Source: Komagataeibacter sp. FNDCR2 (GTDB lineage Bacteria; Pseudomonadota; Alphaproteobacteria; Acetobacterales; Acetobacteraceae). From it: a DNA stretch of 64,000 nucleotides. Numbering within the stretch: position 1 is the first letter of the stretch; every line of letters starts with the position of its first letter. Of the stretch, positions 1 through 64,000 are shown piece by piece. A program made the position numbers and the translations under genes. A model generated the notes under the pieces. That model ran no database searches. It saw only the letters and a list, made by a program, of their open reading frames with translations, and was not told the DNA's origin. The DNA is taken from assembly GCF_021295395.1 (NCBI RefSeq), contig NZ_JAIWOU010000001.1, forward strand, positions 2,434,501 through 2,498,500, in the 5' to 3' direction.

Positions 1-1082
1 TACAGGCGCTTGCGACCGACCTGAATACGGCCCGGCAGAACGGGCGGACCTACCTGTTATGGGCGGGTGCCGCGGCGGAACAGGCGCAGGCCATGCCGCT
101 GGCTATTGGCCACGTGGCCGCCGCCCTTGCGCTGGACGACATGCCCGAGCAGGCGGCACACCTGTTCGATCAGGCCGAGAGCGCGCTGGGGGCAGCCAGG
201 ACGGGACGGCCCGGCCTGCTGGATATTGATTACTGGCGTTATGTCCGTGACCTGTCGGGGCTTGCGGCGCTGGCGGCCGAGGCACATGACACGAACAGGG
301 CGGCCGCGCTGATCCGGCGGTTCCAGTCCCTGCAACTCGGGGCTTCGGAACTGGACGGGACGGAGCAGACCGCCCTGCTGGAAGCCGCCGCGGCGCTGGA
401 TCAGGATGAACCGGGGCGGCGCATCCGTATGGGAACCGCCAGCAGTGCGGATCCGCTGCACCTGCCAGCCGCGTTCCCCCTGGGGGAGCAGGCCCTCGCG
501 CAGGGGATCAGCATGGAGAATACTGGCGACAAACCCCTCTATCGCACCCTGACCGTTCACGGCACGCCAGTGGGAGCGGTGCGGCCGCTCACCAACGGCA
601 TGGTCCTGACAGCCAGCGCGGTCAGCCTGAGCGGGGAACCTGTCGATGTGACGCACCTGAACCAGAACGACCGCTTCATCATGCGCTTTGACGGGGAGGT
701 ATCGGATAACGACATGCACCAGATCGGCCTTGTCGACCTGCTGCCTGCCGGGTGGGAGATCGAATCCGTGATCACACCGGGGAACGATGCCTATAAATTC
801 CTGGGGCACCTGGACCTTCCGCGCAGCGTCCAGGCGCGCGATGACAGGTTTGTCGCGGTGATGCGGGTCAACGACCCGGATGCGGACCTGTCCGCCGAGG
901 ATGATGACGGCGGCGATGGGTTGAAGCAGTCCGTCAATCCGCACGAGTTCCATGCCGCCTATATTGTCCGGGCCGTTACCCCGGGCACTTTCATCCGGCC
1001 CGAAATCCTGGCGGAGGACCTGAACCGGCCCATGATGCTGGCCCGCACGGCATCGTCCACCACCACGGTCATGGCGCGCTGA
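1..1082 (+). CDS. Bacterial alpha-2-macroglobulin, C-terminal part (5' end outside window)
   Basis: The reading frame is open from the first bases and ends with TGA at 1080-1082, leaving about 360 C-terminal residues. The last ~130 residues resemble the receptor-binding-like C-terminal domain of YfhM-type macroglobulins (roles for Leu-Pro-Ala-Gly-Trp-Glu-Ile and the closing Phe-x-Arg-Pro-Glu stretch). Bacterial macroglobulins are large periplasmic protease traps. The thioester motif CxEQ lies far upstream in this family and cannot be checked here. The gene ends 7 bp before a PBP1C gene, the usual macroglobulin-pbpC pairing, which supports the call more strongly than the sequence alone. It is probably co-transcribed with pbpC and thought to protect or act alongside peptidoglycan repair. 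Confidence 0.85.
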   Translation, partial: QALATDLNTARQNGRTYLLWAGAAAEQAQAMPLAIGHVAAALALDDMPEQAAHLFDQAESALGAARTGRPGLLDIDYWRYVRDLSGLAALAAEAHDTNRAAALIRRFQSLQLGASELDGTEQTALLEAAAALDQDEPGRRIRMGTASSADPLHLPAAFPLGEQALAQGISMENTGDKPLYRTLTVHGTPVGAVRPLTNGMVLTASAVSLSGEPVDVTHLNQNDRFIMRFDGEVSDNDMHQIGLVDLLPAGWEIESVITPGNDAYKFLGHLDLPRSVQARDDRFVAVMRVNDPDADLSAEDDDGGDGLKQSVNPHEFHAAYIVRAVTPGTFIRPEILAEDLNRPMMLARTASSTTTVMAR

Positions 1083-1089
1083 GCCGCCA

Positions 1090-3093
1090 TTGCGCCGGAC
1101 GCCCGCCGTTACCCTGACGCTCGGCCTGCTGGCGGCGATGGTGCTGTCGGCAGGCATGCTCTGGATACTCGACCGCCTGCTGCCGCCGGATCTGTCCCGC
1201 CTGCAAGCATCCGCCCTGATCCTGACTGAGCGCACCGGCGCGCGGCTGGACGGGCGGACAAGCGTGGACGGGGCGTGGCGGCTGCCGCTTGCGGCGTCAC
1301 AGGTTGATCCGGTCTACATGCACATGCTGCTTCTTACCGAAGACCGGCGGTTCTACTGGCATCCGGGTGTCGATCCGTTCTCCATGGCGCGTGCCGTTGG
1401 CCAGCTTGTCACGCGCGGCCATATCGTTTCGGGGGGATCGACGCTGGCCATGCAGGCTTCCCGCCTGCTCAGCCCGCACCGTCACAGCCTGCGTGGCAAG
1501 CTGCTGGACATGGCCCGCGCCATGCAACTGGAATGGCGTTATGGCCGCAGGGGGGTGCTGGACATCTACCTGACCCTGACGCCGGAAGGGGGTAATATCG
1601 AGGGGATCCGCGCGGCATCCCTGCTGTATTTCAATCACGAGCCCGATCACCTCGCGCGGCAGGAGGCCGCCGTGCTGGTGGCCATTCCCCGGCACCCGAC
1701 CACGTTGCGCCCCGGTCGCCACAGCGCACTGGCGCTGGCGGCCGCCCGGCGGGTGCTGCGCCGCACGGGGATGGGGCGGGGAGTGGAGAACGTCCCGTCC
1801 GATGCGGCTTCCCTGCCCGGGGCCGCCGCCATGCCGCATGCGGCTCCGGCGCTGCTTGCCCATGCATGGCGGGCCGGGCGGCGGGGCACCGTGCGTACGA
1901 CGCTTGATGGCAGGCTGCAACGCATGTTGCGCAGCGTCGTGGCCGCCCGTGACGCACCGTTGCGCGGAACCTTCGCCGCCCTTGTCGTCCGGCATGATGG
2001 GGGTGTGGCGGCCTGGATTGGCGGGGGCGAACATCAGTGTCCCGGCTGCGCGGTCGATCTGGTCCTGGCGCGGCGTTCGCCCGGTTCCACCCTGAAGCCA
2101 TTCATCTACGGCATGGCGTTTGACCGTGGGGTGCTGACACCGCGCACCCGGATCAGCGATGGCCGGATGAGCCTGTCAGGTTACGCACCGCATGATTTCG
2201 ACCAGAACTTCAGGGGTGAGACAACGGTTGCGGATGCCCTCAGGCAGTCACTCAACGTGCCTGCGGTACAGGCCCTGCGCCTGATCGGGCCGGATCATTT
2301 CCTGTCCCGTCTTGCCGCCTGTGGCGTGGTGCCCCGGCTGCCGGGCCGCGATACCGCGCCCGGCCTGGCGATCGCACTGGGTGGGGAAGGGATCTCGATG
2401 CATGACCTCGCCACGTTATATTCCGCCCTCAATCACGACGGCCAGGCCATGGTCCCGTATTTCGACGCGACCGGGCGCGCACCCGGCGCCAGCCTGCTTG
2501 GCCGGCGCGCGGCACAGGATGTACGCGCCATTCTGGAAGGGACACCGCCCCCACCGGGTACCGGACAGTGGAACCATGTCGCGTTCAAGACCGGCACGTC
2601 CTATGGCATGCGTGACGCCTGGGCTGCGGCGGTGACCGGACCATGGACCATTATCGTCTGGGCGGGCCGCCCGGATGGCACGGCCTCCCCCGGCATCACG
2701 GGCCGCGCAACGGCTGCGCCCCTGCTGGCGCATATCGTCAGCCTGCTGGAGCCGGATGGGGATATCATGGCATCTGGCGTGACACCCCGTCATCAGGCCA
2801 TACGCTATCTGTCACCCGCGCTGCGGCAGCTGGCCCGGCCCGGGGGGCCGCAGATCATCCTGCCCCGACCGGGCAGCGAAATGGAAAGCCGGGCTGATGA
2901 CGGCACCATGACCCCCATTGGCCTGGAGGCTGGCGGGGGAACGCCGCCCTATCGGTGGATGGTGAACGGAACGGGCCTGGAGGTGCCACCCGGAGCCATG
3001 CCGTCATGGTTGCCCGATGGTGTGGGTTATGCCCATATTTCCGTTATGGACATGCAGGGCCGCAGTGCCGCTGTGGATGTCAGGATTCGCTGA
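1090..3093 (+). CDS. pbpC: Penicillin-binding protein 1C (bifunctional peptidoglycan synthase)
   Basis: 667 residues from a TTG start 7 bp after the macroglobulin gene. An N-terminal membrane anchor (residues ~8-28) is followed by a GT51 glycosyltransferase domain with the catalytic-Glu segment TEDRRFYWHPGVD and the GGSTLAMQ motif. A transpeptidase domain follows with SxxK (Ser333 in STLK) and KTGTS (Lys500). The C-terminal ~90 residues fit the small BiPBP_C domain of PBP1C. The protein polymerises and crosslinks lipid II at the outer face of the inner membrane. Length is slightly short for the family (about 700-770) but all motifs are present. A hairpin repeat directly after the stop probably terminates transcription. 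Confidence 0.95.
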   Translation: MRRTPAVTLTLGLLAAMVLSAGMLWILDRLLPPDLSRLQASALILTERTGARLDGRTSVDGAWRLPLAASQVDPVYMHMLLLTEDRRFYWHPGVDPFSMARAVGQLVTRGHIVSGGSTLAMQASRLLSPHRHSLRGKLLDMARAMQLEWRYGRRGVLDIYLTLTPEGGNIEGIRAASLLYFNHEPDHLARQEAAVLVAIPRHPTTLRPGRHSALALAAARRVLRRTGMGRGVENVPSDAASLPGAAAMPHAAPALLAHAWRAGRRGTVRTTLDGRLQRMLRSVVAARDAPLRGTFAALVVRHDGGVAAWIGGGEHQCPGCAVDLVLARRSPGSTLKPFIYGMAFDRGVLTPRTRISDGRMSLSGYAPHDFDQNFRGETTVADALRQSLNVPAVQALRLIGPDHFLSRLAACGVVPRLPGRDTAPGLAIALGGEGISMHDLATLYSALNHDGQAMVPYFDATGRAPGASLLGRRAAQDVRAILEGTPPPPGTGQWNHVAFKTGTSYGMRDAWAAAVTGPWTIIVWAGRPDGTASPGITGRATAAPLLAHIVSLLEPDGDIMASGVTPRHQAIRYLSPALRQLARPGGPQIILPRPGSEMESRADDGTMTPIGLEAGGGTPPYRWMVNGTGLEVPPGAMPSWLPDGVGYAHISVMDMQGRSAAVDVRIR

Positions 3094-3166
3094 GAAGCTG
3101 CCTTTTTTCAAAAAGGCGGCGTTTCCTGAAGCCTTTTGAAAAGAGCTTCCCCCAAGACTTCCTTAT
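3094..3166 (+). repeat. Double-hairpin intergenic repeat, copy 1
   Basis: Two adjacent inverted repeats follow pbpC: 3097-3120 (a GCxGCC stem with a T/A-rich centre) and 3128-3149 (GAAGC...GCTTC), then a tail ending in ACTTCCTTATGG. The same order of elements, inverted, is found at 58516-58594, and shorter relatives lie at 26036-26082 and 43971-44014. It may act as a transcription terminator here. Confidence 0.7.
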
Positions 3167-3259
3167 GGCAGGCAGACTTTCCCACCCGGAAGCGCATGGG
3201 CTGCCGTGGATCACGTTAAGACGTAATGTGTTGATTTATAATGGATATGAAGTGATTTG

Positions 3260-3565
3260 TGGTGTCCGCGGCGGGATTCGAACCCACGGCCCCAGGATTC
3301 ATGCCACTTCGGCTTTCGCCGCCGCCATGGTGGCATGGCGTTCGTGGTCTGGACTGTCCCTTCACCATGGGCCGTAAGCGGCCGACAGGTGCTGCCCATC
3401 CAGTCTCTACACCTTGCCGGAGAAACAACCGGCCTTGGCTCGGGATTGGCACGGCGTTAGCCAGAGCGTTCCCCGAATTTGAGCAGATCCGTCACGTGGT
3501 TTCCCGTCGTGACGCCCAATTGAAAACCAGGAATCCTGTGCTCTATCCGGCTGAGCTACGCGGAC
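3260..3565 (-). tRNA. tRNA-Arg(CCU), interrupted by a group I intron
   Basis: On the minus strand exon 1 is 3565-3529 (G1 to U36) and exon 2 is 3299-3263, with an encoded CCA at 3262-3260. Joining the exons gives a complete cloverleaf: acceptor GTCCGCG/CGCGGAC, D-arm GCTC/GAGC, anticodon stem CAGGA/TCCTG with the 7-nt loop TTCCTAA (anticodon CCU), 5-nt variable loop, and T-arm GTGGG/CCCGC around TTCGAAT. The split falls exactly after the third anticodon base. This tRNA reads AGG, a rare Arg codon in GC-rich bacteria. Without intron removal the molecule could not function, so the gene depends on splicing. Confidence 0.95.
3300..3528 (-). ncRNA. Group I self-splicing intron (229 nt) in tRNA-Arg(CCU)
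   Basis: The insert follows U36 and ends in G, the expected U.G at the 5' splice site and terminal omega-G. On the minus strand I can trace P2 (CGTCACG/CGTGACG with a GGGAAACC loop end), P3 (CTGCTC at 3486-3481 with GGGCAG at 3397-3392), the P7 strands AGACTG (3406-3401) and CAGTCC (3356-3351), P8 (CACC...GGTG), an extra hairpin CGCCATG/CATGGCG (3340-3323) and a P9 GAAA tetraloop (3320-3311). Core segments closely match those I recall from the small Azoarcus tRNA-Ile and Agrobacterium tRNA-Arg introns (IC3 type). There is no room for a homing endonuclease. Confidence 0.93.
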
Positions 3566-3576
3566 ACACGCAGGCT

Positions 3577-3604
3577 TTCTAACCGAGCCAGCCCGGCCGG
3601 GCAA
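3577..3604 (-). promoter_or_regulatory. Possible sigma-70 promoter of the tRNA-Arg gene
   Basis: On the minus strand a TTGCCC (3604-3599) and a TTAGAA (3582-3577) are separated by 16 bp, placing a start site a few bases before the tRNA 5' end at 3565. Sequence resemblance only. Confidence 0.35.
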
Positions 3605-3640
3605 GGTGTTTTCCGGGGGCGGCCATGGAATATTCGCGCC

Positions 3641-4660
3641 TTAACGCCGCCTGCGGTCATGCTGCGCCTGCGCGCACAGGCGGGCGACATGGCGCAGGCA
3701 CAGCACGGTCTCCGGGCTGCCGGTCTGTTTGCAGGCCAGTTCCAGCGCCTGCGTTTCGTCCGCCGCGCGCAGCAGGGCGGCAGCGGACCATATGCCCAGT
3801 GCCTGTGAGAAACTGTCGGTTCGCTTGAAGAACACAGGCGGCCGCAACTGCCGCATGGCGTCCGCCCGGCTCATGCCGCCATCCATCGCGATCCGCGCAC
3901 GGCGCAGGCGGTGGATATGCGACAGCAGCACCCGCGTCAGCGCCACCGGGCTGCTGCCATCGGTCGTAAGGGCCCGTTCCGCCGCCGCGTCGGCCCCCCT
4001 GCGGTCGCCCGCCATGGCGGCGAAGGCCGCGTCTTCCAGCGAAACGCCAGCGGCATCTCCCACACAGGCCCGCACATCCTCCAGCCCCAGCCTGCCGCCC
4101 TTTCCGGCGAACAGGGCCAGTTTTTCCACCTCGCTGCGGGTGGCGGCCCGGTCGGGGCCGGCGCGTTCAACCATCCAGCCCAGCGCATCGGGGTCGATGC
4201 CGACATCCTGCGCCGACAGCATCTGCCGGATCGCGCCTTCAAGCGCGCGGCCTTCCTCCGGGTAGCAGCCGATCACGCCGCACAGGCGGTCCTTCTCGGC
4301 AAAGGCGCGCAGCTTCGCGCGGGACGCCAGCCCCGGCGCTTCCATAATGACCAGCGTATCCGACGCCCGCGCCAGACTGCGCTGAAGGGAGGCCAGCAGC
4401 CCGTCACCCGCCTCCCGCACCCAGATCACGCGCCGCCCGCCGCTCAGGGAAAGGGCGGTCGTCTCCTCTTCCAGCCGGTCATGCTCCTCGCGGCCCAGAA
4501 CCGCGACACGGAAGGGGTCGTCCAGATCGGGGCAGATGGCTTTCGCCGCCGTTGTGGCGCGCTCACGGATCAGCCCGGCATCGTCCCCATGCAAGATGAT
4601 GGCCCGCAGCGCGCCCGGCGCCTGCAACGTGGCGTTGATGGCGCGGGCTTCGATCTTCAC
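3641..4660 (-). CDS. holA: DNA polymerase III delta subunit
   Basis: 339 residues, normal for HolA. The delta subunit opens the beta sliding clamp inside the clamp loader complex. The N-terminal half has the AAA+-like fold pattern with a degenerate nucleotide site, as expected for delta (LILHGDDAGLIRERA, then VIWVREAGDG and LVIMEAPGL), and the helical C-terminal half has the family's SPVALTRVLLSHIHRLRRA segment. The start overlaps the lptE stop by 4 bp (ATGA), so the two are translationally coupled, the conserved lptE-holA order of Gram-negative bacteria. It is the last gene of a minus-strand operon DUF3576-leuS-lptE-holA. Confidence 0.93.
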   Translation of the reverse strand: MKIEARAINATLQAPGALRAIILHGDDAGLIRERATTAAKAICPDLDDPFRVAVLGREEHDRLEEETTALSLSGGRRVIWVREAGDGLLASLQRSLARASDTLVIMEAPGLASRAKLRAFAEKDRLCGVIGCYPEEGRALEGAIRQMLSAQDVGIDPDALGWMVERAGPDRAATRSEVEKLALFAGKGGRLGLEDVRACVGDAAGVSLEDAAFAAMAGDRRGADAAAERALTTDGSSPVALTRVLLSHIHRLRRARIAMDGGMSRADAMRQLRPPVFFKRTDSFSQALGIWSAAALLRAADETQALELACKQTGSPETVLCLRHVARLCAQAQHDRRRR

Positions 4661-5505
4661 TGGTTTTCGTTGCCCCCGATGCTGATGCCCGAACTGCCAC
4701 CGGGTTCACTGTCCGATGTATCGGGCTCCGGGCGCTCGCGTGGCGTGGGGGCGGGGGCATTGTCCATCGGCACGCTGCCGGTGGAAGTATCCATGTCCTC
4801 GTTATTCTGCTCGTTAAGCTGGGCGTCGGTCCGGCCCGTGGCCAGCGCGGGCAGGCCATCGGCCCCCGGCTGCTGGGCGGGCATCTGGTTGTTGGGGTTG
4901 ACGATGCTGTTGGGGTCGACATAGCGCGGCTGGTTCTGGTCCGTGGCCGAACCGCTTACGGCAGGTCTGGCATGGGTGCGGAACCAGACGGCGACCTGCT
5001 GCGTAATCTGCTCCGCCATGTTCCTGGCGACGCGGGTACGCACGTTTTCCAAGTTCAGGGTCAGGGCGAAATACTGTTCGTAGTTGTTATTGACGCCATC
5101 CACCACCGAGGCATCGCCACTGGCCAGCAGTTGCGGTTCATCCGCCATGGTATAGAGACGCCAGTGGGCAAAGGCCGTGGTGCGCGTGCGGCCGCTGGTG
5201 TTGTCGGCATGGATGTCGACAGCTTCGTTCATGATGTAGGTATTGATATGCAGTGCGTAGCCCGTCGGGTTTTCCGGCCCGGCGCCTGACAGGTCCTGTT
5301 GCAGGAACTGGCGCAACTGCTGGCCGTACCGTTCCTTGATGACCGGCACGTAAACCTGTTTCAGTTCCGCCAGCACGTTCCCGACCGTGGGCTTGCCGTC
5401 GGCCCCCAGATGGGTTCCCGTCGTCTTGTACATCGGGGAAAAGCCGCACCCCGCCACGACAAGCAGGGCGCAGAACATGCCGGTGCGACGGACGGGATGC
5501 GCCAT
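4657..5505 (-). CDS. lptE: LPS-assembly lipoprotein LptE
   Basis: 282 residues beginning with a lipoprotein signal; the lipobox is LVVAGC followed by GFSPMY, a typical LptE start. LptE sits in the outer membrane as the plug of LptD and helps deliver LPS to the surface. Here the conserved region covers roughly residues 20-180. The last ~100 residues are rich in Asn, Gln, Asp and Pro, look unstructured, and make the protein longer than the usual ~170-200 residues. It lies 2 bp downstream of leuS and overlaps holA, the standard gene order. The low-complexity tail is the unusual part; its role is unknown. Confidence 0.9.
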   Translation of the reverse strand: MAHPVRRTGMFCALLVVAGCGFSPMYKTTGTHLGADGKPTVGNVLAELKQVYVPVIKERYGQQLRQFLQQDLSGAGPENPTGYALHINTYIMNEAVDIHADNTSGRTRTTAFAHWRLYTMADEPQLLASGDASVVDGVNNNYEQYFALTLNLENVRTRVARNMAEQITQQVAVWFRTHARPAVSGSATDQNQPRYVDPNSIVNPNNQMPAQQPGADGLPALATGRTDAQLNEQNNEDMDTSTGSVPMDNAPAPTPRERPEPDTSDSEPGGSSGISIGGNENQ

Positions 5506-5507
5506 CT

Positions 5508-8141
5508 CTATTTCGCAACCACGAAGTTGACGATCCGGCCCGGCACATGGATGCGTTTGACAATGCGCGCCCCTTCCAGCAGGCGCGCCACGTTCGGCTC
5601 GGCTTCCGCCAGGGCGATGACCCTGTCCGCCGGCATGTCGGGCGGCACGGCGATGGTGCCGCGCAGCTTGCCCATGATCTGCACCGCGATGGTCAGTTCA
5701 CTGGCCCTGAGCAGTTCAGGAATCGCGGAAGGCCATGCGCGTTCGACAACCGGACGGCCATCGGGTTCAAGCAGCGCCATCATCGCTTCCGCCTGGTGTG
5801 GCACCATGGGCGCGCAGAGCAGGGAGATGACGGTGGCGGCCTCGCGGCGGGCGAAGGCCATGCCGTCTTCCCTCGCCACCTTCTCGGCATCCGCCAGGGC
5901 GGAGGTCAGTTCATGCAGGCGGGCCACGGCCACATTGGCGCTGAAGGCTTCCAGCGCCTCCGTGATTGCCGCGGTGGCGCGGTGCGTGGTCCGGCGCAGC
6001 CCGTCCGCCGCGCGGGAGAACGTTTCGGGGCAGGGGCAGGCCGCCGGGGTCTGTTCGGCCACGGTGCGCACGACGCGGAACAGGCGCTGGAGGAAGCGGG
6101 CCGAAGCGGCGACACCGGATTCGGTCCATTCCATGTCGCGTTCCGGCGGGCTGTCGGACAGCACGAACCACCGCGCGGTATCCGCGCCGAAACGCTCGAT
6201 GATGGCGACGGGCGCGACCGTATTGCGCTTGGACTTGGACATTTTTTCCACCCGCCCGATGGTGACGGGCGCGCCGGTGTCGCGGCGGGTGGCGCTGTCG
6301 GCCCTGCGTTCGACTTCCTCGGGGTAGAGCCAGTTGCCTTCGGCGTCACGGTAGCTTTCGTGGTTGACCATGCCCTGCGTGAACAGCCCGGCAAAGGGTT
6401 CATCCACATGCAGGTGGCCCGTCTCATGCATCGCGCGGGTGAAGAAGCGGGCATAGAGCAGGTGCAGGATCGCATGTTCGATCCCGCCGATATACTGGTC
6501 CACCGGCAGCCAGCCATCGGCGGCGGCGGGCAGGGTGGGGGTGGCCGCCTGCGGGGCGGTGAAGCGGGCGAAATACCATGAACTGTCCACGAAGGTGTCG
6601 CAGGTATCGGTCTCGCGCAGCGCGGGTTTGCCGCAGGACGGGCAGGCGACATGCTTCCATGTCGGGTGATGCTCCAGCGGGTTGCCGGGGCGGTCGAATG
6701 TCACGTCGTCGGGCAGGATGACGGGAAGCTGGTCATCCGGCACGGGCTGCGCGCCGCAATCGGTGCAGTGGATGACGGGAATGGGGCAGCCCCAGTAACG
6801 CTGGCGCGAAATGCCCCAGTCGCGCAGGCGCCAGTTGACCACGCCGTGGCCAAGCCCCAGGCCCTCCAGCCGGGTGATGGCTTCCTTCTTCGCGGCGTCG
6901 GTGTCCAGGCCGTCCAGAAAACCCGAATTGAACAGCGTGCCCTGTCCCTCATACGGCTTGTCCGTGGCGGTGAAGGTCGCGGCCTCCGCGCCGGGCGGCA
7001 GGATGACCGTGGCGAAGGGCAGGTTGTACCTGCGCGCGAAGTCGAAGTCGCGCTGGTCGCCGCAGGGGCAGCCGAACACCGCGCCCGTGCCGTAATCCAT
7101 CAGCACGAAGTTCGCGATCCAGACCGGGAACGAGCGGTCGGGCATGAACGGGTGCGCCACGCGCAGCCCCGTGTCGAATCCGCGCTTTTCAGCGGTTTCG
7201 ATCGCCTCTTCCGATGTGCCGAGCCGGTGACATTCGGCAATGAATTCCGCAGCCCCCGCATTTTTGGCCGCGACCTTGGCCGCGAGTGGGTGGTCGGCCG
7301 CGATGGCAAGGAAGGACATGCCGAACAGCGTATCGGGGCGGGTGGTGAATACCTCCACCGAATCAAGGTCGGTATCGAAACCCGTGGGGGGTTCATGCAG
7401 CCCGAAGCGGACGCGCGCGCCCTCCGAACGGCCGATCCAGCGTTCCTGCATGGTGCGCACCCGTTCGGGCCAGCGCGGCAGGGTGGACAGGCCCTCAAGC
7501 AGTTGCGGCGCGAAACGGGTGATGCGCAGGAACCACTGCGAAAGCTTTTTCTGTTCGATCAGCGCGCCGGAGCGCCAGCCGCGCCCGTCCACCACCTGTT
7601 CATTGGCCAGCACGGTCTGGTCCACGGGATCCCAGTTGACCCAGCTTTCACGCCGTTCGACCAGGCCGCCTTTGAGCATGTCCACGAACAGCTTCTGCTG
7701 CTTGCCATAATAGTCCGGCAGGCAGGTCGCGATCTCGCGGTCCCAGTTGAACGAGAAGCCAAGCCGCTTGAGCGTCGCGCGCATGGCGGCGATGTTGTCC
7801 ATCGTCCATTTGCCCGGATGCACGCCGCGTTCGCGTGCCGCGTTTTCCGCTGGCAGGCCAAATGCGTCCCACCCCATCGGGTGCAGCACGCTGAAGCCGC
7901 GCGCCCGCTTGTAACGCGCCACCACATCCCCCAGCGTGTAGTTGCGCACATGGCCCATGTGCAACTGGCCCGACGGGTAGGGAAACATTTCCAGCACATA
8001 GTATTTGGGCCGGTCGGCGGGCGGCACGTCGGGAACATTGAAGATGCCCGAAGACGCCCAGCGTTCCTGCCACTGTGGTTCTGCCGTGTGGAAGTCATAG
8101 GCGGGGGTGGCGCTGTCCGGTGGGGTGCTGGTTTCGGTCAT
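5508..8141 (-). CDS. leuS: Leucyl-tRNA synthetase
   Basis: 877 residues, the expected length. It charges tRNA-Leu with leucine in the cytoplasm. The class I HIGH signature is in [15 protein letters not shown] near residue 55 and KMSKS is in [11 protein letters not shown] near residue 635. The CP1 editing domain lies between them, and a zinc-finger-like CTDCGA...CPSCGK pair occurs near the middle. The ATG start is about 100 bp downstream of the DUF3576 gene and the stop is 2 bp before lptE, so it is the second gene of the operon. All expected domains are present. Confidence 0.98.
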
Positions 8142-8241
8142 CTTCTTCTGGTTTCGGTATGCGGGTGGCGGGCGGCGATGGCCCGCGGGAAGGCGCGGGC
8201 CGCGCGAAAGGCGGCGGCCCGGCGGGGAAAAACGTGCGTGC

Positions 8242-8769
8242 TCAGTGCTGTCCGCTATCGGTCCGGAGCTGGCGCGCGCGCGTCAGGATACGCGCCGTGA
8301 TGTCGGATACGGTATTGGCGGCGACAGGGGTATCAACCCACTGGTTGTCCTGGAACGCCTGACGGAACACCGATACGCGCAGCGCGTCCGAGCGCAGGCT
8401 GCGCGAGAGGATGAAGCAGGTGATCTTGAAGCGTTCATCCTTGGTGGCGGGGGGGGTGTACCAGTCCGTCAGGATCACGCCCGCCACCGCATCGGCGGAG
8501 GCGAACGGCATGAACGACAGGGTATCGAGCGCGCCGCGCCACAGGAAGGCGTTGACGCCGTTGCTCTCCAGCGGGGTGGACCCGCCATTGGCCCCGCGAT
8601 CTTCCTTGAGCAGGTGATTTTGCGGTATGGCCAGCCCGCTCCTGTCATGTGGCCCGGAACCGCAGCCGGCCAGCAGGGAGGCGGCCAGCAGGGCAGGCAG
8701 GGCCACGCACGGCCGCAGGCGGCGGCCCGATGGGGCGGAGGGGGCGGAATGGAACGGGCGAAGGGTCAT
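8242..8769 (-). CDS. DUF3576 family lipoprotein
   Basis: 175 residues. The N-terminus has a basic region, a hydrophobic stretch and the lipobox LLAGC at about residue 35, so it is probably an outer-membrane or periplasmic lipoprotein. The body contains the segment [31 protein letters not shown], characteristic of the alphaproteobacterial DUF3576 family, whose function is not known to me. The gene is the first of the leuS-lptE-holA operon, and its linkage to lptE suggests, without proving, an envelope role. It diverges from the GH3-like gene across 227 bp that must hold both promoters. Confidence 0.85.
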
Positions 8770-8996
8770 GATGCCTCTGTGGACGCCGGGGATGGCCCCC
8801 GCATGTGGTGATCCGGCCCCGCGCCGTTCCCGCCGGGGTAAGCCGGGCGGGCGGCGTGGTGGCCTGTCGCATTGTCCCTGTCTTCATATCGCGCCCCGCC
8901 AGTCCCGCCAAGTCGCACGGGCACTTTACCCCTGCCTGCGTGACAATCCGCCCATTTGGGCGCAAAAATGGCGTAGCCTTTCACTGCTGATGGGAC

Positions 8997-11036
8997 ATGA
9001 TGAGACACTCAGCCAGATGGTACGGAGCCGCGCTGTTCGGGTGGGGCATGCTGTGGCTGGGGGGCAATGTCACGCCGTCATGCGCGGCGGCGCTGGCGGG
9101 GGGCGGTACGGGCACGGGCCATGGCGCGGAAATGGCGGCGCGCATGCAGCCGGTGGAACAGCAGGCCGTCGTGCAGGCCCGTCCCGGCGTGGGGGCGGCG
9201 GCGGATACGACCGGCCTGCTCGCCTGGCCGGGCGTGCCGCGGCTGGGGCTGCCGGTCCTGCGCATGCCGGATTTCTCCACCATGGCCCAGCCCGCCGATG
9301 GCAATCCCTGCCCCATGCTGCCGTGGCTGGCGCTGGCCGCGACGTGGGATCCCGAACTGGCCCGCCGCGCGGGCGTGGCGCGGGCGCGTGGCGAGTGGCG
9401 GCATGGCCGCGCCGTGCTGCGCGTGGGCGGTGTCGACCTGCTGCCTTCGGGCCGCCTCCAGGCGGGGGAGGACCAGATGCTGGCGGGCGCTACGGCAGGC
9501 ATGATCGGCGCGGGTCTGCTTTCGGGGCATGTGCTGCCCGTGTTCGGTTCCGTGGTGGGGGAGGAGCAGGCCCGCGCCGATGGCGCGCTGCCCGAGCGCA
9601 CCCGGCAGGTGCCCGCGACCCAACTGGTGGCGGGTAGCCTGCTGGGGGTGGCCGTGGCGCTGGAAACCGCCCATGGCGGGGCCATACTGTGTGGGGGCAT
9701 GGCCGCGTGCGAGACCGTGACGGGACTGGAACAGATGGTGCATGACGGCTGGCGCTTCCCCGGCATGGTCATGGCGCTGCCCGGCGGCGCGGGGCAGGCG
9801 GCGGGAAACGGGGCCGCGCCCGCCATGGCGGCTGTTGGCGCGGGCGTGGACATGGAACAGGTCGGCGTGGGTGAGAACGGGCGCGACGTGCTGGGGGCCA
9901 GCCTGCGCCAGGCGGTGCGTGAGGGCAGCGTGAAACCCGCGCGGGTGCAGGCCATGGCCGCGCATATCCTCGCCTCGTTCTACATGGCGGGCAGTATCGA
10001 CCATCCGCCGCCATTCGCCAGCACGCGCGCCACGGTGGAGCCGTCCCCGACCGATACGCTGGTGGGCGATGTGGAGGCCGAGGGCGCGGTCCTGCTCCAG
10101 AACGAGAACCGGGTGCTGCCGCTTGATCCCGCCCTCGGCCCGGTGCTGCTGCTGGCCCGCCCCGCCATGGCACCCGCCGCCGGGCGGCTGGCGGATGCGC
10201 TGCGCCATGCGGGGCTGGGGGTTAGCCTGATCCCGCTGGCGGATGGCGCGGGCGCGCCGGGAACCCTGCCGCCCGCGGCGGCGCAGGCCGCGCGCATACT
10301 GGTGCTGAGCAGCAGCAACGATGATAACCGGCTGATTACGTCGCTGGCCGATCTGGGGGGGCATGTGGCCGTGGTGCTGGGGGCGGACGACCCCGACCGG
10401 CAGATGCCCTGGCTCGACATGGTGGACAGCGTGGTGCAGGCATGGGCCTGGCGCGATGAATACGCCCAGCCCCTTGCCGCCCTGCTGGTAGGGCAGCAGG
10501 AATTCTCCGGCCACCTGCCCGTGACCCTGACCGGCGGTTTCTATCCCCCCGGCCTGGCGGATGCGGATTACCGGGCATTTGCGGGGGCGCATATCGTGCC
10601 GCTTTTCCCATTCGGGTATGGCCTGTCCACGCATGCGCGTATCACGCTGAATGACCTGCGCCTCACGCGGGAGGGGGGGCGTCTTACCGCCAGCTTCTCC
10701 GTCACCAATCCCGGCGGCGTGCCGGTGCGCGCCGTGCCGCAGCTTTATGTCGATCCGCCGCCCGACCAGCCCGGCCTGTCGCGGCGGCTGGCGGCATGGC
10801 GCAGCATCACGCTCGCGCCGGGACATACGGTCAGGCTGGTTGTGCCGGTCAGCCTGCGCCTGCTGGGCCAGTGGGATCCGGCGGGCGGCAACTGGGCCGT
10901 GGCGGCGGGGGATTATACGCTGTCGCTCGGGTTTTCATCCGTCATGCTGGTGCGCCACGCGGGCATCCACCTGCCCGCGCTGCATGTGTCCGGCGCGCTG
11001 GAGGCCGCGCCGATACCTGTCGCCACCGCTGAATGA
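8997..11036 (+). CDS. GH3-like secreted protein, probably catalytically inactive
   Basis: 679 residues with a signal peptide (residues ~1-30, ending near SCAAA). The framework of glycoside hydrolase family 3 is visible: LGLPVLRMPD, LALAATWDPELARRAG, a GVDME turn, VLLQNENRVLPL and the C-terminal fibronectin-like domain with FPFGYGLS. The active-site motifs are not. The nucleophile motif SDW after GF.G is replaced by MALPGG; the KHF motif and the GRNxExFGEDP motif have no recognisable counterparts. Beta-glucosidase activity is therefore doubtful; a binding or decayed role is likelier. The gene stands alone, convergent with the transglycosylase gene 7 bp away. It differs from the BglxA usually linked to cellulose operons. 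Confidence 0.75.
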   Translation: MMRHSARWYGAALFGWGMLWLGGNVTPSCAAALAGGGTGTGHGAEMAARMQPVEQQAVVQARPGVGAAADTTGLLAWPGVPRLGLPVLRMPDFSTMAQPADGNPCPMLPWLALAATWDPELARRAGVARARGEWRHGRAVLRVGGVDLLPSGRLQAGEDQMLAGATAGMIGAGLLSGHVLPVFGSVVGEEQARADGALPERTRQVPATQLVAGSLLGVAVALETAHGGAILCGGMAACETVTGLEQMVHDGWRFPGMVMALPGGAGQAAGNGAAPAMAAVGAGVDMEQVGVGENGRDVLGASLRQAVREGSVKPARVQAMAAHILASFYMAGSIDHPPPFASTRATVEPSPTDTLVGDVEAEGAVLLQNENRVLPLDPALGPVLLLARPAMAPAAGRLADALRHAGLGVSLIPLADGAGAPGTLPPAAAQAARILVLSSSNDDNRLITSLADLGGHVAVVLGADDPDRQMPWLDMVDSVVQAWAWRDEYAQPLAALLVGQQEFSGHLPVTLTGGFYPPGLADADYRAFAGAHIVPLFPFGYGLSTHARITLNDLRLTREGGRLTASFSVTNPGGVPVRAVPQLYVDPPPDQPGLSRRLAAWRSITLAPGHTVRLVVPVSLRLLGQWDPAGGNWAVAAGDYTLSLGFSSVMLVRHAGIHLPALHVSGALEAAPIPVATAE

Positions 11037-11043
11037 GGCGGCT

Positions 11044-12087
11044 TTACTGCCCCGGCCGGATAACGGTGCACGGCAGCCCCTGGTTCTTGAGCGTGGTGCA
11101 GGCCGTCAGGGCCGCGACCTGTGACAGCCCGGCCAGGCGCGCCCGGTAGATCGTGCCGCCTGCTGGCCGGGGCACCGGAATGACCATGCTGCGCGCGCCC
11201 TGAAGAACGGAAAAATCACCCTGCCGCGCCATGGTGGTGGCGAACCGGGCCTGCCCTTCAGCCGAGAACGCGCCCACCTGCACCATCCACGCCCCATAAT
11301 CCACCCCGGTAGTGGGAACGGGTGGGGGGCTGCGGGTATCGGTATGGCAGGTGGCGCTGGCGGGGTCGTAGGCCAGGTTGGCGTCCTGCACGCAGGCCGT
11401 GCGGTGCTGCACGGGGGCGGGGGGATTGAGCGTGGCGTACTGCACATAGGTATGGTCACGCGGGGCGCTGCGGCTGCCACCCTGCGCCAGCGCGACCGGC
11501 GTGGCCGTGACGGGCTGGGATGAACTGCCGTAAACCGCCAGTGGCCCACTCAGGGCGATCTCGTTGCCCAGGTTGGGCGTGATGATGCGCAGGTAGCGCA
11601 CCGTCTGGCTGGGCAGCGGGCGCCCGTTTTCCAGGTAGTCGTTCAGGCGCTGGGTGCCCGCGTTATAGGCGGCCAGAAAGCCGGGCGCGCCATACAGGCC
11701 GTACAGGATACGGATATAGGCGGTCCCCGCCAGAATGTTGTTATGCGGGTCATACGGGTCGGAACCCAGATGGTTGCGGCGCTGCATGTCGGCATAGGTG
11801 GGCGGCATGAGCTGCATGAGCCCGATCGCCCCGCTGGCCGAGCGCGTCAGGTGGCCGCCGATATATTCATGCCCGCCGGATTCCTTCTGGATCACGGCGC
11901 GGATCCAGTCCTGCGGGACGGAAAACCTGCTGGAGGCATCAACAATATAGGGCTGCCACGGGTCGGAGGGCGGGCCCGGCGGCCGGTAGGCTTCCCTGCC
12001 TTCATAATAATTGCCGTAGCGCGAGCCGCCCGAACTGGCGCAGGCGGCCAGACCCAGCCCCACCATGCCCAGCAGCACAAGCCGCAT
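11044..12087 (-). CDS. SLT lytic transglycosylase with C-terminal SPOR domain (lipoprotein)
   Basis: 347 residues from ATG at 12087; a GTG at 12141 would add 18 residues but the ATG gives a clean lipoprotein signal MRLVLLGMVGLGLAAC. The SLT domain (about residues 55-175) has the catalytic Glu in IQKESGGHEY and the GAIGLMQLMPPTY and NILAGTAYI motifs. After a linker, the last ~80 residues form a SPOR domain (MVQVGAFSAEGQARF...), which binds denuded glycan strands at the septum. The protein cleaves peptidoglycan with formation of anhydromuramic acid at the outer membrane. It follows the DUF1489 gene on the same strand. Confidence 0.9.
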   Translation of the reverse strand: MRLVLLGMVGLGLAACASSGGSRYGNYYEGREAYRPPGPPSDPWQPYIVDASSRFSVPQDWIRAVIQKESGGHEYIGGHLTRSASGAIGLMQLMPPTYADMQRRNHLGSDPYDPHNNILAGTAYIRILYGLYGAPGFLAAYNAGTQRLNDYLENGRPLPSQTVRYLRIITPNLGNEIALSGPLAVYGSSSQPVTATPVALAQGGSRSAPRDHTYVQYATLNPPAPVQHRTACVQDANLAYDPASATCHTDTRSPPPVPTTGVDYGAWMVQVGAFSAEGQARFATTMARQGDFSVLQGARSMVIPVPRPAGGTIYRARLAGLSQVAALTACTTLKNQGLPCTVIRPGQ

Positions 12088-12128
12088 CACACCGCGCAGG
12101 GATGGCGCGGCCAGCGTGCCCGGCACGG

Positions 12129-12572
12129 TCAGATCAGGCACAGTTCAGCCAGTTCGTTACGCAGGGCTTCGGGCAGTACGTCGCCGGTATGGTCGTGGGC
12201 GCGCAGGTCCGGCGGCGCGTCCTCGGGGCGGAGGTAGCGCCAGCCCTGGAACGGGCGCATGGCGCGCGGGCTGACGGGAATGATCTCGGGCGCCATCATG
12301 ACCAGCGCACAGGCGGTGCCATCCTCACGCGTGTCGGGCCGGATGGCGGTAATGCGCTGGCGGCACAGGATCCGGCCGGAAATGACGCGGTAGATCGACC
12401 CGCCATCCACCATCTCGGCCGCGCGGCGTGGATACATGCGGGTGCGGAACCACGGCATGCCCGTGGGGTCCGTACCGTCAAGATCGTCAACCGGCGGGGT
12501 CTGGAGGGACTGGCGCAGGGCCAGATCCTCGATCGACTGGATGCCAACCGCCAGCTTGACCATATGAAGCAT
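12129..12572 (-). CDS. DUF1489 family protein
   Basis: 147 residues from ATG 12572 (MLHMVKLAVGIQSIEDL), which matches the usual start of the family; the frame stays open upstream but without similarity. DUF1489 proteins are small cytoplasmic alphaproteobacterial proteins of unknown function. Conserved-looking segments are FRTRMYPRRAAEMVDGGSIYRVI and the C-terminal FQGWRYL. The gene lies 19 bp after the nucleoside hydrolase gene and before the lytic transglycosylase gene. No functional claim can be made from context. Confidence 0.85.
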   Translation of the reverse strand: MLHMVKLAVGIQSIEDLALRQSLQTPPVDDLDGTDPTGMPWFRTRMYPRRAAEMVDGGSIYRVISGRILCRQRITAIRPDTREDGTACALVMMAPEIIPVSPRAMRPFQGWRYLRPEDAPPDLRAHDHTGDVLPEALRNELAELCLI

Positions 12573-12591
12573 GCGACGTGCCTTTCCGCCG

Positions 12592-13716
12592 TTAGCGCCC
12601 GTGCGCGGGCAGGTCTGTCCAGGCTTCATGCATGAACACGTCCCGGAAGCGCTGGCTGTCAACGGAGCGGACGATATGGACCCGGCGCATCGGGCTGTCG
12701 TGCGGCGCGAGCGCGTCGGGCACCACGAAGGCATGGCCATAATGCGGGCCACGGCTGGTATCTATATCCATCCGTGCATCCACCGCCGCCGTGACCAGCG
12801 TGGGATCGACCGCGACGGCGCTGGTCAGTTCATCCCACAGGGGCAGGGGGTCGTAATATTTTTCCATATAGGCGGTCAGCGGTGTCTTCCTGCTGGTGAT
12901 CTGGTCCAGATACGGGCGCGACAGCATGAGGTCGTTCGACACGCTGCCCACCACCGTAATGGCTTTCCATGGGGCGGTCAGGGTGATGTGCGCGGCTTCG
13001 GGGTCGAATATCATGTTGAAATCGGACGCGAAATCCGCGTTGCCGGTAATGGAGGCCATGCTCGTGTCCAGCATGCCGCCCATGAAGACAAGCTGCTTCG
13101 CCGTTTCGGCAAAAGTCGGATCCTGCCGGATGGCCAGCGCGATATTGGTCAGCGGCCCGGCCGCGACGATGGTGACCGCGTGGGGGTGGGCGTGGACCTG
13201 CTCGATCAGGAACTGCGCCGCACTCTGCGCCACGGGGGCAAGATGGGGCGCTCCTTCCTTCAGGGCCGGAACGGGGGGCTGGAGATCCGGGGCCTTGTCG
13301 ATGGAGCCAAGGCCACCCCATGCGCCTTTCCACGGGATGGTGCCGAACTGCTGTTCATGCACCTTCATGTCCGCCTTCGTGTTGACCAGCGGATAGACCG
13401 CGCCATCGGCCACGGGCACATCCGTCCGGCCCACGATTTCCAGCAGGCGGCGCAGATGCGCGGATTCGGCGTTTTCCCATCCGTCGCCGCTCACCACCGT
13501 CAGGCCCAGCACGCGCACATGCGGGTTGAACAGGAGCGGAATGGTGGAAAGCTGGTCCGATCCGCCGGGGCCAAGGTAATCGTTATCCGCAATCACCAGT
13601 TCCGGGGCGTCGTCCGTCGCGGGGGCGGGCGCGGCATGGGTGGTCGTGGCCATGAGCATGAAGGCGGCGGCGCAGGTGGCAAGCCGGGCGGAACGGGACT
13701 GGAGGAAGGAAAACAC
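12592..13716 (-). CDS. Secreted nucleoside hydrolase family protein
   Basis: 374 residues from a GTG start at 13716 that has a strong AAGGAG ribosome site 8 nt upstream (13730-13725). The N-terminus is a signal peptide ending near THAAPA, so the enzyme is periplasmic. Family members hydrolyse the N-glycosidic bond of nucleosides using a calcium held by a DxDxGxDD cluster. Here the equivalent reads VIADNDYLGPGGSDQ, with extra residues and only one Asp at the final pair, so metal binding may be altered. The later GPLTNIALAI and VFMGGMLDTS motifs are well conserved. Substrate is uncertain. It lies 52 bp after hemW. Confidence 0.85.
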   Translation of the reverse strand: MFSFLQSRSARLATCAAAFMLMATTTHAAPAPATDDAPELVIADNDYLGPGGSDQLSTIPLLFNPHVRVLGLTVVSGDGWENAESAHLRRLLEIVGRTDVPVADGAVYPLVNTKADMKVHEQQFGTIPWKGAWGGLGSIDKAPDLQPPVPALKEGAPHLAPVAQSAAQFLIEQVHAHPHAVTIVAAGPLTNIALAIRQDPTFAETAKQLVFMGGMLDTSMASITGNADFASDFNMIFDPEAAHITLTAPWKAITVVGSVSNDLMLSRPYLDQITSRKTPLTAYMEKYYDPLPLWDELTSAVAVDPTLVTAAVDARMDIDTSRGPHYGHAFVVPDALAPHDSPMRRVHIVRSVDSQRFRDVFMHEAWTDLPAHGR

Positions 13717-13768
13717 GCGGCGAACTCCTTGCCGTGGATGCATGGACGCCATCGTATGGCCAAATTTC

Positions 13769-14947
13769 TTAAAGCACCAGCGCGGCAAGCAGGCTTTCCA
13801 GCCGCAGCCGCCCCGCTGGCGTGGCGGCCAGGGTGTGGCGGAGCGGATCATGGGTTAGGTAGCCTTCCGCCACGGCGGCGCGCATGATGTCGGGATCGGT
13901 CGCATCCGGCACGGTCATGCCGGTGCGGTGGGTAAAGCGGGTGGTCGATATCCCTTCCGCCAGGCGCAGGCCCATCAGCAGCATCTCACGCGCGCGGTCG
14001 CGGTTATCCAGCATTTCCTCGGGGTGGCCGCCGGTGCCAGTGCGCTCCACGCGTTCGGCCCAGGGTTCGGGTGCGCGGTGGCGGCGGGTCGCGGCGGTCA
14101 CGCCATTGCGGGTCAGCCGCCCATGCGCGCCGGGGCCAATGCCCAGATAGTCGCCATAGCGCCAGTAAGTCAGGTTATGGCGGCTTTCAGCGCCGGGGCG
14201 GGCATAGTTCGAGATTTCGTAGCCGTACAGCCCATGCCGGGCGGCGACCTCGGCGGTCAGGTCATACAGTCTGGCGGCGTCATCGCCCTCGGGCAGGCGG
14301 AAGCGGCCCTGACGGTACAGGCTTTCAAAACGGGTGCCCGGCTCGATGGTCAACTGGTAGAGCGAGAGATGGTCGGACACCAGCGCCAGCGCCGCCTCCA
14401 GCTCCGCCCGCCACGCCTGCGCATCCTGTCCCGGCCGCGCGTAGATCAGATCGAACGAGACACGCCCGAACAGCGCGCGCGCCAGTTCCAGCGCAGCCAC
14501 CGCCTGCCGCGCGTCATGCTCGCGGCCCAGAAAGCGCAGGGCCTCGGGCTCAAGGCTCTGGATACCGATGGAGATGCGGTTCACCCCGGCATCGCGAAAG
14601 GCGCGCAGCAGCCCGGTCTCCACGCTGGTGGGGTTGGCTTCCAGCGTGATTTCCACATCCGCCGTGGTGCCGAACAGGGTCCGGGTATCCGCGATCAGGC
14701 CCGCCACCGTTTCCGGCGCCATGAGGGAAGGCGTGCCGCCGCCAAAGAAAATCGAACTCACCACGGGGCGTTCCGCCCGCGTGGCCCCCATGCGCGCGGC
14801 TTCATGCGCCAGTTCGCGGCGCAGGGCCGCGCCAAAGCGGGCGCGCGGGATTTCATCGCGCACATGGCTGTTGAAATCACAGTACGGGCATTTGGACAGG
14901 CAGAACGGCCAGTGCACATACAGCGCCAGCGGTTCTTCCGTGTCCAT
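13769..14947 (-). CDS. hemW: Radical SAM haem chaperone HemW (coproporphyrinogen oxidase-like)
   Basis: 392 residues from ATG 14947; a GTG at 14959 is an alternative. The radical SAM cluster motif CxxxCxxC is at Cys16-Cys20-Cys23 (PFCLSKCPYC), followed by FFGGGTPSL and the HemW region with EISNYARPG and SRHNLTYW. HemW proteins bind haem and deliver it to membrane cytochromes; most older annotations call them coproporphyrinogen III oxidase. The gene starts within 20 bp of the kup stop. Its 5' 545 bp lie inside the duplicated block, while the 3' part is outside, so this is the only complete hemW in the window. Confidence 0.92.
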   Translation of the reverse strand: MDTEEPLALYVHWPFCLSKCPYCDFNSHVRDEIPRARFGAALRRELAHEAARMGATRAERPVVSSIFFGGGTPSLMAPETVAGLIADTRTLFGTTADVEITLEANPTSVETGLLRAFRDAGVNRISIGIQSLEPEALRFLGREHDARQAVAALELARALFGRVSFDLIYARPGQDAQAWRAELEAALALVSDHLSLYQLTIEPGTRFESLYRQGRFRLPEGDDAARLYDLTAEVAARHGLYGYEISNYARPGAESRHNLTYWRYGDYLGIGPGAHGRLTRNGVTAATRRHRAPEPWAERVERTGTGGHPEEMLDNRDRAREMLLMGLRLAEGISTTRFTHRTGMTVPDATDPDIMRAAVAEGYLTHDPLRHTLAATPAGRLRLESLLAALVL

Positions 14948-17626
14948 GAGCGTACGCACGCGGGTCAGATCGCCAGCCGCACGCCCAGTTCCACCACGCG
15001 GTCGGGTGGAATGCGGAAGAATTCCGTGGCGGGCGTGGCGTTGCGCGCCATGAGCAGGAACAGGGACATGCGCCAGCGCGACATCTTGGGCACGGAGGAA
15101 CGGACCAGCAGCTCACGGCTGGTGAAGTAGGAGGCCTGCAGCGCGTCGAAATCGAGGCCGTTGGCCTTGAGGTCCTCCAGCGCGCGGGGCAGGTTGGGCA
15201 TTTCCATGAAGCCGTAGCGCAGGATGATGCGGTAGATGTCCGGCGCCACTTCCTGCAACGCCACGCGGTGCCCGTGGTCGGCTTCGGGCTGGTCCAGCGT
15301 CTGCACGGTCACGAACAGCACATGGTCATGCAGGACCTTGTTGTGCTTGAGGTTATGCAGCAGGCAGGCCGGCACGAAATCCGGGTTGCCGGTCATGTAA
15401 ACGGCGGTTCCCGGCACGCGGATGATGCGTGACTGCGGCAGGCGGGCCAGGAACGAATTCATCGGCATGCTGTCCTGCTTCTGCCGGTTCATGAGAAGCT
15501 GGCGGCCCTTCTTCCACGTCGTCATCATGAGTGTCAGCACGATGCCCAGCAGCACCGGCACCCACCCGCCCTGCGGGATCTTGAGCGCGTTGGAGGCGAA
15601 GAACGTGCTGTCGAGCACGAAAAAGCCCCCGAACGTCGCGATCGCGGCCGGGCGTGACCAGTGGTACAGCCTGCGGAACACCACCATCGCCAGTACGCAC
15701 GTGCACATGAAGGTGCCGGTCACCGCGATACCGTAGGCCGAGGCCAGCGCATCCGAACTGCGGAAGCTCAGCACCAGCAGCAGCGCGCCGATCATGAGGA
15801 AACGGTTGAACTCGGGCAGGTAGATCTGGCCCTCCTCCTCCGCGTTCGTGTGGGTCACGCGCATGCGCGGCAGGTAGCCAAGCTGGATGATCTGGCGGCA
15901 TAGCGAGAACCCGCCCGAAATGCCCGCCTGGCTGGCGATGACCGTGGCCATGGTGGACAGGATGATCATCGGCACCTGCAGCCAGTGCGGGCCAAGCAGG
16001 AAGAAGGGATTTTCCAGCGCCGCGGGGTCATGGATGATCAGCGCGCCCTGGCCCAGATAGTTCAGCGCAAGGCAGGGCAGCACGCAGAACAGCCATGCAT
16101 AGCGGATCGGCTGGCGGCCGAAATGCCCCATATCGGCATAAAGCGCCTCCGCCCCCGTGACCGACAGCACGACCGAGCCAAGCGCGATGAACGACAGCCA
16201 GCCGTGATAGACGATGAACTGCACCGCATAGGTGGGCGATATGGCCAGCAGCACGGTGGGGTGGTGCAGGATCTGCAACCCGCCCAGTATGCCCAGCAGG
16301 CTGAACCATACCAGCATGATCGGCCCGAATATGGCCCCCACCTTGCCCGTGCCGTAGCTCTGCACCGAAAACAGCCCGACCAGCACCATGAGCGCGATGG
16401 GAATGACAAGGTCATGCGCGGCGGGGAAGCTGACCTCCAGCCCTTCCACCGCGGACAGGACGGAAATCGCGGGCGTGATCATGCCATCACCGAAGAACAG
16501 GCACGCCCCGCCGATTCCCACCATGCCCAGCGCGATGCGCAGCCGGGTGCTGGGCGCCACGCGCTGGGCGAGGGACATGAGCGAAATGATCCCGCCTTCG
16601 CCATTATGGTCGGCGCGCATGATCAGGATGACGTATTTCACCGTAACGATCAGGAACAGCGACCAGATGATCAGGCTGAGAACGCCCAGCACTTCCCACG
16701 GTTCGATCCTGTGGTGCTGCGAGACGACCATGATGGTCGAACGCAGGGCGTAGATCGGGCTTGTGCCGATATCACCGAACACCACGCCCAGAACGCCCAG
16801 CAGGGCGGCGAAACCGACCGGATTGGCGGCGTGTTCGTGCTGGTCGGCGCCATATTCGGTAATCTGGGACGGCGCCGGAGTGTTGGCGGCGCTGGCGGCA
16901 TGATCACCGCCAGCGGGCGTCGTCTGGGGTCCGGGGGCAGCAGGCCCCGTGGGTTGCGTCATGTCGTGACGGCTCCGCGGCAATAAAGACAGAAAACCGG
17001 CATGGGATCGCGACCGGATAGTTTCGCATTACCGTCTCGCCCCATGCGCAGCAAGGCCCCTGTCCGCTCAGGTGCCATTCCCCCGGATTCAGGGGTGCGC
17101 GGGCCGCGCCCCGAAAATCGCGCTGCCCACCCGCACCAGCGTGGCGCCACAGGCGATGGCGCGCTCGAAATCGGCCGACATGCCCATGGACACCACCGGC
17201 AGCCCGTGCCGCGCTGCCATGTCGGCCAGCAGGCGAAAATGCGGCGCCGGATCCTGGTCATGCGGCGGGATGCACATCAGCCCCTTCACGGCCGCGCCAA
17301 AGCGGGCGCGGCTGTGGTCGATGAACTCATCGGCGTCTTCCAGCCTCACGCCGGATTTCTGGGTTTCATCGCCGGTGTTGACCTGCACCAGCAGGTCCGG
17401 GAGCCTGCCCGCCCGCTCCGCCGCGCGCGCGAGCGCGTCCGACAGGGCGGGCCGGTCGAGGCTTTCGATCATGTCCGCTATCCTGACCGCCTCTGCTGCC
17501 TTGTTGGTCTGCAACCCGCCGATGATGTGCAGCCGCAGATCCGGCCAGCGCGCGCGCAGGGCGGGGAATTTGGCCGCCGCTTCCTGCACCCGGTTTTCCC
17601 CGAATACGCGCTGCCCCGCCTCCAGC
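14403..17626. repeat. Tandem duplication, copy A (3,224 bp)
   Basis: This block and 17627-20850 appear identical base for base as far as I can compare. It carries the 5' part of hemW, all of kup, and the 3' part of yggS. The boundaries share 11 bp, CCGCCTCCAGC, at 14392-14402 (inside hemW), 17616-17626 (junction) and 20840-20850 (inside yggS), consistent with duplication by recombination or template switching at microhomology. Confidence 0.97.
14965..16962 (-). CDS. kup: Kup-type low-affinity potassium transporter, copy A
   Basis: 665 residues from ATG 16962, with GGAG about 10 nt upstream; an in-frame TTG at 16983 is less likely. After a hydrophilic Ala/Pro-rich N-terminus (~50 residues), the KUP signature [16 protein letters not shown] opens about 12 hydrophobic segments, followed by a cytoplasmic C-terminal domain of ~180 residues. 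KUP proteins import potassium with protons across the inner membrane. The gene lies inside the duplicated block and is identical to the copy at 18189-20186. It follows the chimeric hemW-yggS frame and precedes the intact hemW. Confidence 0.95.
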
Positions 17627-18171
17627 TCCGCCCGCCACGCCTGCGCATCCTGTCCCGGCCGCGCGTAGATCAGATCGAACGAGACACGCCCGAACAGCGC
17701 GCGCGCCAGTTCCAGCGCAGCCACCGCCTGCCGCGCGTCATGCTCGCGGCCCAGAAAGCGCAGGGCCTCGGGCTCAAGGCTCTGGATACCGATGGAGATG
17801 CGGTTCACCCCGGCATCGCGAAAGGCGCGCAGCAGCCCGGTCTCCACGCTGGTGGGGTTGGCTTCCAGCGTGATTTCCACATCCGCCGTGGTGCCGAACA
17901 GGGTCCGGGTATCCGCGATCAGGCCCGCCACCGTTTCCGGCGCCATGAGGGAAGGCGTGCCGCCGCCAAAGAAAATCGAACTCACCACGGGGCGTTCCGC
18001 CCGCGTGGCCCCCATGCGCGCGGCTTCATGCGCCAGTTCGCGGCGCAGGGCCGCGCCAAAGCGGGCGCGCGGGATTTCATCGCGCACATGGCTGTTGAAA
18101 TCACAGTACGGGCATTTGGACAGGCAGAACGGCCAGTGCACATACAGCGCCAGCGGTTCTTCCGTGTCCAT
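17089..18171 (-). pseudogene. Chimeric hemW'-'yggS reading frame made by the duplication
   Basis: 360 codons without a stop. The first ~181 residues are identical to HemW, including the CxxxCxxC cluster motif; the rest is YggS from residue ~50 to its natural end. The join falls at ...AWRAELEA/GQRVFGENRV and is in frame. The HemW part lacks its C-terminal domain. The YggS part lacks residues 1-49, which contain the PLP lysine (Lys39 in VAVSKFHP), so neither parent activity is expected. The fusion keeps the hemW translation start behind kup copy B and could be expressed. I treat it as a by-product, not an evolved gene. Confidence 0.9.
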
Positions 18172-20850
18172 GAGCGTACGCACGCGGGTCAGATCGCCAG
18201 CCGCACGCCCAGTTCCACCACGCGGTCGGGTGGAATGCGGAAGAATTCCGTGGCGGGCGTGGCGTTGCGCGCCATGAGCAGGAACAGGGACATGCGCCAG
18301 CGCGACATCTTGGGCACGGAGGAACGGACCAGCAGCTCACGGCTGGTGAAGTAGGAGGCCTGCAGCGCGTCGAAATCGAGGCCGTTGGCCTTGAGGTCCT
18401 CCAGCGCGCGGGGCAGGTTGGGCATTTCCATGAAGCCGTAGCGCAGGATGATGCGGTAGATGTCCGGCGCCACTTCCTGCAACGCCACGCGGTGCCCGTG
18501 GTCGGCTTCGGGCTGGTCCAGCGTCTGCACGGTCACGAACAGCACATGGTCATGCAGGACCTTGTTGTGCTTGAGGTTATGCAGCAGGCAGGCCGGCACG
18601 AAATCCGGGTTGCCGGTCATGTAAACGGCGGTTCCCGGCACGCGGATGATGCGTGACTGCGGCAGGCGGGCCAGGAACGAATTCATCGGCATGCTGTCCT
18701 GCTTCTGCCGGTTCATGAGAAGCTGGCGGCCCTTCTTCCACGTCGTCATCATGAGTGTCAGCACGATGCCCAGCAGCACCGGCACCCACCCGCCCTGCGG
18801 GATCTTGAGCGCGTTGGAGGCGAAGAACGTGCTGTCGAGCACGAAAAAGCCCCCGAACGTCGCGATCGCGGCCGGGCGTGACCAGTGGTACAGCCTGCGG
18901 AACACCACCATCGCCAGTACGCACGTGCACATGAAGGTGCCGGTCACCGCGATACCGTAGGCCGAGGCCAGCGCATCCGAACTGCGGAAGCTCAGCACCA
19001 GCAGCAGCGCGCCGATCATGAGGAAACGGTTGAACTCGGGCAGGTAGATCTGGCCCTCCTCCTCCGCGTTCGTGTGGGTCACGCGCATGCGCGGCAGGTA
19101 GCCAAGCTGGATGATCTGGCGGCATAGCGAGAACCCGCCCGAAATGCCCGCCTGGCTGGCGATGACCGTGGCCATGGTGGACAGGATGATCATCGGCACC
19201 TGCAGCCAGTGCGGGCCAAGCAGGAAGAAGGGATTTTCCAGCGCCGCGGGGTCATGGATGATCAGCGCGCCCTGGCCCAGATAGTTCAGCGCAAGGCAGG
19301 GCAGCACGCAGAACAGCCATGCATAGCGGATCGGCTGGCGGCCGAAATGCCCCATATCGGCATAAAGCGCCTCCGCCCCCGTGACCGACAGCACGACCGA
19401 GCCAAGCGCGATGAACGACAGCCAGCCGTGATAGACGATGAACTGCACCGCATAGGTGGGCGATATGGCCAGCAGCACGGTGGGGTGGTGCAGGATCTGC
19501 AACCCGCCCAGTATGCCCAGCAGGCTGAACCATACCAGCATGATCGGCCCGAATATGGCCCCCACCTTGCCCGTGCCGTAGCTCTGCACCGAAAACAGCC
19601 CGACCAGCACCATGAGCGCGATGGGAATGACAAGGTCATGCGCGGCGGGGAAGCTGACCTCCAGCCCTTCCACCGCGGACAGGACGGAAATCGCGGGCGT
19701 GATCATGCCATCACCGAAGAACAGGCACGCCCCGCCGATTCCCACCATGCCCAGCGCGATGCGCAGCCGGGTGCTGGGCGCCACGCGCTGGGCGAGGGAC
19801 ATGAGCGAAATGATCCCGCCTTCGCCATTATGGTCGGCGCGCATGATCAGGATGACGTATTTCACCGTAACGATCAGGAACAGCGACCAGATGATCAGGC
19901 TGAGAACGCCCAGCACTTCCCACGGTTCGATCCTGTGGTGCTGCGAGACGACCATGATGGTCGAACGCAGGGCGTAGATCGGGCTTGTGCCGATATCACC
20001 GAACACCACGCCCAGAACGCCCAGCAGGGCGGCGAAACCGACCGGATTGGCGGCGTGTTCGTGCTGGTCGGCGCCATATTCGGTAATCTGGGACGGCGCC
20101 GGAGTGTTGGCGGCGCTGGCGGCATGATCACCGCCAGCGGGCGTCGTCTGGGGTCCGGGGGCAGCAGGCCCCGTGGGTTGCGTCATGTCGTGACGGCTCC
20201 GCGGCAATAAAGACAGAAAACCGGCATGGGATCGCGACCGGATAGTTTCGCATTACCGTCTCGCCCCATGCGCAGCAAGGCCCCTGTCCGCTCAGGTGCC
20301 ATTCCCCCGGATTCAGGGGTGCGCGGGCCGCGCCCCGAAAATCGCGCTGCCCACCCGCACCAGCGTGGCGCCACAGGCGATGGCGCGCTCGAAATCGGCC
20401 GACATGCCCATGGACACCACCGGCAGCCCGTGCCGCGCTGCCATGTCGGCCAGCAGGCGAAAATGCGGCGCCGGATCCTGGTCATGCGGCGGGATGCACA
20501 TCAGCCCCTTCACGGCCGCGCCAAAGCGGGCGCGGCTGTGGTCGATGAACTCATCGGCGTCTTCCAGCCTCACGCCGGATTTCTGGGTTTCATCGCCGGT
20601 GTTGACCTGCACCAGCAGGTCCGGGAGCCTGCCCGCCCGCTCCGCCGCGCGCGCGAGCGCGTCCGACAGGGCGGGCCGGTCGAGGCTTTCGATCATGTCC
20701 GCTATCCTGACCGCCTCTGCTGCCTTGTTGGTCTGCAACCCGCCGATGATGTGCAGCCGCAGATCCGGCCAGCGCGCGCGCAGGGCGGGGAATTTGGCCG
20801 CCGCTTCCTGCACCCGGTTTTCCCCGAATACGCGCTGCCCCGCCTCCAGC
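17627..20850. repeat. Tandem duplication, copy B (3,224 bp)
   Basis: Second, head-to-tail copy of 14403-17626. It supplies the 5' part of hemW that is fused to the truncated yggS of copy A, a second full kup, and the 3' part of the only intact yggS. The lack of visible divergence means it is either very recent or an assembly error. Confidence 0.97.
18189..20186 (-). CDS. kup: Kup-type low-affinity potassium transporter, copy B
   Basis: 665 residues, same sequence as the copy at 14965-16962, with the same ATG start choice. It carries the KUP signature, about 12 membrane segments and a cytoplasmic C-terminal domain. It follows the intact yggS gene, so this copy keeps the ancestral upstream context (yggS-kup), whereas copy A keeps the ancestral downstream context (kup-hemW). 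If the duplication is real the cell has a doubled kup dose. Confidence 0.95.
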
Positions 20851-20996
20851 GCCGCGATGACGCTGCCCTGGGGATGGAACTTGGAAACGGCGACCAGCTC
20901 CACGCCGGAAGGGTCGCGGCCCGCCGCCCGCGCGGCGGTCGCGATACGGGCGCGGATGCCGCCCAGCGCCTGTGCTATGGATGTGGATGTTGACAT
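20313..20996 (-). CDS. yggS: YggS family PLP homeostasis protein
   Basis: 227 residues, normal for the family. YggS/PROSC proteins are single-domain alanine-racemase-like barrels that bind pyridoxal phosphate and balance free PLP and amino/keto-acid pools; they have no strong enzymatic activity. The PLP lysine is Lys39 in LVAVSKFHP; other conserved parts are VFGENRVQEA, HIIGGLQTNK and LSMGMSADFERAI-like VVSMGMSADFE near the end. This is the complete gene; a truncated copy is fused to hemW at 17089. It diverges from rsmB, with 70 bp between the starts. Confidence 0.95.
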   Translation of the reverse strand: MSTSTSIAQALGGIRARIATAARAAGRDPSGVELVAVSKFHPQGSVIAALEAGQRVFGENRVQEAAAKFPALRARWPDLRLHIIGGLQTNKAAEAVRIADMIESLDRPALSDALARAAERAGRLPDLLVQVNTGDETQKSGVRLEDADEFIDHSRARFGAAVKGLMCIPPHDQDPAPHFRLLADMAARHGLPVVSMGMSADFERAIACGATLVRVGSAIFGARPAHP

Positions 20997-21066
20997 GGCT
21001 CTAGGCTTGGCCTGAATACCTCCCCGGTCAAGCCCCCGCGTGTCGCAGCTTTCAGGTCAGGATTAC

Positions 21067-22413
21067 ATGAAGCCTCCCTCGTCCTCCCCGTCCCGTCCCC
21101 CCGGTCGCCGCCCTGGCCGCAGCCCCGGCGCAGGCCGTCCCGACCGGCGTGGGGGCAGGGTCGCACCCGACCCCACGCGCGACATCGCCTTTGATATCGT
21201 CGAGGGCGTGATCGTCCATCGCCGCATGCTCGACACCTCGCTCGAACACTCTGCCGCCGCCCGCACCGCCGAACCGCGCGATCGCGCCGCCGCCCACAGG
21301 CTGGCCGCCACCGTGCTGCGCCATATGGGCACGGCCAATGAAATCCTCGCCCCGTTCCTCAAGCGCGAACCGCCCGAGCCGGTGCGCGTGGTGCTGCTGA
21401 TCGGGGTGATACAGCTTTTGTTCCTTGACACGCCGCCCCATGCCGCGGTGGCCACCTCCGTCGCGCTGGCGCGCAGGCGCGGGCTGGTGCCGTTCGCGGG
21501 GCTGGTCAACGCGGTGCTGCGCCGTGTCGCGGCGGAGGGCGCGCAGGCGCTGGAGGGGCTGGACCAGCCCCGGCTCGATGTGCCGCCGTGGCTGTGGCAG
21601 TCATGGGGCCGGCTGGCGCGTCCCATCGCCAGCACACTGGGCCATGAACCGCCGCTTGACCTGACCATCCGCCCAGGTGACACGGCCCCGCCGGGTGGCG
21701 AAGTCATGCCCAATGGCAGCGTGCGCTTCGCCCCGGGCACGGTCAAGGTGACCGAACTACCCGGTTTCGGCGGTGGCGCGTTCTGGGTGCAGGACATGGC
21801 GGCCACCCTGCCCGCGCGGCTGCTGAACGTGCGGCAGGGCGAGCGCGTGGCGGATCTGTGCGCCGCCCCGGGCGGCAAGACCGCCCAGCTCGCCTGCGCG
21901 GGGGCGGAGGTCTTCGCCATTGAGCGCGAGGGCCGGCGCATCGAGCGCCTGCGCGCGAATCTGGCGCGGCTGGGGCTGGATGGCGTACATGTGATCCAGG
22001 CGGACGCGGCGCAGTGGCGGCCCGATGCGCCGCTGGACGCCATCCTGCTCGACGCGCCCTGCTCGGCCACGGGCACCATCCGCCGCCATCCCGATGCCAT
22101 GTGGATCAAGCGCCCGCGCGACATCGCCACCATGACGGAGGGGCAGGACCGCCTGCTTGCCGCGGCCCGCGACATGCTGCGCCCCGGCGGCAGGCTGGTC
22201 TATGCCGTGTGTTCCCTCCAGCCCGAGGAAGGCGAGCAGCGCGCCCTTGCCGCCGCGGCCATGGGCCTTGTGCCCGATCCCTTCACGCCCGGGGAACTGG
22301 CCTTCCTGCCGCAGGCCCGCACGGAGGAAGGCTGGCTGCGCACCCATCCGGGCATGCTGGGCGCGCGCGGGGGAATGGACGGCTTCTTCGCCGCGCGTTT
22401 CCGCCGGGCGTGA
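21067..22413 (+). CDS. rsmB: 16S rRNA (cytosine-C5) methyltransferase RsmB-like
   Basis: 448 residues from ATG 21067, preceded by CAGGA at about 6 nt; a GTG at 21040 would add nine residues. A basic Pro/Arg-rich N-terminal tail is followed by a NusB-like RNA-binding domain (residues ~35-165) and an m5C methyltransferase domain. SAM binding is seen in VADLCAAPGGKT, and the two catalytic cysteines in LDAPCSATG and VYAVCSLQPEEGE. RsmB methylates C967 in the small-subunit rRNA. It is the first gene of a plus-strand run with rpe, and a heparinase-like gene downstream, an order also seen in other Alphaproteobacteria. Confidence 0.93.
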   Translation: MKPPSSSPSRPPGRRPGRSPGAGRPDRRGGRVAPDPTRDIAFDIVEGVIVHRRMLDTSLEHSAAARTAEPRDRAAAHRLAATVLRHMGTANEILAPFLKREPPEPVRVVLLIGVIQLLFLDTPPHAAVATSVALARRRGLVPFAGLVNAVLRRVAAEGAQALEGLDQPRLDVPPWLWQSWGRLARPIASTLGHEPPLDLTIRPGDTAPPGGEVMPNGSVRFAPGTVKVTELPGFGGGAFWVQDMAATLPARLLNVRQGERVADLCAAPGGKTAQLACAGAEVFAIEREGRRIERLRANLARLGLDGVHVIQADAAQWRPDAPLDAILLDAPCSATGTIRRHPDAMWIKRPRDIATMTEGQDRLLAAARDMLRPGGRLVYAVCSLQPEEGEQRALAAAAMGLVPDPFTPGELAFLPQARTEEGWLRTHPGMLGARGGMDGFFAARFRRA

Positions 22414-22476
22414 CGCGCCGGGGCGTGATGTTACGAAAGGTTGGCGTCAGCCGTGGATTGCTGTTAAAAAACAGGC

Positions 22477-23154
22477 ATGGCTGCTCTCAAGACCCCCCTC
22501 ATCGCGCCCAGCGTCCTGTCCGCTGATTTCTCCCGCATGGCGGAGGAAGTCGCCGCCGTGGAACACGCGGGCGCGGACTGGCTGCATCTGGATGTCATGG
22601 ACGGGCATTTCGTGCCCAACCTGTCCATGGGGACGCAACTCATCAAGGCGCTGCGCCCGAAGTCGAACCTGCCCTTTGACGTGCACCTGATGATCGCGCC
22701 GGTCGATCCGTATATCGAAGCCTTCGCCCAGGCCGGGGCGGACCATATCCACCTGCATGTGGAGGCGGGGCCTCACACCCACCGCTCGCTCCAGCATGTG
22801 CGCAACAGCGGGGTGAAGCCCGGTGTGGCGATCTGCCCCGCCACCCCGCCCGAAGCCGTGGGCGAGGTGCTGGATCTGGTGGACATGATCCTTGTGATGA
22901 CGGTCAACCCCGGCTTCGGCGGCCAGAAATTCCTGACCAGCCAGTTGCGCAAGATCGAGACCCTGCGCCGCATGGCGGATGCGACGGGGCGCGATATCCG
23001 CATCGGCGTCGATGGCGGGATCACGACGCATACCGCGCCGCTGGCGGTTGCCGCGGGGGCCGATGTGCTGATCGCGGGCACGTCGGTGTACGGGCAGGAT
23101 GATTACGCCGCCGCGATCGCGGGCCTGCGCAGTGGAGCGCACGGCCCGGCGTGA
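22477..23154 (+). CDS. rpe: Ribulose-phosphate 3-epimerase
   Basis: 225 residues, normal length. It interconverts ribulose 5-phosphate and xylulose 5-phosphate in the pentose phosphate pathway, the main sugar route in acetic acid bacteria. The TIM-barrel signatures are all present: IAPSVLSADFSRM, HLDVMDGHFVPN (catalytic Asp and metal ligands), DVHLMI, MTVNPGFGGQKF and the closing GVDGGI with the second catalytic Asp. It sits 63 bp after rsmB and 37 bp before the heparinase-like gene. Confidence 0.97.
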   Translation: MAALKTPLIAPSVLSADFSRMAEEVAAVEHAGADWLHLDVMDGHFVPNLSMGTQLIKALRPKSNLPFDVHLMIAPVDPYIEAFAQAGADHIHLHVEAGPHTHRSLQHVRNSGVKPGVAICPATPPEAVGEVLDLVDMILVMTVNPGFGGQKFLTSQLRKIETLRRMADATGRDIRIGVDGGITTHTAPLAVAAGADVLIAGTSVYGQDDYAAAIAGLRSGAHGPA

Positions 23155-23191
23155 GGGAACGCCGCCCGCTACTCCACGGGGGTAAGAGTTC

Positions 23192-24910
23192 ATGACGTTG
23201 AAGCGTATGACGCGTGGCGCGCGTCTGTCGTTTGCACGCCTGTCCCTGTTCGGTGGCGGCAAGCGCCTGCCCGCCGCGCCCGTTCATACCATGCGCGACC
23301 TGTGGCCGGGCGATCCGGTCGCGGGGGCGCAGCTTACGCGCGGCAGCCTGACATGGGCGGGCTACACCCATCCCGTGGGGCCGGGGCGGTGGGACGCGCC
23401 GGAATTCGAGCCCGCCTTCCGCGAGGGACTGCTGGGGTTTCGCTGGCTGCGCGATCTGCGCGCGGTGGGCACCGATGCCGCGCGGCTGAAGGCGCGCGCG
23501 CTGGTGGATGACTGGCTGCACCATCCCGCCCAGCATCCCGCAGCCTTCGAATGCGGGGTGATCGGCGCGCGGGTTTCGGCGTGGCTGGGGCATTATGATT
23601 TCTTCGCCGCCTCCGCCAGTGATTCCTTTCGCCAGCGTCTCATGGCCCGCCTGCTGGTGGAGGGGCGCACCATCGCCGCCATCATGCCGCCCGAACGGCA
23701 CGGGTGGCAGTCTCTCGCCGCCCTGAAGGGCCTGCTGGCCGTGGCGGTCGCCATGCCGGAATATACCGGGCTGCTGGCCCGCTACCGCCGCTATATCGAC
23801 GCGGAGGTGGAAAGCCAGATCCTGCCCGATGGCTGGCATGTCGAGCGCAGCCCCGAAGTGCAGTTGCGCGCCCTGCGCGAACTGGCGGAGATGCGGGCCA
23901 TGATGCAGGCGGTGCAGCATGCCCTGCCGCATTCGGTCGCCCTCGCGCTGGACAAGATGAGCCCGGTGCTGCGCGCCATGCGCCATGGCGACGGCGGGCT
24001 TGCCCTGTTCAATGGCAGCCATGAACGCAACGCCGCGCTGATCGAGATGGTGCTGTCACAGGCCACGCGCACGCGGGTCGTGGCGCACAGCATGCCCGAT
24101 GGCGGTTTCGTGCGCATGCAGGCGGCCCGGTCGCTGCTTTTGGTCGATGCGGGTATTCCGGCCCCCGCGGGCTTTGACCGCAATGCCCATGCGGGCACCC
24201 TGTCGTTCGAGTTTTCGTGCGCCCGCCAGCGCCTGATCGTCAATTGCGGCGGCGGCGTGCTGCCCGCGTGGAAAGACGCCCTGCGGCAGACGGCGGCGCA
24301 CTCCGTCGTGGTGGTGGAGGAGATGTCCTCCTCCGAATTCGCGGATGACGGCACGGTGGCGCGCCGCCCCACGCATGTGGGCGTGGACCATGCGGTGGCG
24401 GAAGGCGCGCACTGGGTCACCCTGTCGCATGATGGCTATCATGCTTCCGCCGGGGCGACCTGCTACCGCAGGCTTTATCTGGGCGCGGATGGCGAGGTGC
24501 TGCGCGGCGAGGAAACGGTGGAGGGTGAGCGCGCGCTTGCCTTCGTGCTGCGCCTGCACCTGCACCCGTCGGTCACGGCGGTGGATGCGCGCGATGGCTC
24601 GGTCCTGCTGGGCGCGGGGGAGCAGCACTGGCGCTTTCGTGCGGCGGGTGGCGTTGTCGCGATCGAGGAGAGCGTCTATTGCGGCGGCCAGAGCCCGCGC
24701 GCCAGCCTGCAACTGGTCGTGCGGGTGGACCCGGCCACGCGGCTGGCGGGGGAAGCCGGGACGGTGGAGCATGAAGCCGCCCGGCGGGACGCCGCCCGGG
24801 TCGGCGGGGGCGCATCCGGCGGCGCGGGCCTGCCCGAAGCGGGGCCGGGCATGGTGCGGCAGGTGGTGCGCTGGGCGCTCCAGCGCGAAAAAATCCTGCT
24901 GCTGACATGA
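23192..24910 (+). CDS. Heparinase II/III-like protein
   Basis: 572 residues; the start has GGGGG at about 9 nt. The N-terminal ~300 residues are a helical (alpha/alpha toroid) region and the C-terminal part fits the heparinase II/III-like beta domain (MQAARSLLLVDAG..., FEFSCARQRLIVNCGG). No signal peptide is clear at the extreme N-terminus. Heparin itself is not a likely substrate; family members in Alphaproteobacteria may be lyases acting on acidic polysaccharides. The stop overlaps the start of a glycosyltransferase by 4 bp, so the pair is translationally coupled and may serve exopolysaccharide or envelope glycan turnover. Function is inferred. Confidence 0.85.
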   Translation: MTLKRMTRGARLSFARLSLFGGGKRLPAAPVHTMRDLWPGDPVAGAQLTRGSLTWAGYTHPVGPGRWDAPEFEPAFREGLLGFRWLRDLRAVGTDAARLKARALVDDWLHHPAQHPAAFECGVIGARVSAWLGHYDFFAASASDSFRQRLMARLLVEGRTIAAIMPPERHGWQSLAALKGLLAVAVAMPEYTGLLARYRRYIDAEVESQILPDGWHVERSPEVQLRALRELAEMRAMMQAVQHALPHSVALALDKMSPVLRAMRHGDGGLALFNGSHERNAALIEMVLSQATRTRVVAHSMPDGGFVRMQAARSLLLVDAGIPAPAGFDRNAHAGTLSFEFSCARQRLIVNCGGGVLPAWKDALRQTAAHSVVVVEEMSSSEFADDGTVARRPTHVGVDHAVAEGAHWVTLSHDGYHASAGATCYRRLYLGADGEVLRGEETVEGERALAFVLRLHLHPSVTAVDARDGSVLLGAGEQHWRFRAAGGVVAIEESVYCGGQSPRASLQLVVRVDPATRLAGEAGTVEHEAARRDAARVGGGASGGAGLPEAGPGMVRQVVRWALQREKILLLT

Positions 24911-26034
24911 AGATCCTCGAAGTCACGAATGTTGACTTCTCGCTGCGGCAGTTTCTCTTTCCCCTGATGGTGGCGCTGCGGGCGCAGGGTCATGATGTGG
25001 TGGGCGCCTGTGCCGAAGGCCCGCTGCTGGATCCGGTGCGCACGCAGGGCCTGCGTGTCGTGGCCGTGCCCATGTCGCGCACGCTGTCGCCGGTGGCGCA
25101 ATGGCGGGCATGGCGGGCGCTGGTGCGGCTGATCCGGGCGGAAAGGCCCGATATGGTTCATGCGCATATGCCCATAAGCGGGCTGCTGGCGCGGTTCGCC
25201 GCCTGGTGGTGCGGTGTGCCCTGCATTGCCTATACCGGCCATGGCTTCCTGTTCAACCAGCCGGGATCATGGCTGCGGCGGGGCATCGCCCTCATGCTGG
25301 AATGGCTGGCGGGGCGCGTGACCGATATCTACATGACCGTATCGGAAGCCGAGGCCCGCGATGCCCGGCGGCTGGGCATCCACCGGGGGGCCACTGCCAT
25401 CGGCAACGGGCGCGACCCGGATGTTTTCCACCCCATGCCGGCGCGGCGCGCTGGCCTGCGCCGGGAACTGGGTGTGGGGGAAGGGCAGGTTGTCGTCCTT
25501 GCCGTATCCCGTCTGGTGCGCGCCAAGGGGTATCCCGAACTGCTGGCGGCCATGCGGCAACTGCCCCCGAACGCGGTTCTGTGGGTGGTGGGCGAACGCC
25601 TGCCCAGCGACCGGGGGGCGGATCTTGGCGCCTGTTTCCGCCAGGCCGCGCGTGATCTGGGATCGCGCCTTGTTTTCCTGGGCTATCGGGAAGATGTGGC
25701 GGAGCTTATGGCGGCGGCGGATATTTTCGTGCTGCCCAGTTCTTTCGAGGGCCTGCCGATGAGCGTGGTCGAGGCCATGCTGTGCGGCCTGCCTGTCGTG
25801 GCCAGCGATATTTCCGGCCCGCGTGAGCAGGTGGTGGCGGGCCGGACGGGGCTGCTGGTCCCGCCGGGCGATGTCCGCGCCCTTGCCCGCGCGCTTGGGG
25901 CGCTGGCGCGCGATGCGGCGCTACGCCAGCGGATGGGGCAGGCGGGGCGGAGACGTGCCTGCGCATGTTACACGCAGGCCATGGTGCTGGCGCGCACGCT
26001 CGGCCTGCTTACACCGGCCCGGGCCGCTACCTGA
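24907..26034 (+). CDS. Glycosyltransferase family 4 protein
   Basis: 375 residues. It has the GT-B fold pattern: an N-terminal Rossmann-like half (MKILEVTNVDFSLRQFLFPLMVALRAQGHDVVG), HAHMPISG, and the GT4 C-terminal half with VLAVSRLVRAKGYPELL and the donor-binding SSFEGLPMSVVEAMLCGLPVV stretch with EGLPMSVVEA. It probably transfers a sugar to a glycan or lipid carrier at the cytoplasmic membrane; donor and acceptor are unknown. It is coupled by ATGA to the heparinase-like gene. A remnant of the intergenic hairpin repeat follows its stop. Confidence 0.9.
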   Translation: MKILEVTNVDFSLRQFLFPLMVALRAQGHDVVGACAEGPLLDPVRTQGLRVVAVPMSRTLSPVAQWRAWRALVRLIRAERPDMVHAHMPISGLLARFAAWWCGVPCIAYTGHGFLFNQPGSWLRRGIALMLEWLAGRVTDIYMTVSEAEARDARRLGIHRGATAIGNGRDPDVFHPMPARRAGLRRELGVGEGQVVVLAVSRLVRAKGYPELLAAMRQLPPNAVLWVVGERLPSDRGADLGACFRQAARDLGSRLVFLGYREDVAELMAAADIFVLPSSFEGLPMSVVEAMLCGLPVVASDISGPREQVVAGRTGLLVPPGDVRALARALGALARDAALRQRMGQAGRRRACACYTQAMVLARTLGLLTPARAAT

Positions 26035-26035
26035 C

Positions 26036-26082
26036 GCTTCCCGGAAAAAGCTTCACCAGACATTTTCCCATGATTTGCGGGG
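26036..26082 (+). repeat. Double-hairpin intergenic repeat, truncated copy 2
   Basis: Matches only the second half of the element: AAAAAGCTTCACC, a short spacer and ATGATTTGC, corresponding to the 58516-58562 side of the full copy. It lies directly after a gene stop, as other copies do. Confidence 0.5.
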
Positions 26083-26093
26083 GGCAGACGCCC

Positions 26094-26672
26094 CTAACGC
26101 TGCTGGCCCTGCTGTTCATTGCCGCCCATGGCCTGGATCAGGGCCTGGACCTCGGCGGGGTGGGCCTTGAGCAGGGCGACGTTATCGGGGTTGAGCGGCG
26201 GCATGTCATTGCCGTCCTGCGGCGGATGCATGATGACGGCCTGCGTCATGCCAAAGGTGGTGATGTTCATGACGAACTCACGCGGGGACATGCGGTTGCG
26301 CTGGAGGATCGGCTGGAGCTGGGGCATCGCCTGCGTGCGGCTGATGGTTTCTTCCAGCGTCATGCTCGGCGTATCCGGGGGCGAGATATGCGCGAGCTTG
26401 ATCTGCTGGATGACGGGCAGCATGCGTGCGAAAAAATTGTTCGGCAGTTTGTAGCGCGCCACGGTCTCCACATCGCGGTTGAGTGCGGCTTCCTGCTCCG
26501 GGGTAAGCTGCTGCACGTTGTTGGCCTGCCCGGGTCCGGCCTGTTGCTGGGGGCCGATCTGCCCGGGACCGGCCTGCTGGGCCGCGGCGTGGCGCATGCC
26601 GGCGGGCAGGTGGGTCACGGCCAGGGCGCAGGCGGTGGCCAGCAGCGTTTTACGGATGGAAGGATAGGTCAT
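26094..26672 (-). CDS. Small secreted protein of unknown function
   Basis: 192 residues from ATG 26672 (MTYPSIRKTLLATACAL), with GGAG about 9 nt upstream. A signal peptide (cut near AAAQQ) is followed by a Gln/Gly/Pro-rich spacer (residues ~35-60) and a helical domain with YKLPNNFFARMLPVIQQIKLA and LQPILQRNRMSPREFVMNITTFG. The domain spacing resembles small periplasmic proteins of Acetobacteraceae; I do not recognise a named family. Its start overlaps the stop of the M29 peptidase gene (ATGA), so the two are likely co-expressed. It ends with an Asn/Gln-rich tail. Confidence 0.75.
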   Translation of the reverse strand: MTYPSIRKTLLATACALAVTHLPAGMRHAAAQQAGPGQIGPQQQAGPGQANNVQQLTPEQEAALNRDVETVARYKLPNNFFARMLPVIQQIKLAHISPPDTPSMTLEETISRTQAMPQLQPILQRNRMSPREFVMNITTFGMTQAVIMHPPQDGNDMPPLNPDNVALLKAHPAEVQALIQAMGGNEQQGQQR

Positions 26673-27916
26673 GGCTGGTTGCTCCATTCGCCCTGTCTCA
26701 TCAGGGGTTCGCGGCTGCCATCGTGGTTGATGGCGTCAACGTCGATTTTGCTGGACCCGATCATCCAGTCAATATGGATGAAACTGGTATTCGCGCCCTG
26801 GCGGGTCAGTTGGGCTTCGGTCAGGTTTTCGGTATCGCACATGCATTTGGCGTAGGACTGGCCCAGTGCGATATGGCTGGATGCGTTCTCGTCGAACAGG
26901 GTGTTGCGGAACAGGATGCCACTTTGTGAAATGGGGGAGGACGCGGGCACCAGCGCCACCTCACCCAGCCTGCGCGCGCCGTCATCGGTATCGAGAATGC
27001 GCTCCAGCACTGCCTGCCCGGTGCTGGCGTGGGCCTCGACAATGCGGCCTTCCTCGAAACGTACGCGGATATCGTCAATCAGCGTGCCCTGGTGGAACAG
27101 CGGCTTGGTCGCGCGGACATGCCCGCTCACCTTGCGCGCATGGGGGGTGGTGAACACTTCCTCGGTCGGGATGTTGGGGTTGCAGACAATGCCGTTGCCC
27201 GCCGGTTCCGCCCCCCCGGCCCAGGAATGGCCATCGGCCAGCCCCACGGTCAGGTCCGTATCCGGCCCGCTGAAATGCAGCGCCGCGAAGCGCCGCGCGT
27301 TGAGCCATGCCGTGCGGCGGCCGAGATAGGCGTTATGGGCCTTCCATTCCGCCACCGGGTCATCCACCGTCACGCGCGAGGCCTGGAAGATCGCATCCCA
27401 CAGGCGGCTGACCGCCTCTTCTTCCGACAGGTCGGGAAAGACCTGCATCGCCCATGCGGGGGTGGCGAAGGCCACGATGTTCCAGTTGACGGCAAAGCGC
27501 GTGATCAGTTCCATGGCGGGCCGCCCCGCGCGGGAGGCGGCGCGGGACACGCGGGACACGCGCTCGGGGTTCTCCTTGGCCAGCAGCACGGGGTTGCCGC
27601 CGGTAATCGCCATGCGCGCGGCCCCCTTGCGGTAGGCATTGGCCATGCCTTCGTGCAGCCAGTCGGCGGCGGCGTCCAGCGTGTCATCGGCGGCGTAATG
27701 GAAGCGGGCGAGCGTGGCCACGTCATCGGAATAGAACGGCGTGACCAGCGCGGCTCCGGCCCTGTAGGCATGTTCGGTAATCCGGCGCACCAGCGGCACG
27801 GCCTCCAGCGGCGCGGTGACAAGAAGCTGTTGCCCGTGCGCGATGTTCAGGCCGATACGGACCGCGACCTCAGCCAGGCGGTCCAGAAGCTGTTCATGCC
27901 GGGGGGAGAGAACCAT
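26669..27916 (-). CDS. M29 family aminopeptidase
   Basis: 415 residues, the length of thermophilic-type aminopeptidases (AmpS, PepS, aminopeptidase T). These are cytoplasmic cobalt or zinc enzymes that remove N-terminal residues. Family segments include VPLVRRITEHAYRAGAALVTPFYSD near the N-terminus, the NIPTEEVFTTPHARKVSGHV motif with the metal-binding Glu, and the C-terminal SHIALGQSY and HIDWMIGS with metal-binding His and Asp. It is coupled to the small secreted protein gene downstream. Confidence 0.92.
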   Translation of the reverse strand: MVLSPRHEQLLDRLAEVAVRIGLNIAHGQQLLVTAPLEAVPLVRRITEHAYRAGAALVTPFYSDDVATLARFHYAADDTLDAAADWLHEGMANAYRKGAARMAITGGNPVLLAKENPERVSRVSRAASRAGRPAMELITRFAVNWNIVAFATPAWAMQVFPDLSEEEAVSRLWDAIFQASRVTVDDPVAEWKAHNAYLGRRTAWLNARRFAALHFSGPDTDLTVGLADGHSWAGGAEPAGNGIVCNPNIPTEEVFTTPHARKVSGHVRATKPLFHQGTLIDDIRVRFEEGRIVEAHASTGQAVLERILDTDDGARRLGEVALVPASSPISQSGILFRNTLFDENASSHIALGQSYAKCMCDTENLTEAQLTRQGANTSFIHIDWMIGSSKIDVDAINHDGSREPLMRQGEWSNQP

Positions 27917-28037
27917 GCGTCATCAAATCCTGTTATTGGCGGGCGACGTGCCGCGTGCCTGTAGCGTGGCAACACGATAGACGACACGCCCATCGCGCGT
28001 AAGATGCTATCGGAAAACCAGCGGAGGCATGCACTTA

Positions 28038-28409
28038 ATGAAGCAGACGGTGCCGGGTTCCCATGCCCTGTGCGCGCTGTCCGCCGCCCGCGCGGCGCCG
28101 CTGCGCGTGATGTGCGCCGGGCGCGCGCTGGTGGTGTGGGTGGGGGCTGATGACCGGCCCGCCGTGCTGGATGACCGCTGTCCGCATGGGAATGCCCGCC
28201 TTTCGGCCGGGTACGTGGTGAAGGGCCGGATTGTCTGCCCCCAGCATATGTGGAGCTTCGGCCCCGACGGGCAGGCCGATGCGCCCGGTGGCGGACAGGG
28301 TGGCGGGGCGTGCATGCCCCGGTCCTACCCGTGCTGGGTCAGCGACGGGCAGGTCCGGGCGATTCTGGGGCCGTCCGCGCCTGATCGCGGCGCAGCCACT
28401 CCCGTATGA
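28038..28409 (+). CDS. Small Rieske-type 2Fe-2S protein
   Basis: 123 residues from ATG 28038, about 10 nt after GGAGG; ATG 28029 is too close to that site. The Rieske cluster motif is intact: CPH, 15 residues, then CPQHMWSF, giving two Cys and two His ligands. Such stand-alone Rieske proteins act as soluble electron carriers, often to oxygenases or reductases. No partner enzyme lies beside it. Its 3' end overlaps the convergent DUF4186 gene by 71 bp, which is unusual in this window. Confidence 0.82.
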   Translation: MKQTVPGSHALCALSAARAAPLRVMCAGRALVVWVGADDRPAVLDDRCPHGNARLSAGYVVKGRIVCPQHMWSFGPDGQADAPGGGQGGGACMPRSYPCWVSDGQVRAILGPSAPDRGAATPV

Positions 28410-28818
28410 CCGCGAGGAGATAGGCCTGCTGCCCGGCATCGAGCGGCTGGCCCGCCGGTATGGCGTGCCATTTGGCCACGCAGCCCCGGCAGCAGGTGCC
28501 GGTTGCGTGCTGGGCTATGAAAACCGGGTGCCCGCGCCACGGCGTCTGCCTGCCATCGCGGGCGGGGTGGGCGGGGGCCAGGCGGGTCGTGATGAAGGTG
28601 GCCGCATGGGCCATGACTTCGGCCATGCCGCGACTGGCCAGATAGGCGTGCTCCGCCTTGCCCAGATGGAAGCGCGCGCGAAACCGCGACCCCGCCAGCC
28701 GGGTCCACAGCTCGGGCGCGACCGGGGGCGGTTCGGGTGGCGTTACAGGCTGTCGGGGAGGTGGTGCGAACAGGTCCCCCTGCCGTGCCGGTGCCTGCCC
28801 CGCGCGCCGGTCCGGCAT
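28339..28818 (-). CDS. DUF4186 family protein
   Basis: 159 residues from ATG 28818, 4 bp after the tyrS stop. The first ~30 residues are Pro/Ala-rich. The rest is a compact domain with FRARFHLGKAEHAYLASRG, DGRQTPWRGHPVFIAQHAT and the CCRGCVAKWHAIPAG motif, whose three Cys and His suggest metal binding. This fits DUF4186, a family of unknown function. It is the downstream partner of tyrS on the minus strand, and its 3' end runs under the Rieske gene. Confidence 0.82.
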   Translation of the reverse strand: MPDRRAGQAPARQGDLFAPPPRQPVTPPEPPPVAPELWTRLAGSRFRARFHLGKAEHAYLASRGMAEVMAHAATFITTRLAPAHPARDGRQTPWRGHPVFIAQHATGTCCRGCVAKWHAIPAGQPLDAGQQAYLLAVIREWLRRDQARTAPESPGPARR

Positions 28819-28822
28819 GGGA

Positions 28823-30070
28823 TCAGACCGGACGGACCAGGATGTGCCGCTTGCGCCCGGCGGAGAGCTTGACCGCGCCATCCAGCAGGTCCGTATCGGA
28901 TATGGATTGCGCCTCATCGGTTATGACCACGTCATTCACCCGCGCGCCGCCGCCACGGATCAGGCGGCGGGCCTCGCCGTTACTGGCGGCGAAACCGGCC
29001 TCCACGAACAGGCGGAAGGCGGGCAGCCCCTCGGTCAGCAGCGCGGCGGGCAGGGTGACGGCGGGCAGGGCGGCGGCGGTCACGGCCCCTTCCTCGAATG
29101 TGCGGCGCGCGGCTTCGGCGGCGGCCTCGGCGGCGGCGCGGCCATGGCACAGGGCCGTGGCCTCGGTGGCGAGGACTTTCTTCGCCTCGTTGATTTCAGC
29201 ACCACCCAGGGCGGCAAGGCGGTCGCATTCCGCAACCGGCAGGTCGGTGAACAGCTTGAGGAAGCGGCCCACATCCGCATCCTCCACATTGCGCCAGAAC
29301 TGCCAGTAATCGAACACCGGCAGGCGCAGCGGCGAAAGCCAGACCGCGCCCTGCGCCGTCTTGCCCATCTTGGCCCCGGAACTTGTGGTCAGCAGGGGCG
29401 TTGTCAGCCCGAAAACCTGTGCGCCATTCATTCTGCGGACAAGATCGATGCCCGAGACGATATTGCCCCACTGGTCCGACCCGCCCATCTGCAGCGTCAC
29501 GCCATGACGGCTGTTCAGTTCCCGGAAATCATAGGACTGGAGGATGGAGTAATTGAATTCCAGAAACGTCAGCCCCTGCTCACGTTCAAGGCGCGAGCGC
29601 ACCGAGTCGAACGACAGCATGCGGTTGACGGAAAAATGGATGCCTACATCGCGCAGCAGCTCGATGTAGGAAAGCCTGTCCAGCCAGTCGGCGTTGTTGG
29701 TCAGCAGCGCGTCCTTCTCTCCCGCGCCAAGCGGCAGGAACTGGCGCAGGCAGGCTTCAACCCCGCGCAGGTTGGTGGCGATGGTTTCTTCCGTCATGAG
29801 CTTGCGCGCTTCCTCCCGAAAGGAAGGATCGCCGATTTTCGCCGTGCCGCCGCCCACCAGCGCCACCGCGCGGTGGCCATGGCGGTGCAGCAGGCGCAGC
29901 ATCATGATCTGGATCAGGCTGCCCACATGCAGGCTGTCCGCCGTGGGGTCGAAACCGATATACCCCCCCACCGGCCCGGACAGCATGGCCGCGTCCAGCG
30001 CCTCCATGTCCGTGCACTGGAATATGAAGCCGCGTGCTTCGGCTTCCCGGAGGAATTCACTCTTGGGCAT
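28823..30070 (-). CDS. tyrS: Tyrosyl-tRNA synthetase
   Basis: 415 residues from ATG 30070 ([15 protein letters not shown]). It attaches tyrosine to tRNA-Tyr. The class I HIGH-like motif is [10 protein letters not shown] near residue 47, and the KMSKS equivalent is KMGKTAQG. The C-terminal ~65 residues form an S4 RNA-binding domain ([23 protein letters not shown]). Length is typical. The 3' end abuts the DUF4186 gene; upstream, 112 bp separate it from the hydrolase gene on the same strand. Confidence 0.97.
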
Positions 30071-30182
30071 GATCTGTTCCGCGCTGTAAGATGCATCGCT
30101 GGCCGGGCCGCCCCGGTGCGGACCAGCCTCTAGCATGTTCACGGCACTTCATGGAACAGTCCGGCCCCGCCGGGGTGGTAAA

Positions 30183-30848
30183 TCAGTCGGCCGCCAGCGC
30201 CAGCGCCTTGCGGTTCATGACGGTGCTGACATGGTCTTCCAGCGCTTCGGCCACCTGTTCGGCATGGTTGGCGAAGACGTGGTCGGCCCCCTTGAAGATA
30301 CGGTAATCCACCGTCACGCCCTTCTGGGTGTTCAGCTTGTCCACCAGCTTGCGGATGGCGGGCTCGGGCACGAGTTCGTCGTTCTCCCCCGCGATCATGA
30401 GCCCACCGCACGGACACGGCGCGAGAAAGCCGAAATCGTAATGGTTGGCGGGCGGCGCGACACTGATCCAGCCGGTGATTTCGGGGCGGCGCATGAGCAG
30501 TTGCATGCCCACGAACGCACCGAAGGAATACCCCGCGATCCACAGCCCGCTGGCGTTCGGGTTGATCATCTGCATCCAGTCAAGCGCGGCGGCGGCGTCC
30601 GAAATCTCGCCAATGCCGCCGTCGTAGCGCCCCTGTGAGCGGCCCACCCCGCGTGAGTTGTAGCGCATGACCGAGAAGCCCATTTTCTCGAACGCGCGAT
30701 ACATCGCGTAGGTGATGCGGTTATTCATGGTCCCGCCGTGCAGCGGATGGGGATGAAGCACCAGCGCAAGCGGCGCGTTGGGCGCGCTTGAATGGTGGTA
30801 TCGACCTTCCAGGCGGCCATCAGGGCCGGCAAACATGACCTCAGGCAT
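30183..30848 (-). CDS. Alpha/beta hydrolase, COG2945-like
   Basis: 221 residues from ATG 30848 (MPEVMFAGPDGRLEGRYHH). The alpha/beta-hydrolase order is clear: an oxyanion-region HPHPLHGGTMNN, the nucleophile elbow GYSFGAFVG with Ser, a late Asp in GENDELVPEP, and the His in FKGADHVFAN. The HPHP and GGTMNN motifs are typical of the COG2945 group of small cytoplasmic hydrolases found next to housekeeping genes. Substrate is unknown. It is upstream of tyrS on the same strand and may be co-transcribed. Confidence 0.88.
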   Translation of the reverse strand: MPEVMFAGPDGRLEGRYHHSSAPNAPLALVLHPHPLHGGTMNNRITYAMYRAFEKMGFSVMRYNSRGVGRSQGRYDGGIGEISDAAAALDWMQMINPNASGLWIAGYSFGAFVGMQLLMRRPEITGWISVAPPANHYDFGFLAPCPCGGLMIAGENDELVPEPAIRKLVDKLNTQKGVTVDYRIFKGADHVFANHAEQVAEALEDHVSTVMNRKALALAAD

Positions 30849-31412
30849 AGGTGTCCCGCATTTGCGTTTCCCCGTGCATTCCAGGCATTGCATCGGGAAC
30901 AGTTGCTGTTACAGCCCGCCCGACCGGCGATGCCCCGTCAGGTCGGCAGGCAGAGAAAACACCATTACCCGTCAGTTATCCGTGCGCGGAGCAGGAATTA
31001 CCCTGTATTCATCCGGTGGCAACATGACGGAAAATAGAATTGATCCGGTCTGGCACACCAGCCCGAAAGTATGCCAACCCACCTTATTATGGGTATGACG
31101 CCTACCAGATAAAAGTGCATCTTCGGCAGGCGTGCCCTGCGCGGGGGGCAGATATGGCGGTAGCTGGCGCGGCCCGGGCGTGGGAGCAAAGGGGTTTTCC
31201 GCCATCGGGCCGGGTGTATCGTGTCGGTTCGCTCTCCTTGCCATGCCCGGCGAGCGGGCGGGCGACATTGAGGCAGCGGTATGGGCACGGGTGTTTCCAC
31301 CCCCATAACACGTTGCAATAAATATTATGTTGCGCTGCCTTATAGCGGTGTGGATTCCCAAAATGCCAGATAAATCGTAATTCCCGTCGCAAAAGGACTT
31401 GGCGTAACCCAT
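30849..31412. other. 564-bp intergenic region without a convincing gene
   Basis: It lies between divergent genes (hydrolase on minus, desulfurase on plus), so it should hold both promoters. An AT-rich patch at about 31310-31345 stands out from the surrounding GC-rich DNA and is the best place for the desulfurase promoter. I saw no IscR-like site that I could defend and no reading frame with protein-like composition. Confidence 0.5.
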
Positions 31413-32561
31413 ATGGCTGGACAGCACGCGACCCCACCGGGGCGCTTTACCTATCTCGACGCGAACGCATCCGAGCCGATCCGGCCCGAGGCGCTCGCGG
31501 CCATGACGCAGGCGGCACAGGTGGCGGGCAATCCCGCTTCCGTGCACCGTGCGGGGCGGAGCGCCCGCGCGCTTCTTGAAACCGCGCGTGAGGAACTGGC
31601 CGCCCTGTTTGGTGTCACGGCGGAAAACTGCGTGTTCACCTCCGGCGGCACGGAAGCCAACGTGCTGGCGATCGGGGCGCAGGCGGGGGGCAGGCGCGTC
31701 CTGTACGGGGCGACGGAACATGACGCGGTGCGCGCCGCCGCCACCGGGGCGGGCGTCATTCCCGTGCGGGCGGAGGGGATGGTGGACATCGCGGCGCTGG
31801 AGCGCATGCTGGCGGCTGACGCCACACCGGCGCTGGTCTGTGTGATGCTGGCCAATAACGAGACCGGGGTCATCAACCCGCTGCCCGAAATAGCGCGTCT
31901 GTGCCGCGACCATGGTGCGCTTTTGCATGTCGATGCCGTGCAGGCCGCCGGGCGCATCCCCTTCACGCCGCAGGAACTGGGTGCCGACAGCGTGGCGATT
32001 TCGGGCCATAAATTCGGCGGGCCGAAGGGGGCTGGCGCGTTGTTGCTGGCGGGTGGGCGGTTTCGCAGCCTTGCCCCCCTCCTGGCGGGCGGGGGGCAGG
32101 AACAGGGGCGGCGCGGGGGCACGCCCGCGCTCCCCGCCATCGCGGGCATGGCGGCTGCGGCGCGCGTGGCCGTTGCGGGCATGCAGGCGCAGGCCGGGCG
32201 GCTGGGCGCGTGGCGTGAGCGGATCGAGACGGCCGCCGTGGCTGCGGGGGCGCGGATCTGTGGCGCGGATGCGCCGCGCCTTGCCAATACCAGCGCGCTG
32301 CTCCTGCCGGGGCGGGCGGCGCAGACCCAGCTTATCGCGCTGGACATGGCGGGGTATGGCGTATCGGCGGGATCGGCCTGTTCATCGGGAAAGGTGGCGC
32401 GCTCGCACGTGCTCCAGGCCATGGGGCTGGGCGCGGATGCCGGTTGCGCCATTCGCGTCTCCCTGCCGTGGTCGGTCACCGGGGCGGAGGTCGAGGGCTT
32501 CATCGCCGCCTATACGGCCATGGCCGGGCGGCTTGGCACACAGGCGAAGGGCCGGACATGA
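31413..32561 (+). CDS. Cysteine desulfurase (NifS/IscS-like), first paralogue
   Basis: 382 residues. A PLP class V aminotransferase: PLP lysine in SGHKFGGPKGAGAL and the active-site cysteine in SAGSACSSGKV. It converts cysteine to alanine and a protein persulfide used for Fe-S clusters or tRNA thiolation. It starts YLDANASEPIRPEAL, a divergent version of the usual YLDNxATT. The stop overlaps the start of a second, different desulfurase (ATGA). Position ahead of ferredoxin and mnmA suggests a role in sulfur transfer. Confidence 0.92.
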   Translation: MAGQHATPPGRFTYLDANASEPIRPEALAAMTQAAQVAGNPASVHRAGRSARALLETAREELAALFGVTAENCVFTSGGTEANVLAIGAQAGGRRVLYGATEHDAVRAAATGAGVIPVRAEGMVDIAALERMLAADATPALVCVMLANNETGVINPLPEIARLCRDHGALLHVDAVQAAGRIPFTPQELGADSVAISGHKFGGPKGAGALLLAGGRFRSLAPLLAGGGQEQGRRGGTPALPAIAGMAAAARVAVAGMQAQAGRLGAWRERIETAAVAAGARICGADAPRLANTSALLLPGRAAQTQLIALDMAGYGVSAGSACSSGKVARSHVLQAMGLGADAGCAIRVSLPWSVTGAEVEGFIAAYTAMAGRLGTQAKGRT

Positions 32562-33739
32562 ACGCAGGTGAGCTGATCTATCTGGATTATCAGGCGACAA
32601 CCCCGTGCGATCCCCGCGTGGTGGCGGAGATGCTGCCGTGGTTCACGCAGCACTTCGCCAACCCGCACAGCCTTGACCATGCCGCCGGGCGCGCGGCGCA
32701 TGACGCGGTGGAACAGGCCCGTGCCGATGTCGCCGCCCTGCTGGGCGCGCAGGCCCGTGAGGTCGTGTTCACATCAGGTGCGACGGAGGCCAACAACCTC
32801 GCCATCAAGGGGGCGGTCCGTCACCTGCGCGAACGCGGTGATGCGCGCGCGCGGGTGATAACCGTGGCGACCGAGCATAAATGCGTGCTGGAATCCGTGC
32901 GCGATCTTGGCCGCGAGGGCTGTGAGCCGGTCATCCTGCCCGTCCGCCCCGATGGCACGCTGGACCCGGACGTGCTGGCCCGCGCGCTGGAGGTGCCGAC
33001 CCTGCTGGTCAGCATCATGGCCGCCAATAACGAAACCGGGGTGTTGCAGGATCTGGCCGCGCTCGCGCCACTGGTGCGCGGTGCGGGCGCGTTGCTGCAC
33101 AGCGATCTGGCGCAGGCGGCGGGCAAGGTGGATGTGGACGTGCGGGCGTGGGATCTCGATCTGGCGTCGGTCTCCGCGCACAAGCTGTATGGGCCGAAGG
33201 GAATTGGCGCGCTTTATGTCCGCCGCAGGCCACGGGTGCGCCTGGCGCCGCTGTTTTCCGGTGGTGGGCAGGAGCGTGGCCTGCGTTCGGGCACGCTGCC
33301 CGCGCCGCTGGTCATCGGTTTCGGCGCCGCCTGCCGCATCGCGCGCGCCGAAGGGGCGGCGGAGCGCGCGCGTGTCGCCCAGTTGCGCGACCGGCTGCTC
33401 GCGGCATTACGGGCCGGGTGTGGCGGCGTGCATGTGCATGGCGGCATGACGGGGCGGCTGGCCGGAAACCTCAACCTGCGTTTCGAGGGGGTGCGGGCGG
33501 TGGACCTGCTGGCCGCCGTGCCGGGGCTCTGCCTGTCCACCGGCTCGGCCTGTTCCTCGGCCGAGGTGGTGCCCTCCTACGTGCTGACGGCCATGGGTCT
33601 TGACGCATCGCGGGCGGCACAAGGCTTGCGTCTGGCCGTCGGACGCTATACCTCAGCCGCCGATGTGGATCGCGCGGCGGGGATCCTGTGCCAGGCAGTG
33701 GCACGATGCCGCGCGGCAGGTAGCCCTTCGTCGGGATGA
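32558..33739 (+). CDS. Cysteine desulfurase (IscS-like), second paralogue
   Basis: 393 residues from ATG 32558. YLDYQATTPCDPRVV at the start is much closer to canonical IscS than the preceding paralogue. PLP lysine is in SAHKLYGPKGIGALYV, and the active-site Cys in LSTGSACSSAEVVPSYVL. It supplies persulfide sulfur. It is translationally coupled to the first desulfurase; the two proteins clearly differ, so this is an old duplication or paired recruitment, not a copy of recent date. A 2Fe-2S ferredoxin gene follows after 29 bp. Confidence 0.94.
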   Translation: MNAGELIYLDYQATTPCDPRVVAEMLPWFTQHFANPHSLDHAAGRAAHDAVEQARADVAALLGAQAREVVFTSGATEANNLAIKGAVRHLRERGDARARVITVATEHKCVLESVRDLGREGCEPVILPVRPDGTLDPDVLARALEVPTLLVSIMAANNETGVLQDLAALAPLVRGAGALLHSDLAQAAGKVDVDVRAWDLDLASVSAHKLYGPKGIGALYVRRRPRVRLAPLFSGGGQERGLRSGTLPAPLVIGFGAACRIARAEGAAERARVAQLRDRLLAALRAGCGGVHVHGGMTGRLAGNLNLRFEGVRAVDLLAAVPGLCLSTGSACSSAEVVPSYVLTAMGLDASRAAQGLRLAVGRYTSAADVDRAAGILCQAVARCRAAGSPSSG

Positions 33740-33768
33740 AGGGCGCGTAGCACAGGCAGGATGGAAAA

Positions 33769-34083
33769 ATGGCGCATATCGTATTCATCGAGCGTGACGG
33801 CACCCGCCGCGAGGTCGCGGCCCCGCTGGGTCTGTCGGTTCTGGAAATCGCCCACAAAAACGGCATCGACCTTGAGGGCGCATGCGAAGGCTCGCTGGCC
33901 TGCGCGACCTGCCATGTGGTGGTGGACCCCGAATGGGCCCCGAAACTCACCGCCCCCACCGAGGACGAGGAAGACATGCTGGATCTGGCCTTCGGGCTGG
34001 AAAAGACATCCCGGCTGGGCTGCCAGATCGTGATGACCGAAGCCCTGGACGGTCTTGTCGTGCGCCTGCCGCGCACGGCCTGA
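33769..34083 (+). CDS. fdx: 2Fe-2S ferredoxin (adrenodoxin/Fdx type)
   Basis: 104 residues. Cluster ligands appear as [10 protein letters not shown] (three Cys) and a fourth in GCQIVM, the spacing of the ISC-type vertebrate-like ferredoxins. It carries electrons for Fe-S cluster assembly or for monooxygenases. Its place right after two cysteine desulfurases supports the assembly role. It has the acidic [10 protein letters not shown] stretch typical for redox-partner docking. Confidence 0.93.
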
Positions 34084-34208
34084 GGGGACGGGCCATGTCG
34101 CGGGCGCGCCCTGTTGTGCGCCGTTGCGTGACATGATGTTTGACGCGCGGCATCCGTGGGGCCGATAGTCCTGCGGGCCGTTGCTGTTATGGAAAGTGGA
34201 ACCGAGCC

Positions 34209-35303
34209 ATGCGCATTCTTGTGGCCATGTCCGGCGGGGTGGACAGCTCCGTCGTCGCCGCGCGTCTGGTGGACGAGGGGCACGAGGTGATCGGCGCCAC
34301 GCTCCAGCTCTATGATTCGCGTGAAAGCACGAAAAAGGGCGCATGCTGCGCGGGGCGCGACATTCACGACGCGCGCCGCGTGGCCGACCGCCTTGGCATC
34401 CCCCATTACGTGATCGACGCCGAACGCCGGTTTCAGGACAGCGTGATCGGCACCTTCGCCGATGCCTACGCCGCGGGCGAGACCCCGGTACCCTGTGTCG
34501 CGTGCAACCAGGGCGTGAAGTTCACCGACCTGCTGGGCATGGCGCGCGACCTTGGCGCGGACGCCATGGCCACCGGCCATTACGTCCGCCGGATCGAGGG
34601 GCCGGAAGGGGCGGAACTGCACCGCCCCATGGATGCCGGGCGCGACCAGTCATGGTTCCTGTTCGCGACCACGCGCGCGCAGCTTGATTTCCTGCGTTTC
34701 CCGCTGGGTGACATGCCCGACAAGGCTGCCGTGCGCGCCGAGGCCGAGCGTTTCGGCCTTGCCGTCGCCACCAAGCCGGACAGCCAGGACCTGTGCTTCG
34801 TGACCGATGGCTCCTATGCCGGGCTGGTGGAAAAGCTGCGCCCCGATGTGAGCGGCGCGGGCGAGATCGTCGATCAGGCGGGGCATGTGCTTGGCCGGCA
34901 CGAAGGGGTGAGCCGTTACACCGTGGGCCAGAGCAAGCGGCTGGGCAACGCCGCCATGGTGGCGGGCGCGCGCCAGATGGTGGTGGGCATCCAGCCCGCG
35001 ACCCGGCGCGTGGTGATCGGCCCGCGCACGCAGGCCGTCTCCCGCACGCTGATGCTGCGCGACATGAACTGGCTGGTGCCCCCGCCGGGGCCCGAGGGGC
35101 TGCGCTGCGCCGTGCAGATCCGCGCGCGTGAGGCGGCCCGCCCCGCCACGGTATGGCAGGCGGAAGGCAACGGCGCGCGCGTAGTGCTTGATGACGGCGC
35201 GGTGCCCGCGCCGGGACAGGCCTGCGTGATGTACGTGGGCAGCAGGGTTATGGGGGGTGGCTTTATCCGCCGGTCCGAAAGCGAAGGGAAAGTCGCATCA
35301 TGA
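34209..35303 (+). CDS. mnmA: tRNA-specific 2-thiouridylase MnmA
   Basis: 364 residues from ATG 34209 (MRILVAMSGGVDSSVVAA); the frame is open further upstream but has no similarity. The PP-loop ATP site is SGGVDSS. The two catalytic cysteines are in VPCVACNQGVKF and DSQDLCFVT. MnmA puts sulfur on U34 of tRNA-Lys, -Glu and -Gln, taking it from a cysteine desulfurase. That makes the two desulfurases upstream likely partners. Its stop overlaps the GST start by 4 bp. Confidence 0.97.
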   Translation: MRILVAMSGGVDSSVVAARLVDEGHEVIGATLQLYDSRESTKKGACCAGRDIHDARRVADRLGIPHYVIDAERRFQDSVIGTFADAYAAGETPVPCVACNQGVKFTDLLGMARDLGADAMATGHYVRRIEGPEGAELHRPMDAGRDQSWFLFATTRAQLDFLRFPLGDMPDKAAVRAEAERFGLAVATKPDSQDLCFVTDGSYAGLVEKLRPDVSGAGEIVDQAGHVLGRHEGVSRYTVGQSKRLGNAAMVAGARQMVVGIQPATRRVVIGPRTQAVSRTLMLRDMNWLVPPPGPEGLRCAVQIRAREAARPATVWQAEGNGARVVLDDGAVPAPGQACVMYVGSRVMGGGFIRRSESEGKVAS

Positions 35304-35968
35304 GTGATGGTATTCTGGTCATTGGCACGCGCCGGTATTCGTCATGGTCGCTGCGTGGCTGGCTTGCCGTGCGGCTGGCCGGGCTGGATGTGCGCGAACA
35401 GGTGATCCCGCTGGCCGATAACGGGGAGACCGCCGCCATCCGCACCATCTCCCCCAATGGCAAGGTGCCCTATCTTGAACATTGTGGCGTCGCGGTGTGG
35501 GAGAGCCTCGCCATCTGCGAATACTGCGCCGAGCAGGCGGCCGGCCTGTGGCCCGCCGACCCGCGCCAGCGCGCCTATGCCCGCAGCATTTCAGCCGAGA
35601 TGCATGCCGGTTTCCGCGCCCTGCGCCAGGCCATGCCCATGAATACGGGGCGTGAGAACACCCCGCTCGTCGCAGGCACCACGCAGGACATCGACGCCGA
35701 GATTTCACGCATCGACGGGATCTGGACGGAAGCCCGGCTGGACTTTGGCGCGGGCGGGCCGTTCCTGTTCGGCGCCACGTTTGGCATGGCCGATGTCATG
35801 TTCGCGCCCATCGTCTCGCGTTTCCTGTCGTACGGCATCAGCCCCTCGCCGGAATCGCAGGCGTACATGACCGCCGTGCGGGCCCACCCGCTGGTTGATG
35901 AATGGTACCAGAAAGCGGCGCAGGAACCCAAGGAATGGCGGCAGGCCCGGTTTGAGGATATTGCCTGA
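35300..35968 (+). CDS. Glutathione S-transferase family protein
   Basis: 222 residues. The thioredoxin-like N-terminal domain begins LVIGTRRYSSWSLRGWLAVRLAG, with SSWSLR at the usual place of the catalytic Ser/Cys, and NGKVPYLE and VWESLAICEY that bind glutathione. A helical C-terminal domain follows. It may conjugate or reduce small electrophiles; the exact role is unknown. It is coupled to mnmA, which is probably only convenient co-transcription. Confidence 0.9.
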   Translation: MSDGILVIGTRRYSSWSLRGWLAVRLAGLDVREQVIPLADNGETAAIRTISPNGKVPYLEHCGVAVWESLAICEYCAEQAAGLWPADPRQRAYARSISAEMHAGFRALRQAMPMNTGRENTPLVAGTTQDIDAEISRIDGIWTEARLDFGAGGPFLFGATFGMADVMFAPIVSRFLSYGISPSPESQAYMTAVRAHPLVDEWYQKAAQEPKEWRQARFEDIA

Positions 35969-37079
35969 CGCCACGCCCCTCCCCCCGGGGCGCGTGGCGG
36001 TCGTACTCCCCCCGCGTGAGGGGTTCGCCACCGGGGCCGTGGGGGCGATCGGCCTTCAGGTCGCGGCCCTTGCGGGTCCGGATGACGTGATCGTCGGCCC
36101 CCCGCCCGCCGGGGCGTCCCTGCTGCCGGGGCATGAATACCGGCCCGTGCGGCCGGGCCTGTGGCCGCCGGGGGGGCGCAGCCTGCGTTACGCCGCCGCC
36201 GTGGCCCGCACCGTGCGGGACATCGCGCCCGCCGTGGTGGAGGTGCATAACCGCCCGGACATCGCCCATTACATCGCCCGCCACCACCCCGGCCAGAAGG
36301 TGCTGCTGGTGCTGCATAACGATCCGCAGGGCATGCGCGGCGCGGATACGCCCGCGTTGCGCGCGGCGCTGCTGGCGCGCATGGGGGTGGCCTGCGTGTC
36401 CGGATGGGTGCGGCAGCGTTTTGTCGCGGGCCTGCCCGACAGCGCGGGCCGGCAGGTCGGCCTTTCCCCCAATGGCGTGGCGCTGCCCGTATCCGTGCCG
36501 CCCCAGTCCGCGCGCGGGCGGGTGCTGCTGTTTGCCGGGCGCGTGGTGGCGGATAAGGGGGCGGACCTGTTCGTCGCCGCCTGTGAACGCTTAAGGCCCG
36601 ACCACCCGGACTGGCGGTTCGAGATGATCGGCGCGGACCGCTTTCGCGATGATGCGCCCGCCACACCGTTCGTGAACGCGCTTGCGCCACGGGCGCGGGC
36701 GGCGGGGGTGGACGCGGCAGGCTACCGCCCGCATGCGGATGTGCTGGACGCCATGGCGCGGGCCGCCATTGTCGTGGTGCCCAGCCGCTGGCCCGAACCC
36801 TTTGGCCTGACCGCACTCGAAGCCATGGCCGCCGGGGCCGCCCTGGTCGCGGCCCCCACCGGCGGATTGCCCGAAGTCGTGGGTGATGGCGGCGTCCTGT
36901 GCGCCCCCGAACCCGTGGCCGGGCTGGCGCGGGCCATCGGCACGCTTATGGATAGCCTGGCGGCGCGCGAAGCCCTGGCCGCGCGCGGGCGGGCGCGGGC
37001 GGCGCGGTTCAGCGTGGAACATGCCCGCGCCTGCCGGGCCGCGCGGCGCCTTGCCGCCCTGCGTGGGGGCGGCGGCTGA
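35961..37079 (+). CDS. Glycosyltransferase family 4 protein
   Basis: About 372 residues if the TTG at 35961 is the start; a GTG at 35994 is an alternative, and neither has a clear ribosome site. The frame overlaps the GST stop. The C-terminal GT4 half is clear: VLLFAGRVVADKGADLFVAA, then VVPSRWPEPFGLTALEAMAAG with the EPFGLTALEA donor-site motif. The N-terminal half is less typical and Pro/Gly-rich. It probably extends a surface glycan; sugar and acceptor are unknown. Confidence 0.85.
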   Translation: MPDATPLPPGRVAVVLPPREGFATGAVGAIGLQVAALAGPDDVIVGPPPAGASLLPGHEYRPVRPGLWPPGGRSLRYAAAVARTVRDIAPAVVEVHNRPDIAHYIARHHPGQKVLLVLHNDPQGMRGADTPALRAALLARMGVACVSGWVRQRFVAGLPDSAGRQVGLSPNGVALPVSVPPQSARGRVLLFAGRVVADKGADLFVAACERLRPDHPDWRFEMIGADRFRDDAPATPFVNALAPRARAAGVDAAGYRPHADVLDAMARAAIVVVPSRWPEPFGLTALEAMAAGAALVAAPTGGLPEVVGDGGVLCAPEPVAGLARAIGTLMDSLAAREALAARGRARAARFSVEHARACRAARRLAALRGGGG

Positions 37080-37194
37080 CCGGCTTTTGGATTTTTCTGC
37101 CCCGCCGGGTATGGGACACATCGCCCCATGGCCCTATATCTGGACAGACAAGGCCGACGCCCAGCGTCGCATAGAGTGAAAGACCGGAGGCTCC

Positions 37195-38196
37195 ATGTCC
37201 GATACCATCCAGGCCGCGCCCGTCGCCGCGGCCCAGAACGCCCTCGTGCCGGTTACGGTGCTGACCGGCTTTCTGGGCGCGGGCAAGACGACCCTGCTCA
37301 ACCATATCCTGACCGCCCAGCATGGCCGCAAATACGCGGTGGTGGTGAACGAGTTCGGTGAACTCGGCGTGGACAACGACCTTGTGGTCGATGCCGACGA
37401 GGAAGTGTTCGAAATGAACAACGGGTGCATCTGCTGCACCGTGCGGGGCGACCTGATCCGTATCCTCGGCAACCTCATGAAGCGGCGCGCGAAGTTCGAC
37501 GGCATCATTGTCGAGACCACGGGCCTTGCCGATCCCGCCCCCGTGGCGCAGACGTTTTTCGTGGATGAGGACGTGCGCGGCAAGACCCGGCTCGATGCCG
37601 TGGTGACGGTGGTGGACGCCTACAACGTCCTTCAGACGCTTGATGAAAGCCCCGAGGCGGTCAACCAGATCGCCTTTGCCGATGTCATCATCCTCAACAA
37701 GACCGACCTTGTGGACGAAGTGGCGCTGGCGACCATCGAATCGCGCATCCGTTCGATCAACGCCGTGGGCCGCATCCACCGTGCGCAGCGCGGCGACGTG
37801 CCCCTGTCCGATGTGCTGGACCAAGGCGGGTTCGACCTCCAGCGCGCGCTGGAGCATGCGCCCCATTTCCTTGAAGACACCAGCCACTCCCACGAAGCGG
37901 ACGTGACCTCGCTCTCCTATGAGGTGGAGGAGCCGCTGGACGCGGCGCGCTTTCAGGCATGGATCGGGGCGGTGCTGCAGGAACAGGGCGCTGACATCCT
38001 GCGCGCCAAGGGCATCCTGAACTACGCGGGCGAGGACAGGCGCTTCGCCTTCCAGGCCGTGCACATGATGGCCGATGGCGACTTTATCGGTCCGTGGAAG
38101 GAAGGGGAAAAACGGGTCTCCCGCCTTGTCTTCATCGGGCGCAACCTCAATCGCCCGCAGCTTCGCCGTGGGTTTGAAAGCTGCCGTGTAAAATGA
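37195..38196 (+). CDS. CobW/COG0523 family GTPase (metal chaperone)
   Basis: 333 residues. The P-loop is GFLGAGKTTLLNH, the family metal site is the CxCC motif in GCICCTVRGDL, and the G4 motif is NKTD. A C-terminal CobW_C domain has the LDAARFQAWI and LRAKGILNYAG segments. COG0523 GTPases insert metals, often zinc, into client proteins under limitation. No zinc or cobalamin regulatory site was found upstream. It overlaps a WD40 gene by 4 bp, and two zinc-type exporters lie 4 kb away, which favours a zinc role. Confidence 0.93.
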   Translation: MSDTIQAAPVAAAQNALVPVTVLTGFLGAGKTTLLNHILTAQHGRKYAVVVNEFGELGVDNDLVVDADEEVFEMNNGCICCTVRGDLIRILGNLMKRRAKFDGIIVETTGLADPAPVAQTFFVDEDVRGKTRLDAVVTVVDAYNVLQTLDESPEAVNQIAFADVIILNKTDLVDEVALATIESRIRSINAVGRIHRAQRGDVPLSDVLDQGGFDLQRALEHAPHFLEDTSHSHEADVTSLSYEVEEPLDAARFQAWIGAVLQEQGADILRAKGILNYAGEDRRFAFQAVHMMADGDFIGPWKEGEKRVSRLVFIGRNLNRPQLRRGFESCRVK

Positions 38197-39254
38197 GCGA
38201 AGCCATGAACGACGCCATGTCCCCCTCGCTGCTGGAGCGGCGCGGGGCGATGCGCCAGCTTGAGGGACAGGTCACCGGCTGCGCCATCGCGCGCGACAGC
38301 CAGCAGGTCGCCTTCGCCACGGGGGAGGGTGATGTCGTCGTCGCCAGCCGTGCGGACTGGGGACGCTCCGATGCCTGGAACGTCACGACCGTGCATGACG
38401 GCGCGATTCTCGCCATTGCCCCCGACGCCGCTGAAACCGGCTTCCTGACCGGCGGGGACGACAACGCCCTGCGCCGCGTCGGCGCCGATGGCAGCGTGGC
38501 CGGTCTGGTCAGCGGGCGGCGGTGGATCGAACACATCACCACCTGGGCGGGGGACAGGGGCGGGGTCATCGCCTTCGCCTCGGGCAAGCAGGTCGAACTG
38601 CGTGACGCAACGGGGCATACGACGCTGAAGGTGCTGGATCATCCCTCCACCGTCAGTGGCATCGTGTTCGATGCGAAGGGCAAGCGTATCGCGGCCTCGC
38701 ATTACAACGGGGCCTCGATGTGGTTCGTGCAGGCGAAAGTGGACACCGTGCGCCCGCTGGAATGGAAGGGCAGCCATATCGGCATCGCCATCCACCCGGC
38801 GGGGGAAGCGCTGGTGACCTCCATGCAGGAATCTGAACTGCATGGCTGGCGGCTTTCGGACGGGCACAACATGCGCATGAGCGGCTACCCGTCCAAGGTG
38901 CAGTCCATGGCCTTTACGCGCAACGGCAAGTGGCTTGTCACCAGCGGGGCGGATACGATCGTGATGTGGCCGTTCTTCGGCGGTGGCCCGATGGGCAAGC
39001 CGCCGGTCGAGGCGGGCGGCATTCCGGGCGTGATCTGCACCCGCATCGCCTGCCACCCGGTGCATGACATCGTGGCCGCCGGTTTTGCCGACGGCTCGGT
39101 GCTGATGGCCGATACCGCCGCCCAGCGCATATTGCCAGTCTGCACGGCCGGTGGCGGCCCGGTCTCGGCGCTGGCCTTCAGCCCCGATGGCTGCGCGCTG
39201 GCCTTCGGCACGGAAGATGGGCGCGCGGCCGTGGTCGACCTTTCGGCCAGATAG
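38193..39254 (+). CDS. WD40 repeat protein coupled to the CobW-type GTPase
   Basis: 353 residues forming what looks like a single beta propeller of about seven repeats, e.g. VSGIVFDAKGKRIAASHYNGASMW, VQSMAFTRNGKWLVTSGADTIVMW and VSALAFSPDGCALAFGTEDG. No signal peptide, so cytoplasmic. WD40 propellers are protein-binding scaffolds. The ATGA overlap with the CobW GTPase gene indicates they act together, possibly as chaperone and client-docking partner. The association occurs in other Alphaproteobacteria as I recall; its function is not established. Confidence 0.9.
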   Translation: MSEAMNDAMSPSLLERRGAMRQLEGQVTGCAIARDSQQVAFATGEGDVVVASRADWGRSDAWNVTTVHDGAILAIAPDAAETGFLTGGDDNALRRVGADGSVAGLVSGRRWIEHITTWAGDRGGVIAFASGKQVELRDATGHTTLKVLDHPSTVSGIVFDAKGKRIAASHYNGASMWFVQAKVDTVRPLEWKGSHIGIAIHPAGEALVTSMQESELHGWRLSDGHNMRMSGYPSKVQSMAFTRNGKWLVTSGADTIVMWPFFGGGPMGKPPVEAGGIPGVICTRIACHPVHDIVAAGFADGSVLMADTAAQRILPVCTAGGGPVSALAFSPDGCALAFGTEDGRAAVVDLSAR

Positions 39255-39294
39255 GCCAGTATTCCCGGCCATGCCGGAGGGGACGGATCAGCGC

Positions 39295-40332
39295 ATGCGC
39301 GTGCTTCATGTCATGGCGGCCCGGGGCAACGGGGGGGCGGAACTCTATTCCACCGATGTCATGCTCAGCCTGCATGAAGCGGGGCTGGAACAGGTGGCGG
39401 TCATGCACCCCGCCGCCCCCCGGGTGGCCGCAATGCGGGGTGCCGGGATGACGGTGGAGACCGCGCCGCTGCGTATTCCGCTTCGCCCCGTGGCGCGTCA
39501 CGCGCTGCGCCGCCTGATCGGGCGCGTGCGGCCCGACCTGATCCATTGCTGGCTGCGCCGCGCGGCTGAACTGGTGCCCGCCGGTACAGGCGTGCCGGTG
39601 ATCGGCTGGTTCGGCAATTACAAGGATCTGCGTCCCTTCGCGCATTGCGACTATCTTGTCGGATGCACGGCGGACATGGCGCGCTCCATGCGTGAACGCG
39701 GCGCACCCGCGGATCGCGTGGCCTATATTCCCACTTTCCCGTCCGTCCGCCCCGAACCGCCGGTGGCGCGTCAGGCGCTCGACACCCCGGCGGATGCGCC
39801 CGTGCTGCTGGTGCTGTCACGCCTGCATCCGGCCAAGGGGCTGGAAACCCTGCTGGACGCGATGGTGGAGTTGCCGGGCTGTCACGTCTGGCTGGCGGGT
39901 GAGGGCGCACTGCGCGAGTCCCTCATGGCGCAGGCGGCGCGGCTGGGGCTGGCCCGGCGGGTTCATTTCCTGGGCTGGCGGTCGGATCGCGGGGCCTTGC
40001 TGGCGGCGGCGGATCTGTGTGTCCTGCCATCGCGTTATGAGCCGTTCGGGACTGTCATCCTCGATGCCTGGTCCACCGATGTGCCGCTGGTCGCCTGTGC
40101 GGCGGATGGCCCGCGCGCGCATATCCGCAACGCTGAAAACGGCATGCTGGTTCCCATTGACGACGCCCCCGCCCTTGCGGGCGCGATCCGTCAGGTGCTG
40201 GACGACCCGGCGCTGGCGGCGCGGATCGTGGCGGGGGGACGGCGCGATTACGAGACGTATTTTACCCGCCAGGCCGTCACCACCCAATGGCTCGAACTGT
40301 ATGGGCGGGTGCTGTCAGCGCACCGCCGGTAG
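39295..40332 (+). CDS. Glycosyltransferase family 4 protein
   Basis: 345 residues from ATG 39295 (MRVLHVMAARGNGGAELYS); ATG 39271 would add eight residues. The GT4 pattern is complete: GGAE at the start, LLVLSRLHPAKGLETLLDAM, VHFLGWRSD, and VLPSRYEPFGTVILDAWSTD with EPFGTVILDA. No membrane segment. It is the third GT4 gene in 15 kb; with no other glycan genes beside it, the product is unknown. The 3' end overlaps the convergent ClC gene by 18 bp. Confidence 0.88.
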   Translation: MRVLHVMAARGNGGAELYSTDVMLSLHEAGLEQVAVMHPAAPRVAAMRGAGMTVETAPLRIPLRPVARHALRRLIGRVRPDLIHCWLRRAAELVPAGTGVPVIGWFGNYKDLRPFAHCDYLVGCTADMARSMRERGAPADRVAYIPTFPSVRPEPPVARQALDTPADAPVLLVLSRLHPAKGLETLLDAMVELPGCHVWLAGEGALRESLMAQAARLGLARRVHFLGWRSDRGALLAAADLCVLPSRYEPFGTVILDAWSTDVPLVACAADGPRAHIRNAENGMLVPIDDAPALAGAIRQVLDDPALAARIVAGGRRDYETYFTRQAVTTQWLELYGRVLSAHRR

Positions 40333-41703
40333 CGGCGGGGCGGCGGGGGGCGGGGGCCGCTTCGCCACTGGCGGGCGCGAGGCCATGCCATCAAGGAAGG
40401 CTTCCGCCAGCGCGGAATACAGGGCCTGCGAGCAGATCATGCGCGAGACGCCATAGGCGAGGAAGGACGTGGCGAGCAGCGCCAGCGTCACCTGCTGGTT
40501 GTCGCACATTTCCATAACGATGACGGACGCAGTCAGCGGCGACTGCACCACGGCCGAGAAATAGGCGACCGTGCCCAGCAGCACCACCGCCCCCGGTGTG
40601 GTATGCGGCAGGAACTGCGCCACCCAGCCGCCAAATCCCGCCCCGATGGCGAGTGAAGGGGCGAACAGCCCGCCCGGAATGCCCGAACAGTAGGAAATGA
40701 TGGTGGCGATGAATTTCAGGATGAAGAAGGACGCGGGATAGTGCGTCTTGCCTTCTATGATCTCGTGGGCCTGGATATAGCCGGTGCCATAGGTGATCCC
40801 GTCCGACGCGATGCCGATCACGGCCAGCGCCAGCCCGCAGGTGGCCGCGAACGCCACGGGGCGGCCCCTGGCGAACCGGCCCAGCCCGCCCGGCAGCCCG
40901 CGTGTCGCGCGGATCAGGATGGCCGAGAACACACCGCCGCCAATCCCGCCCAGAATGCCGCAGGTCGGCACCGCGATCCAGCTTATGCCGATCGGCACCA
41001 CCACGTCGGTATGGCCGAAATAGCTGTAGTTCCCCACCAGCGCGATGGCGGTCACACCCGACAGGATCACACCCGTCAGCATCGTGCCGCTGGTGCGCTG
41101 CTCGAACGAATGGCTGAGTTCCTCAATGGCGAACACGATGCCCGCCAGCGGCGTATTGAACGCGGCCGACACCCCCGACGCCCCGCCCGCCAGGATCAGC
41201 CCGCGCCGCATCCCCACGGTGGACAGGTTCAGCCACCGCCCGCAGGCATGCATGATGGCGGCCCCCACCTGCACGCTTGGCCCCTCGCGCCCGATGGATG
41301 CGCCCGCCAGCAGCCCCAGCGTGGTCAGCACGATCTTGCCCCCCGCCACCCGGAGCGAGAGCAGCCGGTCGATGATGGCGAAGTTCTCGATATGCAGCGT
41401 GGCGATGGTCTGGGGTATGCCGCTGCCCTGCGCGCCACGGAACCACGTGCGCGTAAGCCATGAAGACAGCGCAAGCCCCCCCGGCGTCATGACCAGCATG
41501 ATCCATGGGTTGATGTGGATGATATGCGTGCGCACCGTGGCCGCCGCGTCCGCCGCCATGGCGAAGCCCACCGCCACCACGCCCACCATGATGGCCGCGG
41601 CCCAGCAGGCCAGCTTGCGTCGCCACTGTTCGGTGGTGATGCGGGCGGAACGGCGCAGGTGGCGCATATGCCGCCTGCGTATTTCGGTAAGGTCGGTGCG
41701 CAT
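40315..41703 (-). CDS. ClC family chloride transporter
   Basis: 462 residues from ATG 41703; about ten to twelve hydrophobic helices. All ClC selectivity motifs are visible: GSGIPQ, GREGPSVQVGAA with the gating Glu, and GLFAPSLAIGAGFGG. Such proteins are usually proton/chloride antiporters in bacteria and help survive acid, fitting an acetic acid producer. No C-terminal CBS domains. Two CAGTACTG palindromes lie just upstream of the start and may be an operator. Confidence 0.95.
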   Translation of the reverse strand: MRTDLTEIRRRHMRHLRRSARITTEQWRRKLACWAAAIMVGVVAVGFAMAADAAATVRTHIIHINPWIMLVMTPGGLALSSWLTRTWFRGAQGSGIPQTIATLHIENFAIIDRLLSLRVAGGKIVLTTLGLLAGASIGREGPSVQVGAAIMHACGRWLNLSTVGMRRGLILAGGASGVSAAFNTPLAGIVFAIEELSHSFEQRTSGTMLTGVILSGVTAIALVGNYSYFGHTDVVVPIGISWIAVPTCGILGGIGGGVFSAILIRATRGLPGGLGRFARGRPVAFAATCGLALAVIGIASDGITYGTGYIQAHEIIEGKTHYPASFFILKFIATIISYCSGIPGGLFAPSLAIGAGFGGWVAQFLPHTTPGAVVLLGTVAYFSAVVQSPLTASVIVMEMCDNQQVTLALLATSFLAYGVSRMICSQALYSALAEAFLDGMASRPPVAKRPPPPAAPPLPAVR

Positions 41704-41725
41704 GACCGGCAATGCACTTTCAGTA

Positions 41726-41753
41726 ACAGTACTGATAGACGGGACAGTACTGA
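41726..41753 (-). promoter_or_regulatory. Tandem CAGTACTG palindromes upstream of the ClC gene
   Basis: ACAGTACTGA occurs twice, at 41726-41735 and 41744-41753, each centred on the perfect palindrome CAGTACTG and spaced 18 bp centre to centre, just under two helical turns. The pair lies 23-50 bp upstream of the ATG at 41703. This is the layout of a repressor or activator site overlapping a promoter. The regulator is unknown. Confidence 0.45.
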
Positions 41754-41876
41754 CAGATAAACCGGGGCACGGCAATCCGGTTGCTGGAAAAGGGGGGTAT
41801 TTATCGCGGGCCAGCCTGTCGTTTTCCGGCCATCAGGCCGGATTTCGCACGGTACGCGCACCCCTGCGGCCCGGGG

Positions 41877-42842
41877 TTACGGCAACACCAGCACGCCTGT
41901 ATGCTTGGCCTTGCGCTCGGGTTCGACATGGATGTTGATGAGTGCGTCCCCCAGTCCCTCGCGAAGGCCGGCCTCGACCCGGTCGCAGATATGGTGGGCG
42001 TTCTCGACGCTCATCGTGCCGGGTACGACCAGATGGAATTCGATGAAGGTCATGGCCCCCACGATCCGCGCGCGGATGTCATGCGCCTCCAGCGCGCCGG
42101 TGGCGGTCTGGGAAATGATGGCGCGGATCTGCCCCAGCGTTTCCGAATTCGGGGCTTCATCCATAAGCCCCCCGATGGAACTGCGCATCATGTCCCACCC
42201 GGTGCGCAGCACGTTCAGCGCGATCAGGGCCGCCAGCAGCGGGTCCAGCCACAGCCAGCCGGTCAGCGGGATCAGGATGAAACCGCACACCAGCGCGGCG
42301 GACGCCCACACATCGGACAGCACATGGTGCCCGCCCGCCACCAGCGCGGGCGAATGGTGCGCCCGCCCCAGCCGCAGCATGACCAGACCCCACACGAGGT
42401 TGAGCACCCCCGCCCCGGCGTTGAAGGTTACGCCCAGCAGGGAGTCGACCGGGGCGCGCAGGTTGTGAAACCCCACCCATGCCTCATGCGCGATGGTGAT
42501 GGAGGTAATGACGACCAGCACCCCTTCGGCCACGGCGGAGAGGTATTCGGCCTTGTAATGGCCATAGGTATGGTTCTGGTCGGGCGGCAGGCTGGCGACA
42601 CGCAGCGCCCACAGCCCGGCGATGGCGGACACCACGTTGATGATCGTCTCGATCGCATCGGAATACAGCGCGATACTGCCGGTGACGCGCCATGCCGTAT
42701 ATTTCATGCCCAGGGCCACCACGCTGATCGCGAGGCTGCACCAGGCGGCAAGGATCTTGGTGCTGGAATCGGAAATTATGCTCAACAGACGGGCCTTGGG
42801 GTCAGAAACTGTGGGCGCTGGCGAGAACGCAGTGGTCGGCAT
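41877..42842 (-). CDS. Cation diffusion facilitator (FieF-like) metal exporter
   Basis: 321 residues with about six membrane helices. The transport-site residues are in SIALYSDAIETIINV (D-E type) and HHSPALVAGGHHVLSDVWAS (HxxxD). A cytoplasmic C-terminal domain of ~90 residues follows (FIEFHLVVPGTMSVENAH). It probably exports zinc, iron or another divalent metal using the proton gradient. Its 5' end overlaps the 3' end of the second CDF gene by 41 bp, so the two are translated from one message. The pair are different subfamilies, not duplicates. Confidence 0.92.
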   Translation of the reverse strand: MPTTAFSPAPTVSDPKARLLSIISDSSTKILAAWCSLAISVVALGMKYTAWRVTGSIALYSDAIETIINVVSAIAGLWALRVASLPPDQNHTYGHYKAEYLSAVAEGVLVVITSITIAHEAWVGFHNLRAPVDSLLGVTFNAGAGVLNLVWGLVMLRLGRAHHSPALVAGGHHVLSDVWASAALVCGFILIPLTGWLWLDPLLAALIALNVLRTGWDMMRSSIGGLMDEAPNSETLGQIRAIISQTATGALEAHDIRARIVGAMTFIEFHLVVPGTMSVENAHHICDRVEAGLREGLGDALINIHVEPERKAKHTGVLVLP

Positions 42843-43845
42843 CGGTCAGGGTTTCGATCTGGAAGGTGGGATGAACGATGCCAAAGCGTGCCTGCAATTC
42901 CTGTGCCGCCCGGTGCAGCAGCCCCTCGGCGGCGTCGCCATTGTCACCGTGCCGGCGCACGAGATGGACCGTCAGCGCCGTTTCGGTGGTGCTGAGTGGC
43001 CAGATATGCAGGTCATGCAGGTCACATACGCCGGGCAGGGTGCGTAGATAGGCTTCGACCTGTGCGGGGTCAATGCCGCGTGGCACGCGGTCAAGCGCCA
43101 TGTCCAGTGAATCGCGCAGCAGCGACCATGTCGCGATGATGACGGACAGCGACACGAACAGGCAGATGACGGGGTCGATCCGCAGCCATCCGGTCAGCAG
43201 GATCAGCCCGCCCCCCGCCACCACGGCCAGTGACATGAGCGCATCCGCCGCCATGTGCACGAATGCGCCACGCAGGTTGAGATCCTGCCGGCCGCCGCTG
43301 GCGAACAGCAGCGCCGTCCCCCCGTTGACCGCAATACCGATCCCGGCCACGACCATCACCGCCCCGCCCGCCACCGGGTGGGGCTGGATCAGGCGCAGCA
43401 CGGCTTCCCACATGATCCCCCCGGTCACGACCAGCAGCGCCACCGCATTGCCCAGCGCCGACAGGATGGAGGACCGGCGCAGCCCGTAGGTGAAGTTGGT
43501 GGTGGGCGTGCGGCGCGACAGGATTTCCGCCAGCCATGCCGCCCCCAGCGCCAGCACGTCGGACAGGTTGTGCCCCGCATCCGCCAGCAGCGAAAGCGCG
43601 TGGCTGCGCACGCCCCATGCGGCCTCCCCCACCAGATAGGCAAGGTTGAGCCCGATCCCGATGGCGAACGCGTTGCCATAGGATGCGGGCGCATGCACAT
43701 GGTGGTGGCCGAACAGGCCGCCGCGCCCATGGTCATGCCCGCAGTCATGGCCATGTTCCGCGTGGCTGGCGTGGTCGTGATCGTGGTCGTGATCATGGTT
43801 ATGGGCATGGCCCGCATCGCCATGATCGTGCTGGCATTCGCCCAT
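42802..43845 (-). CDS. Zinc-type CDF exporter with His-rich N-terminus (CzcD/ZitB-like)
   Basis: 347 residues. The first ~55 residues are extremely rich in His and Asp/Glu (alternating His-Asp), a soft metal-binding tail. Six membrane helices follow with HALSLLADAGHNLSDV and VHMAADALMSLAVV, which carry the HxxxD zinc-site pairs of the CzcD subfamily. It expels zinc (possibly cobalt or cadmium) from the cytoplasm. It is first of a two-gene unit with the other CDF. The 250 bp upstream contain a copy of the intergenic repeat. Confidence 0.94.
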   Translation of the reverse strand: MGECQHDHGDAGHAHNHDHDHDHDHASHAEHGHDCGHDHGRGGLFGHHHVHAPASYGNAFAIGIGLNLAYLVGEAAWGVRSHALSLLADAGHNLSDVLALGAAWLAEILSRRTPTTNFTYGLRRSSILSALGNAVALLVVTGGIMWEAVLRLIQPHPVAGGAVMVVAGIGIAVNGGTALLFASGGRQDLNLRGAFVHMAADALMSLAVVAGGGLILLTGWLRIDPVICLFVSLSVIIATWSLLRDSLDMALDRVPRGIDPAQVEAYLRTLPGVCDLHDLHIWPLSTTETALTVHLVRRHGDNGDAAEGLLHRAAQELQARFGIVHPTFQIETLTDADHCVLASAHSF

Positions 43846-43970
43846 CGGGCAGCATCCATTCAGCGTGTGGAAAACTCAGGGTATCGCCACTTTCCTAGCA
43901 GAAGGTTGAGATATCCCACCAGCATTCACTTGCGGACTGCCGCGAAAGACTGCCCCCGGGACACCCCGCG

Positions 43971-44014
43971 AACCATAAGGAAGTTTCCGGCGCGGTTTTT
44001 TTCAAACAGCTTCT
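43971..44014 (-). repeat. Double-hairpin intergenic repeat, degenerate copy 3
   Basis: Read on the minus strand: GAAGCTGTTTGAAAAAAACC, a GC spacer, then GGAAACTTCCTTATGG. It matches the second half of the element, with the first hairpin lost. It sits between the divergent CDF and COG2509 genes. Confidence 0.5.
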
Positions 44015-44095
44015 TAGCACATTTCGTACCGGCCCCCGGCATGATAAGGCAGCGCAGGCCTGCCCAGGCCCACACCACCATGGGAACGTGACCCG

Positions 44096-45781
44096 ATGAT
44101 CAGACTGACCGAACTGCGCCTGCCGCTCGACCATAACGAAGCCGCGCTGAGGCAGGCCGTGGCCGGGCGGCTGGGCGTGGCGGAAGCGGATGTGGGTGAG
44201 ATCAGCGTTTTCCGTCGTGGCCACGATGCCCGCAAGCGCGGGCGGATCGTGCTGGTCTATACGGTGGACTGCCCGGTGCGCGATGAAGCGGGCGTGCTGG
44301 CCGCGCATGCGGGCGCGCGCGACATCATGCCCACGCCCGATACCGACTACCGCTTTGTCCTGAACGATGGCGCACGGCTTGCCGCGCGCGCGGGGTATGC
44401 GCGCCCGGTCGTGATCGGGGCGGGGCCATGCGGGCTCATGGCGGCGCTGGTGCTGGCGCAGATGGGCCTGCGCCCGCTGGTGCTCGAACGTGGCAAGGCG
44501 GTGCGCGCGCGCACGGCGGATACCTTCGCCCTATGGCGCAAATCCATCCTGACCCCCGAAAGCAATGTACAGTTCGGGGAAGGCGGGGCGGGCACCTTTT
44601 CCGACGGCAAGCTCTACAGCCAGGTCAGTGATCCCCGGCATTACGGGCGCAAGGTGCTGTCCGCCTTCGTGCGCGCCGGCGCGCCGGAGGAAATACTCTA
44701 TCTTTCCCGCCCGCATATCGGGACCTTCCGGCTGGTCACGATGGTGGAGCATATCCGCGCCGAAATCGAATCCCTTGGCGGCGAATACCGCTTTGGCGCG
44801 CATGTCAGCGATTTCATAAGCCATGACGGGGGCGTGGAAGGCCGCCGCATCACCGGCCTGCGTCTGGCCGATGGGGAGGAGATCAGCGCCACCCACGTCG
44901 TGCTGGCCATAGGCCACAGCGCGCGCGATACCTTCGCCGCGCTGCATGCGGCGGGGGTGGAGATGGTGGCCAAGCCCTTTTCCATCGGGGTGCGGATCGA
45001 GCATCCGCAATCCCTCATCAACACCGCCCGTTATGGCCAGCCCGGCACCATGCCCCTGCTGGGGGCGGCGGATTACAAGCTGGTGCATCATGCCGGCAAT
45101 GGCCGGGCGGTCTATTCGTTCTGCATGTGCCCCGGCGGCACGGTGGTCGCGGCCACGTCCGAGCCGGGGCAGGTGGTGACCAACGGGATGAGCCAGTATT
45201 CCCGCGCCGAGCGTAATGCCAATGCGGGAATCGTGGTGGGGGTCACGCCCGAGCGCGACTACCCCGGCGGTCCGCTGGCCGGGATCGCCTTCCAGCGTGA
45301 ATGGGAGCGCAGGGCGTTCGTGGCCGGAGGGGGCGCCTATTTCGCGCCCGCGCAACTGGTCGGGGATTTTCTTGATGGAAGGGCCTCCACCGCGCTGGGT
45401 GATGTCGTACCGTCCTATCGCCCCGGTGTGACGCCCACGGATCTGTCCACCTGCCTGCCCGGTTTCGTAACGGATGCCATACGTGAGGCGCTGCCCGCGT
45501 TCGATCGCAAGCTGGCCGGTTTTTCCATGCGTGACGCGGTCATGACGGGGGTGGAGACGCGCACCTCCTCGCCGTTGCGGATTCCGCGCGGGGTGGACGG
45601 GCAGGGTGTGAACCTGCGCGGCCTGTTCCCGGCGGGCGAGGGCGCGGGCTATGCCGGGGGCATCCTGTCCGCCGGGATAGACGGCATCCGCATTGCGGAA
45701 GCGGTGGCCCTGTCGCTTGCGGGGCGGCAGGTGGAACAGGGGATGCAGCGCGGTATGGTCCATGCCTCCGACGCGCAGTGA
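44096..45781 (+). CDS. FAD-dependent dehydrogenase, COG2509 family
   Basis: 561 residues. A ~95-residue N-terminal domain (MIRLTELRLPLDHNEAALRQAVAGRLG) precedes an FAD-binding Rossmann motif VVIGAGPCGLMAALVLAQMG and the family stretch NVQFGEGGAGTFSDGKLYSQV. A C-terminal FAD motif GLFPAGEGAGYAGGILSAG closes the protein. Substrate is unknown; these are cytoplasmic flavoproteins annotated as NAD(FAD)-utilising dehydrogenases. A methylase-like gene follows 9 bp later on the same strand. Confidence 0.9.
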   Translation: MIRLTELRLPLDHNEAALRQAVAGRLGVAEADVGEISVFRRGHDARKRGRIVLVYTVDCPVRDEAGVLAAHAGARDIMPTPDTDYRFVLNDGARLAARAGYARPVVIGAGPCGLMAALVLAQMGLRPLVLERGKAVRARTADTFALWRKSILTPESNVQFGEGGAGTFSDGKLYSQVSDPRHYGRKVLSAFVRAGAPEEILYLSRPHIGTFRLVTMVEHIRAEIESLGGEYRFGAHVSDFISHDGGVEGRRITGLRLADGEEISATHVVLAIGHSARDTFAALHAAGVEMVAKPFSIGVRIEHPQSLINTARYGQPGTMPLLGAADYKLVHHAGNGRAVYSFCMCPGGTVVAATSEPGQVVTNGMSQYSRAERNANAGIVVGVTPERDYPGGPLAGIAFQREWERRAFVAGGGAYFAPAQLVGDFLDGRASTALGDVVPSYRPGVTPTDLSTCLPGFVTDAIREALPAFDRKLAGFSMRDAVMTGVETRTSSPLRIPRGVDGQGVNLRGLFPAGEGAGYAGGILSAGIDGIRIAEAVALSLAGRQVEQGMQRGMVHASDAQ

Positions 45782-45790
45782 CCGGGCGGC

Positions 45791-47197
45791 ATGAACTGGG
45801 CGGCCCCGGCCCGCTATAGCGGCCTGCATGGCTTCCATCGCTACTGGGGCAAGAAGCCGCTGGAGCCGTTGCGCCATCTTGTCACGCTTCTCAGCCAGCC
45901 GGGCGATCTCGTGGCCGATCCCTTCATGGGAACGGGCGCGATCGCGGGGGACGTGGTGCGCGGGGGCAGGCGCTTCGCCGGGGCCGATCTCAATCCACTG
46001 GCGGTCCAGTTGGCCCGTTTCCTGGCCGAACCGGGGGATGCGGCCACCACCGGCGCGGCCCTTGCCCATATGGAACGCACGCAGCGCCCGGAAATAGAGC
46101 GGACCTATCGCACGGCGGATGGGCGTATCGCCACCCACATCCTGTGGAACGGTACGGACATCGAGGCCGTGTGGCGCCGCCCCGCAAGCGGGCGGCTGCG
46201 CGAATCCCGCCCCCCGCAGGCGGCCGATCATGCCAGCGCGGCCCGGCACGCGGCCTATTATCCCCATGGCTGGCGGCGGCTGGGCCTGTATGACAATGGC
46301 CGGATCAACGCGGCCGCGGGGCTGGACTGGCCCGACCTGTTCACCGGCCGCGCGCTGCGCAATATCGACATGCTGCTGGGCGCGATCCGGCGGGTGGAGG
46401 ACACGGTGCTGCGCCGTGCGCTGGAACTCACGCTTACGGCGGGGGTGGGCCAGATGTCGCGCATGGTGTGCGCGCTGACGCGGCAGGGGCGCGTCGATCC
46501 GGGAAGCTGGACCATGGGCTACTGGCGTCCCGCGCGGCATTTCGAATGTAATGTCTGGAATGGCTTCGCCCTGCGCGCGGCCCGGCTGATGCGCGCGCTC
46601 AGGGGGGTACGGCCCGGCGCGGCCCCGGTCGTGGATCTGGCGCGCCTGCTGGCGCATACGGCCCCCGCCGCGACGCTGGCCTGCATGGATGGCGGGGATT
46701 TCGTGGCGGCGCTGCCCGCGCGTGGCGTGCAGCTTGTCCTGACCGACCCGCCGCATGGTGACCGCGTGCCCTATCTGGAGCTGAGCGAGATGTGGAACGC
46801 CATGCTGGGGCTGGATGTGGCGATGGCGCGTGAAATCGTGGTGTCCAACGCGCGCGGGCGCGACAAGGGCACGGCGGCCTATGACCGTGCGCTGTCCGCC
46901 ATCATGGCCGGATGCGCCGCAAGGATCCGGCCCGGTGGCTTTGTGGTGAGCATGTTCAATTCGGCCCGGCGTGGTGACTGGAGCGGTCTCGCCGCCACGG
47001 GCGGGCAGCCGGGCATGGTGCTTCTGGGCAGTATGCCGCTGGCCTATTCCGCGCGTTCCCTTGCGCAGGACCTGCGGTCCGGCGCGCTGCGGGGCGACCA
47101 TGTGGTGGTCCATGCCCGCCTGCCGGTCGATCCCGCCCGCCACGCGGCGCTACGCGCCCTGCCCGGCTGGCGGGAGGACGCGCCGCCGGGCATGTAG
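45791..47197 (+). CDS. Orphan DNA methylase-like protein with DPPH motif
   Basis: 468 residues. The N-terminal HRYWGKKPLEPLRHLV and DPFMGTG (residues 44-49) form the SAM-binding motif I of N4/N6-amino methyltransferases. The catalytic motif IV is DPPH (Asp319-His322) in TDPPHGDRVPYLELSEMW, where DPPY is usual; the context of VPYLEL after it matches large DUF1156-type methylases. Order I then IV with ~270 residues between suggests an alpha-type arrangement. There is no restriction enzyme next to it. It follows the COG2509 gene at 9 bp. It might modify DNA or RNA; the target is unknown. Confidence 0.75.
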   Translation: MNWAAPARYSGLHGFHRYWGKKPLEPLRHLVTLLSQPGDLVADPFMGTGAIAGDVVRGGRRFAGADLNPLAVQLARFLAEPGDAATTGAALAHMERTQRPEIERTYRTADGRIATHILWNGTDIEAVWRRPASGRLRESRPPQAADHASAARHAAYYPHGWRRLGLYDNGRINAAAGLDWPDLFTGRALRNIDMLLGAIRRVEDTVLRRALELTLTAGVGQMSRMVCALTRQGRVDPGSWTMGYWRPARHFECNVWNGFALRAARLMRALRGVRPGAAPVVDLARLLAHTAPAATLACMDGGDFVAALPARGVQLVLTDPPHGDRVPYLELSEMWNAMLGLDVAMAREIVVSNARGRDKGTAAYDRALSAIMAGCAARIRPGGFVVSMFNSARRGDWSGLAATGGQPGMVLLGSMPLAYSARSLAQDLRSGALRGDHVVVHARLPVDPARHAALRALPGWREDAPPGM

Positions 47198-47204
47198 CGG
47201 GCAC

Positions 47205-49472
47205 CTACAGGAAGGAAACGGGGTCGATATCCACATCGATCCGCGCGCCGCGTTCGGGCCTGACACGGCCCAGCCATTCCCGTACGATCGGCTGCACCGC
47301 GATATTGCGCCGCGCGCGCAGCAGCAGCCGGTGGCGGTGCCGCCCGCGCAATATGGCCAGCGGGGCGGGGGCGGGGCCAAGCACCTGCACGCCGTCCAGG
47401 CGCGGGGCGTCCCGGCCCAGCGCGCGCGCGGTCAGCTCGGCCGCTTCCGGCGTGTCGGCGCTGACGATCAGGGCCACCAGCCTGCCATAGGGCGGCCAGA
47501 AACCGGGGCGGCGCTGTTCGGCCTCCTGCTGCATGAAACTGTCGAAATCACCCGATACCAGCGCCTGCATGACCGGGTGGTCGGGCACGTAGCTTTGCAG
47601 AAGCACGCGGCCCGGCGCTTCGGCCCGGCCCGCCCGGCCCGCCACCTGATGCAGGAGCTGCACCGTGCGTTCCGACGCCCGCAGGTCGCCCCCCCCCAGC
47701 CCGAGATCCGCATCCACGATTCCCACCAGCGTCAGGTGGGGGAAGTGCCAGCCCTTGGCCACGATCTGCGTGCCGATCACAAGGTCGATCTCACGGCGGG
47801 CGATGCGCTCGACCGCGGCGGCGGTGGCGGCGGGGCCGCTCAGCGTATCGCTGGCCATGACCAGTATCCGCGCATCGGGAAAGGTGGCGCGCGCTTCCTC
47901 CGTTATCCGCTCCACGCCGGGGCCGATGGGGGTCAGGCTGTCGGTATCGGCGCATTTGGGGCAGGTCTGGGGAATGGGCTCGTCATAGCCGCAGTGGTGA
48001 CAGGTCAGGATATGGCGCGCGCGGTGTTCGACCAGCCACGCGGTGCAGTTGGGGCACTGCATGCGGTGGCCGCAGGTGCGGCACAGCGTCAGCGGCGCGT
48101 AGCCCCGGCGGTTGAGGAACAGCATCGCCTGTTCGCCGCGCCCGATGGCGTCATTGATCGCGCCCGTCAGCACCGGCGAAAGGAACAGCCCGCGCTCCGG
48201 CGGGTCGGCGCGCATGTCCAGCGTGCGCACTTCGGGCATGGTGGCGTTGCCGTGGCGGGCGTTGAGCCGCAGGTGGCGGTAACGCCCCGCGCCGACATTG
48301 GCCAGACTTTCCAGGCTGGGCGTGGCCGAGACCAGGATAACCGGCGCACGGCTCATGCGCGCGCGGACCACGGCCATGTCGCGGGCGTGATAGGTTACGC
48401 CGTCTTCCTGCTTGAAGGCGGTTTCGTGTTCCTCATCCACGATGATCAGGCCAAGCTGGTCAAAGGGCAGGAACAGCGCCGAACGCGCGCCCACCACCAC
48501 GCGCGCCGTGCCGTCGGCCACCGCCCGCCATGTCACCCGGCGCAGGCGCGCGCCAAGGTCGGAATGCCACAGGGCGGGCTCCGCGCCAAAGCGGCGGGCG
48601 AAGCGGCCGGTCCACTGGGCGGACAGCGCGATTTCAGGCAGCAGGACCAGCGCCTGCCTGCCTGTTTCCAGGCATGCGGCAATGGCCTCCATGTAGATCT
48701 CGGTCTTGCCGGAGCCGGTCACGCCTTCCAGCAGGGTGATGGAAAATCCTTTCTCCGCCACACGGTCGCGCAGTTCACCCGCCACCTGCGCCTGTTCGCC
48801 TTCCAGCCGTGGGGGGCAGTGCGCCGGGTCGGGTGGGGCGAAGGGCGGCGGGGCGGGGATGTCCACGGCCTCAAGCGCGCCCGCCTGCGCCAGTCCCCGG
48901 ATCACGGCGGCGCCGACCCCGGCCCGGCGCGCCAGTTCCGCCGTGGGCAGGGGCGGGGGAGAGGCCGCGATGTCCAGCACCTTCTGGCGGGCGGGCGTAA
49001 GCCGTAGCCCGGCGGGCTGCGCATGGGCGCCCCGCCACCCGCTGGCGGGACGGGGCAGCGGGGCCAGCGCATTGGCGCGCAGCGCCATGGCCAGCACCAT
49101 GCCGGGCGGGGACAGGGTATAGGCGGCCACCCAGTCCACGAACTGGCGCAACTGCGCGGGCAGCGGCGGCAGATCGGCGCGCGCGGTCACGGGCTTGAGG
49201 CGGCTGGCGGCGACTTCCTTCTGGGGCGGGGGCATGAATTCGGGCGGCAGGTGGGGGGCTTCATCCCATATCACGCCGGTTTCCGTGCGGCGGCCCAGCG
49301 GCACGGTGACAATATCCCCCGGCCCCGCATCGGCCAGCCGGGGGGGCAGGAGGTAGTCGAGCGGCCCGGCGAAGGGCAGTGTGAGCATGACCCGCACCCG
49401 CCGCCCGGTGGGGGTGGGTAGCAGCTCTGCCTGCGAAGGATTGCGATGCGGCATGTGTTTTTCTACCGTCAT
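47205..49472 (-). CDS. priA: Primosomal replication restart helicase PriA
   Basis: 755 residues from ATG 49472; ATG 49454 is an alternative and more upstream codons look spurious. An N-terminal DNA-binding domain is followed by the helicase: Walker A GVTGSGKTEIY, DEEH in IIVDEEHETAFKQ, and motif VI QVAGRAGRAEAPGRV. The zinc region contains eight cysteines (CRTCGHRMQCPNC ... CHHCGY ... CPKC). PriA reloads the replisome at stalled forks. It is convergent with the methylase gene (7 bp) and divergent from xerC. Confidence 0.96.
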   Translation of the reverse strand: MTVEKHMPHRNPSQAELLPTPTGRRVRVMLTLPFAGPLDYLLPPRLADAGPGDIVTVPLGRRTETGVIWDEAPHLPPEFMPPPQKEVAASRLKPVTARADLPPLPAQLRQFVDWVAAYTLSPPGMVLAMALRANALAPLPRPASGWRGAHAQPAGLRLTPARQKVLDIAASPPPLPTAELARRAGVGAAVIRGLAQAGALEAVDIPAPPPFAPPDPAHCPPRLEGEQAQVAGELRDRVAEKGFSITLLEGVTGSGKTEIYMEAIAACLETGRQALVLLPEIALSAQWTGRFARRFGAEPALWHSDLGARLRRVTWRAVADGTARVVVGARSALFLPFDQLGLIIVDEEHETAFKQEDGVTYHARDMAVVRARMSRAPVILVSATPSLESLANVGAGRYRHLRLNARHGNATMPEVRTLDMRADPPERGLFLSPVLTGAINDAIGRGEQAMLFLNRRGYAPLTLCRTCGHRMQCPNCTAWLVEHRARHILTCHHCGYDEPIPQTCPKCADTDSLTPIGPGVERITEEARATFPDARILVMASDTLSGPAATAAAVERIARREIDLVIGTQIVAKGWHFPHLTLVGIVDADLGLGGGDLRASERTVQLLHQVAGRAGRAEAPGRVLLQSYVPDHPVMQALVSGDFDSFMQQEAEQRRPGFWPPYGRLVALIVSADTPEAAELTARALGRDAPRLDGVQVLGPAPAPLAILRGRHRHRLLLRARRNIAVQPIVREWLGRVRPERGARIDVDIDPVSFL

Positions 49473-49528
49473 CCACCGCCCGTGTCTTGTCCATCGGTCA
49501 TGCGGGGCGACACGAAAGGACGGACGGC

Positions 49529-50506
49529 ATGATGGCGGGCGGGGCACGGGATGCGTTTTTGCAGTGGATGGAGACCGAACGCCGGGCCTCCCCCCTGACA
49601 CTTACGGCCTATCGGGGGGATCTGGACCGTTTCCTGTCGTTTCTGGCGGGTCATCTGGGTGGTGAGCCGGATCTGGGCGCGCTGGCCGGCCTGTCGCTGG
49701 CCGACCTGCGGGCGTGGCTGGCGCATGAACACGGCGCGGCCCTGACCGCGCGCCGCCCCACCACGCAGGATCGCGCGGCGCGCACGCGCGCGCGGCGGGT
49801 CTCGGCGCTGCGTTCGTTCTTCCGTTATCTGGCGCGCCATCACGGCGTGGACAACCCGGCGCCCGCCCTTCTGGCCACGCCGCGCACCCGCCGCCCGCTG
49901 CCCCGCCCGCTGCCCGGCGCACAGGCCTGCGATGTGCCCGAAGGCGTGGCCGACCTGGCCCACACGCCGATGGCGCAATTGCGTGACGCGGCGCTGTTCA
50001 TGCTGCTTTATGGCTGCGGGCTGCGTATTTCCGAGGCCCTGGCGCTGGATGTGCGCGATCTCGATCAGGCGGCGGCGCTGGGGGATGCGACGGCGGGCGA
50101 TGGCGTCATGCGTATCCGGGGCAAGGGCGGCAAGGAACGCATGGTGCCGGTTCTGCCGCAGGTGATGCAGGGCCTGCGGCGCTGGTGTCGCGCCCATCCG
50201 CTTCCGCAGCCTGACGCGCCGCTGTTCGTGGGTGTGCGCGGGGGCCGCCTCCAGGCCGGGATCGCCCAGCGCGCCATGCGCGCATGGCGGCACATGGCCG
50301 GGCTGCCCGACCATGCAACCCCGCACGCGCTGCGGCATTCATTCGCCACCCATCTGATGGAGGGCGGGGCCGACCTGCGTGTGATACAGGACCTGCTGGG
50401 CCATGCCAGCCTGTCCACCACGCAGCGTTACACCCTTACGGACGAGGCCCGCCTGATGGATGTCTGGACACGCGCCCATCCCCATGCCACCGATACGGCC
50501 AGTTGA
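49529..50506 (+). CDS. xerC: Tyrosine recombinase XerC/XerD-like
   Basis: 325 residues from ATG 49529. The SAM-like N-terminal domain (LTLTAYRGDLDRFLSFL) and the catalytic domain with Arg in CGLRISEALALD, Lys in KGGKERMVP, HALRHSFATHL (His-x-x-Arg), GHASLSTTQRY with the nucleophile Tyr. XerC and XerD resolve chromosome dimers at dif. It has no phage-like neighbours, and its place beside priA is typical of a chromosomal xerC; XerD is possible. No dif site was seen in the window. Confidence 0.9.
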   Translation: MMAGGARDAFLQWMETERRASPLTLTAYRGDLDRFLSFLAGHLGGEPDLGALAGLSLADLRAWLAHEHGAALTARRPTTQDRAARTRARRVSALRSFFRYLARHHGVDNPAPALLATPRTRRPLPRPLPGAQACDVPEGVADLAHTPMAQLRDAALFMLLYGCGLRISEALALDVRDLDQAAALGDATAGDGVMRIRGKGGKERMVPVLPQVMQGLRRWCRAHPLPQPDAPLFVGVRGGRLQAGIAQRAMRAWRHMAGLPDHATPHALRHSFATHLMEGGADLRVIQDLLGHASLSTTQRYTLTDEARLMDVWTRAHPHATDTAS

Positions 50507-51474
<968 letters not shown>

Positions 51475-51475
<1 letters not shown>

Positions 51476-52428
51476 TGGCAGGCGCGCGTACCCGCCTTGC
51501 GGCCTGCCTGCTGGGTGCGGCCATGGCCTGCGGCCTGTCGGGAGGGACCGCCCGGGCGCAGGATGTCGCGCGCCTGTGCAACCATGAACGCGTGGCCCAG
51601 GTGCCGCTGCGCGATGACGGGGGGTATCTGTCCATTGTCATCAGCATCGCGGGGTATGAACTGAGCGCTCTGGTCGATACGGGTTCGGATGGCGGGCTGC
51701 TGACACCGGACATGGTGGGCTACCTGCGCCTGCGGCTGGACCCCGACCATGAAACCATCGTCCACGGCACGGGCGGGGTGGCGCAGGCCACGCCCAACGC
51801 CATCGTGCCGGACCTGCGGGTTGGCGGCGTGGATTTTGGCGCGCGGTCCGTGCCGGTGGGGGAACTGCCGGGCAAGCCCATGATCCGCCCCCCCGTGGCG
51901 GGGCTGCTGGGCGGGGATATCCTGTCGCGCTTCGATCTGGACATGGATGTGCCCGGCGGCACGCTGACATTGTGGAACATCCGGCACGGGGCCCTGGCCT
52001 GCGCGCCGCCGCCGGTATGGGACGGGCCGTATGAAACCCTGCCCCTGACCCGGCAGGACAACCGCTTCCTGCTACAGGTCGGGCTGGATGGCAGGCCGGT
52101 CACGGCGCTGCTGGACAGCGGGGCGCGTTCACGCATCGTCTCGCCAGAGGTCGTCCATCGCGCCGGTGTCAGCCAGTCGCGGCTGGAGCGCGATCCCGGC
52201 GGGGTGACGGCAAGCGTGGACGGGCATCAGGACATCTATCACTGGCACCGTTTCGACAGTCTCCAGGTGGGTCATGAACTGGAGCGCAACGTCACGCTGA
52301 CCGTGGCGCCACTGCGTGAACACCTGGAAATGCTGCTGGGGTCGGACTGGTTCGCCAGCCACCGCGTATGGATATCCTACGCCACCAACCAGGCCTTCGT
52401 CCGCCCCGCGCGGCGGCCGGGCGGGTAA
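51475..52428 (+). CDS. Secreted aspartyl protease-like protein with two DTG/DSG lobes
   Basis: 317 residues from GTG 51475, whose first base is the last base of the pip stop. A signal peptide ends near ARAQD. Two retropepsin-like lobes are seen: LSALVDTGSDGGLLTP (residues ~60-75) and VTALLDSGARSRIVS (residues ~205-220). In pepsins each lobe gives one catalytic Asp; the second here is DSG, a common variant. It probably acts in the periplasm. Substrate is unknown; the second lobe could be regulatory. Confidence 0.85.
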
Positions 52429-52492
52429 GGGCGCGTACCGGCCGGAACATTCAGGAACTGGGGGCGGTCCGTCAGGCCGGACCGCCGGCTGG

Positions 52493-52999
52493 TCAGCCTT
52501 TCAGCTTTGTATTGCACTGGCTGTAATAGCCGCCGCCATGCTGGATCCAGCGCAGCCCGCCATTGGCGTTGGTGGCTTTGTTGGCGTTGTACTGATCCAG
52601 GCAGGTGTGCATGCGGGCCTTGCCCGCCGATTCCTTGGCGTATCTGGCGGCAATGGCGTCCGGCATCACGGCGGTGGTGGATGTGGCGCCCGTCAGGGCG
52701 GGCGCGGGATGGGGCGCGGGTGTCGCGGCCACGGGTGCGGGGCTGGCGGCGGCATGTTCCCCGGCCGCCGGTGCTGCTGGTGCCGCGGGGGCGGCGGTGG
52801 TTCCGGTCGTGGCCCCGGTATCGCACTGGGCGGCCTTGAACGCCTTGTAGGTCTGGCCGTTCAGCGTGCCCGCCGTCCGGGCCGCCGTGAATTTCTCGTG
52901 GCATGCCTTGGCGGTTTCGCGCGCCTGCCCCGCCCCGGCGGACAGGGCGAGCGCCAGCATGCCCATGCCTGCGATCGTGAAACGCGATGATATCGCCAT
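52493..52999 (-). CDS. Small secreted Cys-containing protein
   Basis: 168 residues. A signal peptide (cut near GQARE) precedes ETAKACHEKFTAARTAGTL and a Cys 24 residues later, then a Pro/Ala-rich linker (residues ~70-115), and a C-terminal unit with MHTCLDQYNANKA and YYSQCN. The two Cys pairs probably form disulfides in the periplasm. Similar proteins occur in other acetic acid bacteria as I recall, without known function. It lies 41 bp after glnB on the same strand and could be co-transcribed. Confidence 0.75.
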   Translation of the reverse strand: MAISSRFTIAGMGMLALALSAGAGQARETAKACHEKFTAARTAGTLNGQTYKAFKAAQCDTGATTGTTAAPAAPAAPAAGEHAAASPAPVAATPAPHPAPALTGATSTTAVMPDAIAARYAKESAGKARMHTCLDQYNANKATNANGGLRWIQHGGGYYSQCNTKLKG

Positions 53000-53040
53000 A
53001 TGTATGATCCGTCCTGAAATGAGAGAGGGAAATGCCGTGT

Positions 53041-53448
<408 letters not shown>

Positions 53449-53516
53449 CTATACGCCGATTGGGTGATGCATGTCATCCGCCTTCGTATGCGCGGTATGG
53501 TAAGCGCGCTTGTGCG

Positions 53517-53568
53517 CTCCCCGCCGGGGGGAGTAAATCCCATGGGCTTGCCGCCCCGCCGGCGGGGC
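53517..53568. other. Two GC-rich hairpins between glnB and the UbiH-like gene
   Basis: CTCCCC(5 nt)GGGGAG at 53517-53533 and the perfect 16-bp palindrome GCCCCGCCGGCGGGGC at 53553-53568 lie 17-68 bp before the UbiH-like start. They could fold in its 5' UTR or be protein sites. No known riboswitch consensus matched. Confidence 0.3.
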
Positions 53569-53584
53569 CAGAACAGGAAACGAA

Positions 53585-54817
53585 ATGACCGCGAACACGA
53601 CCCCCAGCACCGCGCCCGAGGCCCTAGAGGCGGATGTCTGCATTGTCGGCGCCGGGCCGGTCGGGGTGACGCTTGCCTGCCGCCTGGCCCAGCATGGCAT
53701 GAAAATCGCCATTATCGACCGCGCGGACCTGCCGCCCCTGGAACGCCCCGGCTTTGATGGGCGGGCCTATGCCATAAGTGCTGGTTCGCGCCACCTGCTG
53801 GAGGATGCGGGCATCTGGGCCCATCTGCCCATGCAAGCGTGCGATATCCGCGAAATCCGCGTGACCGATGGCCGCCCCGGCCGCCCGCCCTCGCGCCTGT
53901 TCCTGGAATTCGGACCGGAGGACGCGGATGAGCCTTTCGGCGCGATGATCGAGGCGCGCGCCCTGCGTGTCGCCCTGAACGCGGCGCTGTACGCCACGCC
54001 GGGCGTGCGGGTTTTCGCCCCCGATGAGGCCCGCGTGACCCGCCATGCCGATGGCGCGGTGATCCACACCGCCAGCGGGCGGGTGATCAACGCCCGGCTC
54101 GTCATCGCGGCGGAGGGGCGGCGCAGCCCGCTGCGCGAGCAGGCCCGCATTCCCGTAACCCGCCTGCCCTACAACCAGTGCGGGATCATATGCGCCGTGG
54201 CCCATGAACGCCCGCATGAAGGGCGGGCGCTGGAACATTTCCTGCCCGCCGGTCCGTTCGCGCAGCTTCCCATGGCCCCCACCCCGGATTATCCCAACCT
54301 GTCCGCCGTGGTCTGGACCGAGAGCGAGAAGGTGGCCTACCGGCAGGCCGAGCTGCCGCACGAAGCCTTCGCCCATGAAATCCGCCGCCGCATGGGGGAT
54401 GACTGGCTGGGTGCGCTCACGCCCGTGGGGCGGCGGTGGGTCTATCCGCTTTCAGCGCAGTATGCGCAGCGTTATGTTGATACGCGGCTGGCGCTGGTGG
54501 GGGATTCGGCCCACGGGATGCATCCCATCGCGGGGCAGGGGCTTAACCTGGGTTTTCGGGATATCATGGCGCTGGTCGATATCCTGGGTGACGTGCATGC
54601 CCGTGGCGGGGATGTGGGCGCGCCCGACGTGCTGCGGGCCTATCAGGCGCGCTGCCGGCCCGCCAACCTGCTGATGCTGGCGGCGACCGACATGCTCGAA
54701 CGCGTGTTCGGCAACGACAACCCCGTGCTGCGGGTGGCACGCGATGTGGGGCTGGCGGCGATAAATCGCATAACGCCGCTGCGTCGCGGCTTTGCCCGGC
54801 AGGCCATGGGGTTGTAA
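53585..54817 (+). CDS. UbiH/Coq6 family FAD-dependent ubiquinone hydroxylase
   Basis: 410 residues. FAD-binding Rossmann motif in VCIVGAGPVGVTLACRLAQHG, the DG motif region VIAAEGRRSPLREQA, and GDSAHGMHPIAGQGLNLGFRD, diagnostic of the UbiH/F/I/L family. It hydroxylates the ring during ubiquinone synthesis, needed for the aerobic oxidative lifestyle. Which ring carbon it acts on cannot be told from sequence. It starts 205 bp from glnB, with two hairpins in the leader. Confidence 0.9.
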   Translation: MTANTTPSTAPEALEADVCIVGAGPVGVTLACRLAQHGMKIAIIDRADLPPLERPGFDGRAYAISAGSRHLLEDAGIWAHLPMQACDIREIRVTDGRPGRPPSRLFLEFGPEDADEPFGAMIEARALRVALNAALYATPGVRVFAPDEARVTRHADGAVIHTASGRVINARLVIAAEGRRSPLREQARIPVTRLPYNQCGIICAVAHERPHEGRALEHFLPAGPFAQLPMAPTPDYPNLSAVVWTESEKVAYRQAELPHEAFAHEIRRRMGDDWLGALTPVGRRWVYPLSAQYAQRYVDTRLALVGDSAHGMHPIAGQGLNLGFRDIMALVDILGDVHARGGDVGAPDVLRAYQARCRPANLLMLAATDMLERVFGNDNPVLRVARDVGLAAINRITPLRRGFARQAMGL

Positions 54818-54870
54818 CCTGCGCGCGGATACACACGCTAACAAGGCCGCATGGCCGGAACGGAACCGTC

Positions 54871-55734
54871 ATGTCTCACAAGCAGTCTGCTGCCATTCCC
54901 GCGAACCGGCGCGTAAAGGCCGCCCGCCCGTCAACCCTGGGTCCGGTTGACCCGGTCAGGCTGTGGGAAGAAATCGTGGATGGCGCATGCGGCTGCTGCG
55001 ACCCGCTGGTCAAGGGACTGCTGGCCACGGGCATCCGCAACCATTCGTCCTTTCGCGGCGCGCTCGCCGCCCTGATCGGGCGCAAGCTGGGCGACCGTTC
55101 GGTGGCGGATGACGCGCTGGCCGAACTGGTGATGGAAGTGTTCGAGGCCGACCCCGACATCGTGCGCGCGGCGGCGGCCGATCTGGTCGCCATACGCGAA
55201 CGCGACCCGGCCACGGCGGATTACGTGACGCCCTTCCTGTTCTTCAAGGGCTACCACGCCGTGCAGGGGCACCGCGTGGCCCACTGGCTGTGGCATAACC
55301 GGCGCGGCTATCTCGCGCTGCACCTGCAAAGCCGCTGCTCCGAACTGTTCGCGGTCGATATCCATCCCGCCGCCCGGCTGGGGCGGCGCATCCTGCTCGA
55401 TCATGGCACCGGCATCGTCATTGGCGAGACTTCGGTGCTCGAGGATGACGTCTCGCTGCTACAGGGCGTGACCCTTGGCGGCACGGGCAAGAACATCGGC
55501 AACCGCCACCCCAAGGTGCGCCGTGGCGTGCTGATCGGGGCGGGGGCCAAGATTCTGGGTAATATCGAGATCGGGGAAGGGGCCAAGGTCGGCGCCGGAT
55601 CCATTGTTCTGGAATCCGTGCCCCCCTATACCACCGTTGTCGGCAACCCGGCGCGCGTGGTGGGCACGCGACATTCCAGCCTGCCCGCCTTCACCATGGA
55701 CCAGACCCTGCCCCCGATTGATTACATCATCTGA
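54871..55734 (+). CDS. cysE: Serine O-acetyltransferase
   Basis: 287 residues. The N-terminal helical domain (RLWEEIVDGACGCCDPLVKGLL) precedes the left-handed beta-helix hexapeptide domain with DIHPAARLGRRILLDHGTGIVIGET, the DHGTG and His residues of the active site, and GGTGKNIGNRHPKV. It acetylates serine for cysteine synthesis, the sulfur source for the desulfurases in this window. Stop and next ATG share a base (TGATG). Confidence 0.96.
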   Translation: MSHKQSAAIPANRRVKAARPSTLGPVDPVRLWEEIVDGACGCCDPLVKGLLATGIRNHSSFRGALAALIGRKLGDRSVADDALAELVMEVFEADPDIVRAAAADLVAIRERDPATADYVTPFLFFKGYHAVQGHRVAHWLWHNRRGYLALHLQSRCSELFAVDIHPAARLGRRILLDHGTGIVIGETSVLEDDVSLLQGVTLGGTGKNIGNRHPKVRRGVLIGAGAKILGNIEIGEGAKVGAGSIVLESVPPYTTVVGNPARVVGTRHSSLPAFTMDQTLPPIDYII

Positions 55735-56990
55735 TGATCGAATTCGTTTCCAGACCACATGTTGCCGTTATTGGTGGCGGCCCCGCGGGGCTGGCGGCGG
55801 CCGAGATCCTGTCCGCGCGGGGCTGTGCCGTCAGCGTGGCCGAACAGATGCCCACCATGGGCCGCAAGCTGCTCATGGCCGGGCGCGGCGGCCTCAACCT
55901 GACCCATTCCGAAACGGCCGATCTGTTCGCCGCGCGCTACGGCGCGGCGCGCCCGATGATGGAAACCGCGCTGTCCGCCTTTTCCCCGCGCGACATGGTG
56001 GAATGGGCGCAGGGGCTGGGGCAGGCCTGCTTTACCGGCAGCAGTGGCCGCGTCTTTCCCCGTGCGATGAAGGCGTCCCCCCTGCTGCGCGCGTGGCTTG
56101 CCCGGCTTGCGGGGCGCGGCGTGCGGCTGCTGACCCGTCACCGCTGGGACGGATGGGAAGAAGACGGCAGGCTGCGCGTGTCCGGCCCCGGTGGCAGCGT
56201 GTGCTGGCGGGTTGACGCCACCGTGCTGGCGCTGGGGGGCGCAAGCTGGGCGCGGCTGGGGTCCAATGGCGTATGGCGTGAACGGCTGCTGGCCTCGGGC
56301 ATTGACGTCACACCCTTCGCCCCCGCCAATTGCGGGTTCGTGGCGGGATGGGGCGAAGGCTTTCGCGCGCGTTTCGCGGGCACGCCCCTGCGTGGCATCG
56401 CGGTTACGCTGGAAGATGGGGAATCGGTGCGCGGCGAGGCGATGGTGACGGATGCGGGAATCGAGGGTGGGGCGATCTACGCCCTGTCCGCCGCCATCCG
56501 CGAACGGATTGCCCGCACGGGGCGCGCGCGGATCCTGCTCGACCTGCGTCCATCACTTGGTGAAGCGGAAATCACGACCCGTATCGCCCGCGTCCGCTCG
56601 CGGGAGAGCCTGTCGAACACATTGCGCAAGGGGCTGCGACTTGCCCCCGTCGCCGCCGCCCTGCTGCGTGAAGGGGCGGGAGGGTCCCCGCCACGCGATC
56701 CGGCGGCCCTGGCCCGGCTGGTCAAGGCGGTGCCGGTGGAACTGCATGCGCCCGCCGCGCTGGATCGCGCCATTTCGGTGGCGGGGGGAATCGCGTGGTC
56801 GGCGCTGGACCGCAATTTCATGCTGCGTGCGCTGCCCGGCGTTTTCGCGGCGGGTGAGATGCTGGACTGGGAGGCCCCGACAGGCGGTTTCCTGCTGCAG
56901 GGCTGCATGGCGACGGGCCGCATGGCGGGCGAAGGCGCGTGGGAGTGGTTGCGGGACTCGCGGCATGGACTGTATCCCTCAGCGCCATGA
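55734..56990 (+). CDS. HI0933/TIGR03862-type flavoprotein
   Basis: 418 residues. FAD motif VAVIGGGPAGLAAAEILSARG, then MGRKLLMAGRGGLNLTHSE, a family hallmark, and C-terminal FAAGEMLDWEAPTGGFLLQGCMATG. Members are NAD(P)/FAD-dependent oxidoreductases of unknown substrate. It overlaps cysE by one base and the HerA-like gene by 4 bp, forming a three-gene unit. Confidence 0.92.
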   Translation: MIEFVSRPHVAVIGGGPAGLAAAEILSARGCAVSVAEQMPTMGRKLLMAGRGGLNLTHSETADLFAARYGAARPMMETALSAFSPRDMVEWAQGLGQACFTGSSGRVFPRAMKASPLLRAWLARLAGRGVRLLTRHRWDGWEEDGRLRVSGPGGSVCWRVDATVLALGGASWARLGSNGVWRERLLASGIDVTPFAPANCGFVAGWGEGFRARFAGTPLRGIAVTLEDGESVRGEAMVTDAGIEGGAIYALSAAIRERIARTGRARILLDLRPSLGEAEITTRIARVRSRESLSNTLRKGLRLAPVAAALLREGAGGSPPRDPAALARLVKAVPVELHAPAALDRAISVAGGIAWSALDRNFMLRALPGVFAAGEMLDWEAPTGGFLLQGCMATGRMAGEGAWEWLRDSRHGLYPSAP

Positions 56991-58489
56991 GTGTTGCGAT
57001 CACGATCGGGGAACGGCGCGGGGCCATTGCTGGGGATGCCCCGGTAACGATGGATCTGGCTGAACTGCTGTCCACCCGCCTGCTGGTGCAGGGGAATTCC
57101 GGCTCGGGCAAGTCCCACCTGCTGCGCCGCCTGCTGGAGCAGTCGGCCCGGACGGTGCAGCAGGCGATCATCGACCCGGAGGGCGATTTCGTCAGCCTGG
57201 CCGAGCGGTACGGCCATCTGGTCATTGACGCCGCCGAGCATACCGAAGCCGCGTTGCAGGCGGCGGGGGAGCGCATGCGCGTGCATCGCGCCTCGGTCGT
57301 ACTGAATCTGGAGGGCGTGGACGCGGATGTGCAGATGCGCCGTGCCGCGGCCTTTCTGGGTGGTATGTTCGAAGTGCAGCGGGATTACTGGTACCCCGTG
57401 CTGGTGGTGGTGGATGAGGCCCAGCTTTTCGCCCCCGCCGCCGCGGGCGAGGTGACGGATGAAGCGCGCCGGGCCTCGCTGGGCGCCATGACCAATCTCA
57501 TGTGCCGGGGGCGCAAGCGTGGCCTGGCGGGTGTGATCGCCACCCAGCGCCTGGCCAAGCTGGCCAAGAATGTCGCCGCCGAGGCCTCGAACTTCCTCAT
57601 GGGGCGTACCTTTCTCGATATCGACATGCTGCGCGCGGCGGACCTGCTGGGCATGGAACGGCGGCAGGCGGAAAGTTTCCGGGATCTGGAGCGCGGCTAT
57701 TTCGTGGCCCTTGGCCCGGCGGTATGCCGCAGGCCGCTCACGGTGAAGATCGGCCCGGTCGAGACCGAGAGCCGTTCGGCCGGTCCCAGCCTCATGCCGT
57801 TCGAGCCGCTGCCCGCGGGCGACGAGATGCGCGAACTCATCCTGACCCCGGTGCCCGAGCGTGAGATCCCGGCGCGGCCCGTGCGGAATTTCAGCCCGCC
57901 GCCCGATATCCTCGCTCAGCTTGCCGCCCATGCCGAAACCACGATGGCGGACCCCGTGGCCGAGGACCCGGAACCGGCCCCCGTGGACGCCGCCGCGCAG
58001 AAGCTGCGTTTTGTCGAGATCCTGACCGACATCCTGCGCGATGAAGATGCGGGCTTCCGCCCTGCCCATGTGCTGTATCAGGATTTTCTTGTCCGCTGCC
58101 GGATCGAGGGCATGGGCCGGGACGCGCTGGACATGCCGCGTTTCCGCCGCCTGCTTGCCGTGGCCAAGGCGGGGGTGGACACCCAGACGGCACAGAGTGA
58201 GCAGTGGCGGCAGGCCGAACAGATGGCCGGGGCGCTGCCCGATGACATGCAGGGTATTTTCCTGCTCATTGCGCATGCGGCGATCCAGGCCCAGCCCTGC
58301 CCGCCCGACAGCGTGATCGCCCGGACCTATGGCACCCATTCACTGGGTCGCGCCCGGCGGCAACTGGCCTATCTGGAGGAGCAGAACATGATCGTGCTGC
58401 GCCATGACGGGCTGGGGCGACGGAGTGCCGCGATCATCGGCCCCGGCTGGGAAACGGCCCCCGCCATGCCCGATGGCCCCGGAGCCTGA
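56987..58489 (+). CDS. HerA/DUF87-type ATPase
   Basis: 500 residues from ATG 56987. The Walker A is VQGNSGSGKSHLLRRLL, Walker B VLVVVDEAQLFAP, followed by a sensor-like GVIATQRLAKLAKNVAAEASNFLMGRT typical of HerA-like translocases. The C-terminal ~200 residues are a separate helical region. HerA proteins form hexamers, often with the nuclease NurA or in defence systems, but no nuclease lies near. It could also be a cell-division-type or repair ATPase. It is coupled to the flavoprotein gene, and a hairpin repeat and terminator follow. Confidence 0.8.
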   Translation: MSVAITIGERRGAIAGDAPVTMDLAELLSTRLLVQGNSGSGKSHLLRRLLEQSARTVQQAIIDPEGDFVSLAERYGHLVIDAAEHTEAALQAAGERMRVHRASVVLNLEGVDADVQMRRAAAFLGGMFEVQRDYWYPVLVVVDEAQLFAPAAAGEVTDEARRASLGAMTNLMCRGRKRGLAGVIATQRLAKLAKNVAAEASNFLMGRTFLDIDMLRAADLLGMERRQAESFRDLERGYFVALGPAVCRRPLTVKIGPVETESRSAGPSLMPFEPLPAGDEMRELILTPVPEREIPARPVRNFSPPPDILAQLAAHAETTMADPVAEDPEPAPVDAAAQKLRFVEILTDILRDEDAGFRPAHVLYQDFLVRCRIEGMGRDALDMPRFRRLLAVAKAGVDTQTAQSEQWRQAEQMAGALPDDMQGIFLLIAHAAIQAQPCPPDSVIARTYGTHSLGRARRQLAYLEEQNMIVLRHDGLGRRSAAIIGPGWETAPAMPDGPGA

Positions 58490-58515
58490 CGGTTTTCGCT
58501 GTGCAGAAAATCCTA

Positions 58516-58594
58516 AGCAAATCATAAAGAAGTTTTTGGTGAAGCTTTTTTCAAAAAGCTTCAGGGAACGCCGCCCTTTTGAAAGAAGGCGGCC
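58516..58594 (-). repeat. Double-hairpin intergenic repeat, copy 4 (best preserved)
   Basis: Two hairpins: 58541-58562 (GAAGCTTTTT/AAAAAGCTTC, 10-bp stem) and 58570-58593 (GCCGCC...GGCGGC with a T/A-rich stem), flanked by an outer tail ending GCAAATCAT. In reverse orientation this is the same string as 3094-3166. Confidence 0.75.
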
Positions 58595-58652
58595 TCCGTT
58601 CCATCCCCTGCCGGCCGGGCTGTAAAAGACCCTCGACCGCATGGTGGCCAAT

Positions 58653-58687
58653 AAAAAACCTGCCTTCTTGCGAAGGCAGGTTTTTTT
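58653..58687. terminator. Bidirectional Rho-independent terminator
   Basis: A 15-bp stem, AAAAAACCTGCCTTC with its complement, around a TTGC loop (58668-58671), with an A-run on one side and a T-run on the other. It stands between the convergent HerA-like and rne genes and can stop both transcripts. Confidence 0.9.
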
Positions 58688-58710
58688 ATTTCAGCCTGTG
58701 GGGCGCGTTA

Positions 58711-61659
58711 TCAGCGCTTCCACCAGCCGGTGCGCCGTGGTGTCGCCGGTGCGGCGTCTCCGTCACCTGACTGGGCGGGGGCTTCCGCCGTGCCTTCAGG
58801 GGCCGCCGTATCCGCCGCAGGGCTCTCGTCGTCGGCCTTGCGGCGGCGGCGGGTGCGCGTGACAGGCGTGCCGGTTGCGGCGGCGGTGGACGCCTTGCGG
58901 GTTGTGGCCCGTTTTCTGGGCGCGGGTTTTTTGGCGGCCACTTCCGGTGTTGCTTCCGGTGCGGCCTCCGCTGTTGCTTCCACAGGCGCGGTTTCGGCCG
59001 GTTCAGCCTTCTTGCGGCGCGTGGTGCGGCGCGGCTTGGGGGCTTCCTCCGTAGCAGTTGCTTCCGGTTCGGCGGCCGGAGTCGCCGTTACGGCTTCCTC
59101 CGTCGCGGCCGCCTTGCGGGTGGTGCGACGGCGGGGGGTGGCCGTCGTACCCGTTGCACGGCTTGTGGCACGCTTGCGGGCGGGCTTGGCCGGTGCCGCT
59201 TCCTCGGGGGGGGCTTCTTCCGCCACGGGGGCCTCGGCTTCAGGGGCCGGAGCTTCTTCCTGCGCGGTTTCGGCTACCTTGCGGCGCGTGGTCGTGCCAC
59301 GGGTGGCGCGACGGCGGCGCGGCTTGGGCGGCGCCTCCTCGGTGGCTTCTACCACAACCGGTTCGACTTCCGGTTCCGGTGCGGGTTCGGCCACGGGGGC
59401 AGGGGCGGCTTCGGCTTCCATGACTTCAGGGGTTTCGGCCACGCTGCCTTCCACCGGCGTACGGGTGCGACGGGTGCGGCGGCGCGGACGGCGCGGTTTC
59501 GCCGCCTCTTCCTCCGTAACCTCGACCACGACGGGTTCGGGCTGCGGCACGTCCACCACTTCATCCACCACGACTTCCGCCGGGGCGGTGGTCTGCTCGA
59601 TCACGTCGAAAATATCGATGATCGCATCGCCATACGGGTCAGCCGGGGTGGGGCCGCGATAGGTCTCGCGCGCGGTGACGGCAGCCGCCGGAACGGCGAC
59701 TTCCGCCGAGGCCTGTTCCTGCGTCTCGGCTTCGGGCTGCGCGGGCGTGGCCTGAGCCCCGTTTGTCCCGTTGCCACCACGGCGGCGACGGCGGCGGCGA
59801 CGGCGGCGATGGTCGGTGCCCGATGCGATGTCCTCGTCCTCTTCCGGTGCGCTGGCGGCTTCCGGCGTTACGCCGGCATCGGCCGCGGGCGGTTCGGTCT
59901 GGATCTGGATTTCGCGTACATGGCCGTTATCGGCAGGGGCGTGTTCGATGGCCGGGGCCTCGAAACGCGCGGTCTGCGGGCGGACGCGCTCAATGCTGCA
60001 TTCCTGCGGCTGCAGGGTGGCATCGGGGGCGAAGGCGACCTGCATCCTGTGCCGCGTCTCGATTTCCGACAGCCAGGTCCGCTTGTTGTTGAGGATGTAG
60101 AACGCGACTTCCGGCGCGACCTGAACCGAAATCTCGGCGGCCTTGCGCTGCATGCCTTCTTCCTCGATCGCGCGCAGCACGTGCAGCGCCGCGCTTTCGA
60201 TCCCGCGGATGATGCCGGTGCCCTGACAGTGCGGGCAGGGCATGAAGGAGGATTCGGCAATGGAGGGGCGCAGGCGCTGGCGCGACATTTCCAGCAGGCC
60301 GAAATGCGAAATCTGGCCAACCTGGATACGGGCGCGGTCGCTGCGCAGGGCGTCCTTCAGCTTGCGCTCGACCATGGCGTTGTGCTTGCGGCTTTCCATG
60401 TCGATGAAGTCGATGACGATCAGCCCGGCCAGATCGCGCAGGCGGAGCTGGCGGGCCACTTCCTCGGCGGCTTCGAGGTTGGTGCGCAGCGCCGTTTCCT
60501 CGATATTGCGCTCACGCGTGGCGCGGCCGGAGTTGACGTCGATCGCGACCAGCGCCTCGGTCTGGTTGATGACCAGATAACCACCGGACTTGAGCTGTAC
60601 GGACGGCGACAGCATGGAATCCAGCAGTCCCTCCACCTGGTAGTGGGAGAACAGCGTCTGTTCGTGATCCTGCCACAGGCGCACCTTCTGCGCGTTCTGC
60701 GGCATGAGCATGCGCATGAATTCGCGCGCGGATTTCCAGCCCGGTTCGCCGTCAATCAGGATTTCACCGACCTCACGCGTGTAGATGTCGCGGATCGCGC
60801 GCTTGATCAGGCTCGCTTCCTCATAGATCAGCGCGGGGGCGACCGATTCAAGCGTATGCTGGCGGATGTCGTCCCACAGGCGCAGCAGGTATTCGCAATC
60901 CCGCATGACCTCGGCGCGGGGGCGCTGGGCGCCCGCGGTGCGCACGATCATGGCCATGCCGCGCGGGATCTGGAGTTCGGTAATGATGTCGCGCAGGCGG
61001 CGACGATCCGCGACCGAGGTGATCTTGCGCGAGACCCCGCCGCCACGCAGCGAATTGGGCATGAGCACGCAGTAGCGGCCCGCCAGCGAGATATAGGTGG
61101 TCAGCGCCGCGCCCTTGTTGCCGCGCTCTTCCTTGACCACCTGCACCAGCAGGACCTGGCGGCGGCGGATGACCTCCTGAATCTTGTAGTTGCGCAGGAA
61201 GCGCGCGATGCGGCGCTGGGCCTGGGCCTCGTCGCCGGTATCGTTCTCGCCGCCCACGGTTTCGGGTTCGTCGCCTTCCTCGTCGGTGGGGGCGTCGCCT
61301 TCCTCGGCGCGGGGGGCGGGGGCTTCGTCTTCCTCGTCATCGCGGGCGCGGCGTTCTTCTTCCGCGCGGCGTTCCTCCTCCTGTAGCGCGAGCAGCTTTT
61401 CGCGGTCGGCTACGGGGATCTGGTAATAGTCGGGATGGATTTCACTGAAGGCGAGGAAGCCGTGGCGGTTGCCGCCATAATCCACGAACGCGGCCTGAAG
61501 GCTGGGTTCAACACGGATAACCTTGGCAAGATAGATATTGCCCTTCAGCTGCTTTTTGGATGCAGCCTCGACATCGTAATCTTCAAGGTGGTTACCATCC
61601 ATCACGACCACGCGGGTTTCTTCCGCGTGGGTCGTGTCGATCAGCATGCGTTTGCTCAT
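58711..61659 (-). CDS. rne: Ribonuclease E
   Basis: 982 residues from ATG 61659 (MSKRMLIDTTHAEETRVVVM). An S1 domain (KGNIYLAKVIRVEPSLQAAFVDYG) with an acidic, low-complexity insert (residues ~90-150, Glu/Asp-rich) precedes the 5'-sensor and the DNase I-like catalytic core with Asp in VAIDVNSGRAT and IVIDFIDM, and the zinc-link CPHCQGTG. The last ~400 residues are very rich in Ala, Glu, Pro, Arg and Thr with repeats of TRRK and EEAP, the disordered degradosome-binding arm. It starts RNA decay and processes rRNA and tRNA. Confidence 0.96.
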   Translation of the reverse strand: MSKRMLIDTTHAEETRVVVMDGNHLEDYDVEAASKKQLKGNIYLAKVIRVEPSLQAAFVDYGGNRHGFLAFSEIHPDYYQIPVADREKLLALQEEERRAEEERRARDDEEDEAPAPRAEEGDAPTDEEGDEPETVGGENDTGDEAQAQRRIARFLRNYKIQEVIRRRQVLLVQVVKEERGNKGAALTTYISLAGRYCVLMPNSLRGGGVSRKITSVADRRRLRDIITELQIPRGMAMIVRTAGAQRPRAEVMRDCEYLLRLWDDIRQHTLESVAPALIYEEASLIKRAIRDIYTREVGEILIDGEPGWKSAREFMRMLMPQNAQKVRLWQDHEQTLFSHYQVEGLLDSMLSPSVQLKSGGYLVINQTEALVAIDVNSGRATRERNIEETALRTNLEAAEEVARQLRLRDLAGLIVIDFIDMESRKHNAMVERKLKDALRSDRARIQVGQISHFGLLEMSRQRLRPSIAESSFMPCPHCQGTGIIRGIESAALHVLRAIEEEGMQRKAAEISVQVAPEVAFYILNNKRTWLSEIETRHRMQVAFAPDATLQPQECSIERVRPQTARFEAPAIEHAPADNGHVREIQIQTEPPAADAGVTPEAASAPEEDEDIASGTDHRRRRRRRRRRGGNGTNGAQATPAQPEAETQEQASAEVAVPAAAVTARETYRGPTPADPYGDAIIDIFDVIEQTTAPAEVVVDEVVDVPQPEPVVVEVTEEEAAKPRRPRRRTRRTRTPVEGSVAETPEVMEAEAAPAPVAEPAPEPEVEPVVVEATEEAPPKPRRRRATRGTTTRRKVAETAQEEAPAPEAEAPVAEEAPPEEAAPAKPARKRATSRATGTTATPRRRTTRKAAATEEAVTATPAAEPEATATEEAPKPRRTTRRKKAEPAETAPVEATAEAAPEATPEVAAKKPAPRKRATTRKASTAAATGTPVTRTRRRRKADDESPAADTAAPEGTAEAPAQSGDGDAAPATPRRTGWWKR

Positions 61660-62320
61660 TAATAGGCGCGCTCCGGTATGTCGCGTTCCCGCATCCGGGC
61701 TGCGCGCGCGATCCGTGGCGGCAGGAGGGAGCGGAGGAACGGACAGAAACATGATGGAAAAAAGTGCGACCGGACCCGGATGGAACACCCCCGCGCGGCG
61801 CGCGGACGGACGGCGCATGCCCACCGGCCCGATGCGGCATGGCGCCGCCCGTGGCCGGGCATGGTGTCATCGCATGTGCGCAAGAAGCCCGCGTGGTGTC
61901 CAATCCATCCTCGGTCATGACTGGGGGAGGGCGCGGCCCGGCCTGATTGCCGGGGCGGGGCCTCCGTATCGACTGGTCTGTCATCCGGTTTCCCGTCGAT
62001 AGGGAACACCGGCGCGGCTGCCACAGGTCGTGCGCCGCAAGAGCCCCCACGCCGTGGCGTGGCCGGAAATGTCCGGTAAGCATCTGCCGCGCATGCATGG
62101 TGCATGCCGGATGGAGTAAATCATGCCCGCGGGCATCCCGCCGTTTCGGACATGCCCAAAAGGGGCAGCCGGATGCAGCATGGTCCATCACGGCTGGGCA
62201 GCATGACGCAATGCACGCATTCCCGCAAGGGGTCTGTGCGTTTATCCCGCTGACGCGGGTTGCGTACGGTGGTAATGACAGGAAGTTTTTCCCGCAACCG
62301 TTCAGCACGGAACCACATGC
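61660..62320. other. 661-bp divergent intergenic region between rne and the amidase gene
   Basis: Likely the long 5' UTR of rne (a known site of autoregulation in other bacteria) and the amidase promoter. I see two perfect palindromes, GCATGCA(TGG)TGCATGC at 62091-62107 and ATGCCCGCGGGCAT at 62123-62136, 16 bp apart. No protein-like reading frame stands out. Confidence 0.45.
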
Positions 62321-63244
62321 ATGACCCAAGGTCGGCCGGATGGACGTAACCCATGCCCCAGCGCGCCGGTTCTCGCGCGCCGCGCGGTGGTGACGGCGCT
62401 TGGGGTCCTGGCCCCTTCCGTGGCGCTGGCCCGGGTGGTGGCGCACGGATCCGCCCCGGCCCACGCGGTGGCGCATCATGCGGCCCCCCACGGCGCGCGC
62501 GCGCCGCTGCATGCGCCCGGCATTATCGGGCAGGCCAGGCCGCCCAGGCCGCTGGTCATGCTCGACCCCGGCCATGGCGGCAAGGACCCCGGCGCGATCG
62601 GCGTTTCCGGCACGTATGAAAAACATGTGGCGGAGGCGGCGGCTTCCGAACTCCAGCGCCAGCTTGTGGCCAGTGGCCGTTACCGCGTGGCCATGACCCG
62701 CGCCGATGACCGCTTCATTCCGCTGGAGGGGCGGGTGGACATCGCCCACAGCCACAAGGCGTCGCTGTTCATATCCATGCATGCCGACGCCCTGCTTGAC
62801 CGCGCGGTGCGCGGGGCCAGTGTCTATACCCTGGCCGCCAGGGCGTCGGACCGGCAGACGGCCATGCTGGCCCAGACGGAAAACAGCGCCGACCGCTATG
62901 GCGGCCCGCAGGTGCACGCGACCTCGCCCGAGGTACAGGAAATCCTCGCCAGCCTCGTAACGGAGGAAACGCGCCACGGCGCGGCCCACATGGCCAGCAC
63001 CATCGTCAGCGCATTCCGCCCGCGCGTGGGGCTGTTGCAGCATCCCTCCCGCCATGCCTCGTTCGTGGTGCTGAAATCGGCCGATATCCCCTCCGTGCTG
63101 GTGGAGATGGGGTTCATGTCCAACCATATGGATGAAGCCGCCCTGCGGCAGGCCGCCCATCGCGCCGTGGTGGCGGGCGCGATGGTGCAGGCGATCGACC
63201 ATTATTTCGCCACCGACAGCATGGTCACGCATGCGACTGGCTGA
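62321..63244 (+). CDS. N-acetylmuramoyl-L-alanine amidase (Amidase_3)
   Basis: 307 residues. An Arg-Arg pair followed by a hydrophobic run (ARRAVVTALGVLAPSVALA) suggests twin-arginine export. The amidase domain starts MLDPGHGGKDPGAIG, with zinc His, then EKHVAEAAASEL (Glu), FISMHADAL (His) and VEMGFMSNHMDE with catalytic Glu. The enzyme splits the peptide from the glycan during division, as AmiA/B/C. No AMIN domain is seen before the catalytic part. It is divergent from rne. Confidence 0.9.
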   Translation: MTQGRPDGRNPCPSAPVLARRAVVTALGVLAPSVALARVVAHGSAPAHAVAHHAAPHGARAPLHAPGIIGQARPPRPLVMLDPGHGGKDPGAIGVSGTYEKHVAEAAASELQRQLVASGRYRVAMTRADDRFIPLEGRVDIAHSHKASLFISMHADALLDRAVRGASVYTLAARASDRQTAMLAQTENSADRYGGPQVHATSPEVQEILASLVTEETRHGAAHMASTIVSAFRPRVGLLQHPSRHASFVVLKSADIPSVLVEMGFMSNHMDEAALRQAAHRAVVAGAMVQAIDHYFATDSMVTHATG

Positions 63245-63288
63245 AGGCGGGCGGACGCGCGGCATTCATGCGCCCGCGCGTTTTACGG

Positions 63289-63316
63289 TTGCAATCACTC
63301 ACCCCCGCTGTATTGT
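63289..63316 (+). promoter_or_regulatory. Candidate sigma-70 promoter of the leuA leader
   Basis: TTGCAA (63289-63294) and TATTGT (63311-63316) are 16 bp apart. Transcription would begin at about 63322-63325, that is, at or next to the leader ATG at 63324. Confidence 0.5.
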
Positions 63317-63323
63317 GCGCGCC

Positions 63324-63434
63324 ATGGTAACGACAACGCACATCGCGGGAACCGGGTCGGGCGCATGCGCGCGCCTGTCCGCGCGCGCCTGTGCCGGTGC
63401 CGGGCTTCTTCGTCTTCGACTTATCCGCCCCTGA
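63324..63434 (+). CDS. Putative leucine leader peptide of leuA (36 codons)
   Basis: A short frame MVTTTHIAGTGSG...GLLRLRLIRP ends 141 bp before leuA. Four of its last nine codons are Leu, and all four are CTT (63405, 63408, 63414, 63420), a codon rare in this GC-rich genome; isoleucine follows. Clustered rare Leu codons just before the stop are the hallmark of leucine attenuators, where ribosome stalling controls downstream folding. There is no clear ribosome site, but the promoter places the transcript start at the ATG, so it may be translated leaderless, as reported for trpL in Sinorhizobium. Confidence 0.7.
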   Translation: MVTTTHIAGTGSGACARLSARACAGAGLLRLRLIRP

Positions 63435-63440
63435 GCGACC

Positions 63441-63495
63441 ACGGCCGGCCTGCGCCGGTGCGCCCAGGGGACTGATCGGACCGGCTGGCCGGTTC
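63441..63495 (+). promoter_or_regulatory. Candidate attenuator structures before leuA
   Basis: A hairpin at 63478-63495 (GGACCGG/CCGGTTC, loop CTGG) and an earlier GGCCGGCC stretch (63443-63450) that can pair with GGCTGGCC (63483-63490) give mutually exclusive folds. No U-tract follows, so termination might be Rho-dependent or the switch might act on translation. Confidence 0.4.
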
Positions 63496-63575
63496 ACGAA
63501 CACGAATTGAACAAGATGGGGCACGCCGCCGTGTCACCCGCCCGTTCCACATCCGGATATGTCCGAGGTAGTACC

Positions 63576-64000
63576 ATGAGCATCAATCACCCCTCCTTTG
63601 GCCGCATGGACGCGAACCGCGTCATCATTTTCGACACCACCCTGCGTGATGGCGAACAGTCTCCCGGCTTTTCCATGAACCTGGCCGAAAAGCTGCGCAT
63701 GGCCGAGGCGCTGGAGGAACTGGGCGTCGATGTGATGGAGGCGGGCTTTCCCGTCGCGTCGAAGGGGGATTTCGACAGCGTCCACCAGATCGCGCAGAAG
63801 ATGAAGGATACGGTGGTGTGCGCGCTGGCGCGCAGCGGTGGCAAAAACGATATCGCCAGCGCGGGCGAGGCGATCCGCCCGGCGAAGCGCGGGCGGATCC
63901 ACAACTTCATCTCCACCTCGCCGCTGCACATGAAGTACAAGCTGCGCATGGAGCCCGAAACGGTGCTGGAGGTGATCGAGGCGGGCAACCGCGCCGCGCG
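63576..64000 (+). CDS. leuA: 2-isopropylmalate synthase, N-terminal part (3' end outside window)
   Basis: The first 141 codons are in the window, from ATG 63576. [20 protein letters not shown] has the catalytic Arg-Asp and metal Asp of the HMGL-like barrel, and [14 protein letters not shown] follows. It condenses acetyl-CoA with 2-oxoisovalerate in the first step of leucine synthesis. The regulatory C-terminal domain is not visible. The presence of a leader with Leu codons supports control by leucine supply. Confidence 0.95.

Follow-up and report, generated by a model that had tools for sequence, protein, structure and literature searches.

A group I intron splits the tRNA-Arg(CCU) gene of a Komagataeibacter genome

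The stretch of the Komagataeibacter sp. FNDCR2 genome analysed here (64,000 nucleotides, termed the window) carries a tRNA-Arg(CCU) gene whose two exons are almost certainly separated by a group I intron belonging to the family known from alphaproteobacterial tRNA-Arg(CCU), one that would splice itself out to leave a tRNA reading AGG. The gene runs from 3565 to 3260 on the minus strand, ends in an encoded CCA and is interrupted by 229 nt (3528-3300) between U36 and A37. This agrees exactly with the initial annotation, which had placed at 3260-3565 a tRNA-Arg(CCU) split right after the anticodon by 229 nt, and the strand and coordinates were obtained independently with ARAGORN. The exons, the insertion site, the fold and its conservation come from the present analysis, and the splicing chemistry is taken over from relatives, on which grounds the intron of the split tRNA very probably removes itself. 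The parts of the gene are:

3529-3565, minus strand: 5' exon, from the 5' strand of the acceptor stem to U36, taken from the ARAGORN cloverleaf of the joined exons, with the anticodon CCU at 3531-3529.
3300-3528, minus strand: group I intron of 229 nt with omega-G at 3300, supported by the RF00028 match, ARAGORN, the alignment and the fold.
3260-3299, minus strand: 3' exon, from A37 to the encoded CCA, taken from ARAGORN, its first three bases AAU being able to pair with the AUU that precedes the guide (P10).

When introns of 150-400 nt were allowed, ARAGORN called a single gene in the 64-kb window, tRNA-Arg c[3260,3565] (cct) i(38,229), and in its default mode, in which no introns are considered, it called no tRNA in the window at all. 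Shuffling the window 20 times in two-base blocks produced four intron-containing tRNA calls in total, none of them an Arg(cct) at 3260-3565. The joined exons form a complete 77-nt cloverleaf with CCA and are called as a tRNA, the result anticipated for a tRNA finder run on the spliced sequence. The Rfam group I intron model (RF00028, Intron_gpI) matches 3341-3534 of the minus strand (36.5 bits, E 1.2e-7), and in the whole genome the tRNA-Arg(CCU) intron is its sole match at E 10 or better. Since this score is below the 50-bit gathering score of the curated model, a default Rfam scan of the window lists nothing, and the covariance-model check suggested at the outset is thus positive by E value and short of the curated cut-off. 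It has been doubted that one alignment captures the group I subtypes (PMC6125680), and the shortfall marks the limits of a single broad model; reaching the cut-off is no part of what defines the intron RNA as group I. As the match ends short of the 3' end of the intron, the fold was built by comparison. A scan of 3080-3800 for promoters and terminators found none, and the folding energy of the precursor (taken as 3261-3566, offset by one base at either end) is unexceptional (z -1.56, with 7 of 100 shuffles as good) and so uninformative.

The Rfam tRNA model returned 49 rows for the genome itself, 48 of them over the cut-off and none at the split gene. Both this model and default ARAGORN miss tRNA-Arg(CCU), as had been thought possible for ordinary tRNA searches, and with default tRNA and Rfam scans both failing on the gene, annotation may report tRNA-Arg(CCU) as absent. 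ARAGORN run on the same 49 stretches (its count of 54 includes repeats from overlapping stretches) found no Arg(cct) and did find Arg(tct), so that tRNA-Arg(UCU) is present, and an anticodon-arm pattern with up to one mismatch found no match to an intact tRNA-Arg(CCU) in the genome. Neither tRNA-Ile(GAU) nor tRNA-Ala(UGC) appears among the ARAGORN calls, the rRNA operons being perhaps masked or missing, and the tRNA list is for this reason incomplete. Given that list, the split gene seems to be the sole tRNA-Arg(CCU) of the genome; an intact copy elsewhere, which would have told against the proposal, was found neither by the Rfam tRNA model nor by ARAGORN nor by the arm pattern. tRNA-Arg(UCU) could read AGG by wobble, and since it exists AGG would not be strictly unread without the split gene; the earlier wording that AGG is left apparently unread was too strong.

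The fold was written by hand over 15 aligned sequences (the window and 14 homologues) and comprises P1, P2, P3, P4, P5, P6, P6a, P7, P8, P9, P9.1 and P9.2, with 67 pairs in all. Pairing holds in 98.5% of 1004 cells, and two-sided changes occur in 34 of the 67 pairs. Cells with such a change number 142, versus 43.3 in shuffles (0 of 500 as high), and drop to 13-36 with the partner displaced by 1 to 3 columns. The helices are:

3515-3531, minus strand: P1, anticodon CCU (3531-3529) with guide GGG (3517-3515) and U.G at the 5' splice site; invariant in 15 of 15.
3490-3514, minus strand: P2 with GAAA tetraloop L2; 9 pairs, 6 with two-sided changes, 98.5% paired.
3392-3486, minus strand: P3 (3486-3481 with 3397-3392); 6 pairs, 3 with two-sided changes, 100% paired.
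3440-3476, minus strand: P4 (3476-3471 with 3445-3440) enclosing P5 (3467-3449); P4 invariant, P5 with two-sided changes in 4 of 6 pairs.
3411-3439, minus strand: P6 and P6a; P6 invariant, P6a with two-sided changes in 5 of 5 pairs, 97.3% paired.
3352-3405, minus strand: P7 (3405-3401 with 3356-3352), the expected guanosine-binding helix; invariant in 15 of 15.
3363-3391, minus strand: P8 and its extension; two-sided changes in 2 of 4 pairs (P8) and 5 of 5 (extension), the extension 89.2% paired.
3304-3347, minus strand: P9 (3347-3344 with 3307-3304) enclosing P9.1 and P9.2; 98.3% paired, two-sided change in 1 of 4 pairs.
3323-3340, minus strand: P9.1, the extra hairpin of the initial annotation; 7 pairs, 6 with two-sided changes, 98.1% paired.
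3310-3321, minus strand: P9.2 with GAAA tetraloop; 4 pairs, 2 with two-sided changes, the GAAA loop in 15 of 15.

P1, P4, P6 and P7 never vary among the 15 sequences, so that covariation neither supports nor weakens these helices. Of the pairings traced earlier from the single sequence, P2, P3, P8 and P9 are corroborated by two-sided changes, and the invariant P7 lies beyond the reach of covariation. The extra hairpin noticed near P9 is real, being the covarying P9.1, but it is not peculiar to this copy: all 15 aligned sequences have it, varying in sequence and length, inside P9 and beside the GAAA-capped P9.2, and, judged on this alignment, it is a feature of the acetic acid bacterial branch of the intron and not of the window copy. 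A group I assignment is supported by the P3-P8 core, to which the RF00028 match (E 1.2e-7) belongs, and by the covariation of P3, P5, P6a and P8; the host tRNA-Arg(CCU) and the insertion between U36 and A37 are those of the alphaproteobacterial family, and the GAAA loops on P2 and P9.2 are compatible with the features of subgroup IC3. At 229 nt, the intron would be too short for a homing endonuclease gene.

As to the splice site, it had been proposed that a perfect cloverleaf results only if the 229 nt are removed. The cloverleaf on joining is confirmed and the exclusivity is not, cuts shifted by -4 to +4 nt being also called; because junction shifts of up to 4 nt still give tRNA calls, the cloverleaf alone cannot fix the site. 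If the cut must follow a U, the intron must end in G and the guide must make three pairs or more, one solution is left within 8 nt either way (L112), and the site is common to the 14 homologues. The U.G/omega-G rule invoked earlier holds throughout, U37.G49 (precursor numbering) and the last intron G being invariant in 15 of 15 sequences, as are the U at the cut and the motif AATTGGG, and in a wider set of distinct Arg(CCU) introns TTGGG is found within the first 30 nt in 59 of 68. In a swap control at any offset, the guide of 67 Arg(CCU) introns pairs with its own exon end over 3.00 bp on average, versus 3.69 for the exon end of Thr(GGU) and 4.00 for that of Asn(GUU). The Arg(CCU) guide is only 3 bp, and its specificity rests on conserved position, not length, because the guide stretch pairs at least as well with exon ends from some other tRNAs.

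In the precursor, the anticodon CCU would pair with the intron guide GGG to form P1, with the U36.G wobble at the cut. An external guanosine bound in P7 would attack after U36, as in group I introns generally and in the Bartonella bacilliformis intron, and the freed U36 would then attack after omega-G (base 3300), a second step that a 3-bp P10, formed by the AUU that precedes the guide and the AAU that opens the 3' exon, may help. The exons would thus be joined into a normal, CCA-ended tRNA reading AGG. A different fold of the 3' part, in which an 8-bp helix CAUGCCAC/GUGGCAUG hides the 3' splice site and so controls splicing, was tried and rejected: the helix is a perfect 8 bp in the window sequence, but it is unconserved, with 59.1% of cells paired, a value that 127 of 500 shuffles reach, and we consider control of this kind very unlikely.

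The self-splicing intron proposed here has close counterparts beside leuS in other acetic acid bacteria. A protein scan with the neighbouring LeuRS, which is 91% identical to the LeuRS of Komagataeibacter intermedius and K. rhaeticus, matched at least 594 stretches, at least 593 of them encoding a relative; the best 80 loci, from Acetobacteraceae and relatives, were kept. The flanks of 14 of these 80 contain a tRNA-Arg(cct) with an intron of 225-254 nt in the same place (two Komagataeibacter, one Novacetimonas, two Gluconacetobacter, three Acetobacter, four Gluconobacter, one Swaminathania and one uncultured Commensalibacter), so that the suggested comparison with other Acetobacteraceae yields 14 same-site homologues, all in acetic acid bacteria. 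For the remaining 66 loci, the flanks gave neither an ARAGORN Arg(cct) call nor a BLAST match to the precursor at E 0.01, a result that covers the flanks alone, as the tRNA may lie elsewhere in those genomes; at L037, L038, L040 and L047 (two Acetobacter estunensis, one Acetobacter sp. MAG and one Neokomagataea MAG) the flanks hold no ARAGORN tRNA call or BLAST match. Relative to leuS, the split tRNA is downstream and on the same strand at the loci of Komagataeibacter, Novacetimonas, Gluconacetobacter, Acetobacter and Commensalibacter, whereas at those of Gluconobacter and Swaminathania it is upstream and on the opposite strand; the comparison sets L041-L044 and L046 against L032-L036, L039, L045, L087 and L104.

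Intron and LeuRS distances among the 15 sequences are correlated (Mantel r 0.88, with 0 of 5000 permutations as high), and the nearest neighbour by intron differs from that by LeuRS in 5 of 15 rows, within a genus for the window and L043 and across genera for L033, L046 and L104. Among the acetic acid bacteria compared, the intron looks to have been mainly vertically inherited, with some exchange possible.

On a wider scale, genomes were scanned with a covariance model of the P3-P8 core at E 0.01, a match to which does not by itself name the host tRNA. The core is matched in 188 of 397 sampled genomes of the family, in 14 of 14 of the genus and in 49 of 387 sampled genomes of the class (six of these 49 in the family, the window's own included). 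The intact Arg(CCU) anticodon-arm pattern (up to one mismatch) is present in 101 of the 397 family genomes and in 0 of 14 in the genus. As read from the two lists, core match and intact arm occur together in 19 family genomes, and in G058, G134, G183 and G355 they coexist because the intron sits in tRNA-Leu(UAA).

These counts also bear on the idea of a dead tRNA gene, in which splicing has been lost and tRNA-Arg(UCU) is the only reader of AGG. The latter tRNA is indeed present, and the codon load is modest, with 18 AGG and 1 AGA in 2675 codons of six hand-chosen ORFs near the gene. However, the exons still form a complete cloverleaf with CCA, the core pairing is unbroken and has persisted from genus to genus with compensatory changes, and within the genus the core is found in 14 of 14 genomes and the intact arm in none of the 14, a conservation that points to selection for splicing and makes a dead gene extremely unlikely. 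An insert removed by proteins, as are archaeal introns of the bulge-helix-bulge type, or some other element inserted in the anticodon loop can be practically discounted, for while the site beside the anticodon is also used by protein-spliced introns (PMC4033280), the group I core, the U.G, the omega-G and the guide are all there, the helices covary, and the same paper describes bacterial tRNA introns as self-splicing group I.

Beyond the window, the group I core is not confined to tRNA-Arg(CCU): in some related genomes there are two core matches, or one accompanied by an intact Arg(CCU) arm. The host was examined at 128 loci, a non-random set of best matches, two-match genomes, genomes with a match and an intact arm and a pick for variety, among which are the locus of the window itself and one or more duplicates, many of the genomes being drafts. 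Five hosts were fixed beforehand and, at some loci, preferred over other ARAGORN readings, such as His(atg) or Leu(gag). Assignment by the U/omega-G cut and a guide of at least three pairs succeeded for 104 of the 128 loci (102 distinct sequences), with 24 left out; since a locus needed such a guide to be assigned, its presence is in part a circular result. The hosts are Arg(CCU) cut after 36 (70 loci), Leu(UAA) after 34 (26 loci, L160, L164, L167, L168, L173, L175, L177 and L189 among them), Thr(GGU) after 36 (four: L162, L163, L186, L251), Asn(GUU) after 36 (two, with a partial core match: L195, L197) and Arg(UCU) after 34 (two: L157, L194). Outside the assigned set, L166, L169, L172, L178-L185, L187, L190 and L193 have core matches beside tRNA-like exons; by eye, L179-L181 resemble tRNA-Lys(UUU) and L166, L169 and L172 a tRNA-Leu.

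The swap control covered 101 of the 102 introns, one having no P2 loop found. For own versus best other exon it gave 4.00 versus 3.04 for Leu(UAA), 3.75 versus 1.00 for Thr(GGU) and 4.00 versus 3.00 for Asn(GUU), with 3.00 versus 4.00 for both Arg(CCU) and Arg(UCU). By this measure the guide is host-specific in three of the five hosts (Leu, Thr and Asn) and not in Arg(CCU) or Arg(UCU). GAGTGC or GGGTGC is present in 26 of 26 Leu(UAA) introns, and both Arg(UCU) introns carry GAGTGC. An automatic guide pick (18 rows, 17 loci) fell deeper in the intron than the expected guide in the three Thr rows, in L157 and in the Arg(CCU) row. On a midpoint-rooted tree of the introns there are 6 host changes; 500 shuffles of the labels gave 30.9 on average and never fewer than 26. 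Each of Thr, Asn and Arg(UCU) forms one branch (4, 2 and 2 tips), unlike Arg(CCU) with its 68 tips and Leu(UAA) with its 26. The Asn introns are remote from all others (distance 1.8), and in the two copies the match to the core model is confined to positions 11-96 (E 4.3e-7 and 2.5e-5).

The cyanobacterial and plastid tRNA-Leu(UAA) introns sit after U34. tRNA-Leu(UAA) is well known as an intron host in cyanobacteria and plastids, site 37/38 being given for most such introns (PMC4033280). No bacterial intron in tRNA-Thr(GGU), Asn(GUU) or Arg(UCU) is named in the titles and abstract openings of the literature consulted. We lean, by a modest degree, toward a reading in which at least four tRNAs of Acetobacteraceae and some other Alphaproteobacteria host introns that share this core, namely Arg(CCU), Leu(UAA), Thr(GGU) and Arg(UCU), Asn(GUU) being a probable fifth, with few moves between tRNAs, with the Leu, Thr and Asn guides fitting their own hosts, with the Arg(UCU) guide of Leu type as if after a recent move, and with no room for an endonuclease. 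The odds of this reading are lowered because the Asn copies match the model partly and because Arg(CCU) and Leu(UAA) are not single branches. The set, fresher than the window copy and drawn in part from drafts, is best regarded as a lead.

Overall, the window copy is a further well-supported case of a known intron, and the 15-sequence alignment provides a clean consensus fold, with the P9.1 stem, for the acetic acid bacterial branch. The several-tRNA set, if confirmed, would be good material on how tRNA introns change their host gene.

Among known systems, the intron in the tRNA-Ile(CAU) of Azoarcus belongs to subgroup IC3, has a three-base guide pairing with the anticodon and carries GNRA loops on P2 and P9. 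The intron in the window is alike in its three-base guide and GNRA loops and differs in its host, tRNA-Arg(CCU), and in the added P9.1 stem. Another example is BbgpI, in the tRNA-Arg(CCU) of Bartonella bacilliformis, which is reported to splice in vivo and to self-splice in vitro, and whose gene was unannotated, tRNAscan-SE having found the tRNA only in its spliced form (PMC7717549). For tRNA-Arg(CCU) introns elsewhere in the Alphaproteobacteria, the same paper refers to Paquin, Heinfling and Shub 1999. BbgpI and the intron described here interrupt the same tRNA, BbgpI being likewise flanked by the anticodon CCT (PMC7717549), but they come from different organism groups, and splicing has been demonstrated for BbgpI, whereas the window intron is known from its sequence. 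Within acetic acid bacteria, footnote c to Table 1 of PMC4596401 (2015) reads 'One tRNA (Arg) is split by a sequence homologous to a group I intron' and marks Asaia bogorensis, Acetobacter pasteurianus, Gluconobacter oxydans, Komagataeibacter medellinensis and Gluconacetobacter diazotrophicus, with Granulibacter bethesdensis left unmarked, so that five of the six acetic acid bacteria in the table carry the footnote. The presence of such an intron in an acetic acid bacterium, singled out in the initial annotation as deserving attention, had therefore been on record for those five species; an intron in acetic acid bacterial tRNA(Arg) is already known, and the window copy is a correct but ordinary instance. 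The introns of that table share with it the host amino acid and the organism group, and while their record is a table footnote without anticodon, structure or splicing test, the copy in the window comes with its anticodon and its fold.
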